Source of the DNA: Actinobacteria bacterium HGW-Actinobacteria-7
Lineage (GTDB): Bacteria; Actinomycetota; Coriobacteriia; Anaerosomatales; PHET01
DNA length: 64,000 nucleotides
Assembly (NCBI GenBank): GCA_002841275.1
Contig: PHET01000002.1
Coordinates: 1 to 64,000 of the forward strand
Reading direction: 5' to 3'
The notes beneath the pieces were generated by a model. The model saw only the letters and a program-made list of their open reading frames with translations. It made no database searches and had not been told where the DNA came from. This document shows, piece by piece, positions 1-64,000 of this stretch (positions are counted from its first letter, which is position 1; each line of letters starts with the position of its first letter). Position numbers and translations under genes: made by a program.

Positions 1-765
<765 letters not shown>

Positions 766-814
766 GCGTATTACACCTCTTGAGGCGGGGGTTTGTGTGG
801 CAAAAAGCCTCACG

Positions 815-823
815 ATTCTAGCA
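815..823 (-). promoter_or_regulatory. Candidate extended -10 promoter for secA
   Basis: On the minus strand the sequence reads TGC-TAGAAT, an extended -10 element (TGn-TAtaaT type). It lies about 50 nt upstream of the secA ATG. No convincing -35 hexamer stands 16-18 nt further upstream, as expected for an extended -10 promoter. This is seen by eye only. Confidence 0.35.
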
Positions 824-884
824 CAGGGAGGCCGTGTTGCCGGGGTCGCGACTCCCCCGTTACACGCTCGTTGTCCCGTCCCGC

Positions 885-920
885 GCGGGACCGGTGCCGC
901 GAAATCGACACCGGTCCCGC
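885..920 (-). terminator. 12-bp perfect stem-loop downstream of the SARP-type regulator
   Basis: GCGGGACCGGTG (885-896) is the exact reverse complement of CACCGGTCCCGC (909-920), with a 12-nt loop. It lies 230 bp past the stop of the regulator gene and upstream of secA. There is no T-run on either side, so it could be a Rho-independent-like terminator without a U-tract, or a protein-binding palindrome. Confidence 0.35.
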
Positions 921-1152
921 CGTGACAACAGGCAGGACCTGCCGGACCCGTACGGAGAGCTTCTACGACTCGGTTGGTGCCCCTCTGGAACTCTCCCGCT
1001 CCACACCATTACGGAGTCGCGTCCCCGATACCGACCCGCCCTCGGGAAGCCCGAACATCCTGCTCCACGCCGAAGGTCATCCGACGCAGGAACACCGTAG
1101 CGGATGGTCCTTACCAAACCCTTGCCCTTTTCTTACTGCGCCCCCGCCCGCA

Positions 1153-4100
1153 CTAGCCGAGACCGTAGTCGTCTACCCTCGGACGATCCTCCATCACAAG
1201 AATCTGCTGGTAGAGCGCCACGGTATCGGCCGACGGATCCAGGCCCAACTCCTCGGCAAGCTGCGATTTGCACGCGATGAAAGTCTCCACGGCCGCGCTT
1301 CTCTGCCCCGCCGCTATGTGGCACCGCAACGCCATCTGGTACAAGTCCTCACGCTGTGGATCCACTTGGATGGCGCGTCGCACGTGCACCAAAGCTTGGC
1401 AGGGGTCGTCTCGGTCCATCAGCAACTCCGCAAGCCTTAGCATGGCACTGACGAATTCGAACCGATACCGGTCGCGCAGAACCACGATCCAGTCTTCGTA
1501 CGGATCACTCGCCAGCAAATCGCCGTGGTAAACGCCGGCTATGCGCTCCAAGGCTTCGATCGCCCGCCCCGAGTCGCTGGAGGCATCAGCCTGTTTCGCG
1601 TCCTGTAGAGCCTCCTCAAACTCATCCAGGTCAGAGCGTACGGTCATCGGAACGATGCGACATCTCCCACCAGCGTTGTCCACGTAAGGACAGCCGCCTG
1701 GTGCCGAAGTCTGCCCCATCAGCGCCGCCTTCATTGCACTCCACGCCACGTAGAAGTTGTTCTTGGCGCGATCACCTGGCAGATCTGGCCAGAGTAGATC
1801 GAAGATCTGCTCACGTGCAATCTCCTGCCCACGCCGCGATACCAGCATCGCGAAGAGCAATCGCGCCTTGCGCTTCTTCCACTCGCGATCGAGCACCGTC
1901 CGGTCGCCGACGTCCAGGCTCAGCCCGCCGAAGAGGCGAACGCGACATATCGGGCGTCCTTTGCGCTCCACGAACGCGTCGAACTGAGACTCGCCCAGAA
2001 GACGCCGACCGAGCACATCCCATTCCTCCGAAGCAGTCTGGTCGCGACAAGCCCGCAGAATCTGCTCGGCATTCTTGGACGGAATCATCCGACAGAGATG
2101 AATGGGAAGCGAACCCGCGCCAAAGCTCTCGACCATGAGGCCGACAAGCTCGGGGAACGCCCGAGCATACATGGCCGCCTGGAAGTTCGAGTTGCCTGAC
2201 CTGAGGTGTTCGGCGTGCGCTGACAAGCGCAGTACGCCACCCTCGCGGTCTCCCTCTGCAAAGTCACAAAGTGCGAGAATCATGGCCGCCCTAAAGGCAT
2301 GGTGAAGGTTCTCCCCGAACCCTGATTCGACTGCCGACTCCGCCCAAGCCCTTGATGCCGACGAGTCTCCCATCGCCAGCAACGACGCGGCGACTTCCAG
2401 CGCAGCCAAGCGACGAAAGTCCATGAAGTCCTGAACGCAAAGGCGTTCATAGGCACGTTCCGCGCTGGTGAGGGAATCCTCGAACCTGCCCGCAGCGCGA
2501 AGAAGCATGGCCTCGTATACACGATTCTGGGCAGCCTCCGCCTCTGCCCCCGAAGCAATACCTTTGCGAATCCCTTCTGCGATCGTCTCGATGCCCTCGC
2601 GCTCGTGCCCTTCGGCCATGAGCACACAGCCGAGCACCGGCAGAAAGTACACCAGGCTCGAGTCCTGGGCTATCTCGACGATGCGACGCAGCAAACCTCT
2701 TGAACGGTTGATTCTGCCCGTCTCAAGTAGCGCGGCCGCCAGATTCCCTCTTGCGTCCACTCTTAGCGCAAGCGTCCCCTCGTCCATCGCAGCGTATGGC
2801 GAGAGGAATTGACCGGTGGCCACGAAATCGCCGTAACGGAAGCACGGCAGAAGCGCAAGAGTCTGACCGGCCTCGCGACTGTCGGCGAGCGCCCGGCCTT
2901 CGCCTCTCCGCCCGATTTCCCAGCCTTGTCGCAATAGCTCCTCGCCACGGGCGTACTCTCCAGCCAAGACGTGGAGAGGAGCTGCCGCCCGGAGCAGTGC
3001 GGCCCTCGCCAGCGGCGTGATTCCCGTCTGGTGCGACACCTGCTGGACTTGGTCCAGCAATCCGGCCGCCTCATCCCATCGGTTCATCAAACGGAGCGCG
3101 TCAAGACAGTTTGCGGTCGCCTGGGCAACAATCGTCGCGTCTCCTTCGTGCTCCGCAAGTACGCGCGCGGCTCTGGCTTTCGACAAAGCCTCCTCGAAGT
3201 CATCGCAGTCCAGCAATACATCAGACCACAGAAGCAGCAAACGTGGACGACCCATAACTTCCGACAATGGCACGGACTCCAACAGATTCCTCAAGGAAGC
3301 GGCCGCCCCCCGCTGCAGACACGCGAATCCATGACCACCCAGAAACCCAAGAATTGCCTCGCCGCCAGCAAAGGCAATGACGTCGGCAGCGCGCTTGACG
3401 TCTCCTCGGTCAACTAGGGAATCCGCCAAGATCTGTATTTGTTCTGTGGGGAGGGCGAAATCAAGTGAACCAAGCACGAAATCCACAAGCAGGTCATGAA
3501 CGCAGAACGTCACGCCGTCGCGAATCGCCCCGCCGCCACCAATCTGAACTGCAAGCAACGGCAGCACAGAGGCCAATCGAGTGAGCGACCCTACGGCGTC
3601 CAATTCGCCAAGACGGCCCAGCTCCCTGCTGGAACCCGACTTCATCATCGCAGCGATGCTGAGCACCCTTTGGTCGGCAACAGTTGCGTGTGCTGCAAGG
3701 ATATGTTGCACCAATCTCGAGAAGGTTCTGGATTCGCCGCCGGTGGGTTGCGTGCCCTGCGACGCATGCGTCATCACAGCAAAGAGGGCTGCATGGCCTT
3801 GACTCGCGTGCCACGCATCGTGGACGCTCTCAATAGCAGGGCTGACGGTCAAGAGCTCCGCAAGGGCCTCCGCCTCGGCAAGACTCAGCCTCAATTCCTC
3901 TGAGGTAATGAGCTCAACCCCGCGGAGCACCCGAAGACCTCCTGGCGGGAGATTCCTGGTGGTCGCGATCAGGACACACCCAGCCTCACACAGCAACTCA
4001 CCGGCGTGTCCGAAATCACTCAGAGTCTCAGAAGATGCAAGAAAATCCATATCATCCAGTACTAGGCACGTCGAAGCGTGAGTAGCCATCGAAGCAAGAG

Positions 4101-4404
4101 CCGACAGCTCGTCAAACCAATTCGCAAGGCCGTCCTCTGCTCGCACGCTCTCGCTGGGATATCCCCTCAAGCGTCTGGCACCTTCAAGGATGTCAGCGGT
4201 GCACGGTGGTCCGCCCAAGCAGTCAATCCACCACGCCGCTTCAAATCTCCCTGCAATCTGCGCAGCGAGACATGTCTTCCCATACCCAGATGGCGCGAGG
4301 ATTACGATGGGCCTGCCGCGAACGGTGAGCACTCTGTCGAGCAGCTCACTCCTATCCACGAGTCGGCCAAGGAACGGAAGAACCCCCGTTGGATGAGCGC
4401 GCAC
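1153..4404 (-). CDS. Large STAND-ATPase transcriptional regulator with SARP-type HTH and BTAD domain
   Basis: This 1083-residue protein looks like a signal-integrating transcription activator. The N-terminus has a MalT-like P-loop (APSGYGKT, residues 37-44), followed by a nucleotide-binding domain and a long helical, alanine- and leucine-rich central region resembling TPR repeats (about 330-780). The C-terminal quarter has an OmpR/SARP-like winged helix (from about residue 818, RLFGGLSLDVGDR) and a bacterial transcriptional activator (BTAD) domain ending with LAEELGLDPS. MalT itself has a LuxR helix-turn-helix at that end; here it is SARP-type. The start is GTG at 4402-4404 with AGGAGG five bases upstream. 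Target genes and ligand are unknown. It stands alone, with a TTGACA promoter upstream. Confidence 0.85.
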   Translation of the reverse strand: MRAHPTGVLPFLGRLVDRSELLDRVLTVRGRPIVILAPSGYGKTCLAAQIAGRFEAAWWIDCLGGPPCTADILEGARRLRGYPSESVRAEDGLANWFDELSALASMATHASTCLVLDDMDFLASSETLSDFGHAGELLCEAGCVLIATTRNLPPGGLRVLRGVELITSEELRLSLAEAEALAELLTVSPAIESVHDAWHASQGHAALFAVMTHASQGTQPTGGESRTFSRLVQHILAAHATVADQRVLSIAAMMKSGSSRELGRLGELDAVGSLTRLASVLPLLAVQIGGGGAIRDGVTFCVHDLLVDFVLGSLDFALPTEQIQILADSLVDRGDVKRAADVIAFAGGEAILGFLGGHGFACLQRGAAASLRNLLESVPLSEVMGRPRLLLLWSDVLLDCDDFEEALSKARAARVLAEHEGDATIVAQATANCLDALRLMNRWDEAAGLLDQVQQVSHQTGITPLARAALLRAAAPLHVLAGEYARGEELLRQGWEIGRRGEGRALADSREAGQTLALLPCFRYGDFVATGQFLSPYAAMDEGTLALRVDARGNLAAALLETGRINRSRGLLRRIVEIAQDSSLVYFLPVLGCVLMAEGHEREGIETIAEGIRKGIASGAEAEAAQNRVYEAMLLRAAGRFEDSLTSAERAYERLCVQDFMDFRRLAALEVAASLLAMGDSSASRAWAESAVESGFGENLHHAFRAAMILALCDFAEGDREGGVLRLSAHAEHLRSGNSNFQAAMYARAFPELVGLMVESFGAGSLPIHLCRMIPSKNAEQILRACRDQTASEEWDVLGRRLLGESQFDAFVERKGRPICRVRLFGGLSLDVGDRTVLDREWKKRKARLLFAMLVSRRGQEIAREQIFDLLWPDLPGDRAKNNFYVAWSAMKAALMGQTSAPGGCPYVDNAGGRCRIVPMTVRSDLDEFEEALQDAKQADASSDSGRAIEALERIAGVYHGDLLASDPYEDWIVVLRDRYRFEFVSAMLRLAELLMDRDDPCQALVHVRRAIQVDPQREDLYQMALRCHIAAGQRSAAVETFIACKSQLAEELGLDPSADTVALYQQILVMEDRPRVDDYGLG

Positions 4405-4450
4405 TCCAGCCTCCTAGCTCGACTTGGGGGCGAGGGGGGCCCAATTGATT

Positions 4451-4479
4451 GTCCTAAAGGTAGCGGCCAACCATGTCAA
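4451..4479 (-). promoter_or_regulatory. Candidate sigma-70 promoter for the SARP-type regulator
   Basis: On the minus strand TTGACA (4474-4479) is followed after 17 nt by TAGGAC (4451-4456). The -35 is a perfect match and the -10 keeps T1, A2 and A5. It sits about 50 nt upstream of the GTG start of the regulator. Confidence 0.5.
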
Positions 4480-4507
4480 AGACAAGCACTACGCGAACTC
4501 TACCTAG

Positions 4508-5071
4508 CTACACGCGCGAACCGTCACAGACGACGCCTCGATCAATCATGGACTCAACAAGAACCAGCAACACTCCAACACTCAGCAACACATCGCCCAC
4601 ACTCAGGAGCGTTGCTCCGCTGCCCCAGTTGAAGGCAAGGATGTCTCCCAGCCAAGGAACAAGGGTGGCGCCGTTCAAGTTGCCGTAGAAGCCTCCAGCC
4701 GCCGCAATCCGCTCCGCAGTTCCCGGGAGCTTTGCGACCGGCATGGCTTGATTGAGAAGTACGACCAGAACATTGCCCAGAGTCCCGATCGCAAACAGCG
4801 GAAACCCCAGGCTCCCAAAGGCTCGTCCGTCAGTGCGCTGCGAGAAGTGCCAAACGAATGCGGCCAAACAGATGGACACTGACGTCCAAGCCAGCAGACC
4901 TACGCGTGTTGACTCACTCCAAAAGACCCGGCCCCGGGAAAGATCCTGGATAGCAAACAGCACTACCACGGGCAGCAGCCCGGTGCTGTCCAAGTCGAGC
5001 AAGTTACGCGGTCTACCACCACAGGCATATCCCAAGAACACGCCCAGCACTATCGCGACGATGGCAGGCAA
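4508..5071 (-). CDS. DUF5317 family membrane protein
   Basis: This 187-residue protein has about five hydrophobic segments and no catalytic motif that I recognise. It resembles the DUF5317 family: an N-terminal short helix followed by CGGRPRNLLDL, an asparagine-rich loop with a VPWLGD motif, and a C-terminal SVGDVLLSVGVLL helix. The function of the family is unknown. The start is a TTG directly abutting the TAG stop of the HD-domain gene, which implies translational coupling; an in-frame GTG eight codons in is the alternative. It is the last gene of the HD-GYP cluster. Confidence 0.65.
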   Translation of the reverse strand: MPAIVAIVLGVFLGYACGGRPRNLLDLDSTGLLPVVVLFAIQDLSRGRVFWSESTRVGLLAWTSVSICLAAFVWHFSQRTDGRAFGSLGFPLFAIGTLGNVLVVLLNQAMPVAKLPGTAERIAAAGGFYGNLNGATLVPWLGDILAFNWGSGATLLSVGDVLLSVGVLLVLVESMIDRGVVCDGSRV

Positions 5072-6190
5072 CTAGCTGACCGCCGGAATACGGTAGCCAA
5101 GCTCCAGCGCGGCCGCAACGACTCGCGCCTTAACCGAACTACTTGCGGCGACAGAAACCCGCCGAAGAACACTACCGTGATGCGCCTGCGCAACGCTGTC
5201 AAAACGAAGAGCGTCAATCTCGCCGGCCAGAGCGACGGCCATCGCAATATGCACGTCGATTTCGCGAACGCTGCCGGCCACCTCTCTACCGTCGCAGAGT
5301 TCCATGATAGGAATGACGTCGGCCAAGAACTCCACGTCCTGCAACACCAAGGACGACGATCCAGTTGCCTGCGAATCACGCTCCTCGTCACTGAGCGCTA
5401 TGGCATCGACATCGTGAAGTAGTGCGGCATAGCTAGCGCGCTCAACGTGCGACGGGCTGAAGCCGAGACGCATGCAAATCTCCCGAGCGATATGGGCGGT
5501 ACGGTCAGCGTGACCCCTGAGCCTGTCATCTTGTCCTTCAGCTGCCTCAACCAAGACCTCAACGGTCGTGCGGTAGGTTTCTCTCATCTGCAGCAGGACT
5601 GCATACGACTGTCTAATCAGCAATAGAACCGCCACCACTGGTACGAGACCATACGCGCCCATAGTCGGATACGTAATGACAACGAGCGCCGAGACTGACA
5701 CTTGTGCGGCAATGATTGGGGTCTGCCGCGTGATGTTGCCTCTCAGCAAGCGCCCCAGGGGCCGCTTGGTGCTGGCCGCTAGCCTCGTCTGAGTCGCAAT
5801 CAGCTCGGTGCCGAGATAGGCCGAGGCCATGAAGATCGCGACAATCGCATCGGAGAAGTTGATTGCACTCAACTGGACTAGTAGCAGCGACGCCCACAGG
5901 CCGGCAATCGCAAGCGCGCGAATACCGATTGACACCTCAAGAGTCAACGCACCCGCCCCCCTGTGTCGCAGCGTGTACAAGACCACAACTGAGGAAAGGG
6001 CGACCAGACCCAGTAGAACCCGTCCTTGCGAATCCAAGACAAGGAAGCCAGATGATATCAGCGCGCCGCTCACGCCAAAGCTGTCGCCCCGCGGAAGGCT
6101 GACATCGAACCAATCCAGCAGCACAATGCATCCGCCGAACACAACCGCGACTCCCCAGGCATCCACCAAGGCGCCAATTGACCACGACAT
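5072..6190 (-). CDS. Membrane protein with a degenerate HD domain
   Basis: This is a 372-residue membrane protein with about six transmembrane segments in the first 200 residues and a cytoplasmic HD-type domain after that. The domain keeps an early histidine (RGHADRTAHIARE) and an HD pair (AALLHDVD), like the HD-GYP protein encoded just upstream. The later parts differ: there is no HHERxxGxGYP stretch and the DAYDAM motif is missing. It may be a catalytically impaired partner or regulator of its neighbour. It begins three bases after the stop of the HD-GYP gene and abuts DUF5317, so the three form an operon. Its role in cyclic-di-GMP signalling is inference. Confidence 0.65.
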   Translation of the reverse strand: MSWSIGALVDAWGVAVVFGGCIVLLDWFDVSLPRGDSFGVSGALISSGFLVLDSQGRVLLGLVALSSVVVLYTLRHRGAGALTLEVSIGIRALAIAGLWASLLLVQLSAINFSDAIVAIFMASAYLGTELIATQTRLAASTKRPLGRLLRGNITRQTPIIAAQVSVSALVVITYPTMGAYGLVPVVAVLLLIRQSYAVLLQMRETYRTTVEVLVEAAEGQDDRLRGHADRTAHIAREICMRLGFSPSHVERASYAALLHDVDAIALSDEERDSQATGSSSLVLQDVEFLADVIPIMELCDGREVAGSVREIDVHIAMAVALAGEIDALRFDSVAQAHHGSVLRRVSVAASSSVKARVVAAALELGYRIPAVS

Positions 6191-6193
6191 GGG

Positions 6194-7570
6194 CTACGCC
6201 CCCCCACTTGCAGCGGGCTCTGGGGACTGAGTTCCCGGCTTTCCAATGACGCTGATGGCTTCAGGGCTCGCGACTTCGTCTCGCCACGTGCGCTGGAACG
6301 CCGCGACAACGGCCGGGTCGAATTGCGCTCCACTCTCTTCCAGCAGTACCCTGCGCGCACATTCGCAAGTCATCGCTGCTCGGTAGGCGCGGTTCGACGT
6401 CATGGCATCATATGCGTCAGCCACGGTCAGAATGCGGGACAGCAGATGGACGTCAGCGCCGACGTTCCCCGAAGGATAGCCGCTGCCTGAGTAGCGTTCG
6501 TGATGTTGCACCACGTATTCGGAAAGCTCAGAGAGCGAAGGTATCCGGTTCACCATCGCAGCCCCTGCCTCCGGATGATCTCTCATCAATGACAGCTCGG
6601 CGGGCGTGAGACGACCCGGCTTCGTCAGGATGCTCCGGGGCAGGGCGATCTTGCCGAGGTCGTGGAGAAGCCCAGCCGTTTCCAGCTTCTCGCAAGACTT
6701 GGCATCTAGACTCATCGCATGGCCGATCTCAACTGCAAATGCGGCCACCCGCTCCGAGTGGCCCCGAGTGTACGGATCCTTGGCCTCGATTGCGCCAACA
6801 AGCGATCTTATGGTGTCGGTGTAAGCATCTTTGAGGCTGCGATACCTCTGATACAGATCGCGCGCCACCACTAGTGGGAAGATGAAGAGAATGAGCGCCA
6901 CGAACCTGGTGGCTGTTACCTGCGCCATGAGGATGCCGACCGCAACCAGTGCCAGCAGCGACGGCACGTGCGTAATCGCCGACTCAAGGGTGTCTCTAAG
7001 CCTCACCCTATGCAGAACTGCGATTCCAAGCGCCGTCATGGCAGCGTTCCCGACCGCCAAAGCGATGGCGAGACCGAACAACGGCAGCAACACTCTCGGG
7101 AAGTCTCCGGCGTAGAAGGGGCTGGTCACACTGGCTGTCGCGAGCAAGCGGCCGCCCAGACGAAGGTAGAACCAACCAGCGGCAAGCGAAACCAGGATCA
7201 GTTGGCCCATGTTGTACGCGGAGACGACAAGCCCGCGTCTTGACGAGAACGTCCACGCAGAAAGCACCGATGCGCCCGCCACCAGCGCGGCTGCCGAAGG
7301 TCCCTGAAGCAGCATGGCGCATACGGCCAGAGGCATCGCAAGGGATATGGCGTAGTTCCCAATTACAGGAGCAAAGTTCTCCGAAATCACAGCCAGCAGA
7401 CCGATGAGTATCAAGAATGCCCACATGGCAGGAGCAAGAGTGCTCCAAAGCACGAGTATCAGAACAACCGCCAGAGAAACGGTGGAGATGCCCAGAGCGA
7501 CGAAGGGGCGGGGTAGCGAGGGACTCTTACTCACCCCGCTCACCCGCCCCTCGCAATTCCGAACCGGCAT
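6194..7570 (-). CDS. Membrane-anchored HD-GYP domain protein, probable c-di-GMP phosphodiesterase
   Basis: HD-GYP proteins hydrolyse cyclic-di-GMP or related dinucleotides. This one has about seven N-terminal membrane segments (residues 22-240) and a cytoplasmic HD-GYP domain. Visible motifs are GHSERV (270-275), LLHDLGKIALP (301-311), HHERYSGSGYP (356-366) and RILTVADAYDAMTSNRAYR (379-397), so the metal ligands appear complete. The ATG at 7568-7570 has only a weak ribosome binding site; in-frame GTG codons 9 and 12 residues later lie behind GAGGGGCGG and could be the true start. A 25-codon hydrophobic reading frame with a good ribosome binding site precedes it by nine bases. Confidence 0.85.
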   Translation of the reverse strand: MPVRNCEGRVSGVSKSPSLPRPFVALGISTVSLAVVLILVLWSTLAPAMWAFLILIGLLAVISENFAPVIGNYAISLAMPLAVCAMLLQGPSAAALVAGASVLSAWTFSSRRGLVVSAYNMGQLILVSLAAGWFYLRLGGRLLATASVTSPFYAGDFPRVLLPLFGLAIALAVGNAAMTALGIAVLHRVRLRDTLESAITHVPSLLALVAVGILMAQVTATRFVALILFIFPLVVARDLYQRYRSLKDAYTDTIRSLVGAIEAKDPYTRGHSERVAAFAVEIGHAMSLDAKSCEKLETAGLLHDLGKIALPRSILTKPGRLTPAELSLMRDHPEAGAAMVNRIPSLSELSEYVVQHHERYSGSGYPSGNVGADVHLLSRILTVADAYDAMTSNRAYRAAMTCECARRVLLEESGAQFDPAVVAAFQRTWRDEVASPEAISVIGKPGTQSPEPAASGGA

Positions 7571-7579
7571 CCGAGCGGC

Positions 7580-7657
7580 CTATCGAACGGTCATAAAGGC
7601 GCCGCCGGAAAGCACGAGGGAAGCAAGCGAGGCAACAAGCAGAATGATTCGCTTCAT
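7580..7657 (-). CDS. Possible 25-residue hydrophobic peptide upstream of the HD-GYP gene
   Basis: A short frame starts with ATG at 7655-7657 behind AAGGGGG (10-base spacing) and ends with TAG at 7580-7582. It encodes MKRIILLVAS, then a leucine/alanine/serine-rich stretch and a final AFMTVR. That is two basic residues followed by a single hydrophobic segment, typical of a small membrane peptide or a signal-like leader. The HD-GYP start codon follows nine bases later, so translation may be coupled. There is no homology I can cite. Confidence 0.4.
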   Translation of the reverse strand: MKRIILLVASLASLVLSGGAFMTVR

Positions 7658-7788
7658 GGTGAGAAGACCCCCTTTTCAGGTTCAATTCGGTCTCCTCCCA
7701 TCCCGCTAGTGATGGAAGAACGCTGTCCGCTCCGCTCGGGTTGTTGACAGTGTCCATCTTGTCCCGGTGCCGGTCCAAAAGGAAATGC

Positions 7789-8457
7789 CTATTCGATTGT
7801 CAGCAGAGCGATACGACGGTTGATCGCGTCGAGGGTCGCTCGTACTACTGAATCACTGTCGTTCTGCCGGACAAGCGCTGATCCGGAGAACGCCTGCTCA
7901 CCAAAGTGCGTGACCAACGAGATACACGCCACAGCGACCTTCTCGCGACCCAACTGAACAACAGCGACGTCCTCAAGCGCGAACGTGGTGTCCTCACCGA
8001 GATACTGGCCGACGGCGTCGAGCGCAGCCCCTGCAACGTTGCGGAGGCGCCCGGTCTGACTTGCTGGGCCTGATGCCATGCCAATGAATTCCCGGCCGGC
8101 TATCTCCAGCGTCACCGAAGCGGTCGCCTTCATCCCGGAAACGGAGGCGTTGATGTTCACGATGCGCGGACGCGCCGCGCTTGGTCGAACCTGCTCGGGT
8201 GCATCGGGAATCGATTCGCGCCCAAGCTGGGCGATTGAGATCTTTCGATGGTCGATGGGGATGCCGAATTGGGCCATCAGCGTCGACTCAATGTCACGAA
8301 CGAGCTGCTTTGGGCTCTTGGTCGGCAGTGCCAGAATATGGATTTCGGTTATCTGGCCATCGATTCCTACGACGACGCGGGCAGCCTTGATTTCACCAAC
8401 CTGCCCCAAACACTCTTCGATGTCCTCAGCTCGGACTCGAGATGCGTTCTGGTCCAT
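7789..8457 (-). CDS. Conserved hypothetical protein
   Basis: This 222-residue soluble protein belongs to a group I have seen in clostridia-like and actinobacterial genomes but whose function I do not know. The N-terminal third carries the pattern RVVVGIDGQITEIHILAL followed by PKQLVRDIESTLMAQFGIPIDHRKISIAQL. The C-terminal half repeats a similar beta-rich plan. The start is ATG at 8455-8457 with AAGGGG nine bases upstream; the frame is open further upstream but that part contains cysteine- and tryptophan-rich shadow sequence overlapping the promoter. A TTGACA promoter with a TGTGA-N6-TCACA palindrome lies directly upstream, so it may respond to a CRP/FNR-family regulator. Confidence 0.7.
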   Translation of the reverse strand: MDQNASRVRAEDIEECLGQVGEIKAARVVVGIDGQITEIHILALPTKSPKQLVRDIESTLMAQFGIPIDHRKISIAQLGRESIPDAPEQVRPSAARPRIVNINASVSGMKATASVTLEIAGREFIGMASGPASQTGRLRNVAGAALDAVGQYLGEDTTFALEDVAVVQLGREKVAVACISLVTHFGEQAFSGSALVRQNDSDSVVRATLDAINRRIALLTIE

Positions 8458-8532
8458 ACGGAGCCCCTTGCTACGACTAATGTTACGACTGTCTCCTGGC
8501 CAGAGCTCACATGAATGCAAGCATCCGCATGT

Positions 8533-8562
8533 AGCGTATGTGTGAGCCACGTCACATGTCAA
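8533..8562 (-). promoter_or_regulatory. Promoter with embedded CRP/FNR-like palindrome
   Basis: On the minus strand TTGACA (8557-8562) and TACGCT (8533-8538) are separated by 18 nt. The spacer contains TGTGA-CGTGGC-TCACA (8541-8556), the exact core consensus recognised by CRP-family regulators. A site between -35 and -10 normally means repression. The regulator itself is not in the window. Confidence 0.55.
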
Positions 8563-8610
8563 CCAACGCGGCAAACGGCTCAGGTTCATGCATCTTTCCG
8601 GACACACAAC

Positions 8611-8632
8611 GAGGGCGGCATGAGCCGCCCTC
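8611..8632 (-). terminator. Terminator of hpf
   Basis: GAGGGCGGC (8611-8619) pairs with GCCGCCCTC (8624-8632) around a 4-nt loop. It lies 28 bases after the hpf stop. On the minus strand the stem is followed by a GTTGTGTGT stretch that is only moderately T-rich. Confidence 0.65.
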
Positions 8633-8660
8633 GCGTTTCGTCCAAACCAGCCCCGAAGTA

Positions 8661-9224
8661 CTACGCCCGAGACTGGATGAGGCCGTAGTCGCCGTCCATC
8701 CTCCGATACATCACACTCACTGCGCCGTCCTCGGCATGTGTGAACACGAAGAAGTCATGACCGAGCAGCTCAAGCTGGAGAATGGCCTCGTCCTCAGACA
8801 TCGGCTTGGTGTCGATGTACTTCGTCCGGACCAGGACGCCTTCGGGCTCTTCCTCGTCCGCGAACGGGTCAGGCAGCTCGCTGCCACCCGCCACGGTGCG
8901 GACTGACATCTTGCCGTTGCGCCTATCCATCAGCTTGGTCTTGTACTTGCGCATCTGGCGCTCAAGCTTCTCGGAAACAAGATCGATCGCCGCATACATG
9001 TCCGGTGCGGCCTCCTCGGCGCGTACCACGATGCCCTTCATTCTCGCGGTTACCTCAGCTACGTCCCTATTCTTGTTCGAGGGGTTCTTCTCCACGTGCA
9101 ATATGACGTCGACCGTCATGTCCTCACGATCATGGACCTTCGCAGCTTTCGACACCTTCTCTTCCGCGTACGCGCGAATCGGCTCGGTGACAGGTATGTG
9201 GCGTCCGGTGATCTTGATCTGCAT
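8661..9224 (-). CDS. hpf: Long-form ribosome hibernation promoting factor
   Basis: Long HPF dimerises 70S ribosomes into inactive 100S particles under stress or slow growth. The 187-residue protein has the N-terminal RaiA/YfiA beta-alpha fold (MQIKITGRHIPVTEPIRAYAEEKV) and the C-terminal dimerisation domain (VRTKYIDTKPMSEDEAILQLELLGHDFFVF), so it is the long form. The start is ATG at 9222-9224 with AGGAGGG nine bases upstream; another ATG six bases closer to the Shine-Dalgarno is out of frame. It is monocistronic with a hairpin terminator. The 159-bp leader contains a short GTTGT-N5-ACAAC repeat but no motif I recognise. Confidence 0.95.
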   Translation of the reverse strand: MQIKITGRHIPVTEPIRAYAEEKVSKAAKVHDREDMTVDVILHVEKNPSNKNRDVAEVTARMKGIVVRAEEAAPDMYAAIDLVSEKLERQMRKYKTKLMDRRNGKMSVRTVAGGSELPDPFADEEEPEGVLVRTKYIDTKPMSEDEAILQLELLGHDFFVFTHAEDGAVSVMYRRMDGDYGLIQSRA

Positions 9225-9383
9225 AAGCCATACCCTCCTCGACGCGTTGTTCCTGACAACAATGAACATACCCGAGTTGGGGTCCAGCCACCCCGCTTCC
9301 GGGCAACACCACACGCAAGAAATCCAGCTGGCGACGTGTGGCCGCGAGCTGGACTCCAATGATGTGACAATCGTGCTTCGGCC

Positions 9384-10118
9384 TCAGGTGATGTGGCCGA
9401 GAAAATCCTTCGTACGCTCAGACTTGGGATGGTCAAAGACCTCGTCGGGCGTGCCCTGCTCCTCGACCACACCGCCGTCCATGAACACGACTCTGTCAGC
9501 AACGTCGCGGGCAAAACCCATCTCGTGAGTCACTACAAGCATGGTCATGCCACCTTTGGCGAGCAGCTTCATGACGTCAAGAACGCCACGAACCAGTTCC
9601 GGGTCGAGAGCCGAGGTGACCTCGTCAAAGAGCATGACGTGCGGATCCATCGCCAATGCTCGCGCGATGGCGACCCGCTGCTGCTGACCTCCCGAAAGCT
9701 GCGCGGGAAAATAGTCAATCTTGTCGCCCAGGCCCACCGTCTCCAGCTGTGTGATAGCGGTCTGCTCGGCCTCGGCCTTCGAACGCTTCAGTACCTTCTG
9801 CTGAGCCAGCATCACGTTGCCCTTAGCGGTGAGATGCGGAAACAAGTTGAAGGACTGGAACACCATACCCACGCGCTCGCGTATGCGGTTGATGTTGATC
9901 TGGGGATCGGTGATCTCCTGATCCTCGAAGAAGATCTTGCCGCTGGTCGGCTCTTCAAGACGGTTGATGCAACGGAGCATAGTCGACTTGCCAGAGCCCG
10001 AGGGCCCCAGTATCACGACGACCTCGCCCTTGGTCACCTCGAGATCGACGCCTTTGAGCACTTCCAACGAGCCGAAGGACTTGTGCAGATCTTGGATGCG
10101 TACGATTGGCTGTTCCAT
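9384..10118 (-). CDS. glnQ: Polar amino acid ABC transporter ATP-binding protein
   Basis: This ATPase energises the adjacent amino acid permease on the cytoplasmic side. The 244 residues are full length for the GlnQ/HisP group. Walker A is GPSGSGKST (39-47), the signature is LSGGQQQRV (about 140), Walker B is [12 protein letters not shown] and the switch histidine is in VVTHEM. The ATG follows GAGGT with good spacing and lies three bases after the permease stop. Substrate cannot be told from the ATPase. Confidence 0.93.
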
Positions 10119-10121
10119 GAA

Positions 10122-11477
10122 TTACCTCGACTCGTGTTGTGCAGAAGTCCCGAGCAGGGCGGTGTCAGTTCCAGCGTTGCCAGGCAACCAGCGCGAACGA
10201 CGCTTCTTCTTGGGCTTGGACGCGGCACCACCCTCGGCAACCGCGAGCCTCTCCTCAAGTGTGCGGACATAGGAGATCAGCGGAGTCGTGACGATCAGAT
10301 AGAATGCCGCCGCCATCACGTACGGTGTCACGTTTCCGCTGTTCGCCGAGAGGTTCTTCGAGAACATCATCAGCTCGAATACGCCCACCGCAGACAACAT
10401 GGCCGTGTCCTTATACAGAAGGATGAACTCCGAAGTCATGGTAGGCAGCACGCGCTTGACCGTCTGAGGAATGATGATGTGCTGCATGGCCTTCGCGTAC
10501 GTCATGCCCAATGAGGCAGCCGCTTCGAACTGGCCCTTGGATATCGACTGGATGCCAGCGCGGAAGATCTCGGCGAGGTATGCCGAGGAGTTCAACGCCA
10601 GCACGATGATTCCCAGAACGTACTTGTTCCCCTGGATACCGATAAGCGGCAGGCCGAAGAACACGATGTAGATCTGGAGGAACAGAGGCGTACCACGGAT
10701 GACATTGACGTAGAATGCCGCGACCCATCGGATGAGTCGGAGCTTCGCCATCTTTGCGAAGGCCAACATGAGACCGGCGGGGATGGCCACTGGGAAGCCG
10801 ATGGCCACAAGGAGCAAAGCGAGCATCCAGCCCTTGAACTCGACGAACACGCTCGCAACCATGATCTGCGGATTGAAGAACATCTGCAGGAACCTGACCG
10901 AGTTCCAGCTGACTACCCACTGCTTGCCATCCAGCCAGAATATCCAGCTCTCTGCGAGCGTCATCTTCTTGAAGACGAGCGCTTGCGTAGCAGGAGGAAC
11001 TGCGACCACGCCGGATGACGTAGCGATACTTCCATTGATCTGGAACTTCCCGCCGTCGGCTGGCAGAACGAGATCCTCGACCTGTATACGCAGGTAGTTG
11101 ATTGATTCCAGAGAGTCGATCGATTCGTTCAAGGTCACGCTGACCGTGCTGCCATCAAGTGCGACCGTGGGCTTGATCGGAGTTCGATTGATGCCCGTCA
11201 GCTTCACCGCCGATACCGTGGACTTCGAGAGGTCCGTGCCCTTGGGGAACTCGAGGACCACGGACTGGACGCCTGGGTCGGCCTGATCGATCTTCAGCTT
11301 CCAGGTCAACCGCGTGGGCATGCCACCGTATGTGTCCTGGCCTGCGAACCCATTTGGTCGCGTGCTGGACTGCGTCACGTCAAGCGCACTGGCTGTGCCC
11401 GGCAGAAGCACGACAACGGCGAACAGGGCCGCGACAAGAGTCGCGAACAGAGCGCGGGGTCGCTGGTTACTCCTCAT
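10122..11477 (-). CDS. Amino acid ABC transporter permease with an N-terminal extracytoplasmic domain
   Basis: The C-terminal two thirds is a normal HisM/GlnP-type permease with about five transmembrane helices and the cytoplasmic EAA loop (FEAAASLGMTYAKAM). The N-terminal 165 residues are unusual for this family: a signal-like hydrophobic stretch ending in TASALD, then about 130 residues of beta-rich, probably extracellular sequence (QSVVLEFPKGTDLSKSTVSAVKL, DGSTVSVTLNE). A lysine-rich tail (KPKKKRRSR) follows the last helix. The ATG at 11475-11477 has AAGGATG upstream; the ATG three codons earlier directly abuts that purine run and is less likely. It lies between the binding protein and ATPase genes. 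Confidence 0.85.
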   Translation of the reverse strand: MRSNQRPRALFATLVAALFAVVVLLPGTASALDVTQSSTRPNGFAGQDTYGGMPTRLTWKLKIDQADPGVQSVVLEFPKGTDLSKSTVSAVKLTGINRTPIKPTVALDGSTVSVTLNESIDSLESINYLRIQVEDLVLPADGGKFQINGSIATSSGVVAVPPATQALVFKKMTLAESWIFWLDGKQWVVSWNSVRFLQMFFNPQIMVASVFVEFKGWMLALLLVAIGFPVAIPAGLMLAFAKMAKLRLIRWVAAFYVNVIRGTPLFLQIYIVFFGLPLIGIQGNKYVLGIIVLALNSSAYLAEIFRAGIQSISKGQFEAAASLGMTYAKAMQHIIIPQTVKRVLPTMTSEFILLYKDTAMLSAVGVFELMMFSKNLSANSGNVTPYVMAAAFYLIVTTPLISYVRTLEERLAVAEGGAASKPKKKRRSRWLPGNAGTDTALLGTSAQHESR

Positions 11478-11510
11478 CGTTCGCATCCTTTACACCTTGC
11501 CGACTACGAA

Positions 11511-11534
11511 GGCCCCCGGCGGGCGCCGGGGGCC
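11511..11534 (-). terminator. 10-bp intercistronic hairpin between binding protein and permease genes
   Basis: GGCCCCCGGC (11511-11520) pairs perfectly with GCCGGGGGCC (11525-11534) around a 4-nt loop. It lies just after the solute-binding protein gene and before the permease start. No U-tract follows, so partial termination or 3'-end protection of the binding-protein message is more likely than a full stop; such hairpins commonly give excess binding protein. Confidence 0.6.
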
Positions 11535-11592
11535 TCGCGGTCTCACGTTTACAGCGCGCCTTTCGGACGCGCGGTCACTCCTTGCCCAACGA

Positions 11593-12450
11593 CTACTCGG
11601 TGGGAGGCTCCACGCCGAACCACTTCATGTAGATGGTGCGATACTCGCCAGACGTCTTGAGTGTGTCGAAAGCGGTATCGATAGCCGTCTTCAGGTCGGG
11701 GTTGTCCGCCGAGATGCCGATGCCGTACTGCTCGCCGGTGGGAATCTCAGCGATGAGCTCGTCATCGGTATAGGAGGTCTTCAGCAGGTAGGCGGAGACA
11801 GGCAGGTCATTAACAACGCCGTCGACCTTGCCGGCATTCAGCGCAGAGAAAGCGGCGAGCGTGTCGTCGAACGGAACGATCTGCTTGGCGCCCTTGATGT
11901 TCTCCTTGGCCCACGCCTCACCAGTGGTACCGGACTGCACGCCGATGACCTTGCCGGTGAAAGCGGTGTTGATGGCGGCAGCATCGTTGCCGTCGAGCTG
12001 GCTGAACTTGCCCTTGACCACGGCGATCGACTGGTTCGAATCGATGTACGGCGTGGAGAAGGTGATCTCCTTCTCGCGGTCAGGCGTGATGGTCATGCCC
12101 GACATGATGACGTCGAACGTGCCGCCAGCCTTGAGCTGAGGGATGAGCGTATCGAACTTCTGGCTGGTGTAGTTGACGGTCAGGCCCATCTCCTTCGCCA
12201 GTGCGCCGGCCAGGTCGACGTCGAAGCCTTCGGCGACCGAGCCATTCATTGCCTCAAACGGCGGGAACGCGGTGTCGGATCCTACGGTGAGAACACCAGG
12301 AGCGACCAGCGTATACGTGGGCGCTGCGGGCGTCTCCGCGGGGGCCGCGGGCTCGGGCGTGGCGGTCTTTGCGCAACCGGCCATGGCGAACAGACCGGTG
12401 ACCAGCGCGAGCGCCAACATGATTGACAGTGTTCTGCGACTCTTCAGCAT
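11593..12450 (-). CDS. Amino acid ABC transporter solute-binding lipoprotein
   Basis: This is the extracellular receptor of the importer. The 285-residue precursor has a signal peptide with lipobox AMAGC (Cys about residue 26), a proline/alanine-rich linker and a bacterial extracellular solute-binding family 3 domain starting TLVAPGVLTVGSDTAFPPFE. Motifs GFDVDLAGALAKEMG and PQLKAGGTFDVIMSGMTITPDREK are typical of polar amino acid receptors, with an arginine that usually holds the substrate carboxylate. ATG at 12448-12450 has a perfect AGGAGG four bases upstream. Specificity is uncertain; an ARG-box-like site overlaps the promoter. Confidence 0.92.
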   Translation of the reverse strand: MLKSRRTLSIMLALALVTGLFAMAGCAKTATPEPAAPAETPAAPTYTLVAPGVLTVGSDTAFPPFEAMNGSVAEGFDVDLAGALAKEMGLTVNYTSQKFDTLIPQLKAGGTFDVIMSGMTITPDREKEITFSTPYIDSNQSIAVVKGKFSQLDGNDAAAINTAFTGKVIGVQSGTTGEAWAKENIKGAKQIVPFDDTLAAFSALNAGKVDGVVNDLPVSAYLLKTSYTDDELIAEIPTGEQYGIGISADNPDLKTAIDTAFDTLKTSGEYRTIYMKWFGVEPPTE

Positions 12451-12514
12451 CGTGCCTCCTAGGACTGGGACGTGCGGACACGGCGCCATCTTGGTCGGCG
12501 CCCCCTCACTACAG

Positions 12515-12528
12515 TGCATAATCATACA
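12515..12528 (-). promoter_or_regulatory. -10 element overlapped by an ARG-box-like palindrome
   Basis: On the minus strand TATGAT (12521-12526) is a good -10 element about 70 nt upstream of the binding-protein ATG. It sits inside TGCATAATCATACA on the plus strand (12515-12528), which fits the TGnAT-N4-ATnCA half-site pattern of ArgR/AhrC boxes. A second, looser copy (TGCGT-N5-ATGCA) lies at about 12574-12588. The 5' leader also holds a GGCGCC-N9-GGCGCC hairpin (12482-12502). Confidence 0.4.
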
Positions 12529-12591
12529 CCTGTTCTGCAAGTTCGAACGCACTTCTAAGAGTATGCATGAGGTTGCGTTCTGTATGCAAAA

Positions 12592-12618
12592 CGACCGTCC
12601 ATTCGTGCAGGACGGTCG
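12592..12618 (-). terminator. Terminator of the upstream binding-protein gene
   Basis: CGACCGTCC (12592-12600) pairs with GGACGGTCG (12610-12618) with a 9-nt loop. On the minus strand it is followed by TTTTGC, so it is a plausible intrinsic terminator 30 bases after the stop of the gene at 12648-13493. It separates that gene from the second binding-protein gene. Confidence 0.7.
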
Positions 12619-12647
12619 CTTTATGCGATACGGTTTGAGCAGCGAGT

Positions 12648-13493
12648 CTACGGCGTCGCGGTCGCCACTGCGCTCTCTTGGACTTGCAGGTCCGGCAACC
12701 CCGGGACCCACTTGTTGCGGATGAAATCGAGTACCCCGTCCGCTGCCAACTGATCGAGTGCGGACCTCACCGCTTCGGACAACTTCGTGTTGTCCATAGC
12801 GACTGCTGCAGCGAGAGGCGCCCCTGAACCCAGTTGCCCGGCGAACTTGACCCGCGGGAAGTCGCGCGCGATGTAGGCGCCCACAACCGCGTCTCCGGCG
12901 ATGACCTGAACCGATCCGTCATCGAGAGCCTCGATGGCCTCGCGCAGAGTACCGTAGCTTTCAACCGACTCTGCGCCCAGCTCGTCCTGCAGAAGCCAAT
13001 ATGCTTCAGACTCCTTCTGCGCTCCCACCTTCGGTGCGCTCAACTTGTCGAGGGTCATGGACGCTTCGATTGACGCTGTGCCCTCGGTAGCGACAAAGAA
13101 CGCAGGAGAATCGGTAAGGTAGGTACCGGCCAATGTAGCCTGTGGCAACGCCTCCCCGACGAATGGCACCGAGAGCACAACATCGACTCGGCCTTGTGCC
13201 AATGCCGTTGCGGCATCGGACGGCTTCACGTCGACGTAGCGGACCGTCAGTCCGAGCTGCTCAGCCATGGCTGCGGCTACATCGATGTCGAGACCGGCAC
13301 GTTTCCCCTGATCCACGCCCCCGAACGGAGGAGTGGAAAGATCAACGCCCACCATCAGCGATCCAGCGGTCTTCACAGCGGGAGGCGCGACTTTAGGCTG
13401 CGGTTTCGGAGCCGGCTTCGCCTTGCAGCCTGTCATGGCCACCAAGAGAACAACCAGCACCCCGAGCACTACCGAGCGAACCACGCGTGACAT
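12648..13493 (-). CDS. Second amino acid-type solute-binding lipoprotein
   Basis: This 281-residue protein has a signal peptide with lipobox AMTGC (about residue 23), a proline/lysine linker and a family 3 binding domain (SLMVGVDLSTPPFGGV, AGLDIDVAAAMAEQLGLTVRYVDV, DFIRNKWVPGLPD). It is more divergent than the neighbouring receptor: the usual arginine/threonine region after the first lobe reads LSVPFVGEALPQ, so the ligand may differ. ATG at 13491-13493 has GGGGAGGAG nearby. It has its own long leader and its own terminator, so it is expressed separately from the transporter genes downstream, yet it may feed the same permease. Confidence 0.85.
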   Translation of the reverse strand: MSRVVRSVVLGVLVVLLVAMTGCKAKPAPKPQPKVAPPAVKTAGSLMVGVDLSTPPFGGVDQGKRAGLDIDVAAAMAEQLGLTVRYVDVKPSDAATALAQGRVDVVLSVPFVGEALPQATLAGTYLTDSPAFFVATEGTASIEASMTLDKLSAPKVGAQKESEAYWLLQDELGAESVESYGTLREAIEALDDGSVQVIAGDAVVGAYIARDFPRVKFAGQLGSGAPLAAAVAMDNTKLSEAVRSALDQLAADGVLDFIRNKWVPGLPDLQVQESAVATATP

Positions 13494-13781
13494 ACTGCTC
13501 CTCCCCTGACAGCCGAGAAGTGCTTCCGCCCGGCTGACCTGGTCTTTGGCCCCACACTCGCATACTGGGGCTTCCGCTTGATGTTATCTCACTACCGACC
13601 CTCTCGCCCGAGACCGCGGTATGCGGTCGTCATCGGACGGTACGACTTACCCCTAAGACGCGCCATGCTCGCGCGACGGCGAACCGCCGGCTTACGTGGG
13701 TCCTTTCGGCCGCGTCTACCATGGACTAAGGCGCTCTCGCACCCGCAACCACAGACCCGGGCGGAAGCGAGATGGATTCTA
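13494..13781 (-). promoter_or_regulatory. Long structured leader with extended -10 promoter, upstream of the second binding-protein gene
   Basis: A minus-strand TGT-TAGAAT extended -10 (hexamer 13776-13781) would start transcription near 13769, giving a leader of about 275 nt. The leader is rich in possible stems: GACCGC/GCGGTC (13612-13617 with 13623-13628), GACGCG/CGCGTC, CGGCG-GTT-CGCCG, and CAGCCG...CGGCTG close to the ribosome binding site. I compared it by eye with T-box, lysine, SAM, cobalamin, glycine, c-di-GMP and SRP consensus and found no match. No coding frame in this 310-bp gap looks real. Confidence 0.4.
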
Positions 13782-13803
13782 ACACGGCTGGCCCCCCAGA
13801 CTG

Positions 13804-14478
13804 CTACCACGCACGCGCCACCACCGCCACGCGCACCGACGAGGCCCCCGCCTCAAGTAGCGCTGCAGCAGCCGCATCAAGCGTGGCGCCCGTCGTCATG
13901 ACATCATCGACGATCAGTACGTGTCCCCGCGCCGCGCCGACGGGGCTGAAGCTGCCACTGGCCCCGGCTAGGCGAGCTCCCCGGCCCAACCGCCGTTGAT
14001 CCCGAGCGTACGAGCGGCCGAGAAGAACCCGCGCCTCTGTCTGCGTAAGGAGTCCCACAGGCTCGGCCAAGGCGCGCCCGTGGTCAAAACCGCGCCGCGC
14101 AATCGCCGCCTTCGATGGCGGAATCCAGGTGACGGTCTGAGCCCAGCCCGGCCAAACCTCCTCGACCTTGCTTCCCAGCATCGTCCCCAGGATGTGTCCT
14201 AGGCGCCGCTCGCCTGCGTCCTTGTGGAGCACGATGGCGCGTGCAAGAGCTCCATCGAGTTCGCCCACGGAGACCGCCGATTCGAACGCGTACTCGGTCG
14301 ACCAACACTCAGTGCACACCAGCGCGCCATACGGCGCCCCGCATCGCAGGCATGCGCGGGCCGTGTGAACACGCGGAAGCGCCTCATCGCAGCGGACGCA
14401 CAGGAGCGCACCCGGTAGCTCACATCCGGCACATCGTGTCGGAGCGACCAGCTCGAGCAGACCATCCAGAATCCCCAT
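13804..14478 (-). CDS. comF: ComF family phosphoribosyltransferase-like protein
   Basis: ComF-type proteins accompany DNA uptake or recombination; their exact reaction is not settled. The 224-residue protein has an N-terminal zinc ribbon of paired cysteines (CAGC, CVRC, CLRC, CTEC in residues 16-58) and a C-terminal PRTase fold with the PRPP motif VLIVDDVMTTGATL (about 188-201). The length is normal. No other competence gene is adjacent, and the AEC transporter gene upstream ends 24 bases before it. Confidence 0.88.
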   Translation of the reverse strand: MGILDGLLELVAPTRCAGCELPGALLCVRCDEALPRVHTARACLRCGAPYGALVCTECWSTEYAFESAVSVGELDGALARAIVLHKDAGERRLGHILGTMLGSKVEEVWPGWAQTVTWIPPSKAAIARRGFDHGRALAEPVGLLTQTEARVLLGRSYARDQRRLGRGARLAGASGSFSPVGAARGHVLIVDDVMTTGATLDAAAAALLEAGASSVRVAVVARAW

Positions 14479-14502
14479 TGCCCCACCTGATACGACCAGC
14501 GC

Positions 14503-15414
14503 CTAGAACGCCACCGCCTGCAAGAGCGGCACGGTTAGTGCCGAGGCCAGCGTTGTCACGAAGATTGCCGACGCTATGAACTCGGTGTCCAATCCGAACC
14601 GTTCGCCCACGACATACGTCAACATCATCGCGGGCATGCCCGCTTCAAGCACGCTCACCTGCATCGACGGTCCTGACAGCGCCCACGAACCCACGGCCAG
14701 AGCCACCAGCGGCGCAACGACCAACTTCACCCCGGCCAGCACCGCCAACGGAGCTGCGGTCTGAGCGACCGCCTTGGGCCGCAGTGACAGTCCAACCGAC
14801 AACATGATCAATGGCGCAACCATGCTAGCAAGCAGACCTAACCCGTTGCTTACCGCTTCTGGTAGGACGACAGGCCTGAGAAGGAGTCCCACTCCCAGTG
14901 CAATCACCGCCGGAAACGTAAGCAGCTCTCTGACGGGGTGCGGATAGCGCTCGCCGCGGTCACCCAGACGAGCTGCCAACGGCAGTCCGACAAGCACCAG
15001 CGCGAACACGGTTCCGAAGACATCGAAGAACACCGCCGCCGGGAGTGCTGCAGCCCCGAGCAGCGCAGCGGTCAACGGGTATCCCACATACCCTGTGTTG
15101 CCCAACGACGCAGCCAGCAGAAATCCGCCTGCTCGCTTCGGCTCGAGGCTCAAGAGCCGACGGGCCAGTAGCGCAACGGCAAGGCTGAAGCAGAAAGTGA
15201 TCCAGCTGACCATCACGACCCGCCACAGCGCAGACTCAAGCCGCGCACCGTGCACGGCATTGAACACGAACGCCGGCAAGCCCGCGTATATGATTACTGC
15301 ATTGAGGGGCCTTGCGTCCTCGTGCCGGAGCAGGCCGGCGGCCCGTAGCATGGCCCCGATTCCCACCAAAGCGCCAAACGTGAGAATCGTGGAAACGAGC
15401 ATGCCGGAGACCAC
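14503..15414 (-). CDS. AEC (auxin efflux carrier) family transporter
   Basis: AEC-family proteins export organic anions or amino acids; the substrate here is unknown. The 303 residues form about ten transmembrane helices in two repeats. The conserved loop NAVIIYAGLPAFVFNAV and the half-repeat motif AGMPAMMLTYVVGERFGLD near the C-terminus are typical. The start is GTG at 15412-15414, behind the GAGAGG that overlaps the mtnA stop, so it is probably coupled to mtnA. An in-frame ATG four codons later is possible. Confidence 0.85.
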   Translation of the reverse strand: MVSGMLVSTILTFGALVGIGAMLRAAGLLRHEDARPLNAVIIYAGLPAFVFNAVHGARLESALWRVVMVSWITFCFSLAVALLARRLLSLEPKRAGGFLLAASLGNTGYVGYPLTAALLGAAALPAAVFFDVFGTVFALVLVGLPLAARLGDRGERYPHPVRELLTFPAVIALGVGLLLRPVVLPEAVSNGLGLLASMVAPLIMLSVGLSLRPKAVAQTAAPLAVLAGVKLVVAPLVALAVGSWALSGPSMQVSVLEAGMPAMMLTYVVGERFGLDTEFIASAIFVTTLASALTVPLLQAVAF

Positions 15415-15420
15415 AGGGCG

Positions 15421-16677
15421 CTACCTCTCGAGATCGAGCTCGTGCAGCGCTCCGCTGCCCATGCACGTGAGCGCAAGTGTCATTTCGAACGTCGGCTCCG
15501 GGCGAATCACTCCACGCTCAGTTATGAAGGCAGTGATCAGCTCACCAGGTGTGACGTCGAACGCGGGGTTATAGATGTCGACGCCAGGGGGCGTCATCTT
15601 GAACCACGCATCGAACCCGTATGCTCCACCTTTGCGGTCAATCACCATCTGGTGCCCCTTGGTGAGGGGAACTTCGTACGGCCCCTTCGCCGTCAGCAAA
15701 TCGAACGCACGTGACGCGTCGGCGCTGTCCGGCTCGAAGAACCCCGAGACCGTGAATCCCTCGAGCTCCCGGGGGTCCCTCTCCTCGATCACGATCTTAG
15801 AGCCATCACCAATGGTCAGATCGATGGTCGAACTCGGCGCCGCAACATAGAAGGGAATGCCGTGCTCTTTGCACAGCACCGCCAGACCGTACGTACCGAT
15901 CTTGTTCGCAGTGTCACCGTTCGCACAGATCCGGTCTGCTCCCACTATCACCGCATCGACCCAGCCATTGCGCATGACGCTGGCCGCCATGTTGTCGGCG
16001 ATGAGCGCTGAGGGAATACCGGCAACTCGCAGCTCCCAGGCCGTGAGCCTGCCTCCCTGGTTGACCGGTCTGGTCTCATCGACCCACACGTGCTCGATCT
16101 TGCCCTGTTCGAACGCGGTGAAGATGACTCCTAGCGCGGTTCCGAAGTAGACGGTGGCAAGCGAGCCGGCGTTGCAGTGCGTCAGCACTTTGCAGTTCTC
16201 GGGCAGAAGAGCGGCCCCGAACTCCCCCAACTGGCGATTGCGTGCTTCGTCCTCTACGGCCATGTTGAGGGCCTCTTGCAGCACCAGGGCGCGCAGGTCG
16301 GGCAGGCTCAAATCAGTATTGCCGAACGCTAGCGTTCGAATGCGTGTCGCGCCCCAGAACAGATTGACCGCCGTTGGCCGGGTGGCCATGACCTCATCGG
16401 CAACCTCGGTGAGGCGGTTGAGGTACTCGTTTATGTCTTCGATCTCGGCACCTTCGGTCTCGCTCCACAAAGCGACGGCGAACGCGGCCGCGACACCCAG
16501 TGCGGGCGCCCCGCGTACCGCGAGTGCCCGAATCGCAAGGCAGACACCGTCGTAGCTGTTGCAACTGAGGACGTCGCCTTGAAGCGGCAGGCGGGTCTGG
16601 TCGACCATGAAGACAGCCGGACGCCCGTCCTCGGTCTCGTCCCACCAGAGGGTCTTCGGAATGTCGCTGATAGCCAT
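15421..16677 (-). CDS. mtnA: S-methyl-5-thioribose-1-phosphate isomerase, with an insertion
   Basis: MtnA isomerises 5-methylthioribose-1-phosphate to the ribulose form in methionine salvage. Motifs present are RGAPALGVAAAFAV, the active-site cysteine in THCNAGSLAT (about 165), GADRICANGDTANKIGTY with the catalytic aspartate, and NPAFDVTPGELITAFITE. The protein is 418 residues, longer than the usual 340-360. About 45 extra residues sit between EERDP (about 300) and NPAFDVTP (about 370), and a tail of about 20 residues follows the normal end. ATG at 16675-16677 has GAGAGG upstream. ahcY and a purine nucleoside phosphorylase gene follow upstream, giving a SAM by-product salvage cluster. Confidence 0.93.
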   Translation of the reverse strand: MAISDIPKTLWWDETEDGRPAVFMVDQTRLPLQGDVLSCNSYDGVCLAIRALAVRGAPALGVAAAFAVALWSETEGAEIEDINEYLNRLTEVADEVMATRPTAVNLFWGATRIRTLAFGNTDLSLPDLRALVLQEALNMAVEDEARNRQLGEFGAALLPENCKVLTHCNAGSLATVYFGTALGVIFTAFEQGKIEHVWVDETRPVNQGGRLTAWELRVAGIPSALIADNMAASVMRNGWVDAVIVGADRICANGDTANKIGTYGLAVLCKEHGIPFYVAAPSSTIDLTIGDGSKIVIEERDPRELEGFTVSGFFEPDSADASRAFDLLTAKGPYEVPLTKGHQMVIDRKGGAYGFDAWFKMTPPGVDIYNPAFDVTPGELITAFITERGVIRPEPTFEMTLALTCMGSGALHELDLER

Positions 16678-16780
16678 GTCGAACCTCTCGATACGGTCGC
16701 GAATACATTGCATTGACAGCATACCCTGCCACGGAGGCCCCGCGCCGCAGCATGATTTCTGGGACACTCGGCCAACGAGC

Positions 16781-16810
16781 GCGGGCCCCGAATGGATGCT
16801 CGAGGCCCGC
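16781..16810 (-). terminator. Hairpin downstream of ahcY
   Basis: GCGGGCC (16781-16787) pairs with GGCCCGC (16804-16810) with a 16-nt loop, 30 bases beyond the ahcY stop. No T-run follows. It may end the ahcY transcript and separate it from mtnA. Confidence 0.4.
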
Positions 16811-16839
16811 ACTGGTCATGTGTGTTCAATCTCGACCGA

Positions 16840-18099
16840 CTAGCAGGTGCCCTCTTCCCAGCTGGCGAGGTACTTCTCCTGCTCCGCAGTAAGGGTATCG
16901 ATCTTGACACCTAGAGTCTCGAGCTTGAGCTTGGAGATTCCCTTGTCGATATCCACCGGCACACCGTACACACCCGGCTCGAGGCTGGCGGCGTTGGCCA
17001 TCATATACTCGGCGCACAAGGCCTGGTTCGCGAAGCTCATGTCCATGACGCTGGCTGGATGGCCCTCGGCACAGGACAGGTTCACGAGTCGGCCATCGGC
17101 CAGCAGGCAGATCGTCCTGCCGTCGGCAAAGGTGAACTCCTCGACCAGCGGCCGGACTTCTCGGCTGGATACGGACATCTCGCGAAGGCGCGGGATGTTG
17201 ATCTCGGCGTTGAAGTGGCCTGAGTTGCAGATGATGGCGCCATCCTTCATTGCAGCGAAGGAATCGACATCGATGACGTTCAAGTCGCCAGTGACCGTGA
17301 TCCAGATGTCGCAGTGCGCGGCGGCCTCGACGGCCGGCATCACACGGTAGCCGTCCATGACGGCTTCAAGCGCACGCAACGGATCGACCTCGAGCACGAT
17401 GACGTTGGCGCCGTGGCCCTCGGCGCGCTCGGCGATACCGCGGCCGCAGTTGCCGTAGCCGGAGACGACCACCGTGCGACCCGCGATCAAGCGGTTCGTG
17501 GCACGGATCACGCCGTCCAGAGTCGACTGGCCGGTGCCGTAGCGGTTGTCGAAGAGGTGCTTGGTGTCGGCATCGTTGACAGCGACGATCGGGTACTTGA
17601 GCGCACCGTCGGCGGCCATCGCCTTGAGACGGATGACGCCGGTTGTGGTCTCCTCGGTACCGCCGATAATGTGCTCCAGCGCCTCCGGGAAGTCGGCGTG
17701 GATGCGACCGACCACGTCCGCTCCGTCGTCCATCGTCATCTGCGGCTTGAACTCGATCGCCGCGTCGATGTGCGTGTAGTACGTCTCGGTGTCCTCGCCC
17801 TTGATCGCGTAGGTGCGGATGCCGTAGTGCTCGACGAGAGCTGCCGCGACGTCGTCTTGGGTTGAAAGCGGATTGCTGGCGGCCAGGACGATCTCCGCGC
17901 CACCTGCCTTCAGTGTCCTCATGAGATTGGCGGTCTCGGTCGTCACATGCAGACACGCACTGATGCGCACACCATCGAGCGGCTTCTCTACTTCGAACCG
18001 CTCACGGATGCTCGCGAGAACGGGCATATCTCTATCGGCCCACTCGATCCGCGCCTTGCCGGCATCGGCCAGTGACAGATCCTTGACGTCGTGCTCCAT
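16840..18099 (-). CDS. ahcY: Adenosylhomocysteinase (or S-inosylhomocysteine hydrolase)
   Basis: The enzyme hydrolyses S-adenosylhomocysteine to homocysteine and a nucleoside, using bound NAD. The 419 residues lack the 40-residue insertion of many bacterial forms and resemble the thermophile/archaeal type. Motifs: [40 protein letters not shown], and the NAD-binding GYGNCGRG (about 222-229). In methanogens a relative of this form prefers S-inosylhomocysteine, and a purine nucleoside phosphorylase gene lies directly upstream, so that substrate is possible here. TGAGGAG precedes the ATG by five bases, directly behind a strong stem-loop. Confidence 0.92.
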
Positions 18100-18119
18100 G
18101 ACAACTCCTCACGTGAACG

Positions 18120-18146
18120 GGCGGTAGCGCTGCGAGCGCGACCGCC
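18120..18146 (-). promoter_or_regulatory. Stem-loop directly upstream of the ahcY ribosome binding site
   Basis: GGCGGT (18120-18125) pairs with ACCGCC (18141-18146) and, after one mismatch, GCGCT pairs with AGCGC around a 3-nt loop. The element is flanked on both sides by CACGTG, and the right-hand copy on the minus strand runs into the ahcY ribosome binding site. It does not match the SAH riboswitch core that I know. Confidence 0.4.
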
Positions 18147-18160
18147 ACGTGGATTACTGA

Positions 18161-18958
18161 TTACAACCCGTGGAGTATAGCAACCAACAACTCGGCGAGC
18201 GACTCACGGGCACGCTCTCCTGCCTCCAATACCTCGATGTGCGAAAGCCCCTCGCCCGCCGCCGCATTGGTCACCAGCGAGAAGCCCAGTACCCTCAGCC
18301 CGAGCGCGCGCGCAGCAATCACCTCGGGAACCGTGGACATGCCCACGACATCCGCCCCGACGGCACGCAGGTACCTGACTTCCGCAGGCGTTTCAAACGC
18401 CGGTCCGAGAAGACCTGCGTACACGCCGCCCTTGAGCGTCACTCCCTGATCCGCCGCGGCTTCAAGCGCCAGCGTACGCAGTTCAGGGTCATAGGCATCG
18501 CGCATCGGTACGAAGGGCACACCACCCGCCGGACCAGGCCATCCCACGAGTGGACTGCCGCCGGTCAGGTTGATCTGGTCCGAAATGAGCACGACGTCCC
18601 CCACGACCAGGTCAGGATTGACACCACCGGCCGCGTTCGTGACCACGAGCACCTCGCACCCAAGCGCGGAAGCGAGCCGCGCCGGGTAGGCGGCGTCGCG
18701 CGATGAGACCCCTTGGTAGCCGTGGACTCTGCCAGAGAAGACCACGACAGGAACACCTGCAACATCCCCAACGATCAGCACGCCCGCGTGCCCGGCAACA
18801 CCTGATTGCGGTTGGGGAACACCCTCTATATCCGCATAGGGAATCGATTCCGAGTTCTCGATCGCTTCAGACAGACCGCCGAAACCGCTGCCCAAGACCA
18901 GGGCCACACGGGGCTTGCTGATGCCCGACAATCGGGCGGGAACATCAATCTCGAGCAC
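18161..18958 (-). CDS. Purine nucleoside phosphorylase (trimeric type)
   Basis: This enzyme splits inosine or guanosine with phosphate to base and ribose-1-phosphate. The 265 residues show the phosphate loop VLGSGFGGLSE, the histidine loop FSGRVHGYQG, VTNAAGGVNP, GPAFETPAEVRYLRAVGADVVGMSTVPEV and the purine-contacting asparagine in FSLVTNAAAG. The MSTVPEV form with a following asparagine points to PNP rather than methylthioadenosine phosphorylase, although mtnA is close by. The start is GTG at 18956-18958 with AGGAGG seven bases upstream. Its product fits the nucleoside released by AhcY after deamination. Confidence 0.88.
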   Translation of the reverse strand: MLEIDVPARLSGISKPRVALVLGSGFGGLSEAIENSESIPYADIEGVPQPQSGVAGHAGVLIVGDVAGVPVVVFSGRVHGYQGVSSRDAAYPARLASALGCEVLVVTNAAGGVNPDLVVGDVVLISDQINLTGGSPLVGWPGPAGGVPFVPMRDAYDPELRTLALEAAADQGVTLKGGVYAGLLGPAFETPAEVRYLRAVGADVVGMSTVPEVIAARALGLRVLGFSLVTNAAAGEGLSHIEVLEAGERARESLAELLVAILHGL

Positions 18959-19078
18959 AGCAGCGCCTCCTCAAGCCGTACCTCGTCGACAGAGTCTCAA
19001 CCTCACTGTCGTTTCTACCCGATAGTGGCTCGCCTGCGAGCAGTAACCTCGTCCCACACAAGGCTGGCCGGCCTCCGG

Positions 19079-19087
19079 TGGTATAAT
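19079..19087 (+). promoter_or_regulatory. Extended -10 promoter of the SpoIID/LytB-like gene
   Basis: TGG-TATAAT is a perfect extended -10 element 91 nt upstream of the ATG. No -35 is evident. The leader contains GGCGTT-N11-AACGCC, a 6-bp stem, shortly after the start point. Confidence 0.6.
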
Positions 19088-19177
19088 CTTCAATGGTATG
19101 GCGTTTGGGAGAGATGAACGCCAAACCGTCAAGCACTCTCGACGCAGTTCTCATCACACCACCGGAGGCATGGCAAA

Positions 19178-21667
19178 ATGGACTTCAGTCTATCCAACCG
19201 GCTGAGAGCATGCGCTCTCATTCTGGCCACCGCGGTCGTGTTCGTGGCCACCCTCGTTTCGCCTTCTCCCGCGGTCGCTGTTGATCCCCTGTTCACCTTC
19301 AACGGCGGTGGTTGGGGTCATGGGATTGGACTCAGCCAATACGGCGCGCAGGGTTACGCCCTCAAGGGCTGGGAATACGACGACATTCTCAAGCATTACT
19401 ACCAGGGAACGAAGATTGTCACAAAGCCCGCAGCAACGGTGAAGGTTAACCTCGAAGACGGCGGCTCCGCCCGCAGCCAGTGGCAGATCAAGGCCGGCTC
19501 GGTCACAACGTTAACCGTGGCACAGGAGACCAATACCAGCGTTCGCAAAGTCCTGGACAAGACCAAGTCCTACTGGATCACCACTGTCGGCGGGAACACC
19601 AAGGTCTGTGCAGATTCTGCAGGCAAGCCCGGCACCGTACTCCAGACCTTCTCGGGAGGATGCTACGCGACGGCAGGTGGATTCGTGCAGATGGTGGGCA
19701 CCAGCGGTCCGCTGAACTACAGCGGTATCCGGTGGCGTGGCACGATCCATTTCAAGCCCTACACGACCACGACCTCAAAGGCCGTCAACTACGTAAACAT
19801 AGAGCAGTACCTCTATGGTGTCGTTCCGCGTGAGAGCCCGTCGTCATGGAGCTCGGAGGCGCTGAAGGCGCAGGCAGTGGCGGCCCGATCCTACGCGTAT
19901 CAAGACGCCATCGACGGCAACACCCTCTACTGCACTACCCGCTCCCAGATGTACAACGGCTACGCACGGCCAGGCTACAATCACGAAGCCTCGTCGACGA
20001 ATGCGGCGGTAGATGCTACCAAGGGCGAACTGGTCTGGTACGGAACCGAGACCAAGCCGGTCAAGACGTATTTCTCGTCGTGCTCGGGCGGGCATACCGC
20101 AAGCATCCAAGATGTCTGGACATCCTCGACCCCCAAGCCGTACTACACCGGCGTAGATGATGCCGATCAGGCGAGCCCCTACTACACGTGGCGCAACGGT
20201 GCCTACTCGGCCGCCTACGTGGCCGACAAGATCCGCACACGCGACATCAACGGAGGCGGAGGACTTGAGTACTCGGTAGCAGCTCCTGCGGTCGTGACAA
20301 ACATCACCACCGAGCGCGCCTCTTCGGGCTACACGCATCACCTCAGCGTGACATGGTCGAACGGCAAGACGTTCCGCATTCTCGGGGACACGATGCGTAG
20401 CGCGCTGGGCCTGAAGTCGACGAAGTTCGGGGTCTCGCGCACATATCCTGTACAGGCGACCACGCGCTTCCAGAACAGTGATGCCAAGCTCGCGTGGTCG
20501 GGGTACTGGGTGACGCAGTCTCGTAGCGAGCTGTCCGGCGGCACACTCAGCTACTCGGCCATCTCTCGGTCAACAGCGAAAGCCTCGTTCAGCGGCACAG
20601 GCATAGCCTGGATCGGGACTCGCGGACCCAAGTTCGGCAAAGCCGCCGTGTATGTCGATGGCAAGTTGAACCGGACGGTCGACCTGTATTCCAAGACAAC
20701 CGCCTACCGTCAGAGCGTGTTCAACGTCACGGCCCTCTCTCCTGGCACACACGTTATTGAGATCGTGGTTCTGCGTCAGAAGAACAGCGCTAGCGGCGGC
20801 TATCTGGTGGGAGTCGACGCCCTCGACGTGATCAACGGCAGTATGTCTCAGGCAACAGCGGAGTTGAAACGATTTGAAGACACCGACACGACCTTCGCAC
20901 TTCTGGGCCAGTGGAAGTCCTTCAGCAACATCGCGTATTCCGCCGGCAGGCATATCTACACCGTCGATCCTGGTGCGCGCTTCTATGCGACCTTCTATGG
21001 CTCGGAGGTTCGGTGGATCGGCAGTTCTTCTCCGAAGTATGGCTGGGCCCTTGTCAGTGTCGACGGAAGTGCCCCGCAGAAGATCGTGATCACCTCCAGC
21101 GCCTACGAGTACAAGAAGGTACTGTTCGCGAAGACTGGTCTGTCTCAGGGCAAGAAGCACACCATCATGATTGAGGCGCATGGCTTCGATGAGGCTGTAG
21201 ATATCAAGGGCTACACCGCAATCGATGCGATCGATGTGCGCGGCGGATGGGTACTCCGCGCAGTGATTCCTGAAGTGACCGTACAGGAAACCGACAGCGC
21301 GGCCACGTGGACCGGGACATGGAGCCAAGCGCGAAGCCGTCTCCTGTCGGGCGGGACACAGAAGTACTCGAAGATTGCGAGCTCAGAAATGGTGCTCACC
21401 TTCGAGGGCACCGGAATCCGACTGATGGGTAGACGGGCGCCATGGTATGGGCAGTCCAGAATCTACCTCGACGGCATCTACCAGGGAACCGTAGACCAGT
21501 ACTCCAGGTATCTCGCCGACCGAAGGACCCTGTGGAGGAGTCCTCAGGTCGCAGTAGGGCGACACGAATTGCGCATCGTGGTCAAAGGAACCAAGCAGAA
21601 GGCGTCCAGCGGAGTCGGCGTCGGGATTGACGCCTTCCGAGTCGCTGGCCGCGCCGTAAGGCCGTAG
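19178..21667 (+). CDS. Secreted SpoIID/LytB-domain protein with three C-terminal repeats
   Basis: SpoIID/LytB domains are peptidoglycan-remodelling lytic transglycosylase-like modules. The 829-residue protein has a signal peptide (cleavage near AVAVD, residue 35), an N-terminal GGGWGHGIGLSQYGAQGYA motif, then the core (YVNIEQYLYGVVPRESPSSWSSEALKAQAVAARSYA; TYFSSCSGGHT), to about residue 400. Three diverged repeats of about 120 residues follow (about 425-550, 565-690, 700-825), each with a pattern like W-G-W/Y..., F-x-G-T-G-I-x-x-x-G-x-R-x-P and Y-V/L-D-G. They look like carbohydrate- or wall-binding jelly rolls. The ATG follows GGAGG by nine bases. It is the only clear plus-strand gene and ends three bases from the LCP gene stop. 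Confidence 0.88.
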   Translation: MDFSLSNRLRACALILATAVVFVATLVSPSPAVAVDPLFTFNGGGWGHGIGLSQYGAQGYALKGWEYDDILKHYYQGTKIVTKPAATVKVNLEDGGSARSQWQIKAGSVTTLTVAQETNTSVRKVLDKTKSYWITTVGGNTKVCADSAGKPGTVLQTFSGGCYATAGGFVQMVGTSGPLNYSGIRWRGTIHFKPYTTTTSKAVNYVNIEQYLYGVVPRESPSSWSSEALKAQAVAARSYAYQDAIDGNTLYCTTRSQMYNGYARPGYNHEASSTNAAVDATKGELVWYGTETKPVKTYFSSCSGGHTASIQDVWTSSTPKPYYTGVDDADQASPYYTWRNGAYSAAYVADKIRTRDINGGGGLEYSVAAPAVVTNITTERASSGYTHHLSVTWSNGKTFRILGDTMRSALGLKSTKFGVSRTYPVQATTRFQNSDAKLAWSGYWVTQSRSELSGGTLSYSAISRSTAKASFSGTGIAWIGTRGPKFGKAAVYVDGKLNRTVDLYSKTTAYRQSVFNVTALSPGTHVIEIVVLRQKNSASGGYLVGVDALDVINGSMSQATAELKRFEDTDTTFALLGQWKSFSNIAYSAGRHIYTVDPGARFYATFYGSEVRWIGSSSPKYGWALVSVDGSAPQKIVITSSAYEYKKVLFAKTGLSQGKKHTIMIEAHGFDEAVDIKGYTAIDAIDVRGGWVLRAVIPEVTVQETDSAATWTGTWSQARSRLLSGGTQKYSKIASSEMVLTFEGTGIRLMGRRAPWYGQSRIYLDGIYQGTVDQYSRYLADRRTLWRSPQVAVGRHELRIVVKGTKQKASSGVGVGIDAFRVAGRAVRP

Positions 21668-21670
21668 GGC

Positions 21671-23221
21671 CTACTGCGTCTGGATGGGCGCGACCGGGAC
21701 GCGCGAGATGTCCCAGTCCTTGCCTACAACCACCAGTACGGTAGTGCCGAACGTGTACATCCCCCTGCTCTCGACGAGCTTCGAGCCTGGAGGAAGCATG
21801 CTCAACACGAGCTCAGCAGCGGCCTTATCCTTCTTGTAGATCACAAGGGTTTCCTTGTAGACGAACTGGTTCGCGTTGCCGACGTCGGTCACCTTGAAGG
21901 CTCTCGCCTTCAGAATGGATGCCGCCTGGTTGGCACATCCTACGATTCCCGCGCCATTGCGAACCGTGACCGTGACCTGCGATGGCTTCTTGACGGCCAC
22001 GACGGCAACACCGGCACTCGTGGCAGCGGTCGACGACGCTTCTGCGGATGCCTTCGGCTTCGGCGTGAAGGGCTCGCCGGCCTCGAACTTGGTTATGATC
22101 TTCGTCATCCCGGCCTCATCGGGCCAGATGAACGGAGTACGCCACGTGCCCGGAAGCGTCGTAGTGTACACGTTGTCACTTCCGGCACCCTTCAGCGCCT
22201 GCGCCGTGCGCATCATCTCCATCAGCGACATGTCTGTGGAGATATGCGGGGCGGCAGTCGAGACGATTCGGGGAATCTTCGCGACGCTGGTCTTCGTGGC
22301 TATCTGCTCAGCGATCGCCTTTGCGAATCGCTGCTGGTTCTTCATGCGCGAGAAGTCCTGGTCGGCGAACTGGTGACGCGCCCTGACGAAGGTCAGTGCA
22401 TGCGCGCCGTCGAGACGCTGGTACCCCGCATCGATATGCGAGGCCTTGTCGCCCTTGCTTCGGTCCGCCTCTGTATCGTTGATCTCGACCGGGACCTTCA
22501 CCCACACGCCGTCCATCGCATCGACAACCTTCTCAAAGCCTGAGAAGTCGATAGCCATGAAGTGGTTGATTGGGACTCCCGTGAGCTTTTCGACACTGTC
22601 GATGGCCAGCTGCTCCTTGCCCAAGGCGTAGGCGCTGTTGATCTTCGCGTAGCCGTGTCCGGGGATCTGTGCTCGCATGTCTCTGGGTATAGAGATCATC
22701 CAGACCTGTTTGGTCTTCGGGTCGATGCGCGCCAGCATCATGCTGTCAGAGCGGTATGACGTCTCCTTCGGGCGCTTGTCCACACCCATTATCAGCAGAT
22801 TGTAGGGCTCCTGCGGCTTGGCCTTCGCCAGATCCACGTTGAGACGTTCCTTGCGCACCACCGTACGCTGCATCGTCGACTCGATATGCTTCGCGTACGC
22901 GTAGAGCGCGCCAGCAGCCACAACTACCACAAGAGCGAGTATCCCTGCCGACAGCGCCACAATGCGCTTGATTCGGCGGCTACGGCGCTCGCGCTCGATC
23001 CTCAGACGGGCAGGGGCCGCCTCGAGCGAACCTCTGCGGCGGGAACGAGCATCAGACAGCGTGACCCCGTCATCCGGCCCGCCGTAGGACTGCTCTTCGA
23101 CGTTGGACGTCAAGGGGCGCTTGCCTGCGGTCCTGGACGGGACCCTGCGTCCCAGGGGACGAGGCGCGCCGGCTCTAGAGTCGTCGCCTGAACCCCTGCT
23201 TCGTGATGAATGCTTACCCAT
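21671..23221 (-). CDS. LytR-CpsA-Psr family wall-polymer ligase with LytR C-terminal domain
   Basis: LCP enzymes attach polyprenyl-linked glycopolymers to peptidoglycan outside the cell. The 516 residues have a long basic, disordered cytoplasmic N-terminus (1-85), one transmembrane helix (about 87-110), the LCP domain (LLIMGVDKRP, YRSDSMMLARIDP, ISIPRDMRAQIPG, AHALTFVRARHQFADQDFSRMKNQQ) and a LytR_C domain near 415-500 (VTVRNGAGIVGCANQAASIL). The catalytic arginines and aspartates of the family are visible. It converges on the SpoIID-type gene, with no terminator between them. The nucleotide-sugar dehydrogenase upstream may supply the polymer. Confidence 0.93.
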   Translation of the reverse strand: MGKHSSRSRGSGDDSRAGAPRPLGRRVPSRTAGKRPLTSNVEEQSYGGPDDGVTLSDARSRRRGSLEAAPARLRIERERRSRRIKRIVALSAGILALVVVVAAGALYAYAKHIESTMQRTVVRKERLNVDLAKAKPQEPYNLLIMGVDKRPKETSYRSDSMMLARIDPKTKQVWMISIPRDMRAQIPGHGYAKINSAYALGKEQLAIDSVEKLTGVPINHFMAIDFSGFEKVVDAMDGVWVKVPVEINDTEADRSKGDKASHIDAGYQRLDGAHALTFVRARHQFADQDFSRMKNQQRFAKAIAEQIATKTSVAKIPRIVSTAAPHISTDMSLMEMMRTAQALKGAGSDNVYTTTLPGTWRTPFIWPDEAGMTKIITKFEAGEPFTPKPKASAEASSTAATSAGVAVVAVKKPSQVTVTVRNGAGIVGCANQAASILKARAFKVTDVGNANQFVYKETLVIYKKDKAAAELVLSMLPPGSKLVESRGMYTFGTTVLVVVGKDWDISRVPVAPIQTQ

Positions 23222-23268
23222 GACCCTCCGTACTGAGTTGATGTTCCTCGGTGACTTCAGCAGGTACC

Positions 23269-23283
23269 GTGCCCTCAGGGCAC
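23269..23283 (-). other. Perfect GTGCCC/GGGCAC hairpin between dehydrogenase and LCP genes
   Basis: GTGCCC and GGGCAC enclose a 3-nt loop, 25 bases after the dehydrogenase stop and about 48 bases before the LCP start. No T-run follows. It could be a weak terminator or an operator. Confidence 0.3.
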
Positions 23284-23307
23284 GTCTGCATCAGCCTCGC
23301 ACAATCG

Positions 23308-24603
23308 TCACAACCGAATGATCGTGTTCTCCGTACGGCCCTTGAGCACGTTTCGCGTGTCGAGTATCAACCCTGCCGAGGAGACCACGATGTCGTAGTC
23401 CACATTCGAGTGCCCCGTGATGATGACAGCGATGTCGGCACCTGAGCATACTTCTGTTGTCAGATCGACACGTGGAACGCTCAGCCCATCGACGGCGAAT
23501 TCGTCGACGTAGGGGTCGTGGTACACCACGTTGGCACCCTTCTCCCGGAGAAGACAGACCACCTTGATCGCGGGGCTCTCACGCAAGTCGTCGATATCGC
23601 TCTTGTACGCCACGCCCATGACCAGCACCGTACTACCCGAAAGTGCCTTGCCGTGGGTATTCAGCGCCGTCATCAGGCGTTCAACGACGTGATACGGCAT
23701 GCCTTCGTTGACCTTCCCGGCGAGCTCTATGAACTCGGTATGGAAATCGAACTCGCGCGCCTTCCACGAGAGATAGAACGGATCGATAGGAATGCAGTGC
23801 CCGCCAAGCCCCGGGCCAGGATAGAACGGCATGAAGCCGAATGGCTTGGTCTTGGCGGCGTCAACAACCTCCCAGATATCGATATCCATCCGATCGCACA
23901 GTACCAACAGCTCGTTGACGAGCGCGATATTCACGCAGCGGAAGATGTTCTCCAGCAGCTTGCTCATCTCGGCGGCCCGCGTCGAGGAAACCGGCACAAT
24001 CGTCTCAAGGAACGCCCCATAGAACGCGACTGCGACCTCGGTGCACCGCGGAGTAACCCCACCAACGACCTTGGGGGTGTTCTGCGTGGCATACACCGGG
24101 TTGCCCGGATCGACGCGCTCTGGTGAGAATGCCAGATGGATGTCAATACCTACCTTGTGCCCCGCGCTCTCCAGAATCGGCTGCACAATCTCCTCGGTGG
24201 TCCCCGGATAGGTGGTGGATTCCAGAGTGACCAAGGTCCCAGCGGTGATGTGCGGAGCGATTGACTCGGTTGCGGCGACCATAAAGGAGACGTTGGGCTC
24301 CTTCATCCGGTCCAACGGCGTGGGCACACAGATTGCGATGGCGTCACATTCTGAAGCACGAGAGAAGTCGGTCGTAGCCTCGATCAGCCCGGCATCGACC
24401 AGTCCAGATAGGATGCCGCTGTCGACGTCAGGTATGTAGCTTCTGCCGGCGTTGACTTCGACCGTCTTCTCTTCACTGATCTCAAGACCAATAACGTGGT
24501 GGCCCGACCGAGCCATCTCGATGGCCAGTGGCAGACCCACGTAGCCCAAGCCTACGATGCCCCAGACCGCCCCGTCCTCGGCCACTCGCTCTACTTGTCC
24601 CAC
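23308..24603 (-). CDS. Nucleotide sugar dehydrogenase (UDP-GlcNAc/UDP-ManNAc type)
   Basis: It oxidises C6 of a UDP-sugar to the uronate with two NAD. Domains: N-terminal Rossmann (WGIVGLGYVGLPLAIEMA), central dimerisation part (SPERVDPGNP; EMSKLLENIFRCVNIALVNE) and the catalytic cysteine loop GPGLGGHCIPIDPFYLSWKA, followed by the UDP-binding C-terminal domain (VLVMGVAYKSDIDDLRESPA). The IDPFYLSWKA form favours UDP-N-acetylhexosamine over UDP-glucose. I place the start at the GTG near 24603, seven bases behind GAGAGGGGG; an ATG ten codons upstream lacks such a site. Presumably it feeds a surface polysaccharide with the WecA-like and LCP proteins. Confidence 0.88.
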   Translation of the reverse strand: MGQVERVAEDGAVWGIVGLGYVGLPLAIEMARSGHHVIGLEISEEKTVEVNAGRSYIPDVDSGILSGLVDAGLIEATTDFSRASECDAIAICVPTPLDRMKEPNVSFMVAATESIAPHITAGTLVTLESTTYPGTTEEIVQPILESAGHKVGIDIHLAFSPERVDPGNPVYATQNTPKVVGGVTPRCTEVAVAFYGAFLETIVPVSSTRAAEMSKLLENIFRCVNIALVNELLVLCDRMDIDIWEVVDAAKTKPFGFMPFYPGPGLGGHCIPIDPFYLSWKAREFDFHTEFIELAGKVNEGMPYHVVERLMTALNTHGKALSGSTVLVMGVAYKSDIDDLRESPAIKVVCLLREKGANVVYHDPYVDEFAVDGLSVPRVDLTTEVCSGADIAVIITGHSNVDYDIVVSSAGLILDTRNVLKGRTENTIIRL

Positions 24604-24701
24604 CACTCGGCCCCCTCTCGAAAATGCACCCATGCGAACAATCGACCGATTCTACCCCAGCCGCCAGATCATCGGCCCCCAGGTCGGTGGGGACGGAACT
24701 C

Positions 24702-25124
24702 CTACTTCACCGCGAACATGAGCTCACCGCTGCATGCGAGTTCACCGTCAACACTCGCGCTCGCCTCTCCCCAGCCGATTGGTCCGCGCGAACGTGTTAT
24801 TCGGCACTCAAGCCGCAGCTCATCGCCCGGAACAACCTGCCGCTTGAAGCGTACCTTGTCGATACCGGCAAAGAACGCCAACTTGCCCTGATTCTCCGGC
24901 AGCGACAGCAGCGCCACTGCGCCCACCTGCGCCAGAGCCTCGACGACAAGTACTCCGGGCATGACCGGATACTCGGGGAAGTGACCCTGGACCCAGAACA
25001 TGTCTTCTCGGACGTCCAAATAGCCCACGGCGCTTTCGCCGGCAACGTAGTGCTCAACCCGATCAACCAGCAGAAACGGATAGCGATGCGGGATGATCGA
25101 TTCAATGGCTTCCCGGTCGAGCAT
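24702..25124 (-). CDS. fabZ: 3-hydroxyacyl-ACP dehydratase
   Basis: FabZ removes water from 3-hydroxyacyl-ACP in fatty acid elongation. The 140 residues form one hot-dog fold with the catalytic histidine in [20 protein letters not shown] (the glutamate is in the same helix). [14 protein letters not shown] near the N-terminus is typical. ATG at 25122-25124 follows GAGGGG. It lies 56 bases downstream of murA, a common pairing in which fatty acid and peptidoglycan supply are co-expressed. Confidence 0.95.
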
Positions 25125-25180
25125 CTGAACCCCTCTCGTAGCGCAGGACGTGTCATGCGGATGAGCGGCGGCGGGGTCTC

Positions 25181-26437
25181 TTATGACTCGCGGCGAACGT
25201 CCGCGCCCAACGCAGCAAGTTTGTCACAGAACCGGTCGTAGCCGCGATCGATGTGGAAGATGTCACCCACGCGGGTCTCTCCCTCAGCGGCCAATGCAGC
25301 GAGCACCAGTGCGGCACCACCGCGCAGATCGGTACTCCGAACGGGAGCTCCGGAGAGTGACGGGACCCCCTTTACCAACGCGTGATGGCCCTCGATGCGC
25401 ACGTCGGCGCCCATCCGCATGAGCTCATCGGCGAACATGAAGCGGTTCTCGAAGACATTCTCGGTGATGATAGAGTTCCCGTTCGCGAGCGCAAGCATCG
25501 CCATGAACTGGGCCTGCATGTCCGTGGGAAAGCCGGGGTACGGCAGTGTCTGGATGTCGATGGCACGCACCGGGCCGTCACGCCGAACCGTGACCCAATC
25601 GTCGCCTACCTCGACCTCGGATCCTGCCGCCTCCAGTTTGGTGACGACGATCTCGAGGTGTATCGGGTCGAATCCGCGTACAGTGACAGGGCCTCCCGTG
25701 ATCGCTCCAGCGACCAGGTACGTGCCCGCCTCAACGCGGTCCCCTATGACAGTGTGGTCGGCAGGATGAAGCTCGGAGACGCCAGTGACGGTCACCGTAG
25801 AAGTCCCGCCACCTCTGATGTCAGCGCCCATGGCTCCGAGATAGTTGATCAAGTCGACGATCTCAGGCTCCCGTGCAGCGTTCTCGATGACGGTCTCACC
25901 AGTAACAAGCACAGAGGCCATGAGCAGGTTCTCGGTCGCTCCGACACTGGGAAAATCGAGCGTTACCTGCGCAGGGCTCAGCCCCTCCGCTGGAACGGTG
26001 ACGTCTATCGAGCCGTGACCGAAGTGCACCTCGGCGCCCAGGGCCTCCAGACCCCTCAGGTGCATGTCGATCTTTCGAGAACCGATGTTGCACCCCCCGG
26101 GCATGGCCACGACCGCCTCGCCAAGCCGGGTGATCAAGGGGCCGAGTACGGCGGTCGATGCCCGCATCTGTGCAACGAATTCGTAGGGTGCCTCGTGACT
26201 CGTGAGCTCGGAGGCGTCGATCTCGAGAACGTCGCCGTCTCGGGACACGTGTGCGCCCAGCGCCTGGAGCACCTGCGACATGACCTCGACATCAGCGATG
26301 TGCGGCACATTGCGCAGACGCGAGACGCCTGGGGCCATGAGCGAAGCAGCCATGAGTTTAAGGGCGGAGTTCTTGGCGCCGGATACGCTGACCTCGCCGG
26401 TCAGCCGCGCGCCCCCGCAAACGATTATGGATTCCAT
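25181..26437 (-). CDS. murA: UDP-N-acetylglucosamine 1-carboxyvinyltransferase
   Basis: MurA adds enolpyruvate from PEP to UDP-GlcNAc, the first committed step of peptidoglycan synthesis. The 418 residues show [15 protein letters not shown], the fosfomycin-target cysteine in [24 protein letters not shown] (about 117), [17 protein letters not shown] and [15 protein letters not shown]. The start is ATG at 26435-26437; the ribosome binding site is weak. The open frame extends upstream but through the atp-operon terminator, so the longer form is not real. Confidence 0.95.
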
Positions 26438-26537
26438 GCTGCCGAGAATACCGCATGCACGGCGTCCGCACCGACCCCGTAACGCTTCCGTGAACAGTGA
26501 GCTATGCGCAGGTGACCCATCAGGGGTCCAAACGCAT

Positions 26538-26569
26538 CGAAGCGGGCCCGTTTGCTCGGGCCCGCTTCG
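26538..26569 (-). terminator. Terminator of the ATP synthase operon
   Basis: CGAAGCGGGCCCG (26538-26550) pairs over 13 bases with CGGGCCCGCTTCG (26557-26569), loop 6 nt, directly after atpC. The following minus-strand bases are only mildly T-rich, but the stem is very strong. Confidence 0.75.
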
Positions 26570-26591
26570 CAAAGCGTCATGATGAGAGCGC

Positions 26592-27017
26592 TTACGCGCC
26601 GCGCTTCTCGGCGGTCTTGAGCTGCGTCTCGGCCCAGCTGAGATCCCGGAGGAACTCCTGGCGCTCGTCTTCCGAATCAGGGGGCAGCTCAGCGAGAAGC
26701 TCCTTGACGCGGTCGACAGACTCCTTCGCCCGCTGCATGTCAATCTGGGACACGGCGATCGCGTCATCGGCGAGCACGATCACCTTGTCCTCGTGAACCT
26801 GCAGATACCCGCCGGAGATCGAGAAGAACTCCCACTCGCTGGCAGAGTCACCGAACTGCAGTCGCACCTCGCCGGGAGCCAGCTGCGTGACCAGCGGAGC
26901 GTGGAGGGGAAGAATGCCCACCTCGCCGCCCAGCGTGGTCGCAACGACCATCCTGACTTCGCTTGTATAGAGAATGCGCTCTGGCGTGACGATCTCACAC
27001 AGGAGAGTGCGTGCCAT
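26592..27017 (-). CDS. atpC: ATP synthase epsilon subunit
   Basis: The epsilon subunit links the F1 rotor to the c-ring and can inhibit ATP hydrolysis. The 141 residues have the N-terminal beta-sandwich (CEIVTPERILYTSEVRMV, GGEVGILPLHAPLVTQL, ISGGYLQVHEDKVIVLADDA) and a C-terminal helical part that is longer than minimal. It is the last gene of the operon, 14 bases after atpD, followed by a strong hairpin. Confidence 0.95.
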   Translation of the reverse strand: MARTLLCEIVTPERILYTSEVRMVVATTLGGEVGILPLHAPLVTQLAPGEVRLQFGDSASEWEFFSISGGYLQVHEDKVIVLADDAIAVSQIDMQRAKESVDRVKELLAELPPDSEDERQEFLRDLSWAETQLKTAEKRGA

Positions 27018-27031
27018 AACTTGTGCTCTCC

Positions 27032-28462
<1,431 letters not shown>

Positions 28463-29359
28463 CTAAGCTTGGTCCTCCAGCGCTGCCGCGCCGCCTACGA
28501 TCTCAGCGATCTCGGTGGTGATCGCTGCCTGCCGTGCACGGTTGTAGCTGCGAGTGAGCGTGGAGATCATCTCGGTCGCATTATCGGTCGCCGACTTCAT
28601 AGCCGTGCGGCGCGCCCCGTGCTCAGACGCGGCTGACTCCAACAAAGACCGGTAGATCAGCGCCTCGACGTAGGTCGGGAGCAGGCTCGCCAGAACAGAT
28701 TCGCTCGTTGGCTCGAAGAAGTACTCGAGATTGCGCCCCCTGGCCTCCACGTCGGCTTCGGCATCAGTGAGTACCGAGTGCTCGATGGGAAGCAGTTGGT
28801 GCGATTCGGGCTTCTGCTCCGCGAGGTTCTTGAATCGGTTGAACAGCAGATACACGGCGTCAATCGAACAATCCCCGTACTGGTCCATCACGCGGACAGC
28901 CAGTTGGCGGGCGTGCTCGTAGGTCGGCTTGTCCGACATACCTGCGAGAGTCATCGCCGGCTCGATGCCGCGATATCTGAAGTACCCGGCGGCCTTCTTA
29001 CCGACGGTAACCAGCTCGACCTCGACACCCTGGTCGGTGAACTCGCGCATCATGCGCTCGGTCATCCGGATGATGTTGCTGTTGAACGCGCCCGCCAGAC
29101 CGCGGTCTGACGTGACGGCCAACAACACGATCCGGGAGCGTTCCTCGCGCACTTCAAGCAAAGGATGCGTGACATCGCTCACGTTCTTGACCACATTGCC
29201 AAGGACCTCGGAGATCGCCAGCGCATACGGGCGAGCGTTCTCGATGCGTGCCTGTGCTTTGCGGATCTTCGCGGTTGAGACCATCTCCATGGTACGAGTG
29301 ATCTGCCGCGTCGAATGGACGCTCGTGATCCGGTTCTTGATGTCTCGAAGCGTCGCCAT
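28463..29359 (-). CDS. atpG: ATP synthase gamma subunit
   Basis: Gamma is the central rotor shaft. The 298 residues begin MATLRDIKNRITSVHSTRQITRTMEMVSTAKIRK-like, the typical N-terminal helix, include SDRGLAGAFNSNI, and end with the C-terminal helix TDNATEMISTLTRSYNRARQ..ITTEIAEIVGGAAAL. It lies between atpA and atpD as usual, with a 6-base gap to atpA. Confidence 0.96.
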   Translation of the reverse strand: MATLRDIKNRITSVHSTRQITRTMEMVSTAKIRKAQARIENARPYALAISEVLGNVVKNVSDVTHPLLEVREERSRIVLLAVTSDRGLAGAFNSNIIRMTERMMREFTDQGVEVELVTVGKKAAGYFRYRGIEPAMTLAGMSDKPTYEHARQLAVRVMDQYGDCSIDAVYLLFNRFKNLAEQKPESHQLLPIEHSVLTDAEADVEARGRNLEYFFEPTSESVLASLLPTYVEALIYRSLLESAASEHGARRTAMKSATDNATEMISTLTRSYNRARQAAITTEIAEIVGGAAALEDQA

Positions 29360-29365
29360 ACCTGA

Positions 29366-30934
29366 CTACCCCTCGCTCGAGACGAAGATCGGCTTGTACT
29401 CATCCAAAGCCGCGGAGAGCTTGGCCTTGATCTCGTCGGAAAGCTTGGCCTCGTCACGAATAGCGGCGGGGATGTCAGCATGCGAGCCTGTCACATACTC
29501 GACGAACCCGTCACGGAACGGAACGACGTTGGCAGTCTCCAGATCGTCGAGGTAGCCCTCGGCGCCGGCGAACAGCGCCATGACCTGATTCTCGACCGGC
29601 ATGGGAGCGCGAATACCCTGCTTCAGAAGCTCGACGAGACGCACACCGCGGTTCAACTGAGCCTGAGTGGCTTTGTCGAGATCAGAACCGAACTGCGCAA
29701 ACGCCTCAAGTGATCGGAACGACGCCAAGTCGAGGCGAAGTGTTCCGGCCACCTGCTTCATGGCCTTCACCTGCGCGTTACCGCCGACTCGGGAGACCGA
29801 GATACCGACGTTGATGGCGGGGCGAACGCCCTTGTAGAACAGATCGGCGGTCAGGAAGATCTGACCATCGGTAATCGAGATGACGTTGGTCGGGATATAG
29901 GCCGACACGTCACCTGCCTGAGTTTCGATGACCGGCAGCGCCGTCATCGAACCGCCGCCGAGTTCGTCGTTCATCTTGACCGCGCGCTCAAGCAAACGGC
30001 TGTGCAGGTAGAAGACGTCACCCGGATAGGCCTCGCGCCCAGGAGGACGGCGCAGCGTGAGGGACATCTGACGATACGCGACGGCCTGCTTTGACAGGTC
30101 GTCGTAGATGCACAGTGTGGCGTGACCGGGGTTGTCCTTGTTCGCAGGCTTGCCGTCGGCGCCGTTGTACATGAAGTACTCGGCAATGGCGGCACCCGAG
30201 AAGGGAGCGAGATACTGAAGCGGCGCGGCATCAGAGGCTGTTGCCGATACGATGATGGTGTAATCCATCGCGCCGTACGCTGCCAGCGTCTCGACAACAC
30301 CTGCGACCGTCGAAGCCTTCTGGCCAATGGCGACGTAAACGCAGATGACGCCCTTGCCCTTCTGGTTGATGATCGTGTCGATCGCAATCGCGGTCTTGCC
30401 GGTCTGGCGGTCGCCGATGATCAGCTCTCGCTGACCACGACCGATGGGCACCATCGCGTCGATGGCCATGATGCCTGTCTGGAGCGGCTCTGTGACCGGC
30501 TGGCGCTCGACAACGCCGATCGCCTTGTGCTCAACGTTGCGGTACCCATCAGCCTCTATGGGACCCTTGCCGTCGAGTGGATCGCCAAGCGGGCTGACGA
30601 TGCGGCCCAGGAAGTTCTTGCCCGAGGGAACACGGACGATACTTCCGGTTGTCTTGACGGTATCGTTCTCTTTGACCTTGGTGAACTCGCCCAGGAGTAC
30701 GGCGCCTACCTCGCGCTCGTCGAGGTTGAGTGCCATGCCCATGACTGTGGAGCCGTCAGAGCAAGCGAATTCGAGCAGCTCGCCTGCCATGGCTCCACGC
30801 AGACCTTCTACACGAGCGATACCGTCGCCTACTTCGGCAACCGTACCGACCTCGCGGGCCTCGACGCTGGTCGAAATCGCATCTAGCTGCGATCTCAGGA
30901 CCGCATCGATTGAACCGGCGGTGATCTCCGCCAT
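29366..30934 (-). CDS. atpA: ATP synthase alpha subunit
   Basis: Alpha forms the non-catalytic nucleotide sites of F1. The 522 residues show Walker [16 protein letters not shown], the [10 protein letters not shown] motif, the arginine-finger region [14 protein letters not shown] and the C-terminal [15 protein letters not shown] at 30932-30934 directly follows the atpH stop, with GGAGGTGA inside the atpH end as ribosome binding site. Confidence 0.97.
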
Positions 30935-31504
30935 CTACACATCACCTCCAGTGTGTGCGGTCGAGAGTGTGACACGCGCGGCTTCGAGCTGAGATGCGAT
31001 GCTCGCATCCAGACGGCGGCCGCTCGCGCTGATTACTACTCCACCGATAATGGAGGCGTCGATCTTCTCGCGAAGGACGACGGCCTTGCCGAAATCGGCA
31101 GACAATTTGGCCTTGATGGCATCACGTAGTACATCCGTGAGTTCGACAACGGTGGTGACTTCGACTGCAACGGTGTCGCGCCGTGCCTCCGCTACCCGTC
31201 CGTAGCCCTCGACAATGCTCGAGAGCAGCTCCATCTCACCGCGCTCGGCCATCACTGCCAGTGTCGCCACGAGTGCCGGATGCATCGAAGCAAATACCTC
31301 GCGCACTACGCTGGCGCGGACAGCAGCAGGAGCCAACTCCCCAACGACCGCATCCCGAAGCTCTGCATGGCCTCGGATCGTGCGCAGCGCATCTTCGAGC
31401 TGACCGCCCACGATGTCGACAGCTGCGTCTGAGCTGGCGGCCTCAAACAGCGCCTCCGCGTACGTCGCAACAATCTGCTTCGAAAGCGCCCGGCTAATTC
31501 TCAT
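30935..31504 (-). CDS. atpH: ATP synthase delta subunit
   Basis: Delta joins F1 to the b-subunit stalk at the top of the enzyme. The 189 residues fit the OSCP/delta family: YAEALFEAA near the N-terminus and the C-terminal signature DASIIGGVVISASGRRLDASIASQLEA. It overlaps the atpF stop by 11 bases and abuts atpA, implying coupled translation. Confidence 0.94.
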   Translation of the reverse strand: MRISRALSKQIVATYAEALFEAASSDAAVDIVGGQLEDALRTIRGHAELRDAVVGELAPAAVRASVVREVFASMHPALVATLAVMAERGEMELLSSIVEGYGRVAEARRDTVAVEVTTVVELTDVLRDAIKAKLSADFGKAVVLREKIDASIIGGVVISASGRRLDASIASQLEAARVTLSTAHTGGDV

Positions 31505-32108
31505 TGATGCTACCTGCCTCGCTCACGTACTTCTCTACGACCTTGAGATGATCCTCAGTCGAGAGTTCCGAGCCGATGAGCTTCCCGGCCACCGCGACTG
31601 AGATGCGAGCAACGGATGCCTGCAACTCTGCGATGGCCGCGTTCTTCTCGCCCACGATCGCCTCGCGCGCCTTTGTCAGCATGGCGTCGTATTCGACCTG
31701 GGCCTTGGCGGTCGCTTCAGTGCGAGTCGCCTCAGCAGCCTGCTTGGCCTGCGCCAGAATGGTCGCCGACTCCTTGCGTGCCTCGGCCATCGTCTCCTTG
31801 TACTCAGCAAGCAGGCGCTCGGCCTCGACCTTGGCGGCCTCCGCCTTCTCAAGAGACTCGCGGATAGTGTCCGCGCGCTTCTCAAGCATGTCCGAGATCG
31901 CGGGCCATGCGAACTTGCTCAGAACCATGAACACGATGAAGAAGGCCAACACGGCGGGGATGAACTCCGCCATCTTGGGGATGAGCGCCGACGCCCCTCC
32001 GCCGCCACCCTCGGCCTCTGCCTCTGCAGCGTACGCAGCGACAGCCGAGGCAGCGACGAAGGCTCCGCTGAGCCCCATCAGTGTGATGCTCTTTTTGAAA
32101 GCTTTCAC
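31494..32108 (-). CDS. atpF: ATP synthase b subunit, with an extra N-terminal hydrophobic segment
   Basis: The b subunit is the membrane-anchored peripheral stalk. The 204 residues show the membrane helix (about 45-67, FIPAVLAFFIVFMVLSKFAWPAI), then a long charged coiled coil (EKRADTIRESLEKAEAAKVEAERLL). Before that lies an unusual segment: residues 1-28 look like a signal peptide (basic KAFKK, hydrophobic core, AAYAAEAEAE) followed by five glycines. So the mature protein may have a processed, periplasm-facing tail. The downstream atpH start lies inside its last codons. Confidence 0.93.
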   Translation of the reverse strand: MKAFKKSITLMGLSGAFVAASAVAAYAAEAEAEGGGGGASALIPKMAEFIPAVLAFFIVFMVLSKFAWPAISDMLEKRADTIRESLEKAEAAKVEAERLLAEYKETMAEARKESATILAQAKQAAEATRTEATAKAQVEYDAMLTKAREAIVGEKNAAIAELQASVARISVAVAGKLIGSELSTEDHLKVVEKYVSEAGSINEN

Positions 32109-32148
32109 GGTGAAAGTACCTCCCTAAAGGTATGTGGGAGGTCGGCCC

Positions 32149-32364
32149 TTAGAGCTTGCCCTGGACAAGAATGCCAAGAACGAAGCCGAGCAGCGCGAGT
32201 GCCTCAACGAAGGCGGCCGACAGGATGAAGACGGTGAAGATACGGCCAGCCATCTCGGGCTGACGCGCAGTGGACTCGGCGGCCTTGCCGCCGACCATGC
32301 CGATTGCGAGGGCCGGAGCGGTGACCGCGAGGCCGTACAGAAGACCAAAGCCGATGAACTCCAC
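32149..32364 (-). CDS. atpE: ATP synthase c subunit (proton type)
   Basis: The c subunit forms the rotor ring. The 71 residues make two membrane helices with the polar loop ARQPE. The ion-binding glutamate is in the second helix (SAAFVEALALLGFVLGILV). The residues after it are AL, not the ST/TY found in sodium-type rings, and helix 1 lacks the glutamine of those rings, so protons are the likely coupling ion. Confidence 0.96.
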   Translation of the reverse strand: MEFIGFGLLYGLAVTAPALAIGMVGGKAAESTARQPEMAGRIFTVFILSAAFVEALALLGFVLGILVQGKL

Positions 32365-32450
32365 GATTCCTCCTTGTGTACCGGACCCGGACTTTCCGGG
32401 CTCCTTACCAACCTATGCGAACACCGGGACCGACCCGGTGGACGTCCCTT

Positions 32451-33257
32451 CTAGTGCGCTTCCGCAGCGGCGCCAATATAGACCGCCGAGAGAAGCGTGA
32501 ACACGTACGCCTGCACGAAGGCCACGAGGACCTCGAGCAGGTACAGTGCGGTCATGAGTGCGAGCCACCCGATGGAGGGCAGGGCGCCAACGACGCTACC
32601 GGCGCTCAGATGCTCGATCATCGGCTCGATGAACAGCGATGTGAGAATCGCGAAGATTCCAAGGATGATGTGGCCGGCGTACATGTTGGCAAAGAGTCGT
32701 ACTGCCAGCGTGAAGATGCGCAAGAAGGACGAGAACACCTCGATAACCCAGATTACCGGTGCGACAGCGAGCGGCACACCGTGGGGGACGAAGCTCTTCA
32801 AGTAGCCCAAGAACCCCTGGTTCTTGAAGCCGACGTAGTTGAAGTACGCAAAGACGGTCGTCGATAGCGCAACAGTCACACCCATCGTTCCGGTGGATGG
32901 CTTGCAGCCGGGAATCAGACCGATGATGTTGCTGGTGAGAATGAAGAAGAACAGCGTGGCGAGGAATCCAAAGTACTTCTTGCTGCCATGGGGGATCATC
33001 CCTGCCGCGATGTCGTCACGCACGAACTGCGCGAGCGACTCGACCGCATTGGAGACCTTGCTGTCCGGCACCATCTTGAGGTTCTTCACGGCCACATACA
33101 TGATGATCGCCAACACCGTGAGCGCCACACACATGAAGAAGATGTAGTTGCTCAGGACGAACTCAGTTGGCTTGTACTCCTGGCCATTGACGTTCAGCGT
33201 GCTCAGTGAGCGAAGAAGTAAGTCAACCTCTTCTGGGAGTTTCTTCAGAACCTCCAC
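32451..33257 (-). CDS. atpB: ATP synthase a subunit
   Basis: The a subunit holds the proton half-channels next to the c-ring. The 268 residues have about six membrane helices, the essential arginine in LAVRLFANMYAGHIILG (helix 4 region) and the C-terminal FVQAYVFTLLSAVYIG. The start is GTG at 33255-33257, seven bases after GGAG and close to the stop of the AtpI-like gene. Confidence 0.95.
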   Translation of the reverse strand: MEVLKKLPEEVDLLLRSLSTLNVNGQEYKPTEFVLSNYIFFMCVALTVLAIIMYVAVKNLKMVPDSKVSNAVESLAQFVRDDIAAGMIPHGSKKYFGFLATLFFFILTSNIIGLIPGCKPSTGTMGVTVALSTTVFAYFNYVGFKNQGFLGYLKSFVPHGVPLAVAPVIWVIEVFSSFLRIFTLAVRLFANMYAGHIILGIFAILTSLFIEPMIEHLSAGSVVGALPSIGWLALMTALYLLEVLVAFVQAYVFTLLSAVYIGAAAEAH

Positions 33258-33260
33258 GCG

Positions 33261-33584
33261 CTAGCTCCTCGTCTCGTCGCTGTTCTTCGCGAGCCGCCGC
33301 AACATTACGACCGCGGCGACACCCAATCCGACTACGAACCCGCCGACCACCGACGAGCCGAACCACACAAATCCGTCTGCGGCCAGGTGACGATACCCGA
33401 AGAGAATCGCGCCCGCCACGATAAGTCCGCCCATTGACGAGACCATGGTGGCGACCAGGGCGAAATCCGCCTTCTCAGCGGTAGCGAAGCGGGAAGCCCA
33501 GAACAGCGGTGCGATGAGACCTGCGCCAACGATCACGCCGAGCATCACGGCGACCACGGGGACCGCCAGCAATTCGCGTAGCAC
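33261..33584 (-). CDS. AtpI-like small membrane protein of the ATP synthase operon
   Basis: This protein of 107 residues has about four membrane helices (VVAVMLGVIVGAGLIAPLFW; ATMVSSMGGLIVAGAILFGY; WFGSSVVGGFVVGLGVAAVVML). Its place directly before atpB fits AtpI, which helps c-ring assembly, but sequence similarity to AtpI is weak. I place the start at GTG 33582-33584, eight bases behind AGGGG; a TTG two codons earlier is too close to that site. Confidence 0.6.
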   Translation of the reverse strand: MLRELLAVPVVAVMLGVIVGAGLIAPLFWASRFATAEKADFALVATMVSSMGGLIVAGAILFGYRHLAADGFVWFGSSVVGGFVVGLGVAAVVMLRRLAKNSDETRS

Positions 33585-33751
33585 AGTCAAAGCCCCTGCG
33601 TCCCGTCCCCTACCTCAGCCGTTCAACCCTGTCTTGCGAGTCAGGTCGTTCGGTGCCGGCCGACAAACCGCGCACATCGTACACGACCCCCCGCAGGCAC
33701 ACAACCCGCCGCAGGCTCCACCCAAGCTCAGATAGCGGAACTGCAGGCCCC

Positions 33752-34843
33752 TCAGGCGTCGTCTTCGTCTTGACGATGGACCGACTCGAACAGGCCCAAC
33801 CAGTACGCCATGAAGGCCGTCACCGCCAGCAGCGCCATCAGCGCCGCAAACCGCATGTACCCAGGTGAGTAGCGTACTGCGTAGCCGCCCACGGCCAGCG
33901 CGGCCGACCATGCGTAGATGATCAGAACCGTCTGCCGTTGGTCGAAACCACGACCTAGGAGCCGATGGTGGATATGCCCCTTGTCGGCCTCTTGGATAGG
34001 GCGATTGTGTCTGAGCCGCCGCAAGATTGCCGACGCCGTGTCGAATATGGGCACCCCCAAGATGATGAGCGGCACTGCCAAAGCGATGGCGGCGGTCGTC
34101 TTCATCACGCCCAAGAGAGAGATTGTCGCCAGCGAGAAACCCAGGAACATCGCCCCTGAGTCGCCCATGAAGATGGAGGCCGGATGGAAGTTGTAGCGCA
34201 AGAACCCCAGGCAGGCCCCGATGAGCGCGGCCGCCAACGCCGCCGCGTCGAAGCGGTTGGCCGGCGCCGCAAGCGCCAGCAGGCTCATTGCCGCGATTCC
34301 GCTTACACCGGCAGCGAGCCCATCCAAGCCGTCGATCAGATTGATCACGTTGGCGAAGCCGACAAGATAGATGATCGTCACCGGGATCGAGAGCAACCCG
34401 AGCATTACGAGGCCGCCCTGTACGGGATTACCCACGTAGTCGATTCGGAGCCCGGATGCGACGACAACGCCTGCGGCGGCAATCTGACCGAGCAACTTCG
34501 CCCCGGGGGTCAGGTTCACGAGGTCATCGATCAGTCCGACCACGAACATGAGCGTGACACCGCCCAAGACAAGCAGCAACCGCGGATCGCCCTCAGCGCG
34601 GTGCAGCAGCACCTGATGCCACCCCAGACGCGCTTCGCCGAACACTTGGAAGGCCAACGCGGCGATCATGCCCGAGAAGATCGCAACTCCGCCAACACGG
34701 GAGATGGGAGTCTGATGGACCTTTCGACCGCCGGGTGTGTCGACGAGCCCGAAGTGTTCCGAGACTCTGCGAACCAGCGGGGTTATGACAAGCGTGACGA
34801 TCGCAGCAACCGAAACGAGAGCCAAGTAGTGCAGGATGCTCAC
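33752..34843 (-). CDS. WecA/TagO-type undecaprenyl-phosphate sugar-1-phosphate transferase
   Basis: Such enzymes start surface glycan synthesis by moving GlcNAc-1-phosphate (or similar) from UDP-sugar to undecaprenyl phosphate. The 363 residues form about ten membrane helices. Motifs: [43 protein letters not shown] and the histidine loop [13 protein letters not shown]. The last is typical of WecA-like rather than MraY enzymes. The start is GTG, overlapping the dCMP deaminase stop as GTGA, so the two are coupled. It may work with the nucleotide-sugar dehydrogenase and LCP protein in this window. Confidence 0.93.
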
Positions 34844-35307
34844 GAGTCGGCCTGCCCAGAACTAGGCACGAACAGCCGTGGGACAAGGTTCGCCTCAGCC
34901 AGAAGCTCTTCAGAGAGCGGATCCGGGTACGGCTCGCGGTACACGATGTCAACGACGCCCGCATTGAGCAGGATCTTGGCACACAGAACGCACGGCTGAT
35001 GAGTGCAGTAGGCCGTGGAACCGTCCATCGCAATGCCGTGCTTGGCCGCCTGGATCACTGCATTCTGCTCGGCGTGGATGCCGCGACACAGTTCATGGTG
35101 GCTACCGGAAGGGATGTTGCGCTGCTCACGTAGGCAGCCGACCTCTTCGCAGTGAGCGAGCCCCTTGGGTACGCCGTTGTATCCCGTGGCCAGTATCCGC
35201 TTGTCCTTGACGAGCACAGCGCCGGTCGCGCGACGCAGGCACGTGGAACGACCCGAGACCTGCTCTGCGATGGACATGAAGTAGTCGTCCCAAGACGGAC
35301 GGGGCAT
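34840..35307 (-). CDS. dCMP deaminase (ComEB type)
   Basis: It deaminates dCMP to dUMP for dTTP synthesis, which fits ThyX elsewhere in the window. The 155 residues have the zinc site HAEQN and CTHQPCVLC, plus the family stretch [26 protein letters not shown]. The start is ATG at 35305-35307; the frame stays open 67 codons upstream but overlaps upp in the other frame and is not real. Confidence 0.93.
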
Positions 35308-35320
35308 CGTCTCGCCCCCG

Positions 35321-35971
35321 CTACTTGGTGCCGAAAAGGCGGTCGCCTGCGTCACCAAGGCCGGGCACGATGTAGCCATGGTCATTGAGGTGGCTATCGA
35401 CCGCACACGTGTAGATCTTGACATCCTCGCAGTTGCGAACGACTTCATCGATGCCTTCGGGCGCCGCGAGAATGACAAGCAGGTTGATCTGCCTGGCGCC
35501 CTTCTCACGAAGGAATTCCACCGCAGCGACCGCAGAGCCTCCTGTGGCGAGCATGGGGTCGACGATGAGAACGTCGCGCTCGGCGATGTCCTCCGGCAAC
35601 TTGTGGTAATACGCCACGGGCTTCAGAGTCTCCGGGTCGCGATAGAGCCCGACATGGCCCACCTTGGCGGCCGGGATGAGCTCCAGGATTCCCTCGACCA
35701 TGCCGAGGCCCGCGCGCAGAATGGGGACGACTGCTACCTTCTTGCCAGCGAGCACCTTCGTGGTGGTCTGTGTGATCGGGGTGGTAACGGTCGTCTCGGC
35801 AAGCTGGAAACTGCGTGTGGCCTCATACGCCTCGAGCATGGCGAGCTCCTTGATGAGCTCGCGAAACTCCTTCGCACCGGTGGCGACGTCGCGCAGAATC
35901 GAAAGTTTGTGCTGGACCAGCGGGTGGTCGACGATCACCACATTGCTGGGAAAGGTGCGCGACTCAGTCAT
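35321..35971 (-). CDS. upp: Uracil phosphoribosyltransferase
   Basis: Upp salvages uracil to UMP with PRPP. The 216 residues show [32 protein letters not shown], the PRPP loop [14 protein letters not shown] and the uracil-binding C-terminus [14 protein letters not shown]. The length is normal. It lies between glyA and the dCMP deaminase gene in the common actinobacterial/firmicute order rpiB-glyA-upp-comEB. Confidence 0.96.
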
Positions 35972-36001
35972 GGCAGGACTCCTCTCGTGCGGGCTGTTGT
36001 C

Positions 36002-37246
36002 CTAGAGTTCGGGGTAGAGCGGGTGCAGGCCCAGAAGGGTCTGAACCTGGGCGCGGATGTCATCGAGAACCGCCGCGTCATCTCGCTTGAAGATCGTGGT
36101 CGCCAGAAGCCTGCCAACGGTCCTGGACTCCTCCTCGGTGAAGCCGCGCGTGGTCATCGCAGCCGAACCGACCCGGATGCCACTCGTGACGAACGGGCTC
36201 TCAGGATCGTTGGGAATCGAGTTCTTGTTGACAGTGAACCCGACCTCCTCGAGGAGCTTCTCGGCCTCTTTGCCGGTGATCGACGCAGGACGCAGATCGA
36301 CGAGCATCAAGTGATTGTCGGTGCCACCCGAGATCAAGCGCAGACCCTGCTCGACCATCGCCTCGCCCATCGCGCGGGCGTTGACGACGACCTGGTCGAT
36401 ATAGGTCTTGAACTCCGGCTGCATTGCTTCCTTGAACGCAACGGCCTTCGCCGCGATGATGTGCTCGAGAGGGCCGCCCTGCAGCCCGGGAAAGACAGCC
36501 TTATCGATTGCAGCGGCGTGCTCGGCCTTGCACAGGATGAACCCGGAGCGCGGCCCGCGCAGTGTCTTGTGTGAGGTCGAGGTGACGAAGTCGGCGTGCG
36601 GTACGGGATTGGGATGGGCACCGGTCGCCACGAGCCCGGCGATGTGCGCCATGTCCACCATGAAGTACGCGCCGACCTCCTTGGCGATTCCCGCGAAGCG
36701 CTCAAAATCGATGATTCTGGGATAGGCTGACGCACCAGCGATGATCATCTTGGGGCGGTGCTCTCGGGCGAGACGCTCGACCTCGTCATAGTCGATCCGC
36801 TCATCGGCATCCAAGCCGTACGGGATCACCTTGAACCACTTGCCCGAATAGTTCACAGGGGATCCGTGGGTCAGATGCCCCCCGTGCGCGAGAGACATCC
36901 CCAGGACGGTGTCGCCGGGGTTGAGCATCGCATAGAACACCGCCATGTTGGCCTGTGCGCCGGCATGCGGCTGCACATTCGCGTGCTCGGCCCCGAAGAT
37001 CGCCTTCACGCGGTCGCGGGCGATGTCCTCGATACGGTCCACGACCTCACATCCGCCGTAGTAGCGCTTGCCGGGCAGCCCCTCCGCATACTTGTTCGTG
37101 AGCACGGTGCCGGCCGCCTCAAGCACTGCAGGCGACACGAAGTTCTCTGAAGCAATGAGTTCGATAGTGGAACGCTGACGCGACAGCTCCGCATCGATGA
37201 GGGTGGCTATCTCAGGGTCCTGGGCCGGGATGAAACGAAGTGACAT
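36002..37246 (-). CDS. glyA: Serine hydroxymethyltransferase
   Basis: GlyA converts serine and tetrahydrofolate to glycine and methylene-THF, supplying one-carbon units also used by ThyX. The 414 residues show [38 protein letters not shown], the PLP lysine in [15 protein letters not shown] (about 228) and [14 protein letters not shown] at 37244-37246 follows GGAAAGGAAC. The length is standard. Confidence 0.97.
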
Positions 37247-37308
37247 ATGTATCGGTTCCTTTCCTATCGGACATGATGAAGTCGCGTCGCACGGTATCTC
37301 GGTCGCCT

Positions 37309-37749
37309 CTACTCTTCGGCGCCGGTGATCTTCTCTACTCGGTTCTGGTGCCTGCCGCCCTCGAATGCGGTCTGGAGGAATGCGTCCAAGATGTCCTGAT
37401 TCACTTGAACCGGGACGAACCGTCCCGATACTGCGACGACGTTCGCATCGTTGTGCTGCCGAGCCAACCGGGCAAACTCAGGATCGGTGACGTTGGCTGC
37501 GCGCACGCCGTGGATCTTGTTCGCGGCAATCGCCATGCCCACACCCGTCCCGCAGACGAGCACTCCGAAATCGGCATCTCCCCCGGCGACCGCGCGGCCA
37601 ACGGCTATAGCGTAGTCGGGGTAGTCGACGGACTCCTCCGCCGAGAAGGTTCCCAAGTCATCAACGACGATTCCTTGCTGCGCCAGGTAGTCCTTCAGGC
37701 GCATCTTCTGCTCGAAGCCGGCGTGGTCTGAACCAATAGCAACGCGCAT
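37309..37749 (-). CDS. rpiB: Ribose-5-phosphate isomerase B
   Basis: RpiB interconverts ribose-5-phosphate and ribulose-5-phosphate in the pentose phosphate pathway. The 146 residues begin [15 protein letters not shown] and contain the active-site cysteine in [23 protein letters not shown], both diagnostic. It is the first gene of the rpiB-glyA-upp run, following the tsaC terminator. Confidence 0.95.
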
Positions 37750-37850
37750 ATTCGCGTGAACCCCCTTGGCCGAGCGGTTGAAAGTGTGCCCGATTGTACC
37801 GCAACCACCCGCTGTCGGGGACGCCGTGCGACAAGCTCAGACAACGGGCG

Positions 37851-37883
37851 CGGGCGCCCGGCCCAGAACGGACCGGACGCCCG
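37851..37883 (-). terminator. Terminator of the tsaC-type gene
   Basis: CGGGCGCCCGG (37851-37861) pairs with CCGGACGCCCG (37873-37883) with one C-A/G-U position and an 11-nt loop. It lies 18 bases after the stop of the gene at 37901-38551. On the minus strand it is followed by a GC-rich stretch and TTGTCTG, so termination strength is uncertain. Confidence 0.6.
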
Positions 37884-37900
37884 AATGTCACCTGGCACTG

Positions 37901-38551
37901 TCAGCTCTGGGCCGCGCCGCTCAGAGCGCTCGCCATGATCTGATCGGTGGGAACGGCGCCTTCGCGCACGACTTCGGGGGCATCGCCTGTGCACAGGACA
38001 ACCGTCGAGGCCATCTGATGCTGGGTCTCGCCTCCATCGAGAACGATGTCTGCGGCAGTGATGATTCGCAGCTCGATCTCCTCATACGAGTTCGGCGCGT
38101 TGTTACCGTGCGTGTTCGCTGACGTCGCGAAGATCGGACCTCCGGCGGCCTGCAGCAGCTCGCGCACTACCTCGTGGTCGGGACTGCGCAGCCCGATCGT
38201 GCCGTCCTCGGCGCGGAAGTCGCGAGGGACCTTCTCGGACGCATTGACCACCAGCGTCACCGCTCCGGGCCAGAATGCCCTGGCGATGTTGTGGGCGTAC
38301 TCGGGGACCGAGACGCCCCAGGTGTCGAGGGCGTCTTCCGTCTCAACGAGCAGGGGAATCGGTAGGTTCGCCGGACGCACCTTCACCTCGAAGATCTCAT
38401 GCGGGCCGAACTTCGAGTCAGCCAGCGCACCGAGACCGTATACCGTCTCGGTCGGAAAGACTGCAATCCCGCCGTCACGTAGCACTGTGGCGGCGAGATT
38501 GATCACTTCTGCTGAAGGATCATCCGAATCGATGTGATAGCACTTGGACAT
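37901..38551 (-). CDS. tsaC: Sua5/YciO/YrdC family threonylcarbamoyl-AMP synthase
   Basis: TsaC makes threonylcarbamoyl-AMP for the t6A37 modification of tRNA. The 216-residue single-domain protein shows GGIAVFPTETVYGLGALA, the substrate loop KVRPANLPIPLLVE, WPGAVTLVV, GLRSPDHEVVRELL and ATSANTHGNNAP. KxR is retained. It lacks the extra C-terminal Sua5 domain. ATG at 38549-38551 follows GGGAGG by eight bases. It is directly downstream of prmC and prfA, a common bacterial order. Confidence 0.92.
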   Translation of the reverse strand: MSKCYHIDSDDPSAEVINLAATVLRDGGIAVFPTETVYGLGALADSKFGPHEIFEVKVRPANLPIPLLVETEDALDTWGVSVPEYAHNIARAFWPGAVTLVVNASEKVPRDFRAEDGTIGLRSPDHEVVRELLQAAGGPIFATSANTHGNNAPNSYEEIELRIITAADIVLDGGETQHQMASTVVLCTGDAPEVVREGAVPTDQIMASALSGAAQS

Positions 38552-38588
38552 GCTGATCGCCTCCCGTTTTCCGCGTGTCTACTCCGGA

Positions 38589-39464
38589 TCAGGGCCGCCC
38601 GGCAAAACGTGCCACGACAATCCTGTCGCGACCGGCTAGGTCGGAAACGACCCTTACCTCTTCATACCACTCTTGCGCCTCTTGCGCTGCGATTCGCACC
38701 ATTCTTTCGTCGAGTTCAATGGCAATCACGCCACCCGGCTTGAGCCACGCACGTGCATCACCGATAAGGCGGCGGAAGAAGTCCAAGCCATCAGGACCGC
38801 CGTCCAACGCAAGATGAGGTTCGAAGCCAGCGACCTCGCGGGGGAGATCGGGCACGTCAGAGCTGGGAATGTAGGGCGGATTCGATATCACCGCATCCAG
38901 CGTACCGAGCAGTTCAACCGGCAGCGCCTCGAACAGGTCGCCCACAGCAACCCCCACGCGATCAGCCAGACCGAGGCGCTGCGCGTTCTCGGCAGCCACA
39001 TCGACGGCGACCTGCGAGATATCAGTGGCCCACACGCGGGCATCAGTCTTCTCCTGGGCAAGCGAAAGTGCAATGCACCCGGATCCCGTACAGATATCTG
39101 CGATGATAGGGGCACCCATACTGCCGAGCTCGACAAGCAGCTCGCCCACCAGGATTTCGGTTTCCGGTCGAGGTATGAGCACTCCGGGCCGAACCTTGAG
39201 CACAAGGTGGCGGAAGGCGACTTCCCCGGTGACGTACTGGAGTGGCTCTCCCGCAGCGCGACGCCTCACAGACTCCCGAAGCACCGTCCGCTCCTCGGGC
39301 GCCAAGGGACGGTCGTGGTAGGCGTACAGCTCGAGCCGCGAGAGACCAGTTGCGGCCGAGAGCAACCACTCTGCGCTACGGCGCGGGTGCTCGTCGCTCC
39401 TTTCGGCGAGGAACTCCTGTGTCCAGTCGAGTGCCGCCTTGACCGTCCAGACTCGCTCGCTCAC
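38589..39464 (-). CDS. prmC: Peptide chain release factor N5-glutamine methyltransferase
   Basis: PrmC methylates the GGQ glutamine of RF1 and RF2. The 291 residues have an N-terminal helical substrate domain (1-80) and a SAM-binding fold with DICTGSGCIALSLA and the catalytic NPPYIPSSDV. QYVTGEVAF and PRPETEILV are typical too. The start is GTG after GGGAG. It follows its substrate gene prfA by 23 bases. Confidence 0.95.
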   Translation of the reverse strand: MSERVWTVKAALDWTQEFLAERSDEHPRRSAEWLLSAATGLSRLELYAYHDRPLAPEERTVLRESVRRRAAGEPLQYVTGEVAFRHLVLKVRPGVLIPRPETEILVGELLVELGSMGAPIIADICTGSGCIALSLAQEKTDARVWATDISQVAVDVAAENAQRLGLADRVGVAVGDLFEALPVELLGTLDAVISNPPYIPSSDVPDLPREVAGFEPHLALDGGPDGLDFFRRLIGDARAWLKPGGVIAIELDERMVRIAAQEAQEWYEEVRVVSDLAGRDRIVVARFAGRP

Positions 39465-39487
39465 CGGCGCTCCCCTGCCACGCTGAT

Positions 39488-40561
39488 CTAGCCTGCGGCG
39501 AATGCCGCGAGGCGCTCGGCCCGATCCGCGGCAGCAAGCCCCTCGATCAGCTCACCGATCTCGCCGGCCATGATCGCCGGCATGTTGTGGATGGTGAGCC
39601 CGATGCGATGGTCGGTCACGCGGTCCTGGGGGTAGTTGTAGGTGCGGATCTTCTCGGACCGATCGCCCGAGCCGATCTGGCTCCTGCGCTGCGCCCCCAA
39701 CTCCGCCTGCTGCTTCTCCAACTCCACCTCGTAGAGCCTGGCTCTGAGCACACGCATGGCAGCTTCCTTGTTCTGGAGCTGCGACTTCTGGTTCTGAGAC
39801 TGCACAACGGTATTGGTGGGGAGGTGCGTGATTCGAACGGCAGAGTCAGTGGTGTTCACCGACTGCCCGCCAGGCCCGCTTGAGCGGTACACGTCGATGC
39901 GCAGGTCGTTGGTATTGATCTGTACTTCGACGTCTTCGACCTCAGGCAGTACCGCAACCGTGGCTGTCGAAGTGTGGATACGCCCCTGCGATTCGGTGAC
40001 CGGTACGCGCTGCACGCGATGAACCCCAGACTCGAACTTCATCTTCGAGTAGACCTTGTTGCCCTTGATCCGGAACGAGACCTCACGGAATCCTCCGGTG
40101 TCCCCCTCGGATGCATCGATCTCCTCGGGCTTCCATTTCTGTAGCTCGGCATAGCGCACGTACATGCGGTACAGATCGCCAGCGAAGATGGCCGCCTCGT
40201 CACCGCCAGCGCCCGCACGAATCTCGACGATGATGTCCTTGTCGTCGTTGGGGTCCGCAGGAAGCATCATCACGCGGAGTTCGTCTTCGAGTTGGGGGAC
40301 GCGTGCCTCGAGCTCTTTGGCCTCTTCTGCCGCGAACTCCTTCATCTCCGGATCGTGCTCGGTCTTCAGAACCTCTTTGGCCTCGTCGAACTGCTGCATG
40401 ACGCTCAGATACTCTCTCGCTTTGTCAGCGATCGGGGTCTGAGCACTCTGTTCACGAGCAAGTCGCGTGTACTCCTTCTGGTCAGCAAGTACCGCCGGGT
40501 CGCCCAGTCTCTGGGTCAACTCGTCGTAGGCAGTCAGGAGCTTCCTCAGCTTGTCGCGCAT
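39488..40561 (-). CDS. prfA: Peptide chain release factor 1
   Basis: RF1 ends translation at UAA and UAG. The 357 residues show the GGQ motif in [21 protein letters not shown] (about 230), [14 protein letters not shown], and the stop-recognition domain before it. Note for this window: UGA is read as a sense codon in the gene at 51965-52381, and RF1 does not recognise UGA. It lies two bases downstream of the DUF1385 gene with no clear ribosome binding site of its own, so it is probably coupled. Confidence 0.96.
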
Positions 40562-40563
40562 GT

Positions 40564-41595
40564 CTAGACCACAGCTTCCGTAGTGGGAACACCTTCTGAA
40601 TCCTCGGCCTCGAGCATGGCTATGGGCTCTCCACGCTCGCCGGCCTCCTCGGCAAGCTCCCGATCGATCACGAGCTGCGTTGCCACGACCGCGACCTCGA
40701 CCATGTCGTCATCGGGCTCGCGAGTGGTCATGGCCTGCATCTGGAGTCCGGGCCACAACACGATCTTCACGATCGGGTTGTCCGAGTGGTTGCCAGCCCA
40801 CTTGACGGTGACCTCGTAGGCGAGGCCTGCAACCAGAGGCATCAGGATGAGCCGAGAGACTATCAGTATCGCCAGCACGCCAAGGCGGCTCTCCCAGCCC
40901 AGCAGTGCAGCAATCGGCTTCACCGGCACCAGCGAGAACACGAGAATCGCGATGACCATGACCATCAACAGAAACGAGGTGCCACAGCGCATGTGCTTGG
41001 TGGTGAACTGCTGAATCACCGGCACCTCGAGGGGGAGACTGTGTTCGTACGCGTGGATGGTCTTGTGTTCGGCACCGTGATACGCGAAGACGCGCTGTAT
41101 CTCTCCCATCCGGCTGATCGCCCAGATGTAGAGGAAGAACGCGCCGACACGCAACACCCCATCAACGATGTTCCAGGCGAACGGGTGGTCCTTCGCCGAA
41201 ACCATCAGGTTGGTGAGGACGGCGGGCAGCACAATGAACAACCCTATCGCCAGCGCGAGCCCAAAGACAAGCGACAGCCCGATTTCCTTGCTGGACAGCT
41301 GCTCGTCTTCACTCTCGCCGGACATCGATGCTGATATCGAGAATGCCCGCATGGCGAGGGTCAGCGTTTCGACCAGCGCTACAACCCCCCGGATGATTGG
41401 TTTGCGCATCCAGGCGTGCTTCTTGGCAGCCGAGCGCAGATCGTGCGCCTCAGAGTGTATCGAGCCGTCCGGGGTGCGGACCGCAATAGCCCAATTGTAC
41501 TTGCCGCGCATCATGATGCCCTCGAGAACCGCCTGGCCGCCGATGTGCGTATGGGTGATCGGTCCGTCCAAGCGCTCGACTACGCTGTCGCTCAT
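40564..41595 (-). CDS. DUF1385 family membrane protein
   Basis: The family is conserved in Gram-positive bacteria next to prfA and rpmE, with unknown function. The 343 residues start with [13 protein letters not shown] and show [16 protein letters not shown] and the [10 protein letters not shown] motif, all diagnostic. There are about five membrane helices in the middle. The histidine/glutamate cluster suggests a metal site. The ATG overlaps the thyX stop as ATGA. Confidence 0.92.
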
Positions 41596-42281
41596 GAATC
41601 CTCCCGTTTGGGGGCACGCGGATAGGGGTCACCGCACGTCATCTTGCCCTCGCGGCACGGACCGCGCCGGCACGGGGCGCCGGCATCCATGAACACATAC
41701 GGGGCGGTGGGCACTACCAAGTCGAGCATCTCGAGTGCGAGTGCACGGATTTCCCACTGTGCACGCTTGCAGCAACGCACTTCGAAGAAGTGGAGCAACT
41801 CGCGTACGTTCATCGTTACGGCGATCTTCGTTTCGGTGGCATTGGGCAGCAGATAGCGAGCATCCTCGGCGCTGACTCCCGAATCGATGAGGTCACGATA
41901 GGCCGCAAACGCCGCCGTGTTGGCCGCGTCAAAACGTTCTTTGACCTTCGGATCCGCCGCGACAGCTGGCGGAACGATGAACGCCGGCTCCTGGGCAAAG
42001 GACACATACCGCTGCGACTGCTGGTTGTAGCTCGCCAGCCGATGGCGCACCAACTGATGCGTGAGAGCGCGCGACACGCCATCAATCGCGAACGTGTAGC
42101 TCGCGTGTTCGAGCGCCGAGAAGTGCCCGCTCGTCATGATCGTCTTGAGCACTTTGTGCACGGCGTCATCGCTCATGTGGTCCATGAGCTCGGCTGCCCC
42201 TACCGGCGCGTAGCACAGGCGGGCGGCAACGGCCATCGCTCGCTCAGGCTCGGGCGTGTGGTACAGCAGGCGGACGTCCAT
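41592..42281 (-). CDS. thyX: FAD-dependent thymidylate synthase
   Basis: ThyX methylates dUMP using methylene-THF and FAD/NADPH. The 229 residues show the ThyX motif RHRLASYNQQSQRY (about 85-98) and ELLHFFEVRCCKRAQWEIR near the C-terminus. A short cysteine-rich tail (CRRGPCREGKMTCGDP) follows, which is longer than in minimal ThyX and could bind metal. The start is ATG at 42279-42281 with AGGAAG upstream; open frame further upstream runs through the rpmE terminator. Confidence 0.95.
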   Translation of the reverse strand: MDVRLLYHTPEPERAMAVAARLCYAPVGAAELMDHMSDDAVHKVLKTIMTSGHFSALEHASYTFAIDGVSRALTHQLVRHRLASYNQQSQRYVSFAQEPAFIVPPAVAADPKVKERFDAANTAAFAAYRDLIDSGVSAEDARYLLPNATETKIAVTMNVRELLHFFEVRCCKRAQWEIRALALEMLDLVVPTAPYVFMDAGAPCRRGPCREGKMTCGDPYPRAPKREDS

Positions 42282-42339
42282 GAGGCACTTCCTGACGTGA
42301 GAACGGCCGAACAACGGGCCTCGGCTACCCAGCAAAAGA

Positions 42340-42371
42340 GGGAGGCGCTTCGACTGGTCGAGGCGCCTCCC
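42340..42371 (-). terminator. Terminator of rpmE
   Basis: GGGAGGCGCTTCGAC (42340-42354) pairs with GTCGAGGCGCCTCCC (42357-42371), about 15 base pairs with one G-U and a 2-nt loop (larger in practice). On the minus strand TCTTTTG follows. This is the best intrinsic terminator in the window. Confidence 0.85.
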
Positions 42372-42404
42372 CATTCTAGTCGTGCGTGCGCTGCTAGCGC
42401 GAGT

Positions 42405-42845
42405 CTACTCGGCGCTCTCCTCGGCAGGGGCCTCAGCCTCGTCGGCGGTCTCGACGGCAGGAGCCGCTTCGACAACCTCGGCCTTGGCCTCATCGCGGGA
42501 CACCTTGGTCTCGTACTGAGCTGCCTTGGCGGCCTTCTCGGCAGCCTTGGCCTCGCGCTCCTGCTTGGCCTGCATGGCGACTTCTTCGCCGGCCTTGCGA
42601 CGAGCTTCCTTCTCGGCAGCTTCCTTCTCCAGCGTGACAGCCGCGGCGTTGCCGAACTTGTCGCTGAAGCGCTGGACGCGTCCACCGGTGTCAACGAACT
42701 TCTGCTGACCGGTGAAGAACGGGTGGCACTGGTTGCACAGTTCTACGTGCAGCTCGCCGCCCGCGGTCGAGTGGGTCGCGAAACGGTTGCCGCATGAGCA
42801 GACGACCGTCGACTCCTTGTAATCAGGATGAATACCTTGCTTCAC
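42405..42845 (-). CDS. rpmE: Ribosomal protein L31 with a long acidic/basic C-terminal tail
   Basis: L31 lies at the intersubunit bridge of the 50S. Residues 1-68 are a zinc-type L31 ([46 protein letters not shown]). Residues 69-146 form an added alanine/glutamate/lysine-rich tail, probably coiled coil then disordered, which doubles the usual length. The GTG start at 42843-42845 follows GGAGGTG by seven bases; a longer frame upstream lacks support. Its own terminator follows. Confidence 0.93.
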
Positions 42846-42945
42846 GTTCAGACACCTCCGATAGCGCCTTGGTTTCCGACCAAGGCTGGACAGCCCGCGT
42901 AGTGTATCACCGCTTACCAAGCGCAGCAACGGATACGAGGCTGTT

Positions 42946-44285
<1,340 letters not shown>

Positions 44286-44289
<4 letters not shown>

Positions 44290-44948
44290 GCGTTCTTCAC
44301 CTTCTCCCAGTCAGCAAGGAAGGACTCGAGCCCACGGTCGGTCAACGGGTGCTTCACGAGGTTCTTCAGTACAGCGAACGGCACGGTAGCGATGTCAGCG
44401 CCCATGAGGGCGGCCTGCGTGACGTGATTGGCCGAGCGAATCGACGCGGCGATCACCTCGACATCGTGGCCGAAGTCGTAGTTCGCGAGTGCCGTGACCA
44501 CCTGAGAAAGCTGGTCGATGCCGTCCTCGGAGATGTCATCGAAGCGCCCCACGAACGGCGAGATGTACGAGGCACCCGAGCGGGCCGCGAGCATCGCTTG
44601 GGGAACGGTGAAGCACAGCGTCATGTTGACCTTGATGCCCTTGTCGGAAAGCGCCTTGGTGGCGGCGAGTCCTTCAGGCATCGTGGGCACCTTGACGATG
44701 AGGTTCGGGGCGATTGCGGACAGCGCCTCACCCTCGCGCACGATCTCGTCCCGATGCAGCCCAACCGTCTCTCCGCTGACCGGGCCATCGACGATATCGC
44801 AGATGCGCTTGAGGTGGTCGTGGAAGTCCGCGAGCTTGCCACCCTCGCGTGCGTACAGCGTCGGGTTGGTGGTCACTCCCGCGAGTACACCCCAACTCGC
44901 CGCCTCTTCGATCTCGGCGATATTCGCCGTGTCCAAGAAGAACTTCAC
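44286..44948 (-). CDS. Transaldolase / fructose-6-phosphate aldolase (TalC type)
   Basis: Short TalC-type enzymes move or release dihydroxyacetone units in sugar phosphate metabolism. The 220 residues begin MKFFLDTANIAEIEEA and show GVTTNPTL, the Schiff-base lysine in IVKVPTMPEGL (about 85), VNMTLCFTVPQAMLAA and SPFVGRFDDI. Function as transaldolase versus F6P aldolase cannot be told by eye. GTG at 44946-44948 follows AAAGGAAC. A 6-bp hairpin (44974-44991) lies between it and the kinase gene upstream. Confidence 0.9.
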
Positions 44949-45001
44949 TTAGCCGTTCCTTTCGTTCGTGTCACCGGTCCTTGTTGACCGGCCCCTGTCG
45001 T

Positions 45002-45904
45002 TCAGTTTTCGATTGCGGCGGTGACGACGTACTCGAGCACATCCGCCACGGTTCGGTCCAGCTGGTGGCTGTAGACCACCGGAATACCGTTCTCACGCGC
45101 CAACTCTTCGATGTAGCTGCCAAGCACCCGTATGCTTTCGAACCCCGCACGGTATCTATCGAGGGGTCGCGATCCTTCGGTCTGCGCTTCTCGGATGTGG
45201 AAATGGCTCAGATGGGAATCCTCATCGTTCACACCGATGACGAGCTGAACCACACGAGCACCTTCGAAGCTACGGGGATCAAGGTATCCCGGCACGAGGT
45301 GAATTCCCTCGATGACCATCGACGTTCCCTCGAGGACAGCTCTGGCGATGAGTGACTTCACACCCGAAGACACAACGGCAGTCTGTTCGCGGAAGCCGAC
45401 GATGACGGGATTGGCGCCCTGTGGCACCGGGACTCTCAGACCCTTCCACGCATTGAACGCGCTTTCGTGCACCGCGGGCATGAGGTCTTGGCTGAATATA
45501 CCACGCATGACTTCTCGAATGGAATCCGTTGAAGATATACGTGTGATTCCCAGCCGGTGGGCCACCTCCGTGGCGATCGTGGACTTGCCCACACCGGTGG
45601 TGCCACCCACAAGCACGATGAGCGGACGATCGAGCCGAGACACGTCGCCGATCCGCAGGTAGCGGCGGGCGTAGTCCTCACCGGCCATCGACTTCAGATA
45701 CTCGGTGGTCATCTCGCGCAGGCGCTTGCTCGAGACCTTCAGTTCGTCTCTTCCGCGCAGGTCGTCTTGGACCTGCTTCGCAATCACGTACGCACGACTG
45801 GGTGGCAGACCCGTCGCCATGAGCGACTGCGCCAGGAGTCCCTTGCTGAACGGAAGGTCGTGCGCCTTGTCCGTGATGGTGATAATGGCCCCAGGTTCGG
45901 ACAT
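45002..45904 (-). CDS. 2-phosphoglycerate kinase-like protein with ATP-cone
   Basis: The 300 residues have an N-terminal ATP-cone-like helical domain (1-85) and a P-loop kinase domain (GGTTGVGKST, about 100-109), with STDSIREVMRGIF and EGIHLVPGYLD further on. In methanogens such enzymes phosphorylate 2-phosphoglycerate to 2,3-diphosphoglycerate. That fits the next gene, a cyclic 2,3-diphosphoglycerate synthetase homologue, whose TGA stop overlaps this ATG by one base (TGATG). Together they would turn 2-phosphoglycerate into cyclic 2,3-diphosphoglycerate. Enzyme assignment is by family and context. Confidence 0.85.
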   Translation of the reverse strand: MSEPGAIITITDKAHDLPFSKGLLAQSLMATGLPPSRAYVIAKQVQDDLRGRDELKVSSKRLREMTTEYLKSMAGEDYARRYLRIGDVSRLDRPLIVLVGGTTGVGKSTIATEVAHRLGITRISSTDSIREVMRGIFSQDLMPAVHESAFNAWKGLRVPVPQGANPVIVGFREQTAVVSSGVKSLIARAVLEGTSMVIEGIHLVPGYLDPRSFEGARVVQLVIGVNDEDSHLSHFHIREAQTEGSRPLDRYRAGFESIRVLGSYIEELARENGIPVVYSHQLDRTVADVLEYVVTAAIEN

Positions 45905-47256
45905 CACAATTCCCCTCCGATACGCATCCGGCCGCGCTTGATTGCGAGCCGCGCCGCAGCGTCGACCAGTTCCCCAAGATCCTGCCCATCCACGGCCACT
46001 GGAACGTTGTCGCACAGAACCGTGGGGACTCCTGCTTCCTCCCCCGCTTCTGCGACCACGTCGATTGCAGCCGCTTTGAGTTCGGTAACCAGCGTGTCGA
46101 ACTCACCGGCATACCGGAGCAGATCCTCCCTCAGTCGTGATCGATCGCTGAGGTTGGTACTGACCGCGACGACGTGTGCGCCGTACTCCTCGGCCAGATA
46201 CTCGCCTAGCTTGCCCGCGATGGCAGCAGGGGCCGTGGTCGCGAAGAGCACCCTTCGTCCGGCTATCGGTTGCAGCGGAACAGGGCGCAGCGTCGTGGCC
46301 ACAACCGGTAGCTCGGGCGCGATGCGCGCAATCTCCTCGCGGATGCGCTCTACGTCGTGAGCCGACGCTACAGGCTCCTCGGCCGAGGAGATCACCGCCA
46401 GGTCCGCTCGGGAGATGCGGTATGGCCCGAAATAGTCACTGACGTAGCCGGCACCACGGCCCGCCCCGATGACGAGGACCGACGCATCGGCAAAGACCGG
46501 CGGAATCGCCGATCCGGAGCCTTCGAGCACGAGCAGCTCCTTGCCAAGCGAGTCTGCCAGAATCGCTCCCTCGGGCACGTTGCTGAAGAAGGTCTCCCCC
46601 GCCATCCCGCCGCCGCACCGCCGGCATCCTACCGTTGTCACGCGGCTCATGACCGCGTCTTCGTAGTTGTCGCTCGAGGCGTGCTCACCCTGGCGGGCGA
46701 GTTCCAACAGGTCCGGCGTCGTGAGCTCGACCTGGTCTCCGTGGATGAGCTCGGGCTGCGCGGGACCGCCCCGACCCATGGCCAGTACAACGATATCGAG
46801 TCCGGCCGCCTTGAGCTGCCGAGCCACAAAAGCCGATACCGCGGTCTTTCCCACCCGCTTGCCGGTCCCGATGATGCCCAGCGCAGGCGTGGAAGTGCGC
46901 ACGCGATCGACCGGGGCCGTGAACACGAAGTCCGCGCCACGATAGTCGACGCCCAGCGACAACGCGAGCGAAGCCAACCTGAGCCGGTCCGCCGAGGAGA
47001 CCACTGGCTCATCCGAGAGGTCGACCACCTCGTCGGGAGCATACTGTTCCAGTGCCGCGCGCACCGCGTCCTCGGGAGTCGCGCCCGTGATCAGCGGCAC
47101 CCCGTAGGTGGTCGAACCGCGGTCGAGATCGACCTTCTCGGTACCGCCCAGGAATACCGCCGCAACGACCTCGCACTCATGAGCGAGCTCGCCCAGCGCG
47201 AACCGCACGACCGGCGGGTAGTGCTCCCCGTCGATGAGCGCCACCGCGCGCTTCAC
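45904..47256 (-). CDS. Cyclic 2,3-diphosphoglycerate synthetase-like protein
   Basis: This enzyme closes 2,3-diphosphoglycerate to its cyclic form with ATP, a reaction characterised in Methanothermus fervidus. The 450 residues match that family in length and layout: an N-terminal domain beginning RAVALIDGEHYPPVV, a P-loop (GIIGTGKRVGKTAV, 127-140), AMGRGGPAQPEL, a paired-cysteine segment (GCRRCGGGMAG) and LEGSGSAIPPVFAD. The start is GTG, overlapping the phosphoesterase stop as GTGA, and the stop overlaps the 2-phosphoglycerate kinase start. Cyclic 2,3-diphosphoglycerate serves methanogens as phosphate/energy store and thermoprotectant; its role here is unknown. Confidence 0.88.
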   Translation of the reverse strand: MKRAVALIDGEHYPPVVRFALGELAHECEVVAAVFLGGTEKVDLDRGSTTYGVPLITGATPEDAVRAALEQYAPDEVVDLSDEPVVSSADRLRLASLALSLGVDYRGADFVFTAPVDRVRTSTPALGIIGTGKRVGKTAVSAFVARQLKAAGLDIVVLAMGRGGPAQPELIHGDQVELTTPDLLELARQGEHASSDNYEDAVMSRVTTVGCRRCGGGMAGETFFSNVPEGAILADSLGKELLVLEGSGSAIPPVFADASVLVIGAGRGAGYVSDYFGPYRISRADLAVISSAEEPVASAHDVERIREEIARIAPELPVVATTLRPVPLQPIAGRRVLFATTAPAAIAGKLGEYLAEEYGAHVVAVSTNLSDRSRLREDLLRYAGEFDTLVTELKAAAIDVVAEAGEEAGVPTVLCDNVPVAVDGQDLGELVDAAARLAIKRGRMRIGGEL

Positions 47257-48077
47257 TCCGGCTCCCCTTCGCCGAGAAGCTCGTAGCCACCTGCAGGCGG
47301 ACCTTCGTTTTCACGCCACCGACAGTAGCGCTTGTTCACGTCATGGAAGTCCGCCACTACCTGAGCGTCGACATACGGCTCTTTCAGAAGCACACGCACG
47401 TGTGAGTCCTCGCGAATCTCGATGACGTTGTAGCAGGGGCGCACCTTGCCGCGCAACCGGTGGGTGCAGCACGTGCCGGCGTTGACGATGAGCATGTCCT
47501 CAAGCCGCCAGACGTTGGGAACATGCTTGTGCCCACACAACACCAGATCGACTCCGTTGTTCGCGAGTACCCGCAGAAGATCGCCAGCGTCGTGGACGAT
47601 GTTGCGCTCACGCCCCGTTCCCGGCACAGGCACCAGGTGGTGGTGCATGGCGAGAACCTTGAACCCGTCGGTGGATTTCGCGAAACGCTCCTCTATCCAT
47701 GTGTAGCGCTCGCGCCCCACCCGACCGGTGTCCAGGTCCGGTTCGCTCGAATCGATGCCCAAGATGTGGGCATCCCGGTATGCCAACTCGGTGCTGCGCG
47801 ACCCGAAGAGTTCGGTGAAGTGCTCATCACCCACATTCCTCGCGTCATGGTTGCCCAGCAGCACGACCCTTCTATTGCAGGCGATGCGCTCGATCAGACT
47901 GTGAGCCGCCTCGAACTCGTGCCTGAACCCCATGTCAGTGAGATCCCCCGTCACCACCACGATGTCGGGGCACAGCAGATTGAGTTCGTCGATCACCCGC
48001 TTGGCGAGCGAGGGGATGTGATACCGCGACCCGCAGTGCAGGTCGGAGATGTGGGCGATGACCGTCGGCTCACTCAC
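47253..48077 (-). CDS. Calcineurin-like metallophosphoesterase
   Basis: The 274 residues contain the full metal-binding set: ISDLHCG (DxH), VVTGDLTD (GDxxD), LLGNHDARN (GNHD), MHHHLVPVPG and the final GHKHVPN. The closest plan is CpdA/Icc-type cyclic nucleotide phosphodiesterases. It is translationally coupled to the cyclic 2,3-diphosphoglycerate synthetase gene and so may hydrolyse that cyclic phosphate or an intermediate; that is inference. It starts 22 bases after the sppA stop. Confidence 0.88.
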   Translation of the reverse strand: MSEPTVIAHISDLHCGSRYHIPSLAKRVIDELNLLCPDIVVVTGDLTDMGFRHEFEAAHSLIERIACNRRVVLLGNHDARNVGDEHFTELFGSRSTELAYRDAHILGIDSSEPDLDTGRVGRERYTWIEERFAKSTDGFKVLAMHHHLVPVPGTGRERNIVHDAGDLLRVLANNGVDLVLCGHKHVPNVWRLEDMLIVNAGTCCTHRLRGKVRPCYNVIEIREDSHVRVLLKEPYVDAQVVADFHDVNKRYCRWRENEGPPAGGYELLGEGEPE

Positions 48078-48098
48078 GTCGGACCCCCTCGTCTGTGC

Positions 48099-49151
48099 CT
48101 ACCGCGGCAGCGCGCTGCGCACTGCCGCGTCACGGTTTCCGGACAACGCCTCGAGATTCCCAAGCTGGCGCGAGATACCCAGAAGCGAACCCAGCAGGTC
48201 GCCGAACTGGTCCTCGTAGGTGATGGTCTCGTACTTCCCCTTGATACCGCCGCGTTTGGCCGCCGCGTCCATCGCATCCTGATAGGTCCCGAGCCTGTCG
48301 ATCAGTCCGAGCTTCTTTGCCTCTTCGCCGTTCCACGCCCAGCCGGTGGCCATGCTCTCCACCTGCGATCGGGGGAGACTGCGCCCCTCGGCGACGATAT
48401 CGATGAACTGCCCGTAGGCCTCATTGACCGAACCCTGTATGAGCGCGCGTTCTTCTTTTGAGAGCGGCCGGTAGAGACTGCCCGCGTCCTTGTACTTCCC
48501 TGCAGTGATGACCTGGAAGTTGACTCCGACCTTGCCGAGCAGCGCTCCCACGTTGGGAATCTCCGAGATCACACCGATGCTTCCAACCGCCGAGCCGGGC
48601 ATCGCCCATATCTCATCTGATTGTGACGCGATCATGTACGCCCCCGACGCGCCCACATCGCCCACCGACACAACGACAGGCTTCGAGCACTGCTTGATGT
48701 AGCGCGCGATCTCCTCGCTTGCAGCGACCGTCCCTCCGGGAGAGTCGACCCGCAAGACTATCGCCTTGACCCGTACGTCTTCCTCGGCGCGCTTGAGCAG
48801 CTCGTAGAAGTATTCCGGGGTCACTACACCGCTCACATTCGAGCCAGAGCCGGCGATCACTCCATCGACATGGATGACGGCTACTGCTCCTCCGCCGCCT
48901 GTCGCACCGGAGTTGAAGCCCTTCCCAGCCAGAAGAACGAAGGGTATCGTGCACGAACCGACGATGAGCAGCATCAGAAGCGCGACTCCCAGCGTCCACC
49001 AGATCCACGCCTTGCTACGCCGCGGCACAGCGGACGTGACCGACGGCACCGCGGTCACATAGGCCGGAACTACGCCCACCTGCTGCGGAACCGTCGGAAT
49101 CCTGGACGTGCCGGCTTCAGGTGGGATCGGGGGGTGACCTTGGTCAGCCAT
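48099..49151 (-). CDS. sppA: Signal peptide peptidase SppA (short form)
   Basis: SppA degrades cleaved signal peptides in or at the membrane. The 350 residues have a proline-rich cytoplasmic N-terminus (1-45), one membrane helix (about 50-72) and a single S49 peptidase domain with the nucleophile serine in GDVGASGAYMIAS (about 178) and the general-base lysine in TAGKYKDAGS (about 229). VDSPGGTVAASEEI is conserved. The single-domain form is usual for Gram-positives. ATG at 49149-49151 follows AAAGGG; an upstream in-frame start lacks a site. Confidence 0.93.
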   Translation of the reverse strand: MADQGHPPIPPEAGTSRIPTVPQQVGVVPAYVTAVPSVTSAVPRRSKAWIWWTLGVALLMLLIVGSCTIPFVLLAGKGFNSGATGGGGAVAVIHVDGVIAGSGSNVSGVVTPEYFYELLKRAEEDVRVKAIVLRVDSPGGTVAASEEIARYIKQCSKPVVVSVGDVGASGAYMIASQSDEIWAMPGSAVGSIGVISEIPNVGALLGKVGVNFQVITAGKYKDAGSLYRPLSKEERALIQGSVNEAYGQFIDIVAEGRSLPRSQVESMATGWAWNGEEAKKLGLIDRLGTYQDAMDAAAKRGGIKGKYETITYEDQFGDLLGSLLGISRQLGNLEALSGNRDAAVRSALPR

Positions 49152-49254
49152 CAGGCGCCCTTTCGAGGATTTGAGCACCACCGAATGTCAGATGGGGTGC
49201 GGGGATACAGATGATTCTTCCCCAGCAAGGGGGGTCGGTCAATCACGCGAGGCC

Positions 49255-50172
49255 TTAGAGCAGCCGTGCCCCTGTGCGATCCACTCTCAGCGCCTGCGGT
49301 GCGCGGCGCGTCCCAAGTGCACGAATGCGCTCGGCCGCCCTGTCGGCGACCTGCTGCGCAAGAGCGTGTGCGAGTTCATCAGTGTCGCCTGCAACCAGCC
49401 CGATCACCGTGGGCCCTGCGCCGGAAAGGGCCACTCCGGCTGCGCCGGAGTCTCTCAGGATGTCATGGACCTCTCTCAGGTCAGCGACCGCAGCGGCCCG
49501 GTACGGCTCATGCAGTCGGTCCGCAAGTGCGGCACCCAGAAGCTCCGGTCTGCCCACCGCGATGGATGCCGCGAGAAGTCCTGCGTGAGCCACATTGAAC
49601 GCCGCATCTTCGTGGGGCACTGCGTCAGGCAACATCGCGCGGGCCACGCGCGTAGCGAGCTCGGCGATCGCGGGCACTACGACTGCCGCGAGACCGCGTG
49701 CAGGCTCAAACCGCGCGAAACGCGGGCCACCAACATCGGTCCAACATACGGTGAAACCACCCACGAGCGCTGCGGCGACGTTGTCCGGGTGCCCCTCGAT
49801 CTCTGTGGCCAGCTCAAGAACCCGCTGCTCTCCAAAATCGACGCCGACAAGTGCCTGACCCAGCAAGAGTCCCGCGATGATGGCTGTTGAGGACGAACCC
49901 AGTCCCGAACCCGTGGGCACCTGATTGACGCAGCCTATCTCGGCCCGCAGCTCGGGGTGCCCTGCCTCGGCGAACGCGCGCGCCATGGCCACAGCGGCAA
50001 GGTTGGTTCCGTCGGTTGCCAGCGCGCCGGCTCCCGCACCCGAAACCACGACTCGCCACTCAGGCGCGAGTTCCGCCTCGAAGCGGTTGTGCAGATCCAA
50101 GGCGAGGCCGAAGCTATCGAACCCCGGACCGAGGTTGGCCGATGTAGCCGGAACGAGAACCGCAGCTCCCAT
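49255..50172 (-). CDS. thrB: Homoserine kinase
   Basis: ThrB phosphorylates homoserine on the way to threonine. The 305 residues are a GHMP kinase with SANLGPGFDSFGLAL, the ATP loop PTGSGLGSSSTAI and the C-terminal LSGAGPTVIGL. ATG at 50170-50172 lies four bases after the hom stop, so hom and thrB form a unit. thrC is not in the window. Confidence 0.95.
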   Translation of the reverse strand: MGAAVLVPATSANLGPGFDSFGLALDLHNRFEAELAPEWRVVVSGAGAGALATDGTNLAAVAMARAFAEAGHPELRAEIGCVNQVPTGSGLGSSSTAIIAGLLLGQALVGVDFGEQRVLELATEIEGHPDNVAAALVGGFTVCWTDVGGPRFARFEPARGLAAVVVPAIAELATRVARAMLPDAVPHEDAAFNVAHAGLLAASIAVGRPELLGAALADRLHEPYRAAAVADLREVHDILRDSGAAGVALSGAGPTVIGLVAGDTDELAHALAQQVADRAAERIRALGTRRAPQALRVDRTGARLL

Positions 50173-50176
50173 GCGA

Positions 50177-51463
50177 CTAGATATCTTCTACACGGATGAC
50201 GGCTGCAGTACGCGACACCACGTCAAGCGCCTCGATCTCGGACAAGGCCGAGCGCACAGACGCTTCACGGGCACAGTGCGTGACGTACACGATTTCGGCC
50301 ACGCCCTCCTCCGCCCGCTTCTGGATGACCGAGGCGATCGACACCTCATGGGCGCCAAACACACTCGCGACGGCCGCGAGCACGCCGGGCTTGTCGGCGA
50401 CTTCGAGCCGGATGTAGTAGCCGGTTTCGAGATCTGCGATGTCGCGCAGAGGCAGCACCTCGGTGCAGGTGCACCCCACAGTGGGCGCGCTGCCGCTCTG
50501 GATGCGACGAGCGACCTCGATCAGGTCGCCCACCACAGCAGAAGCAGCAGGCAGTGAGCCTGCACCCTCGCCAAAGAACATCGTCTCACCCACAGAGTCG
50601 CCCACCACGTAGATCGCGTTGTAGACGCCGTTGACACTAGCGAGAGGGTGAGACGTGCGGATCATCGTAGGATGAACGCGAATATCGACACCGGAGTCGG
50701 TACGGCGTGCGATTGCGAGCAGCTTGATGGTGCTGCCCATCTCGCGCGCATAGGCGATATCGGCGGGTGAGAGCGAGCGGATTCCCTCGGTGGGAACCTG
50801 ACTCATCACGACCCGGCTGTTGAAGGCGATGGAAGCCAGAATGGCAATCTTGGCAGCGGCGTCGTGGCCGTCCACGTCTGCGGTGGGATCCGCCTCCGCG
50901 AAGCCGCGGGCCTGCGCCTCGGCGAGCACCGTATCGTAGTCGAGCCCGTCGTCGGCCATACGGGTGAGCATGTAGTTGGTTGTGCCGTTGACGATTCCCA
51001 TCACGGTGACGATCTCGTTGCTGGTCAGGGAGTGCTTGAGCGGTTCGATGATGGGGATTCCGCCGCCGACCGATGCTTCGAAGCGGATGTCGACGCCCGA
51101 GGCTTCCGCCGCCACCATCACCTCTTCGCCTGAGGTCGCCATCAGCGCCTTGTTGGCGGTCACGACGCTCTTGCCGGACGCGAGCGACTTCAGTACGACG
51201 TCACGCGCGATACCCGTCCCGCCGATAAGCTCGATGATCACATCGAGTGACGGATCGTCGATGAGCGCCTGGGCATCATCGGAGCACGCCTCGGCGGCAA
51301 GGCCTAGATCAGCGAAGCGGGCAGTATTGCGATCGGCGAACCGGGCCAGCTCGATATCGACTCCGGCACGACGTCGGAAGTCCTCACGATGACGGCCCAG
51401 GATCTCTATGACACCGGATCCAACGGTGCCAAGGCCGATAAGACCAACACGGATGGTGCGCAT
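50177..51463 (-). CDS. hom: Homoserine dehydrogenase with C-terminal ACT domain
   Basis: Hom reduces aspartate semialdehyde to homoserine, feeding threonine and methionine. The 428 residues show the NAD(P) loop GLIGLGTVGSGV, VTANKALMA, the catalytic region EASVGGGIPIIEPLK, VNGTTNYML and EADPTADVDGHDAAAK. Residues 350-425 form an ACT domain (YYIRLEVADKPGVLAAVASVF), which implies threonine feedback. ATG at 51461-51463 follows GGAGG. A TAGAAT at 51514-51519 (minus strand) could be its -10. Confidence 0.95.
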   Translation of the reverse strand: MRTIRVGLIGLGTVGSGVIEILGRHREDFRRRAGVDIELARFADRNTARFADLGLAAEACSDDAQALIDDPSLDVIIELIGGTGIARDVVLKSLASGKSVVTANKALMATSGEEVMVAAEASGVDIRFEASVGGGIPIIEPLKHSLTSNEIVTVMGIVNGTTNYMLTRMADDGLDYDTVLAEAQARGFAEADPTADVDGHDAAAKIAILASIAFNSRVVMSQVPTEGIRSLSPADIAYAREMGSTIKLLAIARRTDSGVDIRVHPTMIRTSHPLASVNGVYNAIYVVGDSVGETMFFGEGAGSLPAASAVVGDLIEVARRIQSGSAPTVGCTCTEVLPLRDIADLETGYYIRLEVADKPGVLAAVASVFGAHEVSIASVIQKRAEEGVAEIVYVTHCAREASVRSALSEIEALDVVSRTAAVIRVEDI

Positions 51464-51579
51464 GGAGAACCTCCGGGAGACGTTGTTGAGACGCACTGAA
51501 TGGCGTGCAGCCTATTCTACCCGAGAGTGGCCGCGAGCCACCGGTCAGACGGACAAGACCCGCCGACGCACCGCAGCCG

Positions 51580-51972
51580 CTACGGTGAGCCCTTGGCCCA
51601 GTGCAGGTACTCAGCCAGGTCGGCCTCTCGCGCCTCAGGCGTACCAAGCTCCAGTTCACGCCGATACTCCGCGGCGGCGATAAGATCACGCGGCTCCATC
51701 CGCGCCACACCGACCCACATCTCAAGCTTGGCCAGATTGCCATCGCTGACCTTAAGCGCCGCCAGCATCAGCCGACACGCAGTCTCGTCCGCTTCCTCAC
51801 CGCAGTCCGGTGCAGGAGCGAGATCGGCGAGATAGACAGCGGCGTGCGTGTGGGCGGGCGCGGGGAAGCATTCGCGCAACCGCGCATTCACTGTCCGAGA
51901 ATCCCAAAACGACGCCTTGTACCCGAGCTCATCAGGGTGGTTCGGTTCCGGCGTCTCCACGCTGCTACTCAA
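51580..51972 (-). CDS. Hypothetical protein overlapping the thioredoxin-like selenoprotein gene
   Basis: I do not recognise this 130-residue protein. It is soluble, acidic, without signal peptide, and mostly helical, with motifs GYKASFWDSRTVNARLRECF, DLAPAPDCGEEADETACRLMLAA and MEPRDLIAAAEYRRELELG. The start is a TTG at 51970-51972 that overlaps the stop of the upstream gene by 8 bases, behind AAGGGT, which suggests coupled expression. A GTG four codons later is possible. Three cysteines are present. Confidence 0.6.
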   Translation of the reverse strand: MSSSVETPEPNHPDELGYKASFWDSRTVNARLRECFPAPAHTHAAVYLADLAPAPDCGEEADETACRLMLAALKVSDGNLAKLEMWVGVARMEPRDLIAAAEYRRELELGTPEAREADLAEYLHWAKGSP

Positions 51973-52381
51973 GACCCTTGTCGATGAATGTGCGCAGGGT
52001 CGAGGCGTCGGCCGCGCCGTCTAGCCGGGCAATCTCGGTCCCATTCGTGGCGACGATTATCATCGACGGAAGGGTGGTCACCCGATGATCGTCAGCGATC
52101 TTCGCACTTGACTCGTCTGTGTTCACCGCGCCGTAGATCACGAACTCGACCTTTCCCGCATACTCTGACTGTAACCCGTTGACCACGGGCCTCATCTCAG
52201 CGCACGAGGGTCAACTTGGGTCGCCGAATATGTATAGCGTAGGCAGCCCGGAAGCCGATGGCGCCCACACCGTTCCGGGCGCGGCCCCGTCAGCCACCTG
52301 TGTCGAGACGCAGCCCCCCGCACCCACAACAAGCAGCGCGAGGAACGCCATCATCACCAATATCGTGCGGAGCCTGATCAT
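51965..52381 (-). CDS. Thioredoxin-like lipoprotein with in-frame UGA (probable selenoprotein)
   Basis: Reading from ATG 52379-52381 through one in-frame TGA (52211-52213) to TAG 51965-51967 gives 138 residues. The first 24 form a lipoprotein signal (hydrophobic core, GAGGC with Cys24). Then comes TLYIFGDPS, the UGA codon at position 57, and PSCAEMRPVV, so the redox motif reads U-P-S-C where thioredoxins have C-x-x-C. The cis-proline region VTTLPSMIIV and final IDKGLE complete a thioredoxin fold. A GGUC-loop hairpin lies 21 nt after the UGA. A purely automatic call would miss the signal and active site and start at the ATG at 52193-52195. No strong ribosome binding site is seen. It lies between lysA and an overlapping unknown gene. 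Confidence 0.8.
52175..52189 (-). promoter_or_regulatory. Candidate bacterial SECIS element
   Basis: On the minus strand CCCGT and ACGGG form a 5-bp stem around GGTCA, extendable by two G-U pairs. The apical GGUC begins 26 nt after the UGA codon. Bacterial SECIS elements are short hairpins just after the UGA, with a guanine-rich apical loop (GGUC in E. coli fdhF), so position and loop both fit. Confidence 0.7.
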
Positions 52382-52442
52382 CGATCAAGCATACCCGAGC
52401 CGAGCCGACGCGTGAACGCCGCGCCGCTCCTCCCGCCGAGCC

Positions 52443-53804
52443 TCAGCCCAACTCACACTTCATCAGATCGTCGTAGGTCTCGCGCCGCACGGCCCAGCGC
52501 CAGCCACCGTCGACGACGAACACGACACCGGGGCGCACCTGCTTGTTGTAGTTGCTGCTCATGGACTGGCAGTATGCCCCCGTTGCGCACACACACAGGA
52601 TGTCTCCGACATCCGGGCACTGCAGAGGCGCATCGTTGACTACGATATCCCCGCTCTCGCAGTGCTTCCCCGCGACCGTGGCCACCATCTCGCGCGGCCT
52701 GTCCGCCTTGTTGGCGATCATCGCCTCGTAGTGCGCATCGTAAAGGGATGTACGGATGTTGTCTGACATGCCGCCATCGACCGCCACATAGGTGCGGATG
52801 TTGGGAATCTCCTTGATCGAGCCCACGGTATAGAGGGTCACACCCGCATTGGCAACGATAGAGCGTCCCGGCTCGACGGCCATGCGCGGCACGGTCAGCC
52901 CGTGCTTCTCGCACTCCGCCTTGATCCCGTCGACCACCACTTTGCCGTAGTCCTTGATTGTCGAGGGCTCGTCCGGAATGCCGTAGGCGATGCCCAGTCC
53001 GCCGCCCGTATCGAGCATGCCGACCCCGACGCCCGTCTCGGCCTTGATCTCAGCGATGAACTCGACGATGACCTCGATGGCCTTGGAGAAGCTGTTCAGG
53101 GCGAAGATCTGGCTGCCGATGTGCATGTGCAGCCCGTCGAAGTCCAGTCCGGGCAGCTCGATTGCCCGCTTCACGGCAGCCATCGCGAGTCCCTGATTGC
53201 GGCCGAAGCCGAACTTGGAGTCCTCGGCGCCGGTCATGATGAAGTCGTGCGTGTCTGCCTCGACTCCCGGGGTGACGCGCAGGAGCACTTTCTGGTTGAT
53301 GCCTCGCTCACTTGCCAGAGCGCTCAGGCGGTCCATCTCCTCGAAACTGTCGACAACGATGCGGCCAACCTTGGCATCGAGACACTCGGTCAGCTCGACA
53401 GGGGTCTTGTTGTTCCCATGGACATAGATGCGATCCATCGGAAAGCCCGCTCGGCGCGCGAACGCCAGCTCTCCACCGCTGGAAACGTCCAGGCAGCACC
53501 CCTCGTCAGCCACGATCTTCAACATGGCAAGCGACATGAATGCCTTGCCCGCGTAAACGACGTCCACGTCTTTCCAGTGATAGGTGGTCCACTTCACATA
53601 CTCCGAAAGCTGGTGGCGGATGGTCGCCTCGTCCATCACGTAGACCGCGGTTCCCGCTTCGGCTGCGAGATCGACCATATCCACTCCGCCGATCCACAGG
53701 TGGCCATCTTTCACCTGCGCGGTCATGGGCAGCACGGACATGAGGTCGTGACCCGTCTTGAGGTCCGGCGTCGCCGGCGGTCGCGGTGCGCTGGGTCTAC
53801 CCAT
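52443..53804 (-). CDS. lysA: Diaminopimelate decarboxylase
   Basis: LysA makes lysine from meso-diaminopimelate with PLP. The 453 residues show the PLP lysine in VYAGKAFMSLAML (about 87), HGNNKTPVEL, HMHIGSQIF, DTGGGLGIAY, EPGRSIVANAG and CESGDIV with the cysteine from the partner subunit site. The N-terminus has about 25 extra residues. ATG at 53802-53804 follows AAGGGGATCACC, a good site. A promoter lies just upstream, overlapping the argS end. Confidence 0.95.
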   Translation of the reverse strand: MGRPSAPRPPATPDLKTGHDLMSVLPMTAQVKDGHLWIGGVDMVDLAAEAGTAVYVMDEATIRHQLSEYVKWTTYHWKDVDVVYAGKAFMSLAMLKIVADEGCCLDVSSGGELAFARRAGFPMDRIYVHGNNKTPVELTECLDAKVGRIVVDSFEEMDRLSALASERGINQKVLLRVTPGVEADTHDFIMTGAEDSKFGFGRNQGLAMAAVKRAIELPGLDFDGLHMHIGSQIFALNSFSKAIEVIVEFIAEIKAETGVGVGMLDTGGGLGIAYGIPDEPSTIKDYGKVVVDGIKAECEKHGLTVPRMAVEPGRSIVANAGVTLYTVGSIKEIPNIRTYVAVDGGMSDNIRTSLYDAHYEAMIANKADRPREMVATVAGKHCESGDIVVNDAPLQCPDVGDILCVCATGAYCQSMSSNYNKQVRPGVVFVVDGGWRWAVRRETYDDLMKCELG

Positions 53805-53826
53805 GGTGATCCCCTTCGAGAAAGTT

Positions 53827-53886
53827 CTTAGCTCACACTAAGTCCAACAATTCGTTGATACTAATCTATCTCGTCTCGTGCGACAA
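53827..53886 (-). promoter_or_regulatory. lysA promoter with adjacent palindromes
   Basis: Minus strand TTGTCG (53881-53886), 17-nt spacer, TAGTAT (53858-53863). Downstream of the -10 are two inverted repeats: CAAC-GAATT-GTTG (about 53844-53856) and CTTAG-N6-CTAAG (53827-53842). Their position at and after the start point would suit a repressor. The -35 lies at the argS stop. Confidence 0.5.
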
Positions 53887-53887
53887 G

Positions 53888-55597
53888 TCACATGCTCTCG
53901 GGAGCGCTGACTCCCAGCAGCGCGAGAACACAGCGTAAGGCTCGCCGTGCCGCATCCACCGCGTACAGGCGCGCAGCGGTCAGTTCCACATCATCGCTGA
54001 CGACACGACACCGCGTATAGAACTGATGGAAGCCAGTAGCCAGGTCCTCGGCATAGCGCGTCAGTTTGTTGGGGGCCAGATCACGCGCAGCAGCCTCGAC
54101 CACCTCCGTGAACTCGCCTAGGCGGCGCATGAGTGCCAACTCAGCAGGCGCATCAAGGAGCGACAGGTCAGCTGTGGGTCGGACGACCTCGACAGCGAGC
54201 GAATCCGCATCCACAGCCGTGGATGACACCGCCTCCCCTGCCGCCTTGCGCATGATCGAACAGATGCGGGCGTGTGCGTACTGCACGTAGAACACCGGGT
54301 TATCGGCCGACTGCTGACGTGCAAGTTCGATATCGAAATCCACCTGCTGATCGGTGGAGCGCCTCAGGAACCAGTAGCGCGCGGCATCAGCACCAACCTC
54401 ATCAAGCAACTCCTCGAACGTAACCATCTCACCCGTGCGCTTGCTCATGCGCACGGCCTCGCCGTTGCGGAAGAGGTTCACGAGCTGGCCGATGACCACA
54501 TCGAGTTTGCCTTCGTGGCCCAGCGCCGCGCATGCGGCCTTCATCCGGGCCACATAGCCGTGGTGATCGGCGCCCCAGATGTTGATGACCCGGTCGAAAC
54601 CGCGATCGAACTTGTTCTTGTGGTACGCGATATCCGCCGCGAAGTAGGTGTACTCCCCGTCAGCCTTGACCAGGACCCTGTCCTTGTCGTCGCCGAAGTC
54701 GGTCGAACGGAACCACGTGGCACCATCCAGCTCGAAGATGTACCCCGCATCCCGCAGCGCGGCGATGCCGTCCTCGACAGCACTCGGCCCGCCGCCGGGG
54801 GCACTCGCGTGAAGCGTTCTCTCCGAGAACCACACGTCGAAGTCGACTCCCATTCCATGGAGCACGCGCTTCAGATGCTCGAGAACCTGCACGTACGCCT
54901 TCTCGCGGAAGTACTGCTCGCGCTCGTGTGGCGCGGCGTCGAACCAGCAGGTGCTTTCGGCCTCGAATATCTCCCGAGCGATCTCCGTGATGTAGGCGCC
55001 CTGATACCACTCGTCAGCGAACTCGACTTCAGCGCCGCAGAGCTCCAAATAGCGGGCCGAGACGCTCGCGCCGAAGATGTCCATCTGGACACCGGCGTCG
55101 TTGACGTAGAACTCGCGCTCGACCTTCCACCCAGCGTGCTCAAGCACGCGGGCCATCGCATCGCCAAGCGCGGCCCACCTGCCGTGACCGACGTGCATGG
55201 GGCCGACGGGGTTCGCCGAGACGAACTCGACCTGGACGCGCCTGCCGTGTCCGATGTCGACCCGCCCGAACGCGCGGTCGGCCTCGGATGCCTCTTTCAG
55301 TACGCGCTGCAGTGCCATCGGGGAGAGGCGCAGGTTGATGAATCCGGGCCCCGCTATCTCAACGGCGGCAATGTCGGCATCTTCTGAGAGATGCGACGCG
55401 ATGACCTCGGCGATCTGGCGCGGGTTCATGCCCGCTGACTTCGCGCTTCGCATCGCGACACTCGTGGCCCAGTCGCCATGAGATGGGTCACGCGGGCGCT
55501 CGACCGCGGGGTCGGGAACCTGTTCGAGCGGAAGCTCACCAGCGTCGATTGCAGCAGTGATCGCAGTGGTGACAAGCGCGGAAATGGCGTCTCTCAC
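53888..55597 (-). CDS. argS: Arginyl-tRNA synthetase
   Basis: ArgS charges tRNA-Arg. The 569 residues show the N-terminal additional domain, the HIGH-type motif SANPVGPMHVGHGRWAALGDA (about 115-135), KMSKS variant RMSKRTGEMVT and the C-terminal DALR domain ending ALRCVLALLGVSAPESM. The start is the GTG near 55597, ten bases behind GAGAGG; open frame further upstream contains no conserved sequence. A TATACT -10 element at 55639-55644 (minus strand) lies about 40 nt upstream. Confidence 0.95.
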   Translation of the reverse strand: MRDAISALVTTAITAAIDAGELPLEQVPDPAVERPRDPSHGDWATSVAMRSAKSAGMNPRQIAEVIASHLSEDADIAAVEIAGPGFINLRLSPMALQRVLKEASEADRAFGRVDIGHGRRVQVEFVSANPVGPMHVGHGRWAALGDAMARVLEHAGWKVEREFYVNDAGVQMDIFGASVSARYLELCGAEVEFADEWYQGAYITEIAREIFEAESTCWFDAAPHEREQYFREKAYVQVLEHLKRVLHGMGVDFDVWFSERTLHASAPGGGPSAVEDGIAALRDAGYIFELDGATWFRSTDFGDDKDRVLVKADGEYTYFAADIAYHKNKFDRGFDRVINIWGADHHGYVARMKAACAALGHEGKLDVVIGQLVNLFRNGEAVRMSKRTGEMVTFEELLDEVGADAARYWFLRRSTDQQVDFDIELARQQSADNPVFYVQYAHARICSIMRKAAGEAVSSTAVDADSLAVEVVRPTADLSLLDAPAELALMRRLGEFTEVVEAAARDLAPNKLTRYAEDLATGFHQFYTRCRVVSDDVELTAARLYAVDAARRALRCVLALLGVSAPESM

Positions 55598-55700
55598 GGC
55601 TGTAGAACCTCTCGCCCGGCATGCTGATGTGACCAGCAAGTATAGCGCATGGACATCTCGGCCCACGCCCGTCAGGGCGAGTCGCGATCACCCGGTGGTG

Positions 55701-55919
55701 CTATGCGGTCACGAGCAGCGTATCCGCGTATTCGCCATCGTTGGGGAACATGTCATGGGGAACACGATCGCGACCGAGGCTCTCGAAGATCCGGTGTCGC
55801 GCACAGGTGAAATGGTCACCCAAGCAGTACCGGTTCTTGAATATGTCGGCCATTGCAGGCATGTTGTCCATCTTGTCGTGGAAGAACGGGCATCCAGGCA
55901 GGCATTCGCATTCGTTCAT
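55701..55919 (-). CDS. Small cysteine-rich protein of unknown function
   Basis: The 72-residue protein begins MNECECLPGCPFFHDKM and continues MPAMADIFKNRYCLGDHFTCARHRIFESLGRDRVPHDMFPND. Five cysteines (4, 6, 10, 32, 39) suggest a metal or iron-sulphur site. I recall similar short proteins (CPFF..M..MP...YC.GD...CAR..GR..VP..LFPN) in many anaerobes and proteobacteria, without known function. ATG at 55917-55919 has GGAAGTGAG upstream. It lies 16 bases after the DUF4395 gene and probably shares its transcript. Confidence 0.75.
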   Translation of the reverse strand: MNECECLPGCPFFHDKMDNMPAMADIFKNRYCLGDHFTCARHRIFESLGRDRVPHDMFPNDGEYADTLLVTA

Positions 55920-55935
55920 CGAGCTCACTTCCTTC

Positions 55936-56397
55936 CTAGTGACGGACGAGGGCCGCGGAGAAGCGCTTGGGGAGCAGACCGTAGAGATAGCACCCCAGGC
56001 AGAAGTCCGCGAACGCATCCAGTGAGGCGACTCCGATGAAGAGCGCCGCCACAACGTTGAACCAGAACATCGAATGGAACGAATACGCCATCATCAGGGC
56101 AATGCTCGACATCAACCCCGCCAACAGCGCAGCGAACCGCTTGGGGGCGGAGTCGACACGCCTGCTCTCGAGCTCGAGCATCCTGACTACGAACCTTGAG
56201 ACCATGCAATTAGGGCTACAGGCGAAACCGGCCACGATCTTGACAAGGTAGTCCAGCGCCAGATAGCCGAGAATCCAAGGTGACTTCGTGACGACCGCCG
56301 CAACCAACAAGGCGACAACCAGTGTCGCGTTCACACGTGCCGCAGCCTCGTCGACTTTCTCGCCCCCAATGGGACATTGAGCCACTCGTTCCACCAT
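55936..56397 (-). CDS. DUF4395 family membrane protein
   Basis: DUF4395 proteins are integral membrane proteins of unknown role, often near thioredoxin-like genes. About 153 residues, with AQCPIGGEKVDEAAARVNATLVV at the N-terminus, WILGYLALDYLVKIVAGF, DSAPKRFAALLAGLMSSI and the C-terminal FADFCLGCYLY. Conserved cysteines in CPIG and FCLGC suggest a thiol function. About four membrane helices. I favour the ATG near 56397; a TTG 15 codons upstream is the alternative and its extra residues are only basic. Confidence 0.75.
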   Translation of the reverse strand: MVERVAQCPIGGEKVDEAAARVNATLVVALLVAAVVTKSPWILGYLALDYLVKIVAGFACSPNCMVSRFVVRMLELESRRVDSAPKRFAALLAGLMSSIALMMAYSFHSMFWFNVVAALFIGVASLDAFADFCLGCYLYGLLPKRFSAALVRH

Positions 56398-56513
56398 CTT
56401 GATCACCGCCCGCTGCTTGGTTCGCAACGCCCGCTTTCGCAAGTCCCCAAGTAACCTATCGGCACCTTAAGGTTGAGCAATATACCCTGTGGGGTTCCGG
56501 TTCTCGAGGGCGG

Positions 56514-56981
56514 TCACTTGTGGTAGGGCTCGCCTCTGGCGATACGGAAGGCGCGATAGACCTGTTCCAGCAGCACGATTCGCGCGAGATTATGCGGCAG
56601 AGTCATCGGCCCGAAAGAGAGTCGCTCGTCGGCCTCTGCCAAAACCGGCGCGCCCAAGCCAAGCGAGCCACCGATGATGAACGCGACATGGCTGCGTCCT
56701 TCAAGACCGAGTTGGCCCAAACGTGCCGAGAAGCGCTCGCTGGACAGCTGAGATCCGGCAATCTCCAGCGTTATCACATAGGCGCCCGCTGGGAGGGCCT
56801 TCAAGACATCTGCGGTCTCATCGGCGAGAGCTCGTGCTTCGCCGCCGCGCCCCGGGTCGCGGTCGGCCACTTCGACCACACGAACGTCGGCGTACGAGCC
56901 CATCCGCTTGAGGTACTCGGCGGCGGCGTCACGCCAGTAGGATTCCTTCAGTCTGCCTACTGCGATGAGTGTGATTCGCAC
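56514..56981 (-). CDS. rlmH: 23S rRNA pseudouridine-1915 N3-methyltransferase
   Basis: RlmH methylates pseudouridine 1915 in helix 69 of 23S rRNA. The 155-residue SPOUT protein begins MRITLIAVGRLKESYW and shows ITLEIAGSQLSSERFSARL, the SAM knot FIIGGSLGLGAPVLAEAD, and the C-terminal LPHNLARIVLLEQVYRAFRIARGEPYHK, all diagnostic. It lies seven bases downstream of the HtrA gene. Confidence 0.97.
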   Translation of the reverse strand: MRITLIAVGRLKESYWRDAAAEYLKRMGSYADVRVVEVADRDPGRGGEARALADETADVLKALPAGAYVITLEIAGSQLSSERFSARLGQLGLEGRSHVAFIIGGSLGLGAPVLAEADERLSFGPMTLPHNLARIVLLEQVYRAFRIARGEPYHK

Positions 56982-56988
56982 GGCTGCC

Positions 56989-58350
56989 TTAAGGGCGATC
57001 AGCGTCGGAACCGAGAGTCACCTGAACGGTACGTTGCGTGTCGCCTCGCACCAACTGCACAGGGATGGTATCCCCGATCTTGTTCTCTCGGATCACGGTG
57101 AACACATCATCGACTCCGGTGATCGTCTTGTCTCCGATCTTGATGATGATGTCCCCGCGCTGGATGCCAGCGGCTTCAGACGGCGAGTTCGGCTGCACGA
57201 AACGAACCAGCGCACCGGACTGAACCGGAAGCCCGAACTGTGTGGCAAGCGCCTCGTCGACGGTCTCGGTGCTGACTCCCAGGTAGGGATGCACTGCACG
57301 ACCGTTGTCGATGAGTTGCGTCGCAATATCGAGCGCGAAGTCGACAGGGATCGCAAAGCCGATGCCGGCGGACTGCGGGGCGCCGACCGAACCTGAAGGC
57401 GACTGGATGAGCGTGTTGATTCCAACCAGCTTGCCGCTGGAATCGACGAGCGCACCTCCGGAGTTGCCTGGGTTGATAGCCGCATCGGTCTGGATGAGGT
57501 TCGTGTAGGTCGTGAGGTCGTTTTGGCCAGACACCAGTGACGAACGGTTGAGAGCCGACACGATGCCTACTGTCACCGTCTTTTCAAGGCCAAAGGGGCT
57601 TCCCACGGCCATGACGTACTGCCCTACCTTGAGGTCCTTGGACTCACCGGGCTCGATGGCTGGGTAGTCGCCGTCCGGAATCTTGATGACAGCAAGGTCG
57701 CTCGACGGATCAGTGGCCACAACGGTCGCGGTGAGATCCTCCACTCCCACGGTCACAACAAGCCGAGAGGCGCCTTCGACAACATGGTTGTTCGTGAGGA
57801 TGTATCCGTTCTTGCGAATGATGACCCCTGAGCCGTTTCCGACATCCTGTGTGACCTGTTGGCCGGAGAAGGGGTCGTATCCCGCTTGGCTGATCGTCAC
57901 GTTCACCACGGACGGAACCACCTTGGCGGCAACAGCCTCGGAGACATCGGCCATGCTGCTGCCGGCTTTGATCGTGACCGCCTGCGTTGCAGCGACGGGC
58001 TTCGGCGCGCTGGCGGTAGACCGGAGCGGCTGCGAGCCGGGCATCAGGCCGAGCGCCCACACGACCGCCACGGACACGAACAGCCCTCCGACCACGGCCC
58101 CCACCGCAGCAGAGCTGACCACGGCAGCACTGGACCAGCGCTTGCGCACCGCTGGCTCCTCGCAGGGCTCGTCACCCTCGCCGGTGTAGTCGCAGACTGG
58201 AAGCTCTCCGCTTACTTCGGTGTACATGACGGCACCCGAAGCCTCTTGTATCGGATGGGGTTCTGGGTCGGCCATCCAGGAGATAGCATCGCCTTCTGCA
58301 CCGTCAGGCTCGGGGGTAACGGGTTTCGTGAACTGCTCGTTGTCGCTCAT
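56989..58350 (-). CDS. Membrane-anchored HtrA/DegP-type serine protease
   Basis: HtrA proteases degrade or refold damaged exported proteins. The 453 residues have an acidic cytoplasmic N-terminus (1-75), one membrane helix (about 78-105), a trypsin-like domain with catalytic His in ILTNNHVVEG, Asp in DPSSDLAVIKI and Ser in NPGNSGGALVD, then one PDZ domain (VRFVQPNSPSEAAGIQRGDIIIKIGD). ATG at 58348-58350 has GAGGTG five bases upstream; a GTG two codons earlier lies inside that site. A TACAAT at 58411-58416 (minus strand) could be its -10. It precedes rlmH. Confidence 0.93.
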   Translation of the reverse strand: MSDNEQFTKPVTPEPDGAEGDAISWMADPEPHPIQEASGAVMYTEVSGELPVCDYTGEGDEPCEEPAVRKRWSSAAVVSSAAVGAVVGGLFVSVAVVWALGLMPGSQPLRSTASAPKPVAATQAVTIKAGSSMADVSEAVAAKVVPSVVNVTISQAGYDPFSGQQVTQDVGNGSGVIIRKNGYILTNNHVVEGASRLVVTVGVEDLTATVVATDPSSDLAVIKIPDGDYPAIEPGESKDLKVGQYVMAVGSPFGLEKTVTVGIVSALNRSSLVSGQNDLTTYTNLIQTDAAINPGNSGGALVDSSGKLVGINTLIQSPSGSVGAPQSAGIGFAIPVDFALDIATQLIDNGRAVHPYLGVSTETVDEALATQFGLPVQSGALVRFVQPNSPSEAAGIQRGDIIIKIGDKTITGVDDVFTVIRENKIGDTIPVQLVRGDTQRTVQVTLGSDADRP

Positions 58351-58483
58351 ACTCACACCTCTTCGTCACTGAAGTGTCGGTTCGAATCCGAAGGACGCCT
58401 AGCAGCAACGATTGTACCCGCGATGTAGTGCCTCACCTGGAACGGGCAGCGTTTCACAGAAGAAGTACAGAACCTCGTCACCC

Positions 58484-58498
58484 GGAACCCACGGTTCC
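58484..58498 (-). terminator. Weak hairpin after nuoN
   Basis: GGAACC (58484-58489) and GGTTCC (58493-58498) enclose three bases directly after the nuoN stop. No T-run follows on the minus strand. It may mark the end of the nuo operon. Confidence 0.3.
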
Positions 58499-58499
58499 T

Positions 58500-59918
58500 C
58501 TAGGACAGGGAGGCCTGCAACAGGCTGATGAGCGGCTCGGCGATCAGCCCGAGGCCCAGACTGAGTCCGGCGAGCACGACGATCACTGTTCCTGCCAGCG
58601 CGGGGGCTTGCGGATACTCCGTCGCGTCCACAGGAGCAGGGATGCCGGTCTCCTCAGGAGCGCCCTCGCCCGGCGTGAACATCGCGCGGATGACCGCGAA
58701 CGCATATCCGCCTGCGACCACGCTCATGAGTACGGCGATGAGAACCGGGATGAAGTAGCCTGCGCGGTATGCGGCCGACAACACGCCAAGCTTGCCGTAG
58801 AAGCCCACCATCGGCGGGAATCCTATGATGGAGAACAGATAGACCACTGCCGACCAGGCAGCGACCGGCCGACGCTTTACCAGCCCGGCGATGTCAGCGA
58901 ACGTGCCGCCCTCTTGGGCGACCACGAGCATCAGCCCCAGCACGCTCACCGCATACACCGCGACAAGAAAGACGGCAGACGCATAGCCTGCTGGCGTCGC
59001 AGCGGCCACGCCCAGCATCATATAGCCGGCCATCGATATGCCGGAGTACGCGACCATGCGACGAACGTCGGTCTGGACCAGGGCGGCGAAGATACCCAGA
59101 GGTATCGAGACGACTGCGCAGATCATCACAACGCGCGAGAGCCCGTCAGAGGTCGGCAAGACCTCTGCCAGCAACCGCACCATCGCGTACACCGGAGCGA
59201 TCTTGGAAATCGCGGCCACGAACGCCACCGATGCAGACGGTGCACCCTCGTTGGCGTCGGGAACCCAGTAGTGGAACGGGGCGGCGGTCATCTTGGAGAG
59301 AAAGCCGACCAGCACCAGCACGCTCACCGCGACGCCCAGCCAGGCTGGGCCGGCCACCTGCAGCGGGCTGTACGACGTGTGCTGGTTCATCCCAAACACG
59401 AAGGACAGCCCGTACGCCATGACCAGGCTCGTGAGGACGGACATGAGGAAGTACTTCAGCGCACCCTCAAGACTCCGCTTGTCCTCGGCCGAGTAGCCCA
59501 TCAGCACATACGCCGGCATCGTGGCGAGCTCGAGACACAAGAACAGCGTGACCAGATCGGACGCTGAGATGAGGAGCATGCTGCCCACAGTCGAGAACAG
59601 CGTGAGCGCAACCGCCTCGCGGGCACGAACGCCCGCCCAACCACGTGCCGCAACCCAGAGGAGGAACAGCGAGGTCAGCCCCGCGATGCCCGAGCGAAGC
59701 ATCAGCGTCGTGGTCCCGTGAGTGAACGTAAGCATCGAGCCGAACAACGCTTCTGGTACCGGCACGAGCCACACCACGACCGCCGCCATTGCAGCTGCTG
59801 CAGCACCTACCATCGCGGCGACCCTGTCACCGCCAAGCAGGTCGGCGAAGAGCGCGACCAGCGCTGCCACCAGCACGATCAGCTCTGGGATGAGTACGGC
59901 ATACTGCTGCATCGTCAT
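58500..59918 (-). CDS. nuoN: NADH-quinone oxidoreductase subunit N
   Basis: NuoN is one of three antiporter-like proton-pumping subunits of complex I. The 472 residues form about 13-14 membrane helices. LFLCLELATMPAYVLMGY carries the conserved helix-5 glutamate, and SKMTAAPFHYWVPDANEGAP carries the pumping lysine/histidine region. ATG at 59916-59918 overlaps the nuoM stop as ATGA. It is the last nuo gene, as usual. Confidence 0.95.
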   Translation of the reverse strand: MTMQQYAVLIPELIVLVAALVALFADLLGGDRVAAMVGAAAAAMAAVVVWLVPVPEALFGSMLTFTHGTTTLMLRSGIAGLTSLFLLWVAARGWAGVRAREAVALTLFSTVGSMLLISASDLVTLFLCLELATMPAYVLMGYSAEDKRSLEGALKYFLMSVLTSLVMAYGLSFVFGMNQHTSYSPLQVAGPAWLGVAVSVLVLVGFLSKMTAAPFHYWVPDANEGAPSASVAFVAAISKIAPVYAMVRLLAEVLPTSDGLSRVVMICAVVSIPLGIFAALVQTDVRRMVAYSGISMAGYMMLGVAAATPAGYASAVFLVAVYAVSVLGLMLVVAQEGGTFADIAGLVKRRPVAAWSAVVYLFSIIGFPPMVGFYGKLGVLSAAYRAGYFIPVLIAVLMSVVAGGYAFAVIRAMFTPGEGAPEETGIPAPVDATEYPQAPALAGTVIVVLAGLSLGLGLIAEPLISLLQASLS

Positions 59919-61387
59919 GACCTCACGAGTGTCTGGGTCAGAATCTTTATCGCCGGGTCGATGAAGTCCAGAAGCACATTCCAGTTCAAGCCGATGATCA
60001 CGGTGATCGCCATCAGCGGACCCGCAGTTAGCAGGTCGATCGGACGCGCCTCGGGCATGCTCTTCTCGACCGTCTCGGTGGGCTCACCGTATACCACGCG
60101 ATAGATGACCCACAGCATGTACGCAGCGCCCAGCAGCATTCCAACACCCGCGACGACCGTATAGAACTTGGGCAGCTCTGACTTCCATGCGCCTACGATC
60201 ACAAGGAACTCCCCTGCGAAGCCCGCTAGCCCGGGAAGCCCAAGGGACGAGATCGCAGCGAACGCGAGCATGCCTCCCAGAACGGGAGCTTTCTTCCCCA
60301 CCCCTTGGAGGTCGGGAGCCATTCTTGTATGCGCACGGTCGTAGATCATGCCCACCACCAAGAACAGCAGGCCGGTGATGACGCCATGGGCGAAGGCAAG
60401 AATCATCGCCCCGTCGAGACCTTCTTGGGTACCGGATGCGATACCCAGCATCGCGAAGCCCATGTGCCCGACTGATGAGTACGCAAGCATCTTCTTCAAG
60501 TCGGGCTGCCAGAACGCGACGACAGACCCGTACAGGATGGCGGCACATGCCATCGCGCCGACGAACCACGCCCACTGGTGGGCTGCGTCAGGCAGCATGG
60601 GCAGCGAAACCCGAATCAGACCGTAGGTGCCAGTCTTGAGAAGGACGCCGGCCAACGTGACCGAGCCCGCGGTGGGAGCCTGGATGTGCGCATCAGAGTG
60701 GCCCGTGTGGAACGGCCACACCGGCACGCGCACCGCGAAACCGAAGTAGAACAGCCCAAACACCCACATCTGGAAGCCCACCGGGAAGTTGCGATTGGCT
60801 AGTTCGACCATGTCCCACGTGCCGCCCTGAGGGTGCAGGTAGATTGCCAGGATACCCAGAAGGATGAGCACTGAGCCCAAGAGCATGTAGAGGAAGAACT
60901 TGAGACTGACATAGCTGCGGTCCTCTTTGCCCCACCACGCGATGATGAAATACATGGGGATGAGGACCCACTCCCAGTACACGTAGAACAGAGCGAAGTC
61001 GAGCGCCATGAAGACGCCGTTCATCCCCGCCTCAAGCAGCAGCAGCATCACGAACCAGGTCTTGGGCCGGTGGTCCGTGCTCCACGATCCAAAGACGACG
61101 ATCAGCGAGAGTAGAGCAGACAGTACGATCATGGTCACCGAGATGCCGTCGACGCCCACGAAGTAGTTGATGCCAAACGAAGGAATCCACGGGATCTTCT
61201 CGATGAACTGCATGCCCGCAGCACCACGATCGAACGAAAGTGCCATCCCGGCGACGATCACCAGATCCACAACCATGAAACCGGCAGTGACCCACTTGGC
61301 CAGCGACAGGCCTCGGCTGTTAGGGATACACATGACTGCAGCGGCGCCCAAGGCCGGCAGGAAGGCGATGATGCTCAAAATGGGCAC
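59915..61387 (-). CDS. nuoM: NADH-quinone oxidoreductase subunit M
   Basis: NuoM is a proton-pumping antiporter-like subunit. The 490 residues show the helix-5 glutamate in FYVYWEWVLIPMYFIIAWWG, and VRVPVWPFHTGHSDAHIQAPTAGSVTLAGVLLKTGTYG with the conserved histidine and lysine. The usual LPDAH is replaced by TGHSDAH. About 14 membrane helices. It starts four bases after the nuoL stop. Confidence 0.95.
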   Translation of the reverse strand: MPILSIIAFLPALGAAAVMCIPNSRGLSLAKWVTAGFMVVDLVIVAGMALSFDRGAAGMQFIEKIPWIPSFGINYFVGVDGISVTMIVLSALLSLIVVFGSWSTDHRPKTWFVMLLLLEAGMNGVFMALDFALFYVYWEWVLIPMYFIIAWWGKEDRSYVSLKFFLYMLLGSVLILLGILAIYLHPQGGTWDMVELANRNFPVGFQMWVFGLFYFGFAVRVPVWPFHTGHSDAHIQAPTAGSVTLAGVLLKTGTYGLIRVSLPMLPDAAHQWAWFVGAMACAAILYGSVVAFWQPDLKKMLAYSSVGHMGFAMLGIASGTQEGLDGAMILAFAHGVITGLLFLVVGMIYDRAHTRMAPDLQGVGKKAPVLGGMLAFAAISSLGLPGLAGFAGEFLVIVGAWKSELPKFYTVVAGVGMLLGAAYMLWVIYRVVYGEPTETVEKSMPEARPIDLLTAGPLMAITVIIGLNWNVLLDFIDPAIKILTQTLVRS

Positions 61388-61391
61388 TCGG

Positions 61392-63224
61392 TCACACCCC
61401 TGTCGCGAGAACGGCTACCAGCACGAGAACGAGAACGGCAGCGACAACGAGCCGCTGGTACACCTGCACACGCCCGGCCTGTAGGCGACGGAGCTGGGTG
61501 CCCGCCTGGCGGCATGCCACGCCTACGCCGTTGACTATGCCGTTGATGACCTTCTTGTCGAACCAGTTGACCTTCTCGGAGAGCCGGTTGTACCCACCGG
61601 CGATGTACTGCTCGGCCACTAGGTCCAGGAAGAAGCGGTTCGTCACGATCATGTACACCTTGGACGCGCGAGCGCGTACGGCCTCCGGATCGCGTCCGTT
61701 GCCGAAGAGCGCCCACCCGAGCCCGATACCCGACAGGGCGACGATGGTGGACGCACCACCCATGACCAGACTCGGCCACTCGGTCTCGCTACCCAGGAAC
61801 TCGCCGAATACGAGCGTCGTTGCACCGGCGAGCACCGACAGTAGCGCCAGCACGATCATGGGCGACAGTATCTTCATATCAGACTCATGCGCATGACCCG
61901 CCTTGCGCGGCGTTCCCGAGAAGACCCGGAACCAGAGTCTCGCCATGTAGAACGCCGTCAGAAACGCCGAGGCCAGCGCCACCGAGTAGATCACGTAGTG
62001 ACCCTCACGCCACAGATGATCGAGAATCAGGTCCTTGGAGAAGAACCCCGAGAACGGCATGATGCCCGAGAGGGCCAGCGTTCCCACCGTGAAGGTCACG
62101 GTGGTCACCTTCATGCTCTTGCCGACCCCACCCATCTCGCGCATGTCCTGCGTGTGGAGTGAGTGGATGATGCTACCGGCGCCCAGGAAGAGCAGGCTCT
62201 TGAAGAACGCATGGGTGAACAGGTGAAACATCCCGGCCGATACGTTGCCGGTTCCCAGGCCCATGAACATGAAGCCCAACTGAGAGATGGTCGAGTACGC
62301 GAGGACCTTCTTGATGTCGTGCTGCACCGAGCCCATCGACGCAGCGAGCAGCGCGGTGGTCGCACCGATGATCAGCACCACCTGTAGGGCGACACCCGAA
62401 GCCTCGAAGATCGGCAAGGAGCGGGCCACCAGGAATACGCCGGCCGCAACCATCGTCGCCGCGTGGATCAATGCCGACGCGGGCGTGGGGCCCGCCATGG
62501 CGTCAGGCAGCCAGATGTGAAGCGGGAACTGCGCGGACTTGCCCATAGCGCCGAAGAACAGCAGCAGGGCGATAGCTGTGGCCACACCCGGTCCCCACGT
62601 ATGAGCGGAACCGAGCACCGTGGGGATATCGAACGATCCGACAGTCGCCCACATGTAGGCCAGTCCAATGGCGAAGCCCACATCACCGACACGGGTTGTG
62701 AGAAACGCCTTGATGGACGCCCTGCGCGCCTCGTCGTTCGTGTTCCAGAAACCGATGAGCAGATACGAACAGAGCCCCATGACCTCCCACGACATGTAGA
62801 AGAGGAGGAAGTCGCCAGCGAGCACCAAGGTGAGCATCGCTGCGGTGAAGAGCGAAAGTACCGCGTAATACCAGCCGATGCGCTCCTCGCCCTTCATGTA
62901 GGAAAGCGAGTAGACCTGGACGGCCATGCCCACGATGGTCACCACGAGCAACATCAGCGCCGCGAGCGCATCGAGCCTCAGCGAGATGTTGAGCGGCACC
63001 CCACCGATGACACCGATGGTGTACGACGTGAACTGCGCACCGTGCTCCGCGAGCTTCTCGGCACCAGGAAAGACCGTAGAGAAGGCCATCAGTGACAGCA
63101 CAAGCGAGACCGCCATCGCCCCGATCGGCAGGAACAGCATCTTCGTGCGAGTTGCGCGCGGCAGCAGGAAGAACAGGAAGAACACCAGTGCCGGAATGAG
63201 AGGGATGGCGACCAGGATATTCAC
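61392..63224 (-). CDS. nuoL: NADH-quinone oxidoreductase subunit L
   Basis: NuoL is the distal pumping subunit with the lateral helix that spans the membrane arm. The 610 residues show YMSWEVMGLCSYLLIGFW, AQFPLHIWLPDAMAGPTPASALIHAATMVAAGV (pumping lysine region just before), and a C-terminal extension with ARLWFRVFSG and the long helix that ends near VLVLVLVAVLATGV. The start is GTG at 63222-63224. The length is normal. Confidence 0.96.
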   Translation of the reverse strand: MNILVAIPLIPALVFFLFFLLPRATRTKMLFLPIGAMAVSLVLSLMAFSTVFPGAEKLAEHGAQFTSYTIGVIGGVPLNISLRLDALAALMLLVVTIVGMAVQVYSLSYMKGEERIGWYYAVLSLFTAAMLTLVLAGDFLLFYMSWEVMGLCSYLLIGFWNTNDEARRASIKAFLTTRVGDVGFAIGLAYMWATVGSFDIPTVLGSAHTWGPGVATAIALLLFFGAMGKSAQFPLHIWLPDAMAGPTPASALIHAATMVAAGVFLVARSLPIFEASGVALQVVLIIGATTALLAASMGSVQHDIKKVLAYSTISQLGFMFMGLGTGNVSAGMFHLFTHAFFKSLLFLGAGSIIHSLHTQDMREMGGVGKSMKVTTVTFTVGTLALSGIMPFSGFFSKDLILDHLWREGHYVIYSVALASAFLTAFYMARLWFRVFSGTPRKAGHAHESDMKILSPMIVLALLSVLAGATTLVFGEFLGSETEWPSLVMGGASTIVALSGIGLGWALFGNGRDPEAVRARASKVYMIVTNRFFLDLVAEQYIAGGYNRLSEKVNWFDKKVINGIVNGVGVACRQAGTQLRRLQAGRVQVYQRLVVAAVLVLVLVAVLATGV

Positions 63225-63227
63225 CGG

Positions 63228-63539
63228 TTATCCCCTCAGCTCGTTGATATGGTCAAGCTCGACGGTCTTGGTCTGGCGATACAGAGCGATGACCAGTGCC
63301 AGACCCAGCCCGATCTCGGCGGCGGCAACTACCATCATGAACATCGCAAAGACCTGCCCTGTCATCTTCTCGGGAGTGAGGAATCGGGAGAACGCGACGA
63401 GGTTGATGTTGACCGCGTTGGCCATGAGCTCAAGAGACATGAGCACCATGACCGCGCTCTTCTTGGAGGTGACTCCGTAGAGTCCCAGCGAGAACAGGAG
63501 AGCGGCAAGCAGCAGGAATGCGGGAAGCCCGACCGTCAT
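63228..63539 (-). CDS. nuoK: NADH-quinone oxidoreductase subunit K
   Basis: NuoK is a small three-helix subunit. The 103 residues have the conserved glutamates in MSLELMANAVNINLV and AAAEIGLGLALVIALYR. ATG at 63537-63539 overlaps the nuoJ stop as ATGA and is preceded by GGGGGTG. The frame opens nine codons earlier, inside nuoJ, but this start gives the usual length. Confidence 0.95.
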   Translation of the reverse strand: MTVGLPAFLLLAALLFSLGLYGVTSKKSAVMVLMSLELMANAVNINLVAFSRFLTPEKMTGQVFAMFMMVVAAAEIGLGLALVIALYRQTKTVELDHINELRG

Positions 63540-64000
63540 GAGCGCTTCACCCCCCCAGACCACCACACCGCACCAACCAGTGCGACGAGAAGAATCAACG
63601 AGGCGAGCTCAAAAGGTAGGACCCACGTCGAGAACAGCTCGAGACCCAGCTCGGTGACGCCTGGGGCGACGCTGGGCAGCGAGTCGGGGTAGGCCGGGAC
63701 TAAGGACAGCACCATGAAGCATGCAAGCGCCGCGAACGAAACGGCGAGTGCGAGAGCGGGCAGCGAGAAATCGATGGGACGAACCGCATCTGCCCGGCGG
63801 CGCAAAGTGAGCATGACTACGAACAGCACGAGCACCGCAACCGCACCGGCGTAGACCAGAAGTTGCACCAGCGCGAGAAACTCGGCCGAGAGAAGCAGGT
63901 AGAGCCCCGCCGTCGAGACCATGCTGGCGAGCATCCAGAAGGCCGCGTGCACCACGTTGCGCGAGAACAGCATCATGGCAGCGCAGCCCAGGGTGAGCAG
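63536..64000 (-). CDS. nuoJ: NADH-quinone oxidoreductase subunit J (start beyond window edge)
   Basis: NuoJ is a membrane-arm subunit between NuoA/H and NuoK. The frame is open to the window edge and shows LFSRNVVHAAFWMLASMVSTAGLYLLL, FLALVQLLVYAGAVAVLVLFVVMLTL and a C-terminal helix. The first visible codons (LLTLGCAAMM) belong to the first membrane helix, so the true start lies right of 64000; the ATG at 63976 is internal. The upstream nuo genes are outside the window. Confidence 0.92.
   Translation of the reverse strand: MLTLGCAAMMLFSRNVVHAAFWMLASMVSTAGLYLLLSAEFLALVQLLVYAGAVAVLVLFVVMLTLRRRADAVRPIDFSLPALALAVSFAALACFMVLSLVPAYPDSLPSVAPGVTELGLELFSTWVLPFELASLILLVALVGAVWWSGGVKRS

Follow-up and report, generated by a model that had tools for sequence, protein, structure and literature searches.

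Comparative sequence evidence makes it very probable that an in-frame UGA in a short gene of the window, the whole 64,000-nucleotide stretch of DNA analyzed here, is recoded as selenocysteine (Sec) and that the product is an exported, lipid-anchored selenoprotein with a thioredoxin fold. The conservation of the TGA column among homologues, a covarying hairpin and the Sec machinery of the host genome together argue for a real selenoprotein gene and not a pseudogene.

Results

When TGA 52213-52211 is translated as Sec the product has the pattern MIRLRTILVMMAFLALLVVGAGGC...LYIFGDPS-U-PSC...LPSM...KGLE, the full chain being MIRLRTILVMMAFLALLVVGAGGCVSTQVADGAAPGTVWAPSASGLPTLYIFGDPSUPSCAEMRPVVNGLQSEYAGKVEFVIYGAVNTDESSAKIADDHRVTTLPSMIIVATNGTEIARLDGAADASTLRTFIDKGLE. 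The ATG at 52381 is the first possible start, because an in-frame TGA lies two codons upstream. The first-pass annotation had given correct coordinates but not the strand, which is minus. Its description of a single TGA that joins the signal and lipobox half to the thioredoxin half in an unchanged frame is borne out by the translation, and the ORF list confirms that standard calling would leave a C-terminal fragment only (Table 1). Both neighbors lysA and argS terminate at TGA, so that UGA is a normal stop here and a genome-wide reassignment of this codon is ruled out.

Table 1. Features of the selenoprotein gene and its flanks, in window coordinates
Feature	Position	Strand	Basis
Whole selenoprotein gene, 138-aa thioredoxin-like lipoprotein	51965..52381	minus	translation with TGA as Sec; start ATG 52381, stop TAG 51967-51965
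Lipoprotein signal peptide, lipobox Cys24 at its end (VVGAGG-C)	52310..52381	minus	sequence; orthologue lipoboxes
UGA codon 57, Sec, first position of U-P-S-C	52211..52213	minus	one alignment column, with 92 TGA and 30 Cys among homologous loci
Resolving Cys60 of U-P-S-C	52202..52204	minus	invariant across 122 homologous loci and alignment A1
bSECIS hairpin, stem GGCCCGU/ACGGGUU, loop GGUCA (52184-52180)	52173..52191	minus	folding, covariation, covariance model R1 (50.2 bits)
76-aa fragment expected from standard gene calling	51965..52195	minus	table-11 ORF list
Pro105, thioredoxin cis-proline opposite the active site	52067..52069	minus	invariant column, alignment A1
lysA, diaminopimelate decarboxylase by sequence	52443..53804	minus	61 nt upstream, stop TGA
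hom, homoserine dehydrogenase by sequence	50177..51496	minus	downstream neighbor

A search of 200 relatives, together with 8 loci from a scan of genome contigs, gave 122 homologous loci once duplicates were removed. At residue 57 the alignment has TGA in 92 of them and Cys in 30, the UGA occupying the Cys position of homologues, while residue 60, three residues further on, is Cys in all 122, and in the 92 TGA loci the matched region contains no further stop. The alignment of homologues that the first-pass annotation had proposed as a check always places TGA or Cys at exactly the UGA codon, and another frame was never seen. All but one of the TGA loci (91/92) come from the window's order, the exception (L055) belonging to a Clostridiales genome. 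At least one TGA copy occurs in 60 of the 69 searched genomes of the order, the host included, and a phylum-wide profile search returned more TGA-bearing homologues beyond the order.

The published rule for bacterial SECIS elements specifies a loop of 3-9 nt with a G in the first two positions, a stem of 4-16 bp, a distance of 16-37 nt from the UGA and an MFE ≤ -7.5 (PMC13188914). With its 5-nt loop GGUCA, a 7-bp stem and an MFE of -19.3 kcal/mol (z of -2.1 against shuffles, for this one sequence) the window hairpin fits this model, as the first-pass annotation had suggested checking. That annotation had placed a hairpin with an apical GGUC 21 nt after the UGA; the hairpin exists, and the distance is to be amended, the stem beginning 19 nt and the loop 26 nt downstream. 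Because 47% of synonymous shuffles of the window gene also pass the rule, a hairpin in one sequence is weak evidence alone. Over the whole set the rule is passed by 81 of 92 Sec loci versus 6 of 30 Cys loci, and by 20-37 of the 92 when codons of the Sec set are swapped for synonyms.

Covariation was scored on 63 thinned distinct sequences for which the region after the UGA is gap-free. Stem positions are paired in 93% of cells, with 44 double-sided compensatory cells, and none of 500 shuffles matched the real pairing or covariation score; when the partner is shifted by 1-3 bases, pairing falls to 25-47%. From 24-40 to 29-35 the pairing is 95-100% standard, with UA in 34 sequences, CG in 26 and GC in 1 at pair 27-37, and with GC, CG, AU, UA or GU at pair 28-36. 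Of 87 loops 68 read GGUC, and all 87 keep the second G. With position and pairing conserved through compensatory changes the hairpin is, by this comparative evidence, far beyond chance. In the same columns the Cys homologues are 41% paired, and they lack the hairpin.

Compensation extends to amino acid changes, Pro CCU going with Arg AGG and Pro CCC with Gly GGG ten bases apart. Since the main covarying pair joins a silent Pro position to a first codon position, it appears to be the RNA stem that dictates whether the protein has Arg or Gly. In variants with CUG GUC GAG the stem is likewise kept, with Val/Asp replaced by Leu/Glu. An Rfam scan of the locus gave one sub-threshold, irrelevant match only, on the opposite strand; RF00031 is a model of the eukaryotic SECIS and is uninformative for the window hairpin.

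The host genome (2.53 Mb, 38 contigs, 100% complete) contains selA, selB, selC and selD, the four genes for which the first-pass annotation had proposed a search. The tRNA-Sec scores 69.3 bits, above cut-off, with anticodon UCA, and SelA 595.8 bits. SelB (317 bits) runs off contig C34 and resumes on C2; with a 25-residue overlap common to both contigs, it is intact across the break. SelD (371.7 bits) has an in-frame TGA of its own at the classical site, GUAAK; the host SelD is itself a selenoprotein by this motif (GUAAKW, L018:1441-2430, G000:C34). As selD, selA and selB form one cluster reaching the contig end and selC lies on the adjoining contig, one assembly gap could remove all of them. 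We did not find selA in 15 genomes of the order, including 5 near-complete ones (at least 90% complete, at most 5% contamination). Two of these, G017 and G021, have no listed TGA copy either, as expected. The other three (G053, G055 and G012) have TGA copies, yet selA and, with part of the tRNA candidates scored, tRNA-Sec were not found in them; the missing selA most likely reflects assembly gaps.

Pfam Thioredoxin_2 (37.6 bits) and Thioredoxin both match the window protein above cut-off across the UGA, and Thioredoxin_4 (DsbA-like) gives a weak match of 26.5 bits, also above cut-off. AlphaFold2 predicts a thioredoxin fold (pLDDT 95.3, pTM 0.87) for which the best PDB matches are thioredoxins, and Sec57, Cys60 and the cis-Pro are invariant in alignment A1, so that profile, fold, C/UxxC motif and cis-Pro all place the protein in the thioredoxin superfamily. 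Judged by eye, the N terminus has the hydrophobic stretch and cysteine (VVGAGGC) of a lipoprotein; the -3 residue of this lipobox, Ala, is unusual, and the corresponding site of orthologues carries canonical lipoboxes (LVGC, LSGC, MSGC). Three DsbD_TM (CcdA-like) genes are present in the host genome, none of them adjoining the selenoprotein gene. A Cys paralogue (HSTTCQSC, L061) directly adjoins a DsbD_TM/CcdA gene at G000:C38:97618-98564, and that gene is a candidate for the conduit by which envelope thioredoxins would receive electrons.

In the tree the window protein groups within a starred clade of nine members, all of them Sec. The branch of the window copy is long (1.36) and its codon-position bias relative to orthologues weak, from which it is conceivable that selection may be relaxed on this copy alone. 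Two kinds of variation appear elsewhere in the tree. Sec members with HSLTUxSC (L150, L153, L155 and L157) lie within a mainly Cys group, have their GGUC hairpin 3 nt nearer the UGA and probably represent an independent Cys/Sec switch. Window-clade members L024, L025 and L026, including two same-family genomes, are carried on a two-helix membrane protein and not on a lipoprotein signal, and two-helix members in L065 and L066 are near NADH-quinone oxidoreductase-like genes.

Immediately upstream, lysA is a probable operon neighbor of the selenoprotein gene, and its homologue is also close to the Sec gene in G016. The argS/lysA-SecTrx-hom-thrB-sppA setting is kept in G016 and G029, which belong to other families of the order, and inheritance is thus vertical, the context being uninformative on function. 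No conserved functional partner gene was found in the compared neighborhoods, where the neighbors are those of amino acid biosynthesis (lysA, argS, hom and thrB), and a plasmid search gave no match. On the same strand a 130-aa ORF (window 51580-51972) overlaps the selenoprotein stop by 8 nt and has neither a Pfam match nor a relative in the compared loci; a DUF4395 protein with several cysteines (55936-56442) is encoded a few genes upstream, also on the minus strand.

The host genome encodes a second Sec-thioredoxin, a membrane-anchored rhodanese fused to a Sec-thioredoxin with U-P-T-C (G000:C1:186456-186746; L060:4522-5259). Its gene has the best SECIS score, 62.2 bits, and is found beside GlnB/Amt-like genes; such fusions are present in related genomes too (L037, L041-L043, L046). 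A scan of the host genome with R1, a covariance model trained on the order, returned no further clear selenoprotein genes, the next matches reaching 20 bits or less in noise-like frames. R1 is family-specific, as the SECIS of SelD escapes it.

Discussion

In the mechanism that we propose SelB and tRNA-Sec would recode the UGA at codon 57, guided by the GGUC stem-loop, a step that the comparative data bear out. Export and lipoprotein anchoring, for which support is strong, would then place the thioredoxin fold and its U-P-S-C motif outside the membrane, as expected from the lipoprotein signal. There the Sec selenolate would attack disulfides or other oxidized thiols, either in envelope proteins or in small molecules; Cys60 would then resolve the mixed selenenyl-sulfide, and the selenoprotein would be re-reduced by a membrane protein of the DsbD/CcdA type. 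We regard this last part, a role as envelope disulfide reductase, as about evenly balanced.

It is rather unlikely that the selenoprotein acts instead as a DsbA/DsbC-like oxidase or isomerase and not as a CcdA-fed reductase, a reading that bears on this last part only and is compatible with recoding and anchoring. Some Dsb proteins have a Pro as in U-P-x-C, and the weak Thioredoxin_4 match points in the same direction, whereas the best family and fold matches are to thioredoxin and Thioredoxin_2 and the genome encodes DsbD_TM reductant channels, one of which adjoins the Cys paralogue. The long branch of the window copy and the use of TGA as an ordinary stop in neighboring genes would fit a pseudogene, in which a thioredoxin once carrying C-P-S-C had acquired the UGA by nonsense mutation; this is highly improbable given that TGA recurs at the catalytic Cys position in 92 loci of many genera with the remaining frame open, that the hairpin covaries and that the Sec machinery is complete, and for the family the comparative record has already refuted it. 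Reading of the UGA as a near-cognate Trp, Cys or Arg, or function of a truncated or alternative product, has a very low likelihood, with the UGA at the redox Cys/Sec site, a SECIS that fits the bacterial model, Sec machinery at hand, and products of 56 residues (signal peptide plus one strand) or 76 residues (no signal, no catalytic residue). The Sec interpretation, already put forward in the first-pass annotation, is thus supported by the sel genes, the SECIS fit and the TGA/Cys column.

The Sec proteins of this set form a large and mostly uncatalogued group in the order, an order-wide, well-supported selenoprotein subfamily outside the NCBIfam models, and standard calling would reduce dozens of its genes to short fragments. 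With more than 60 distinct sequences they also provide an unusually clean natural data set on a bacterial SECIS constraining its own protein. Tentatively, and with a confidence just short of even, we suggest that selenium may drive most of the thiol chemistry in the envelope of a whole order of anaerobic-type Actinomycetota, whose genomes would encode Sec-thioredoxin lipoproteins in parallel with rhodanese-Sec-thioredoxin fusions, both overlooked by standard annotation, with the SECIS hairpin having shaped residues of the thioredoxin helix (Arg versus Gly, Val/Asp versus Leu/Glu). That the extracytoplasmic thiol chemistry of these bacteria depends on selenium is a testable claim.

Comparison with Known Systems

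Classical thioredoxins are cytoplasmic and carry W-C-G-P-C; the window protein, in contrast, has U-P-S-C behind a lipoprotein signal and scores 35.2 bits against the TrxA model TIGR01068, well under its cut-off of 96.8. It resembles the TlpA/ResA-type envelope thioredoxins in having an extracytoplasmic thioredoxin fold that is anchored to the membrane and probably supplied by CcdA, but Sec replaces the first Cys and the ResA model gives 11.4 bits (cut-off 170). Weak domain similarity links it to SaoT, TsoX and TsoB (NF040730, NF045809 and NF045694), also thioredoxin-like (seleno)proteins; it lies far under the cut-offs of SaoT and TsoX (16.6/65 and 15.9/52 bits), and the rhodanese-fused paralogue differs likewise from TsoB (41.7/805 bits). 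No NCBIfam model reached its cut-off for the window protein or for four further family proteins scanned whole, and a literature search combining selenoprotein, thioredoxin-like and Coriobacteriia, the presumed class of the order, found no paper in the library covered.

Thioredoxin-fold selenoproteins with U-x-x-C are a known kind (PMC13188914, PMC9312934, PMC1088965, PMC1794560), and both Thioredoxin_2-type 'thiol:disulfide interchange' selenoproteins and U-x-x-C thioredoxins have been catalogued (PMC13188914 Table 1). With the experimentally studied Sec-containing thioredoxin (PF00085, UxxC; PMC13188914) the window protein shares the thioredoxin fold, UxxC and the cis-Pro. With the 'thiol:disulfide interchange protein' (PF13098, UxxC; PMC13188914 Table 1) it has in common Thioredoxin_2, U-x-x-C and a predicted bSECIS, but the window clade is actinobacterial, short and lipid-anchored and reaches no NCBIfam cut-off; the listed representative of the former is WP_011366075.1. 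The novelty hinted at in the first-pass annotation therefore does not extend to U-x-x-C thioredoxins as such, already catalogued (PMC13188914), and holds for the actinobacterial lipoprotein clade and its size, which appear undescribed. Given the known U-x-x-C kind and the lack of an NCBIfam model at cut-off, we file these proteins as a new subfamily of a known kind.
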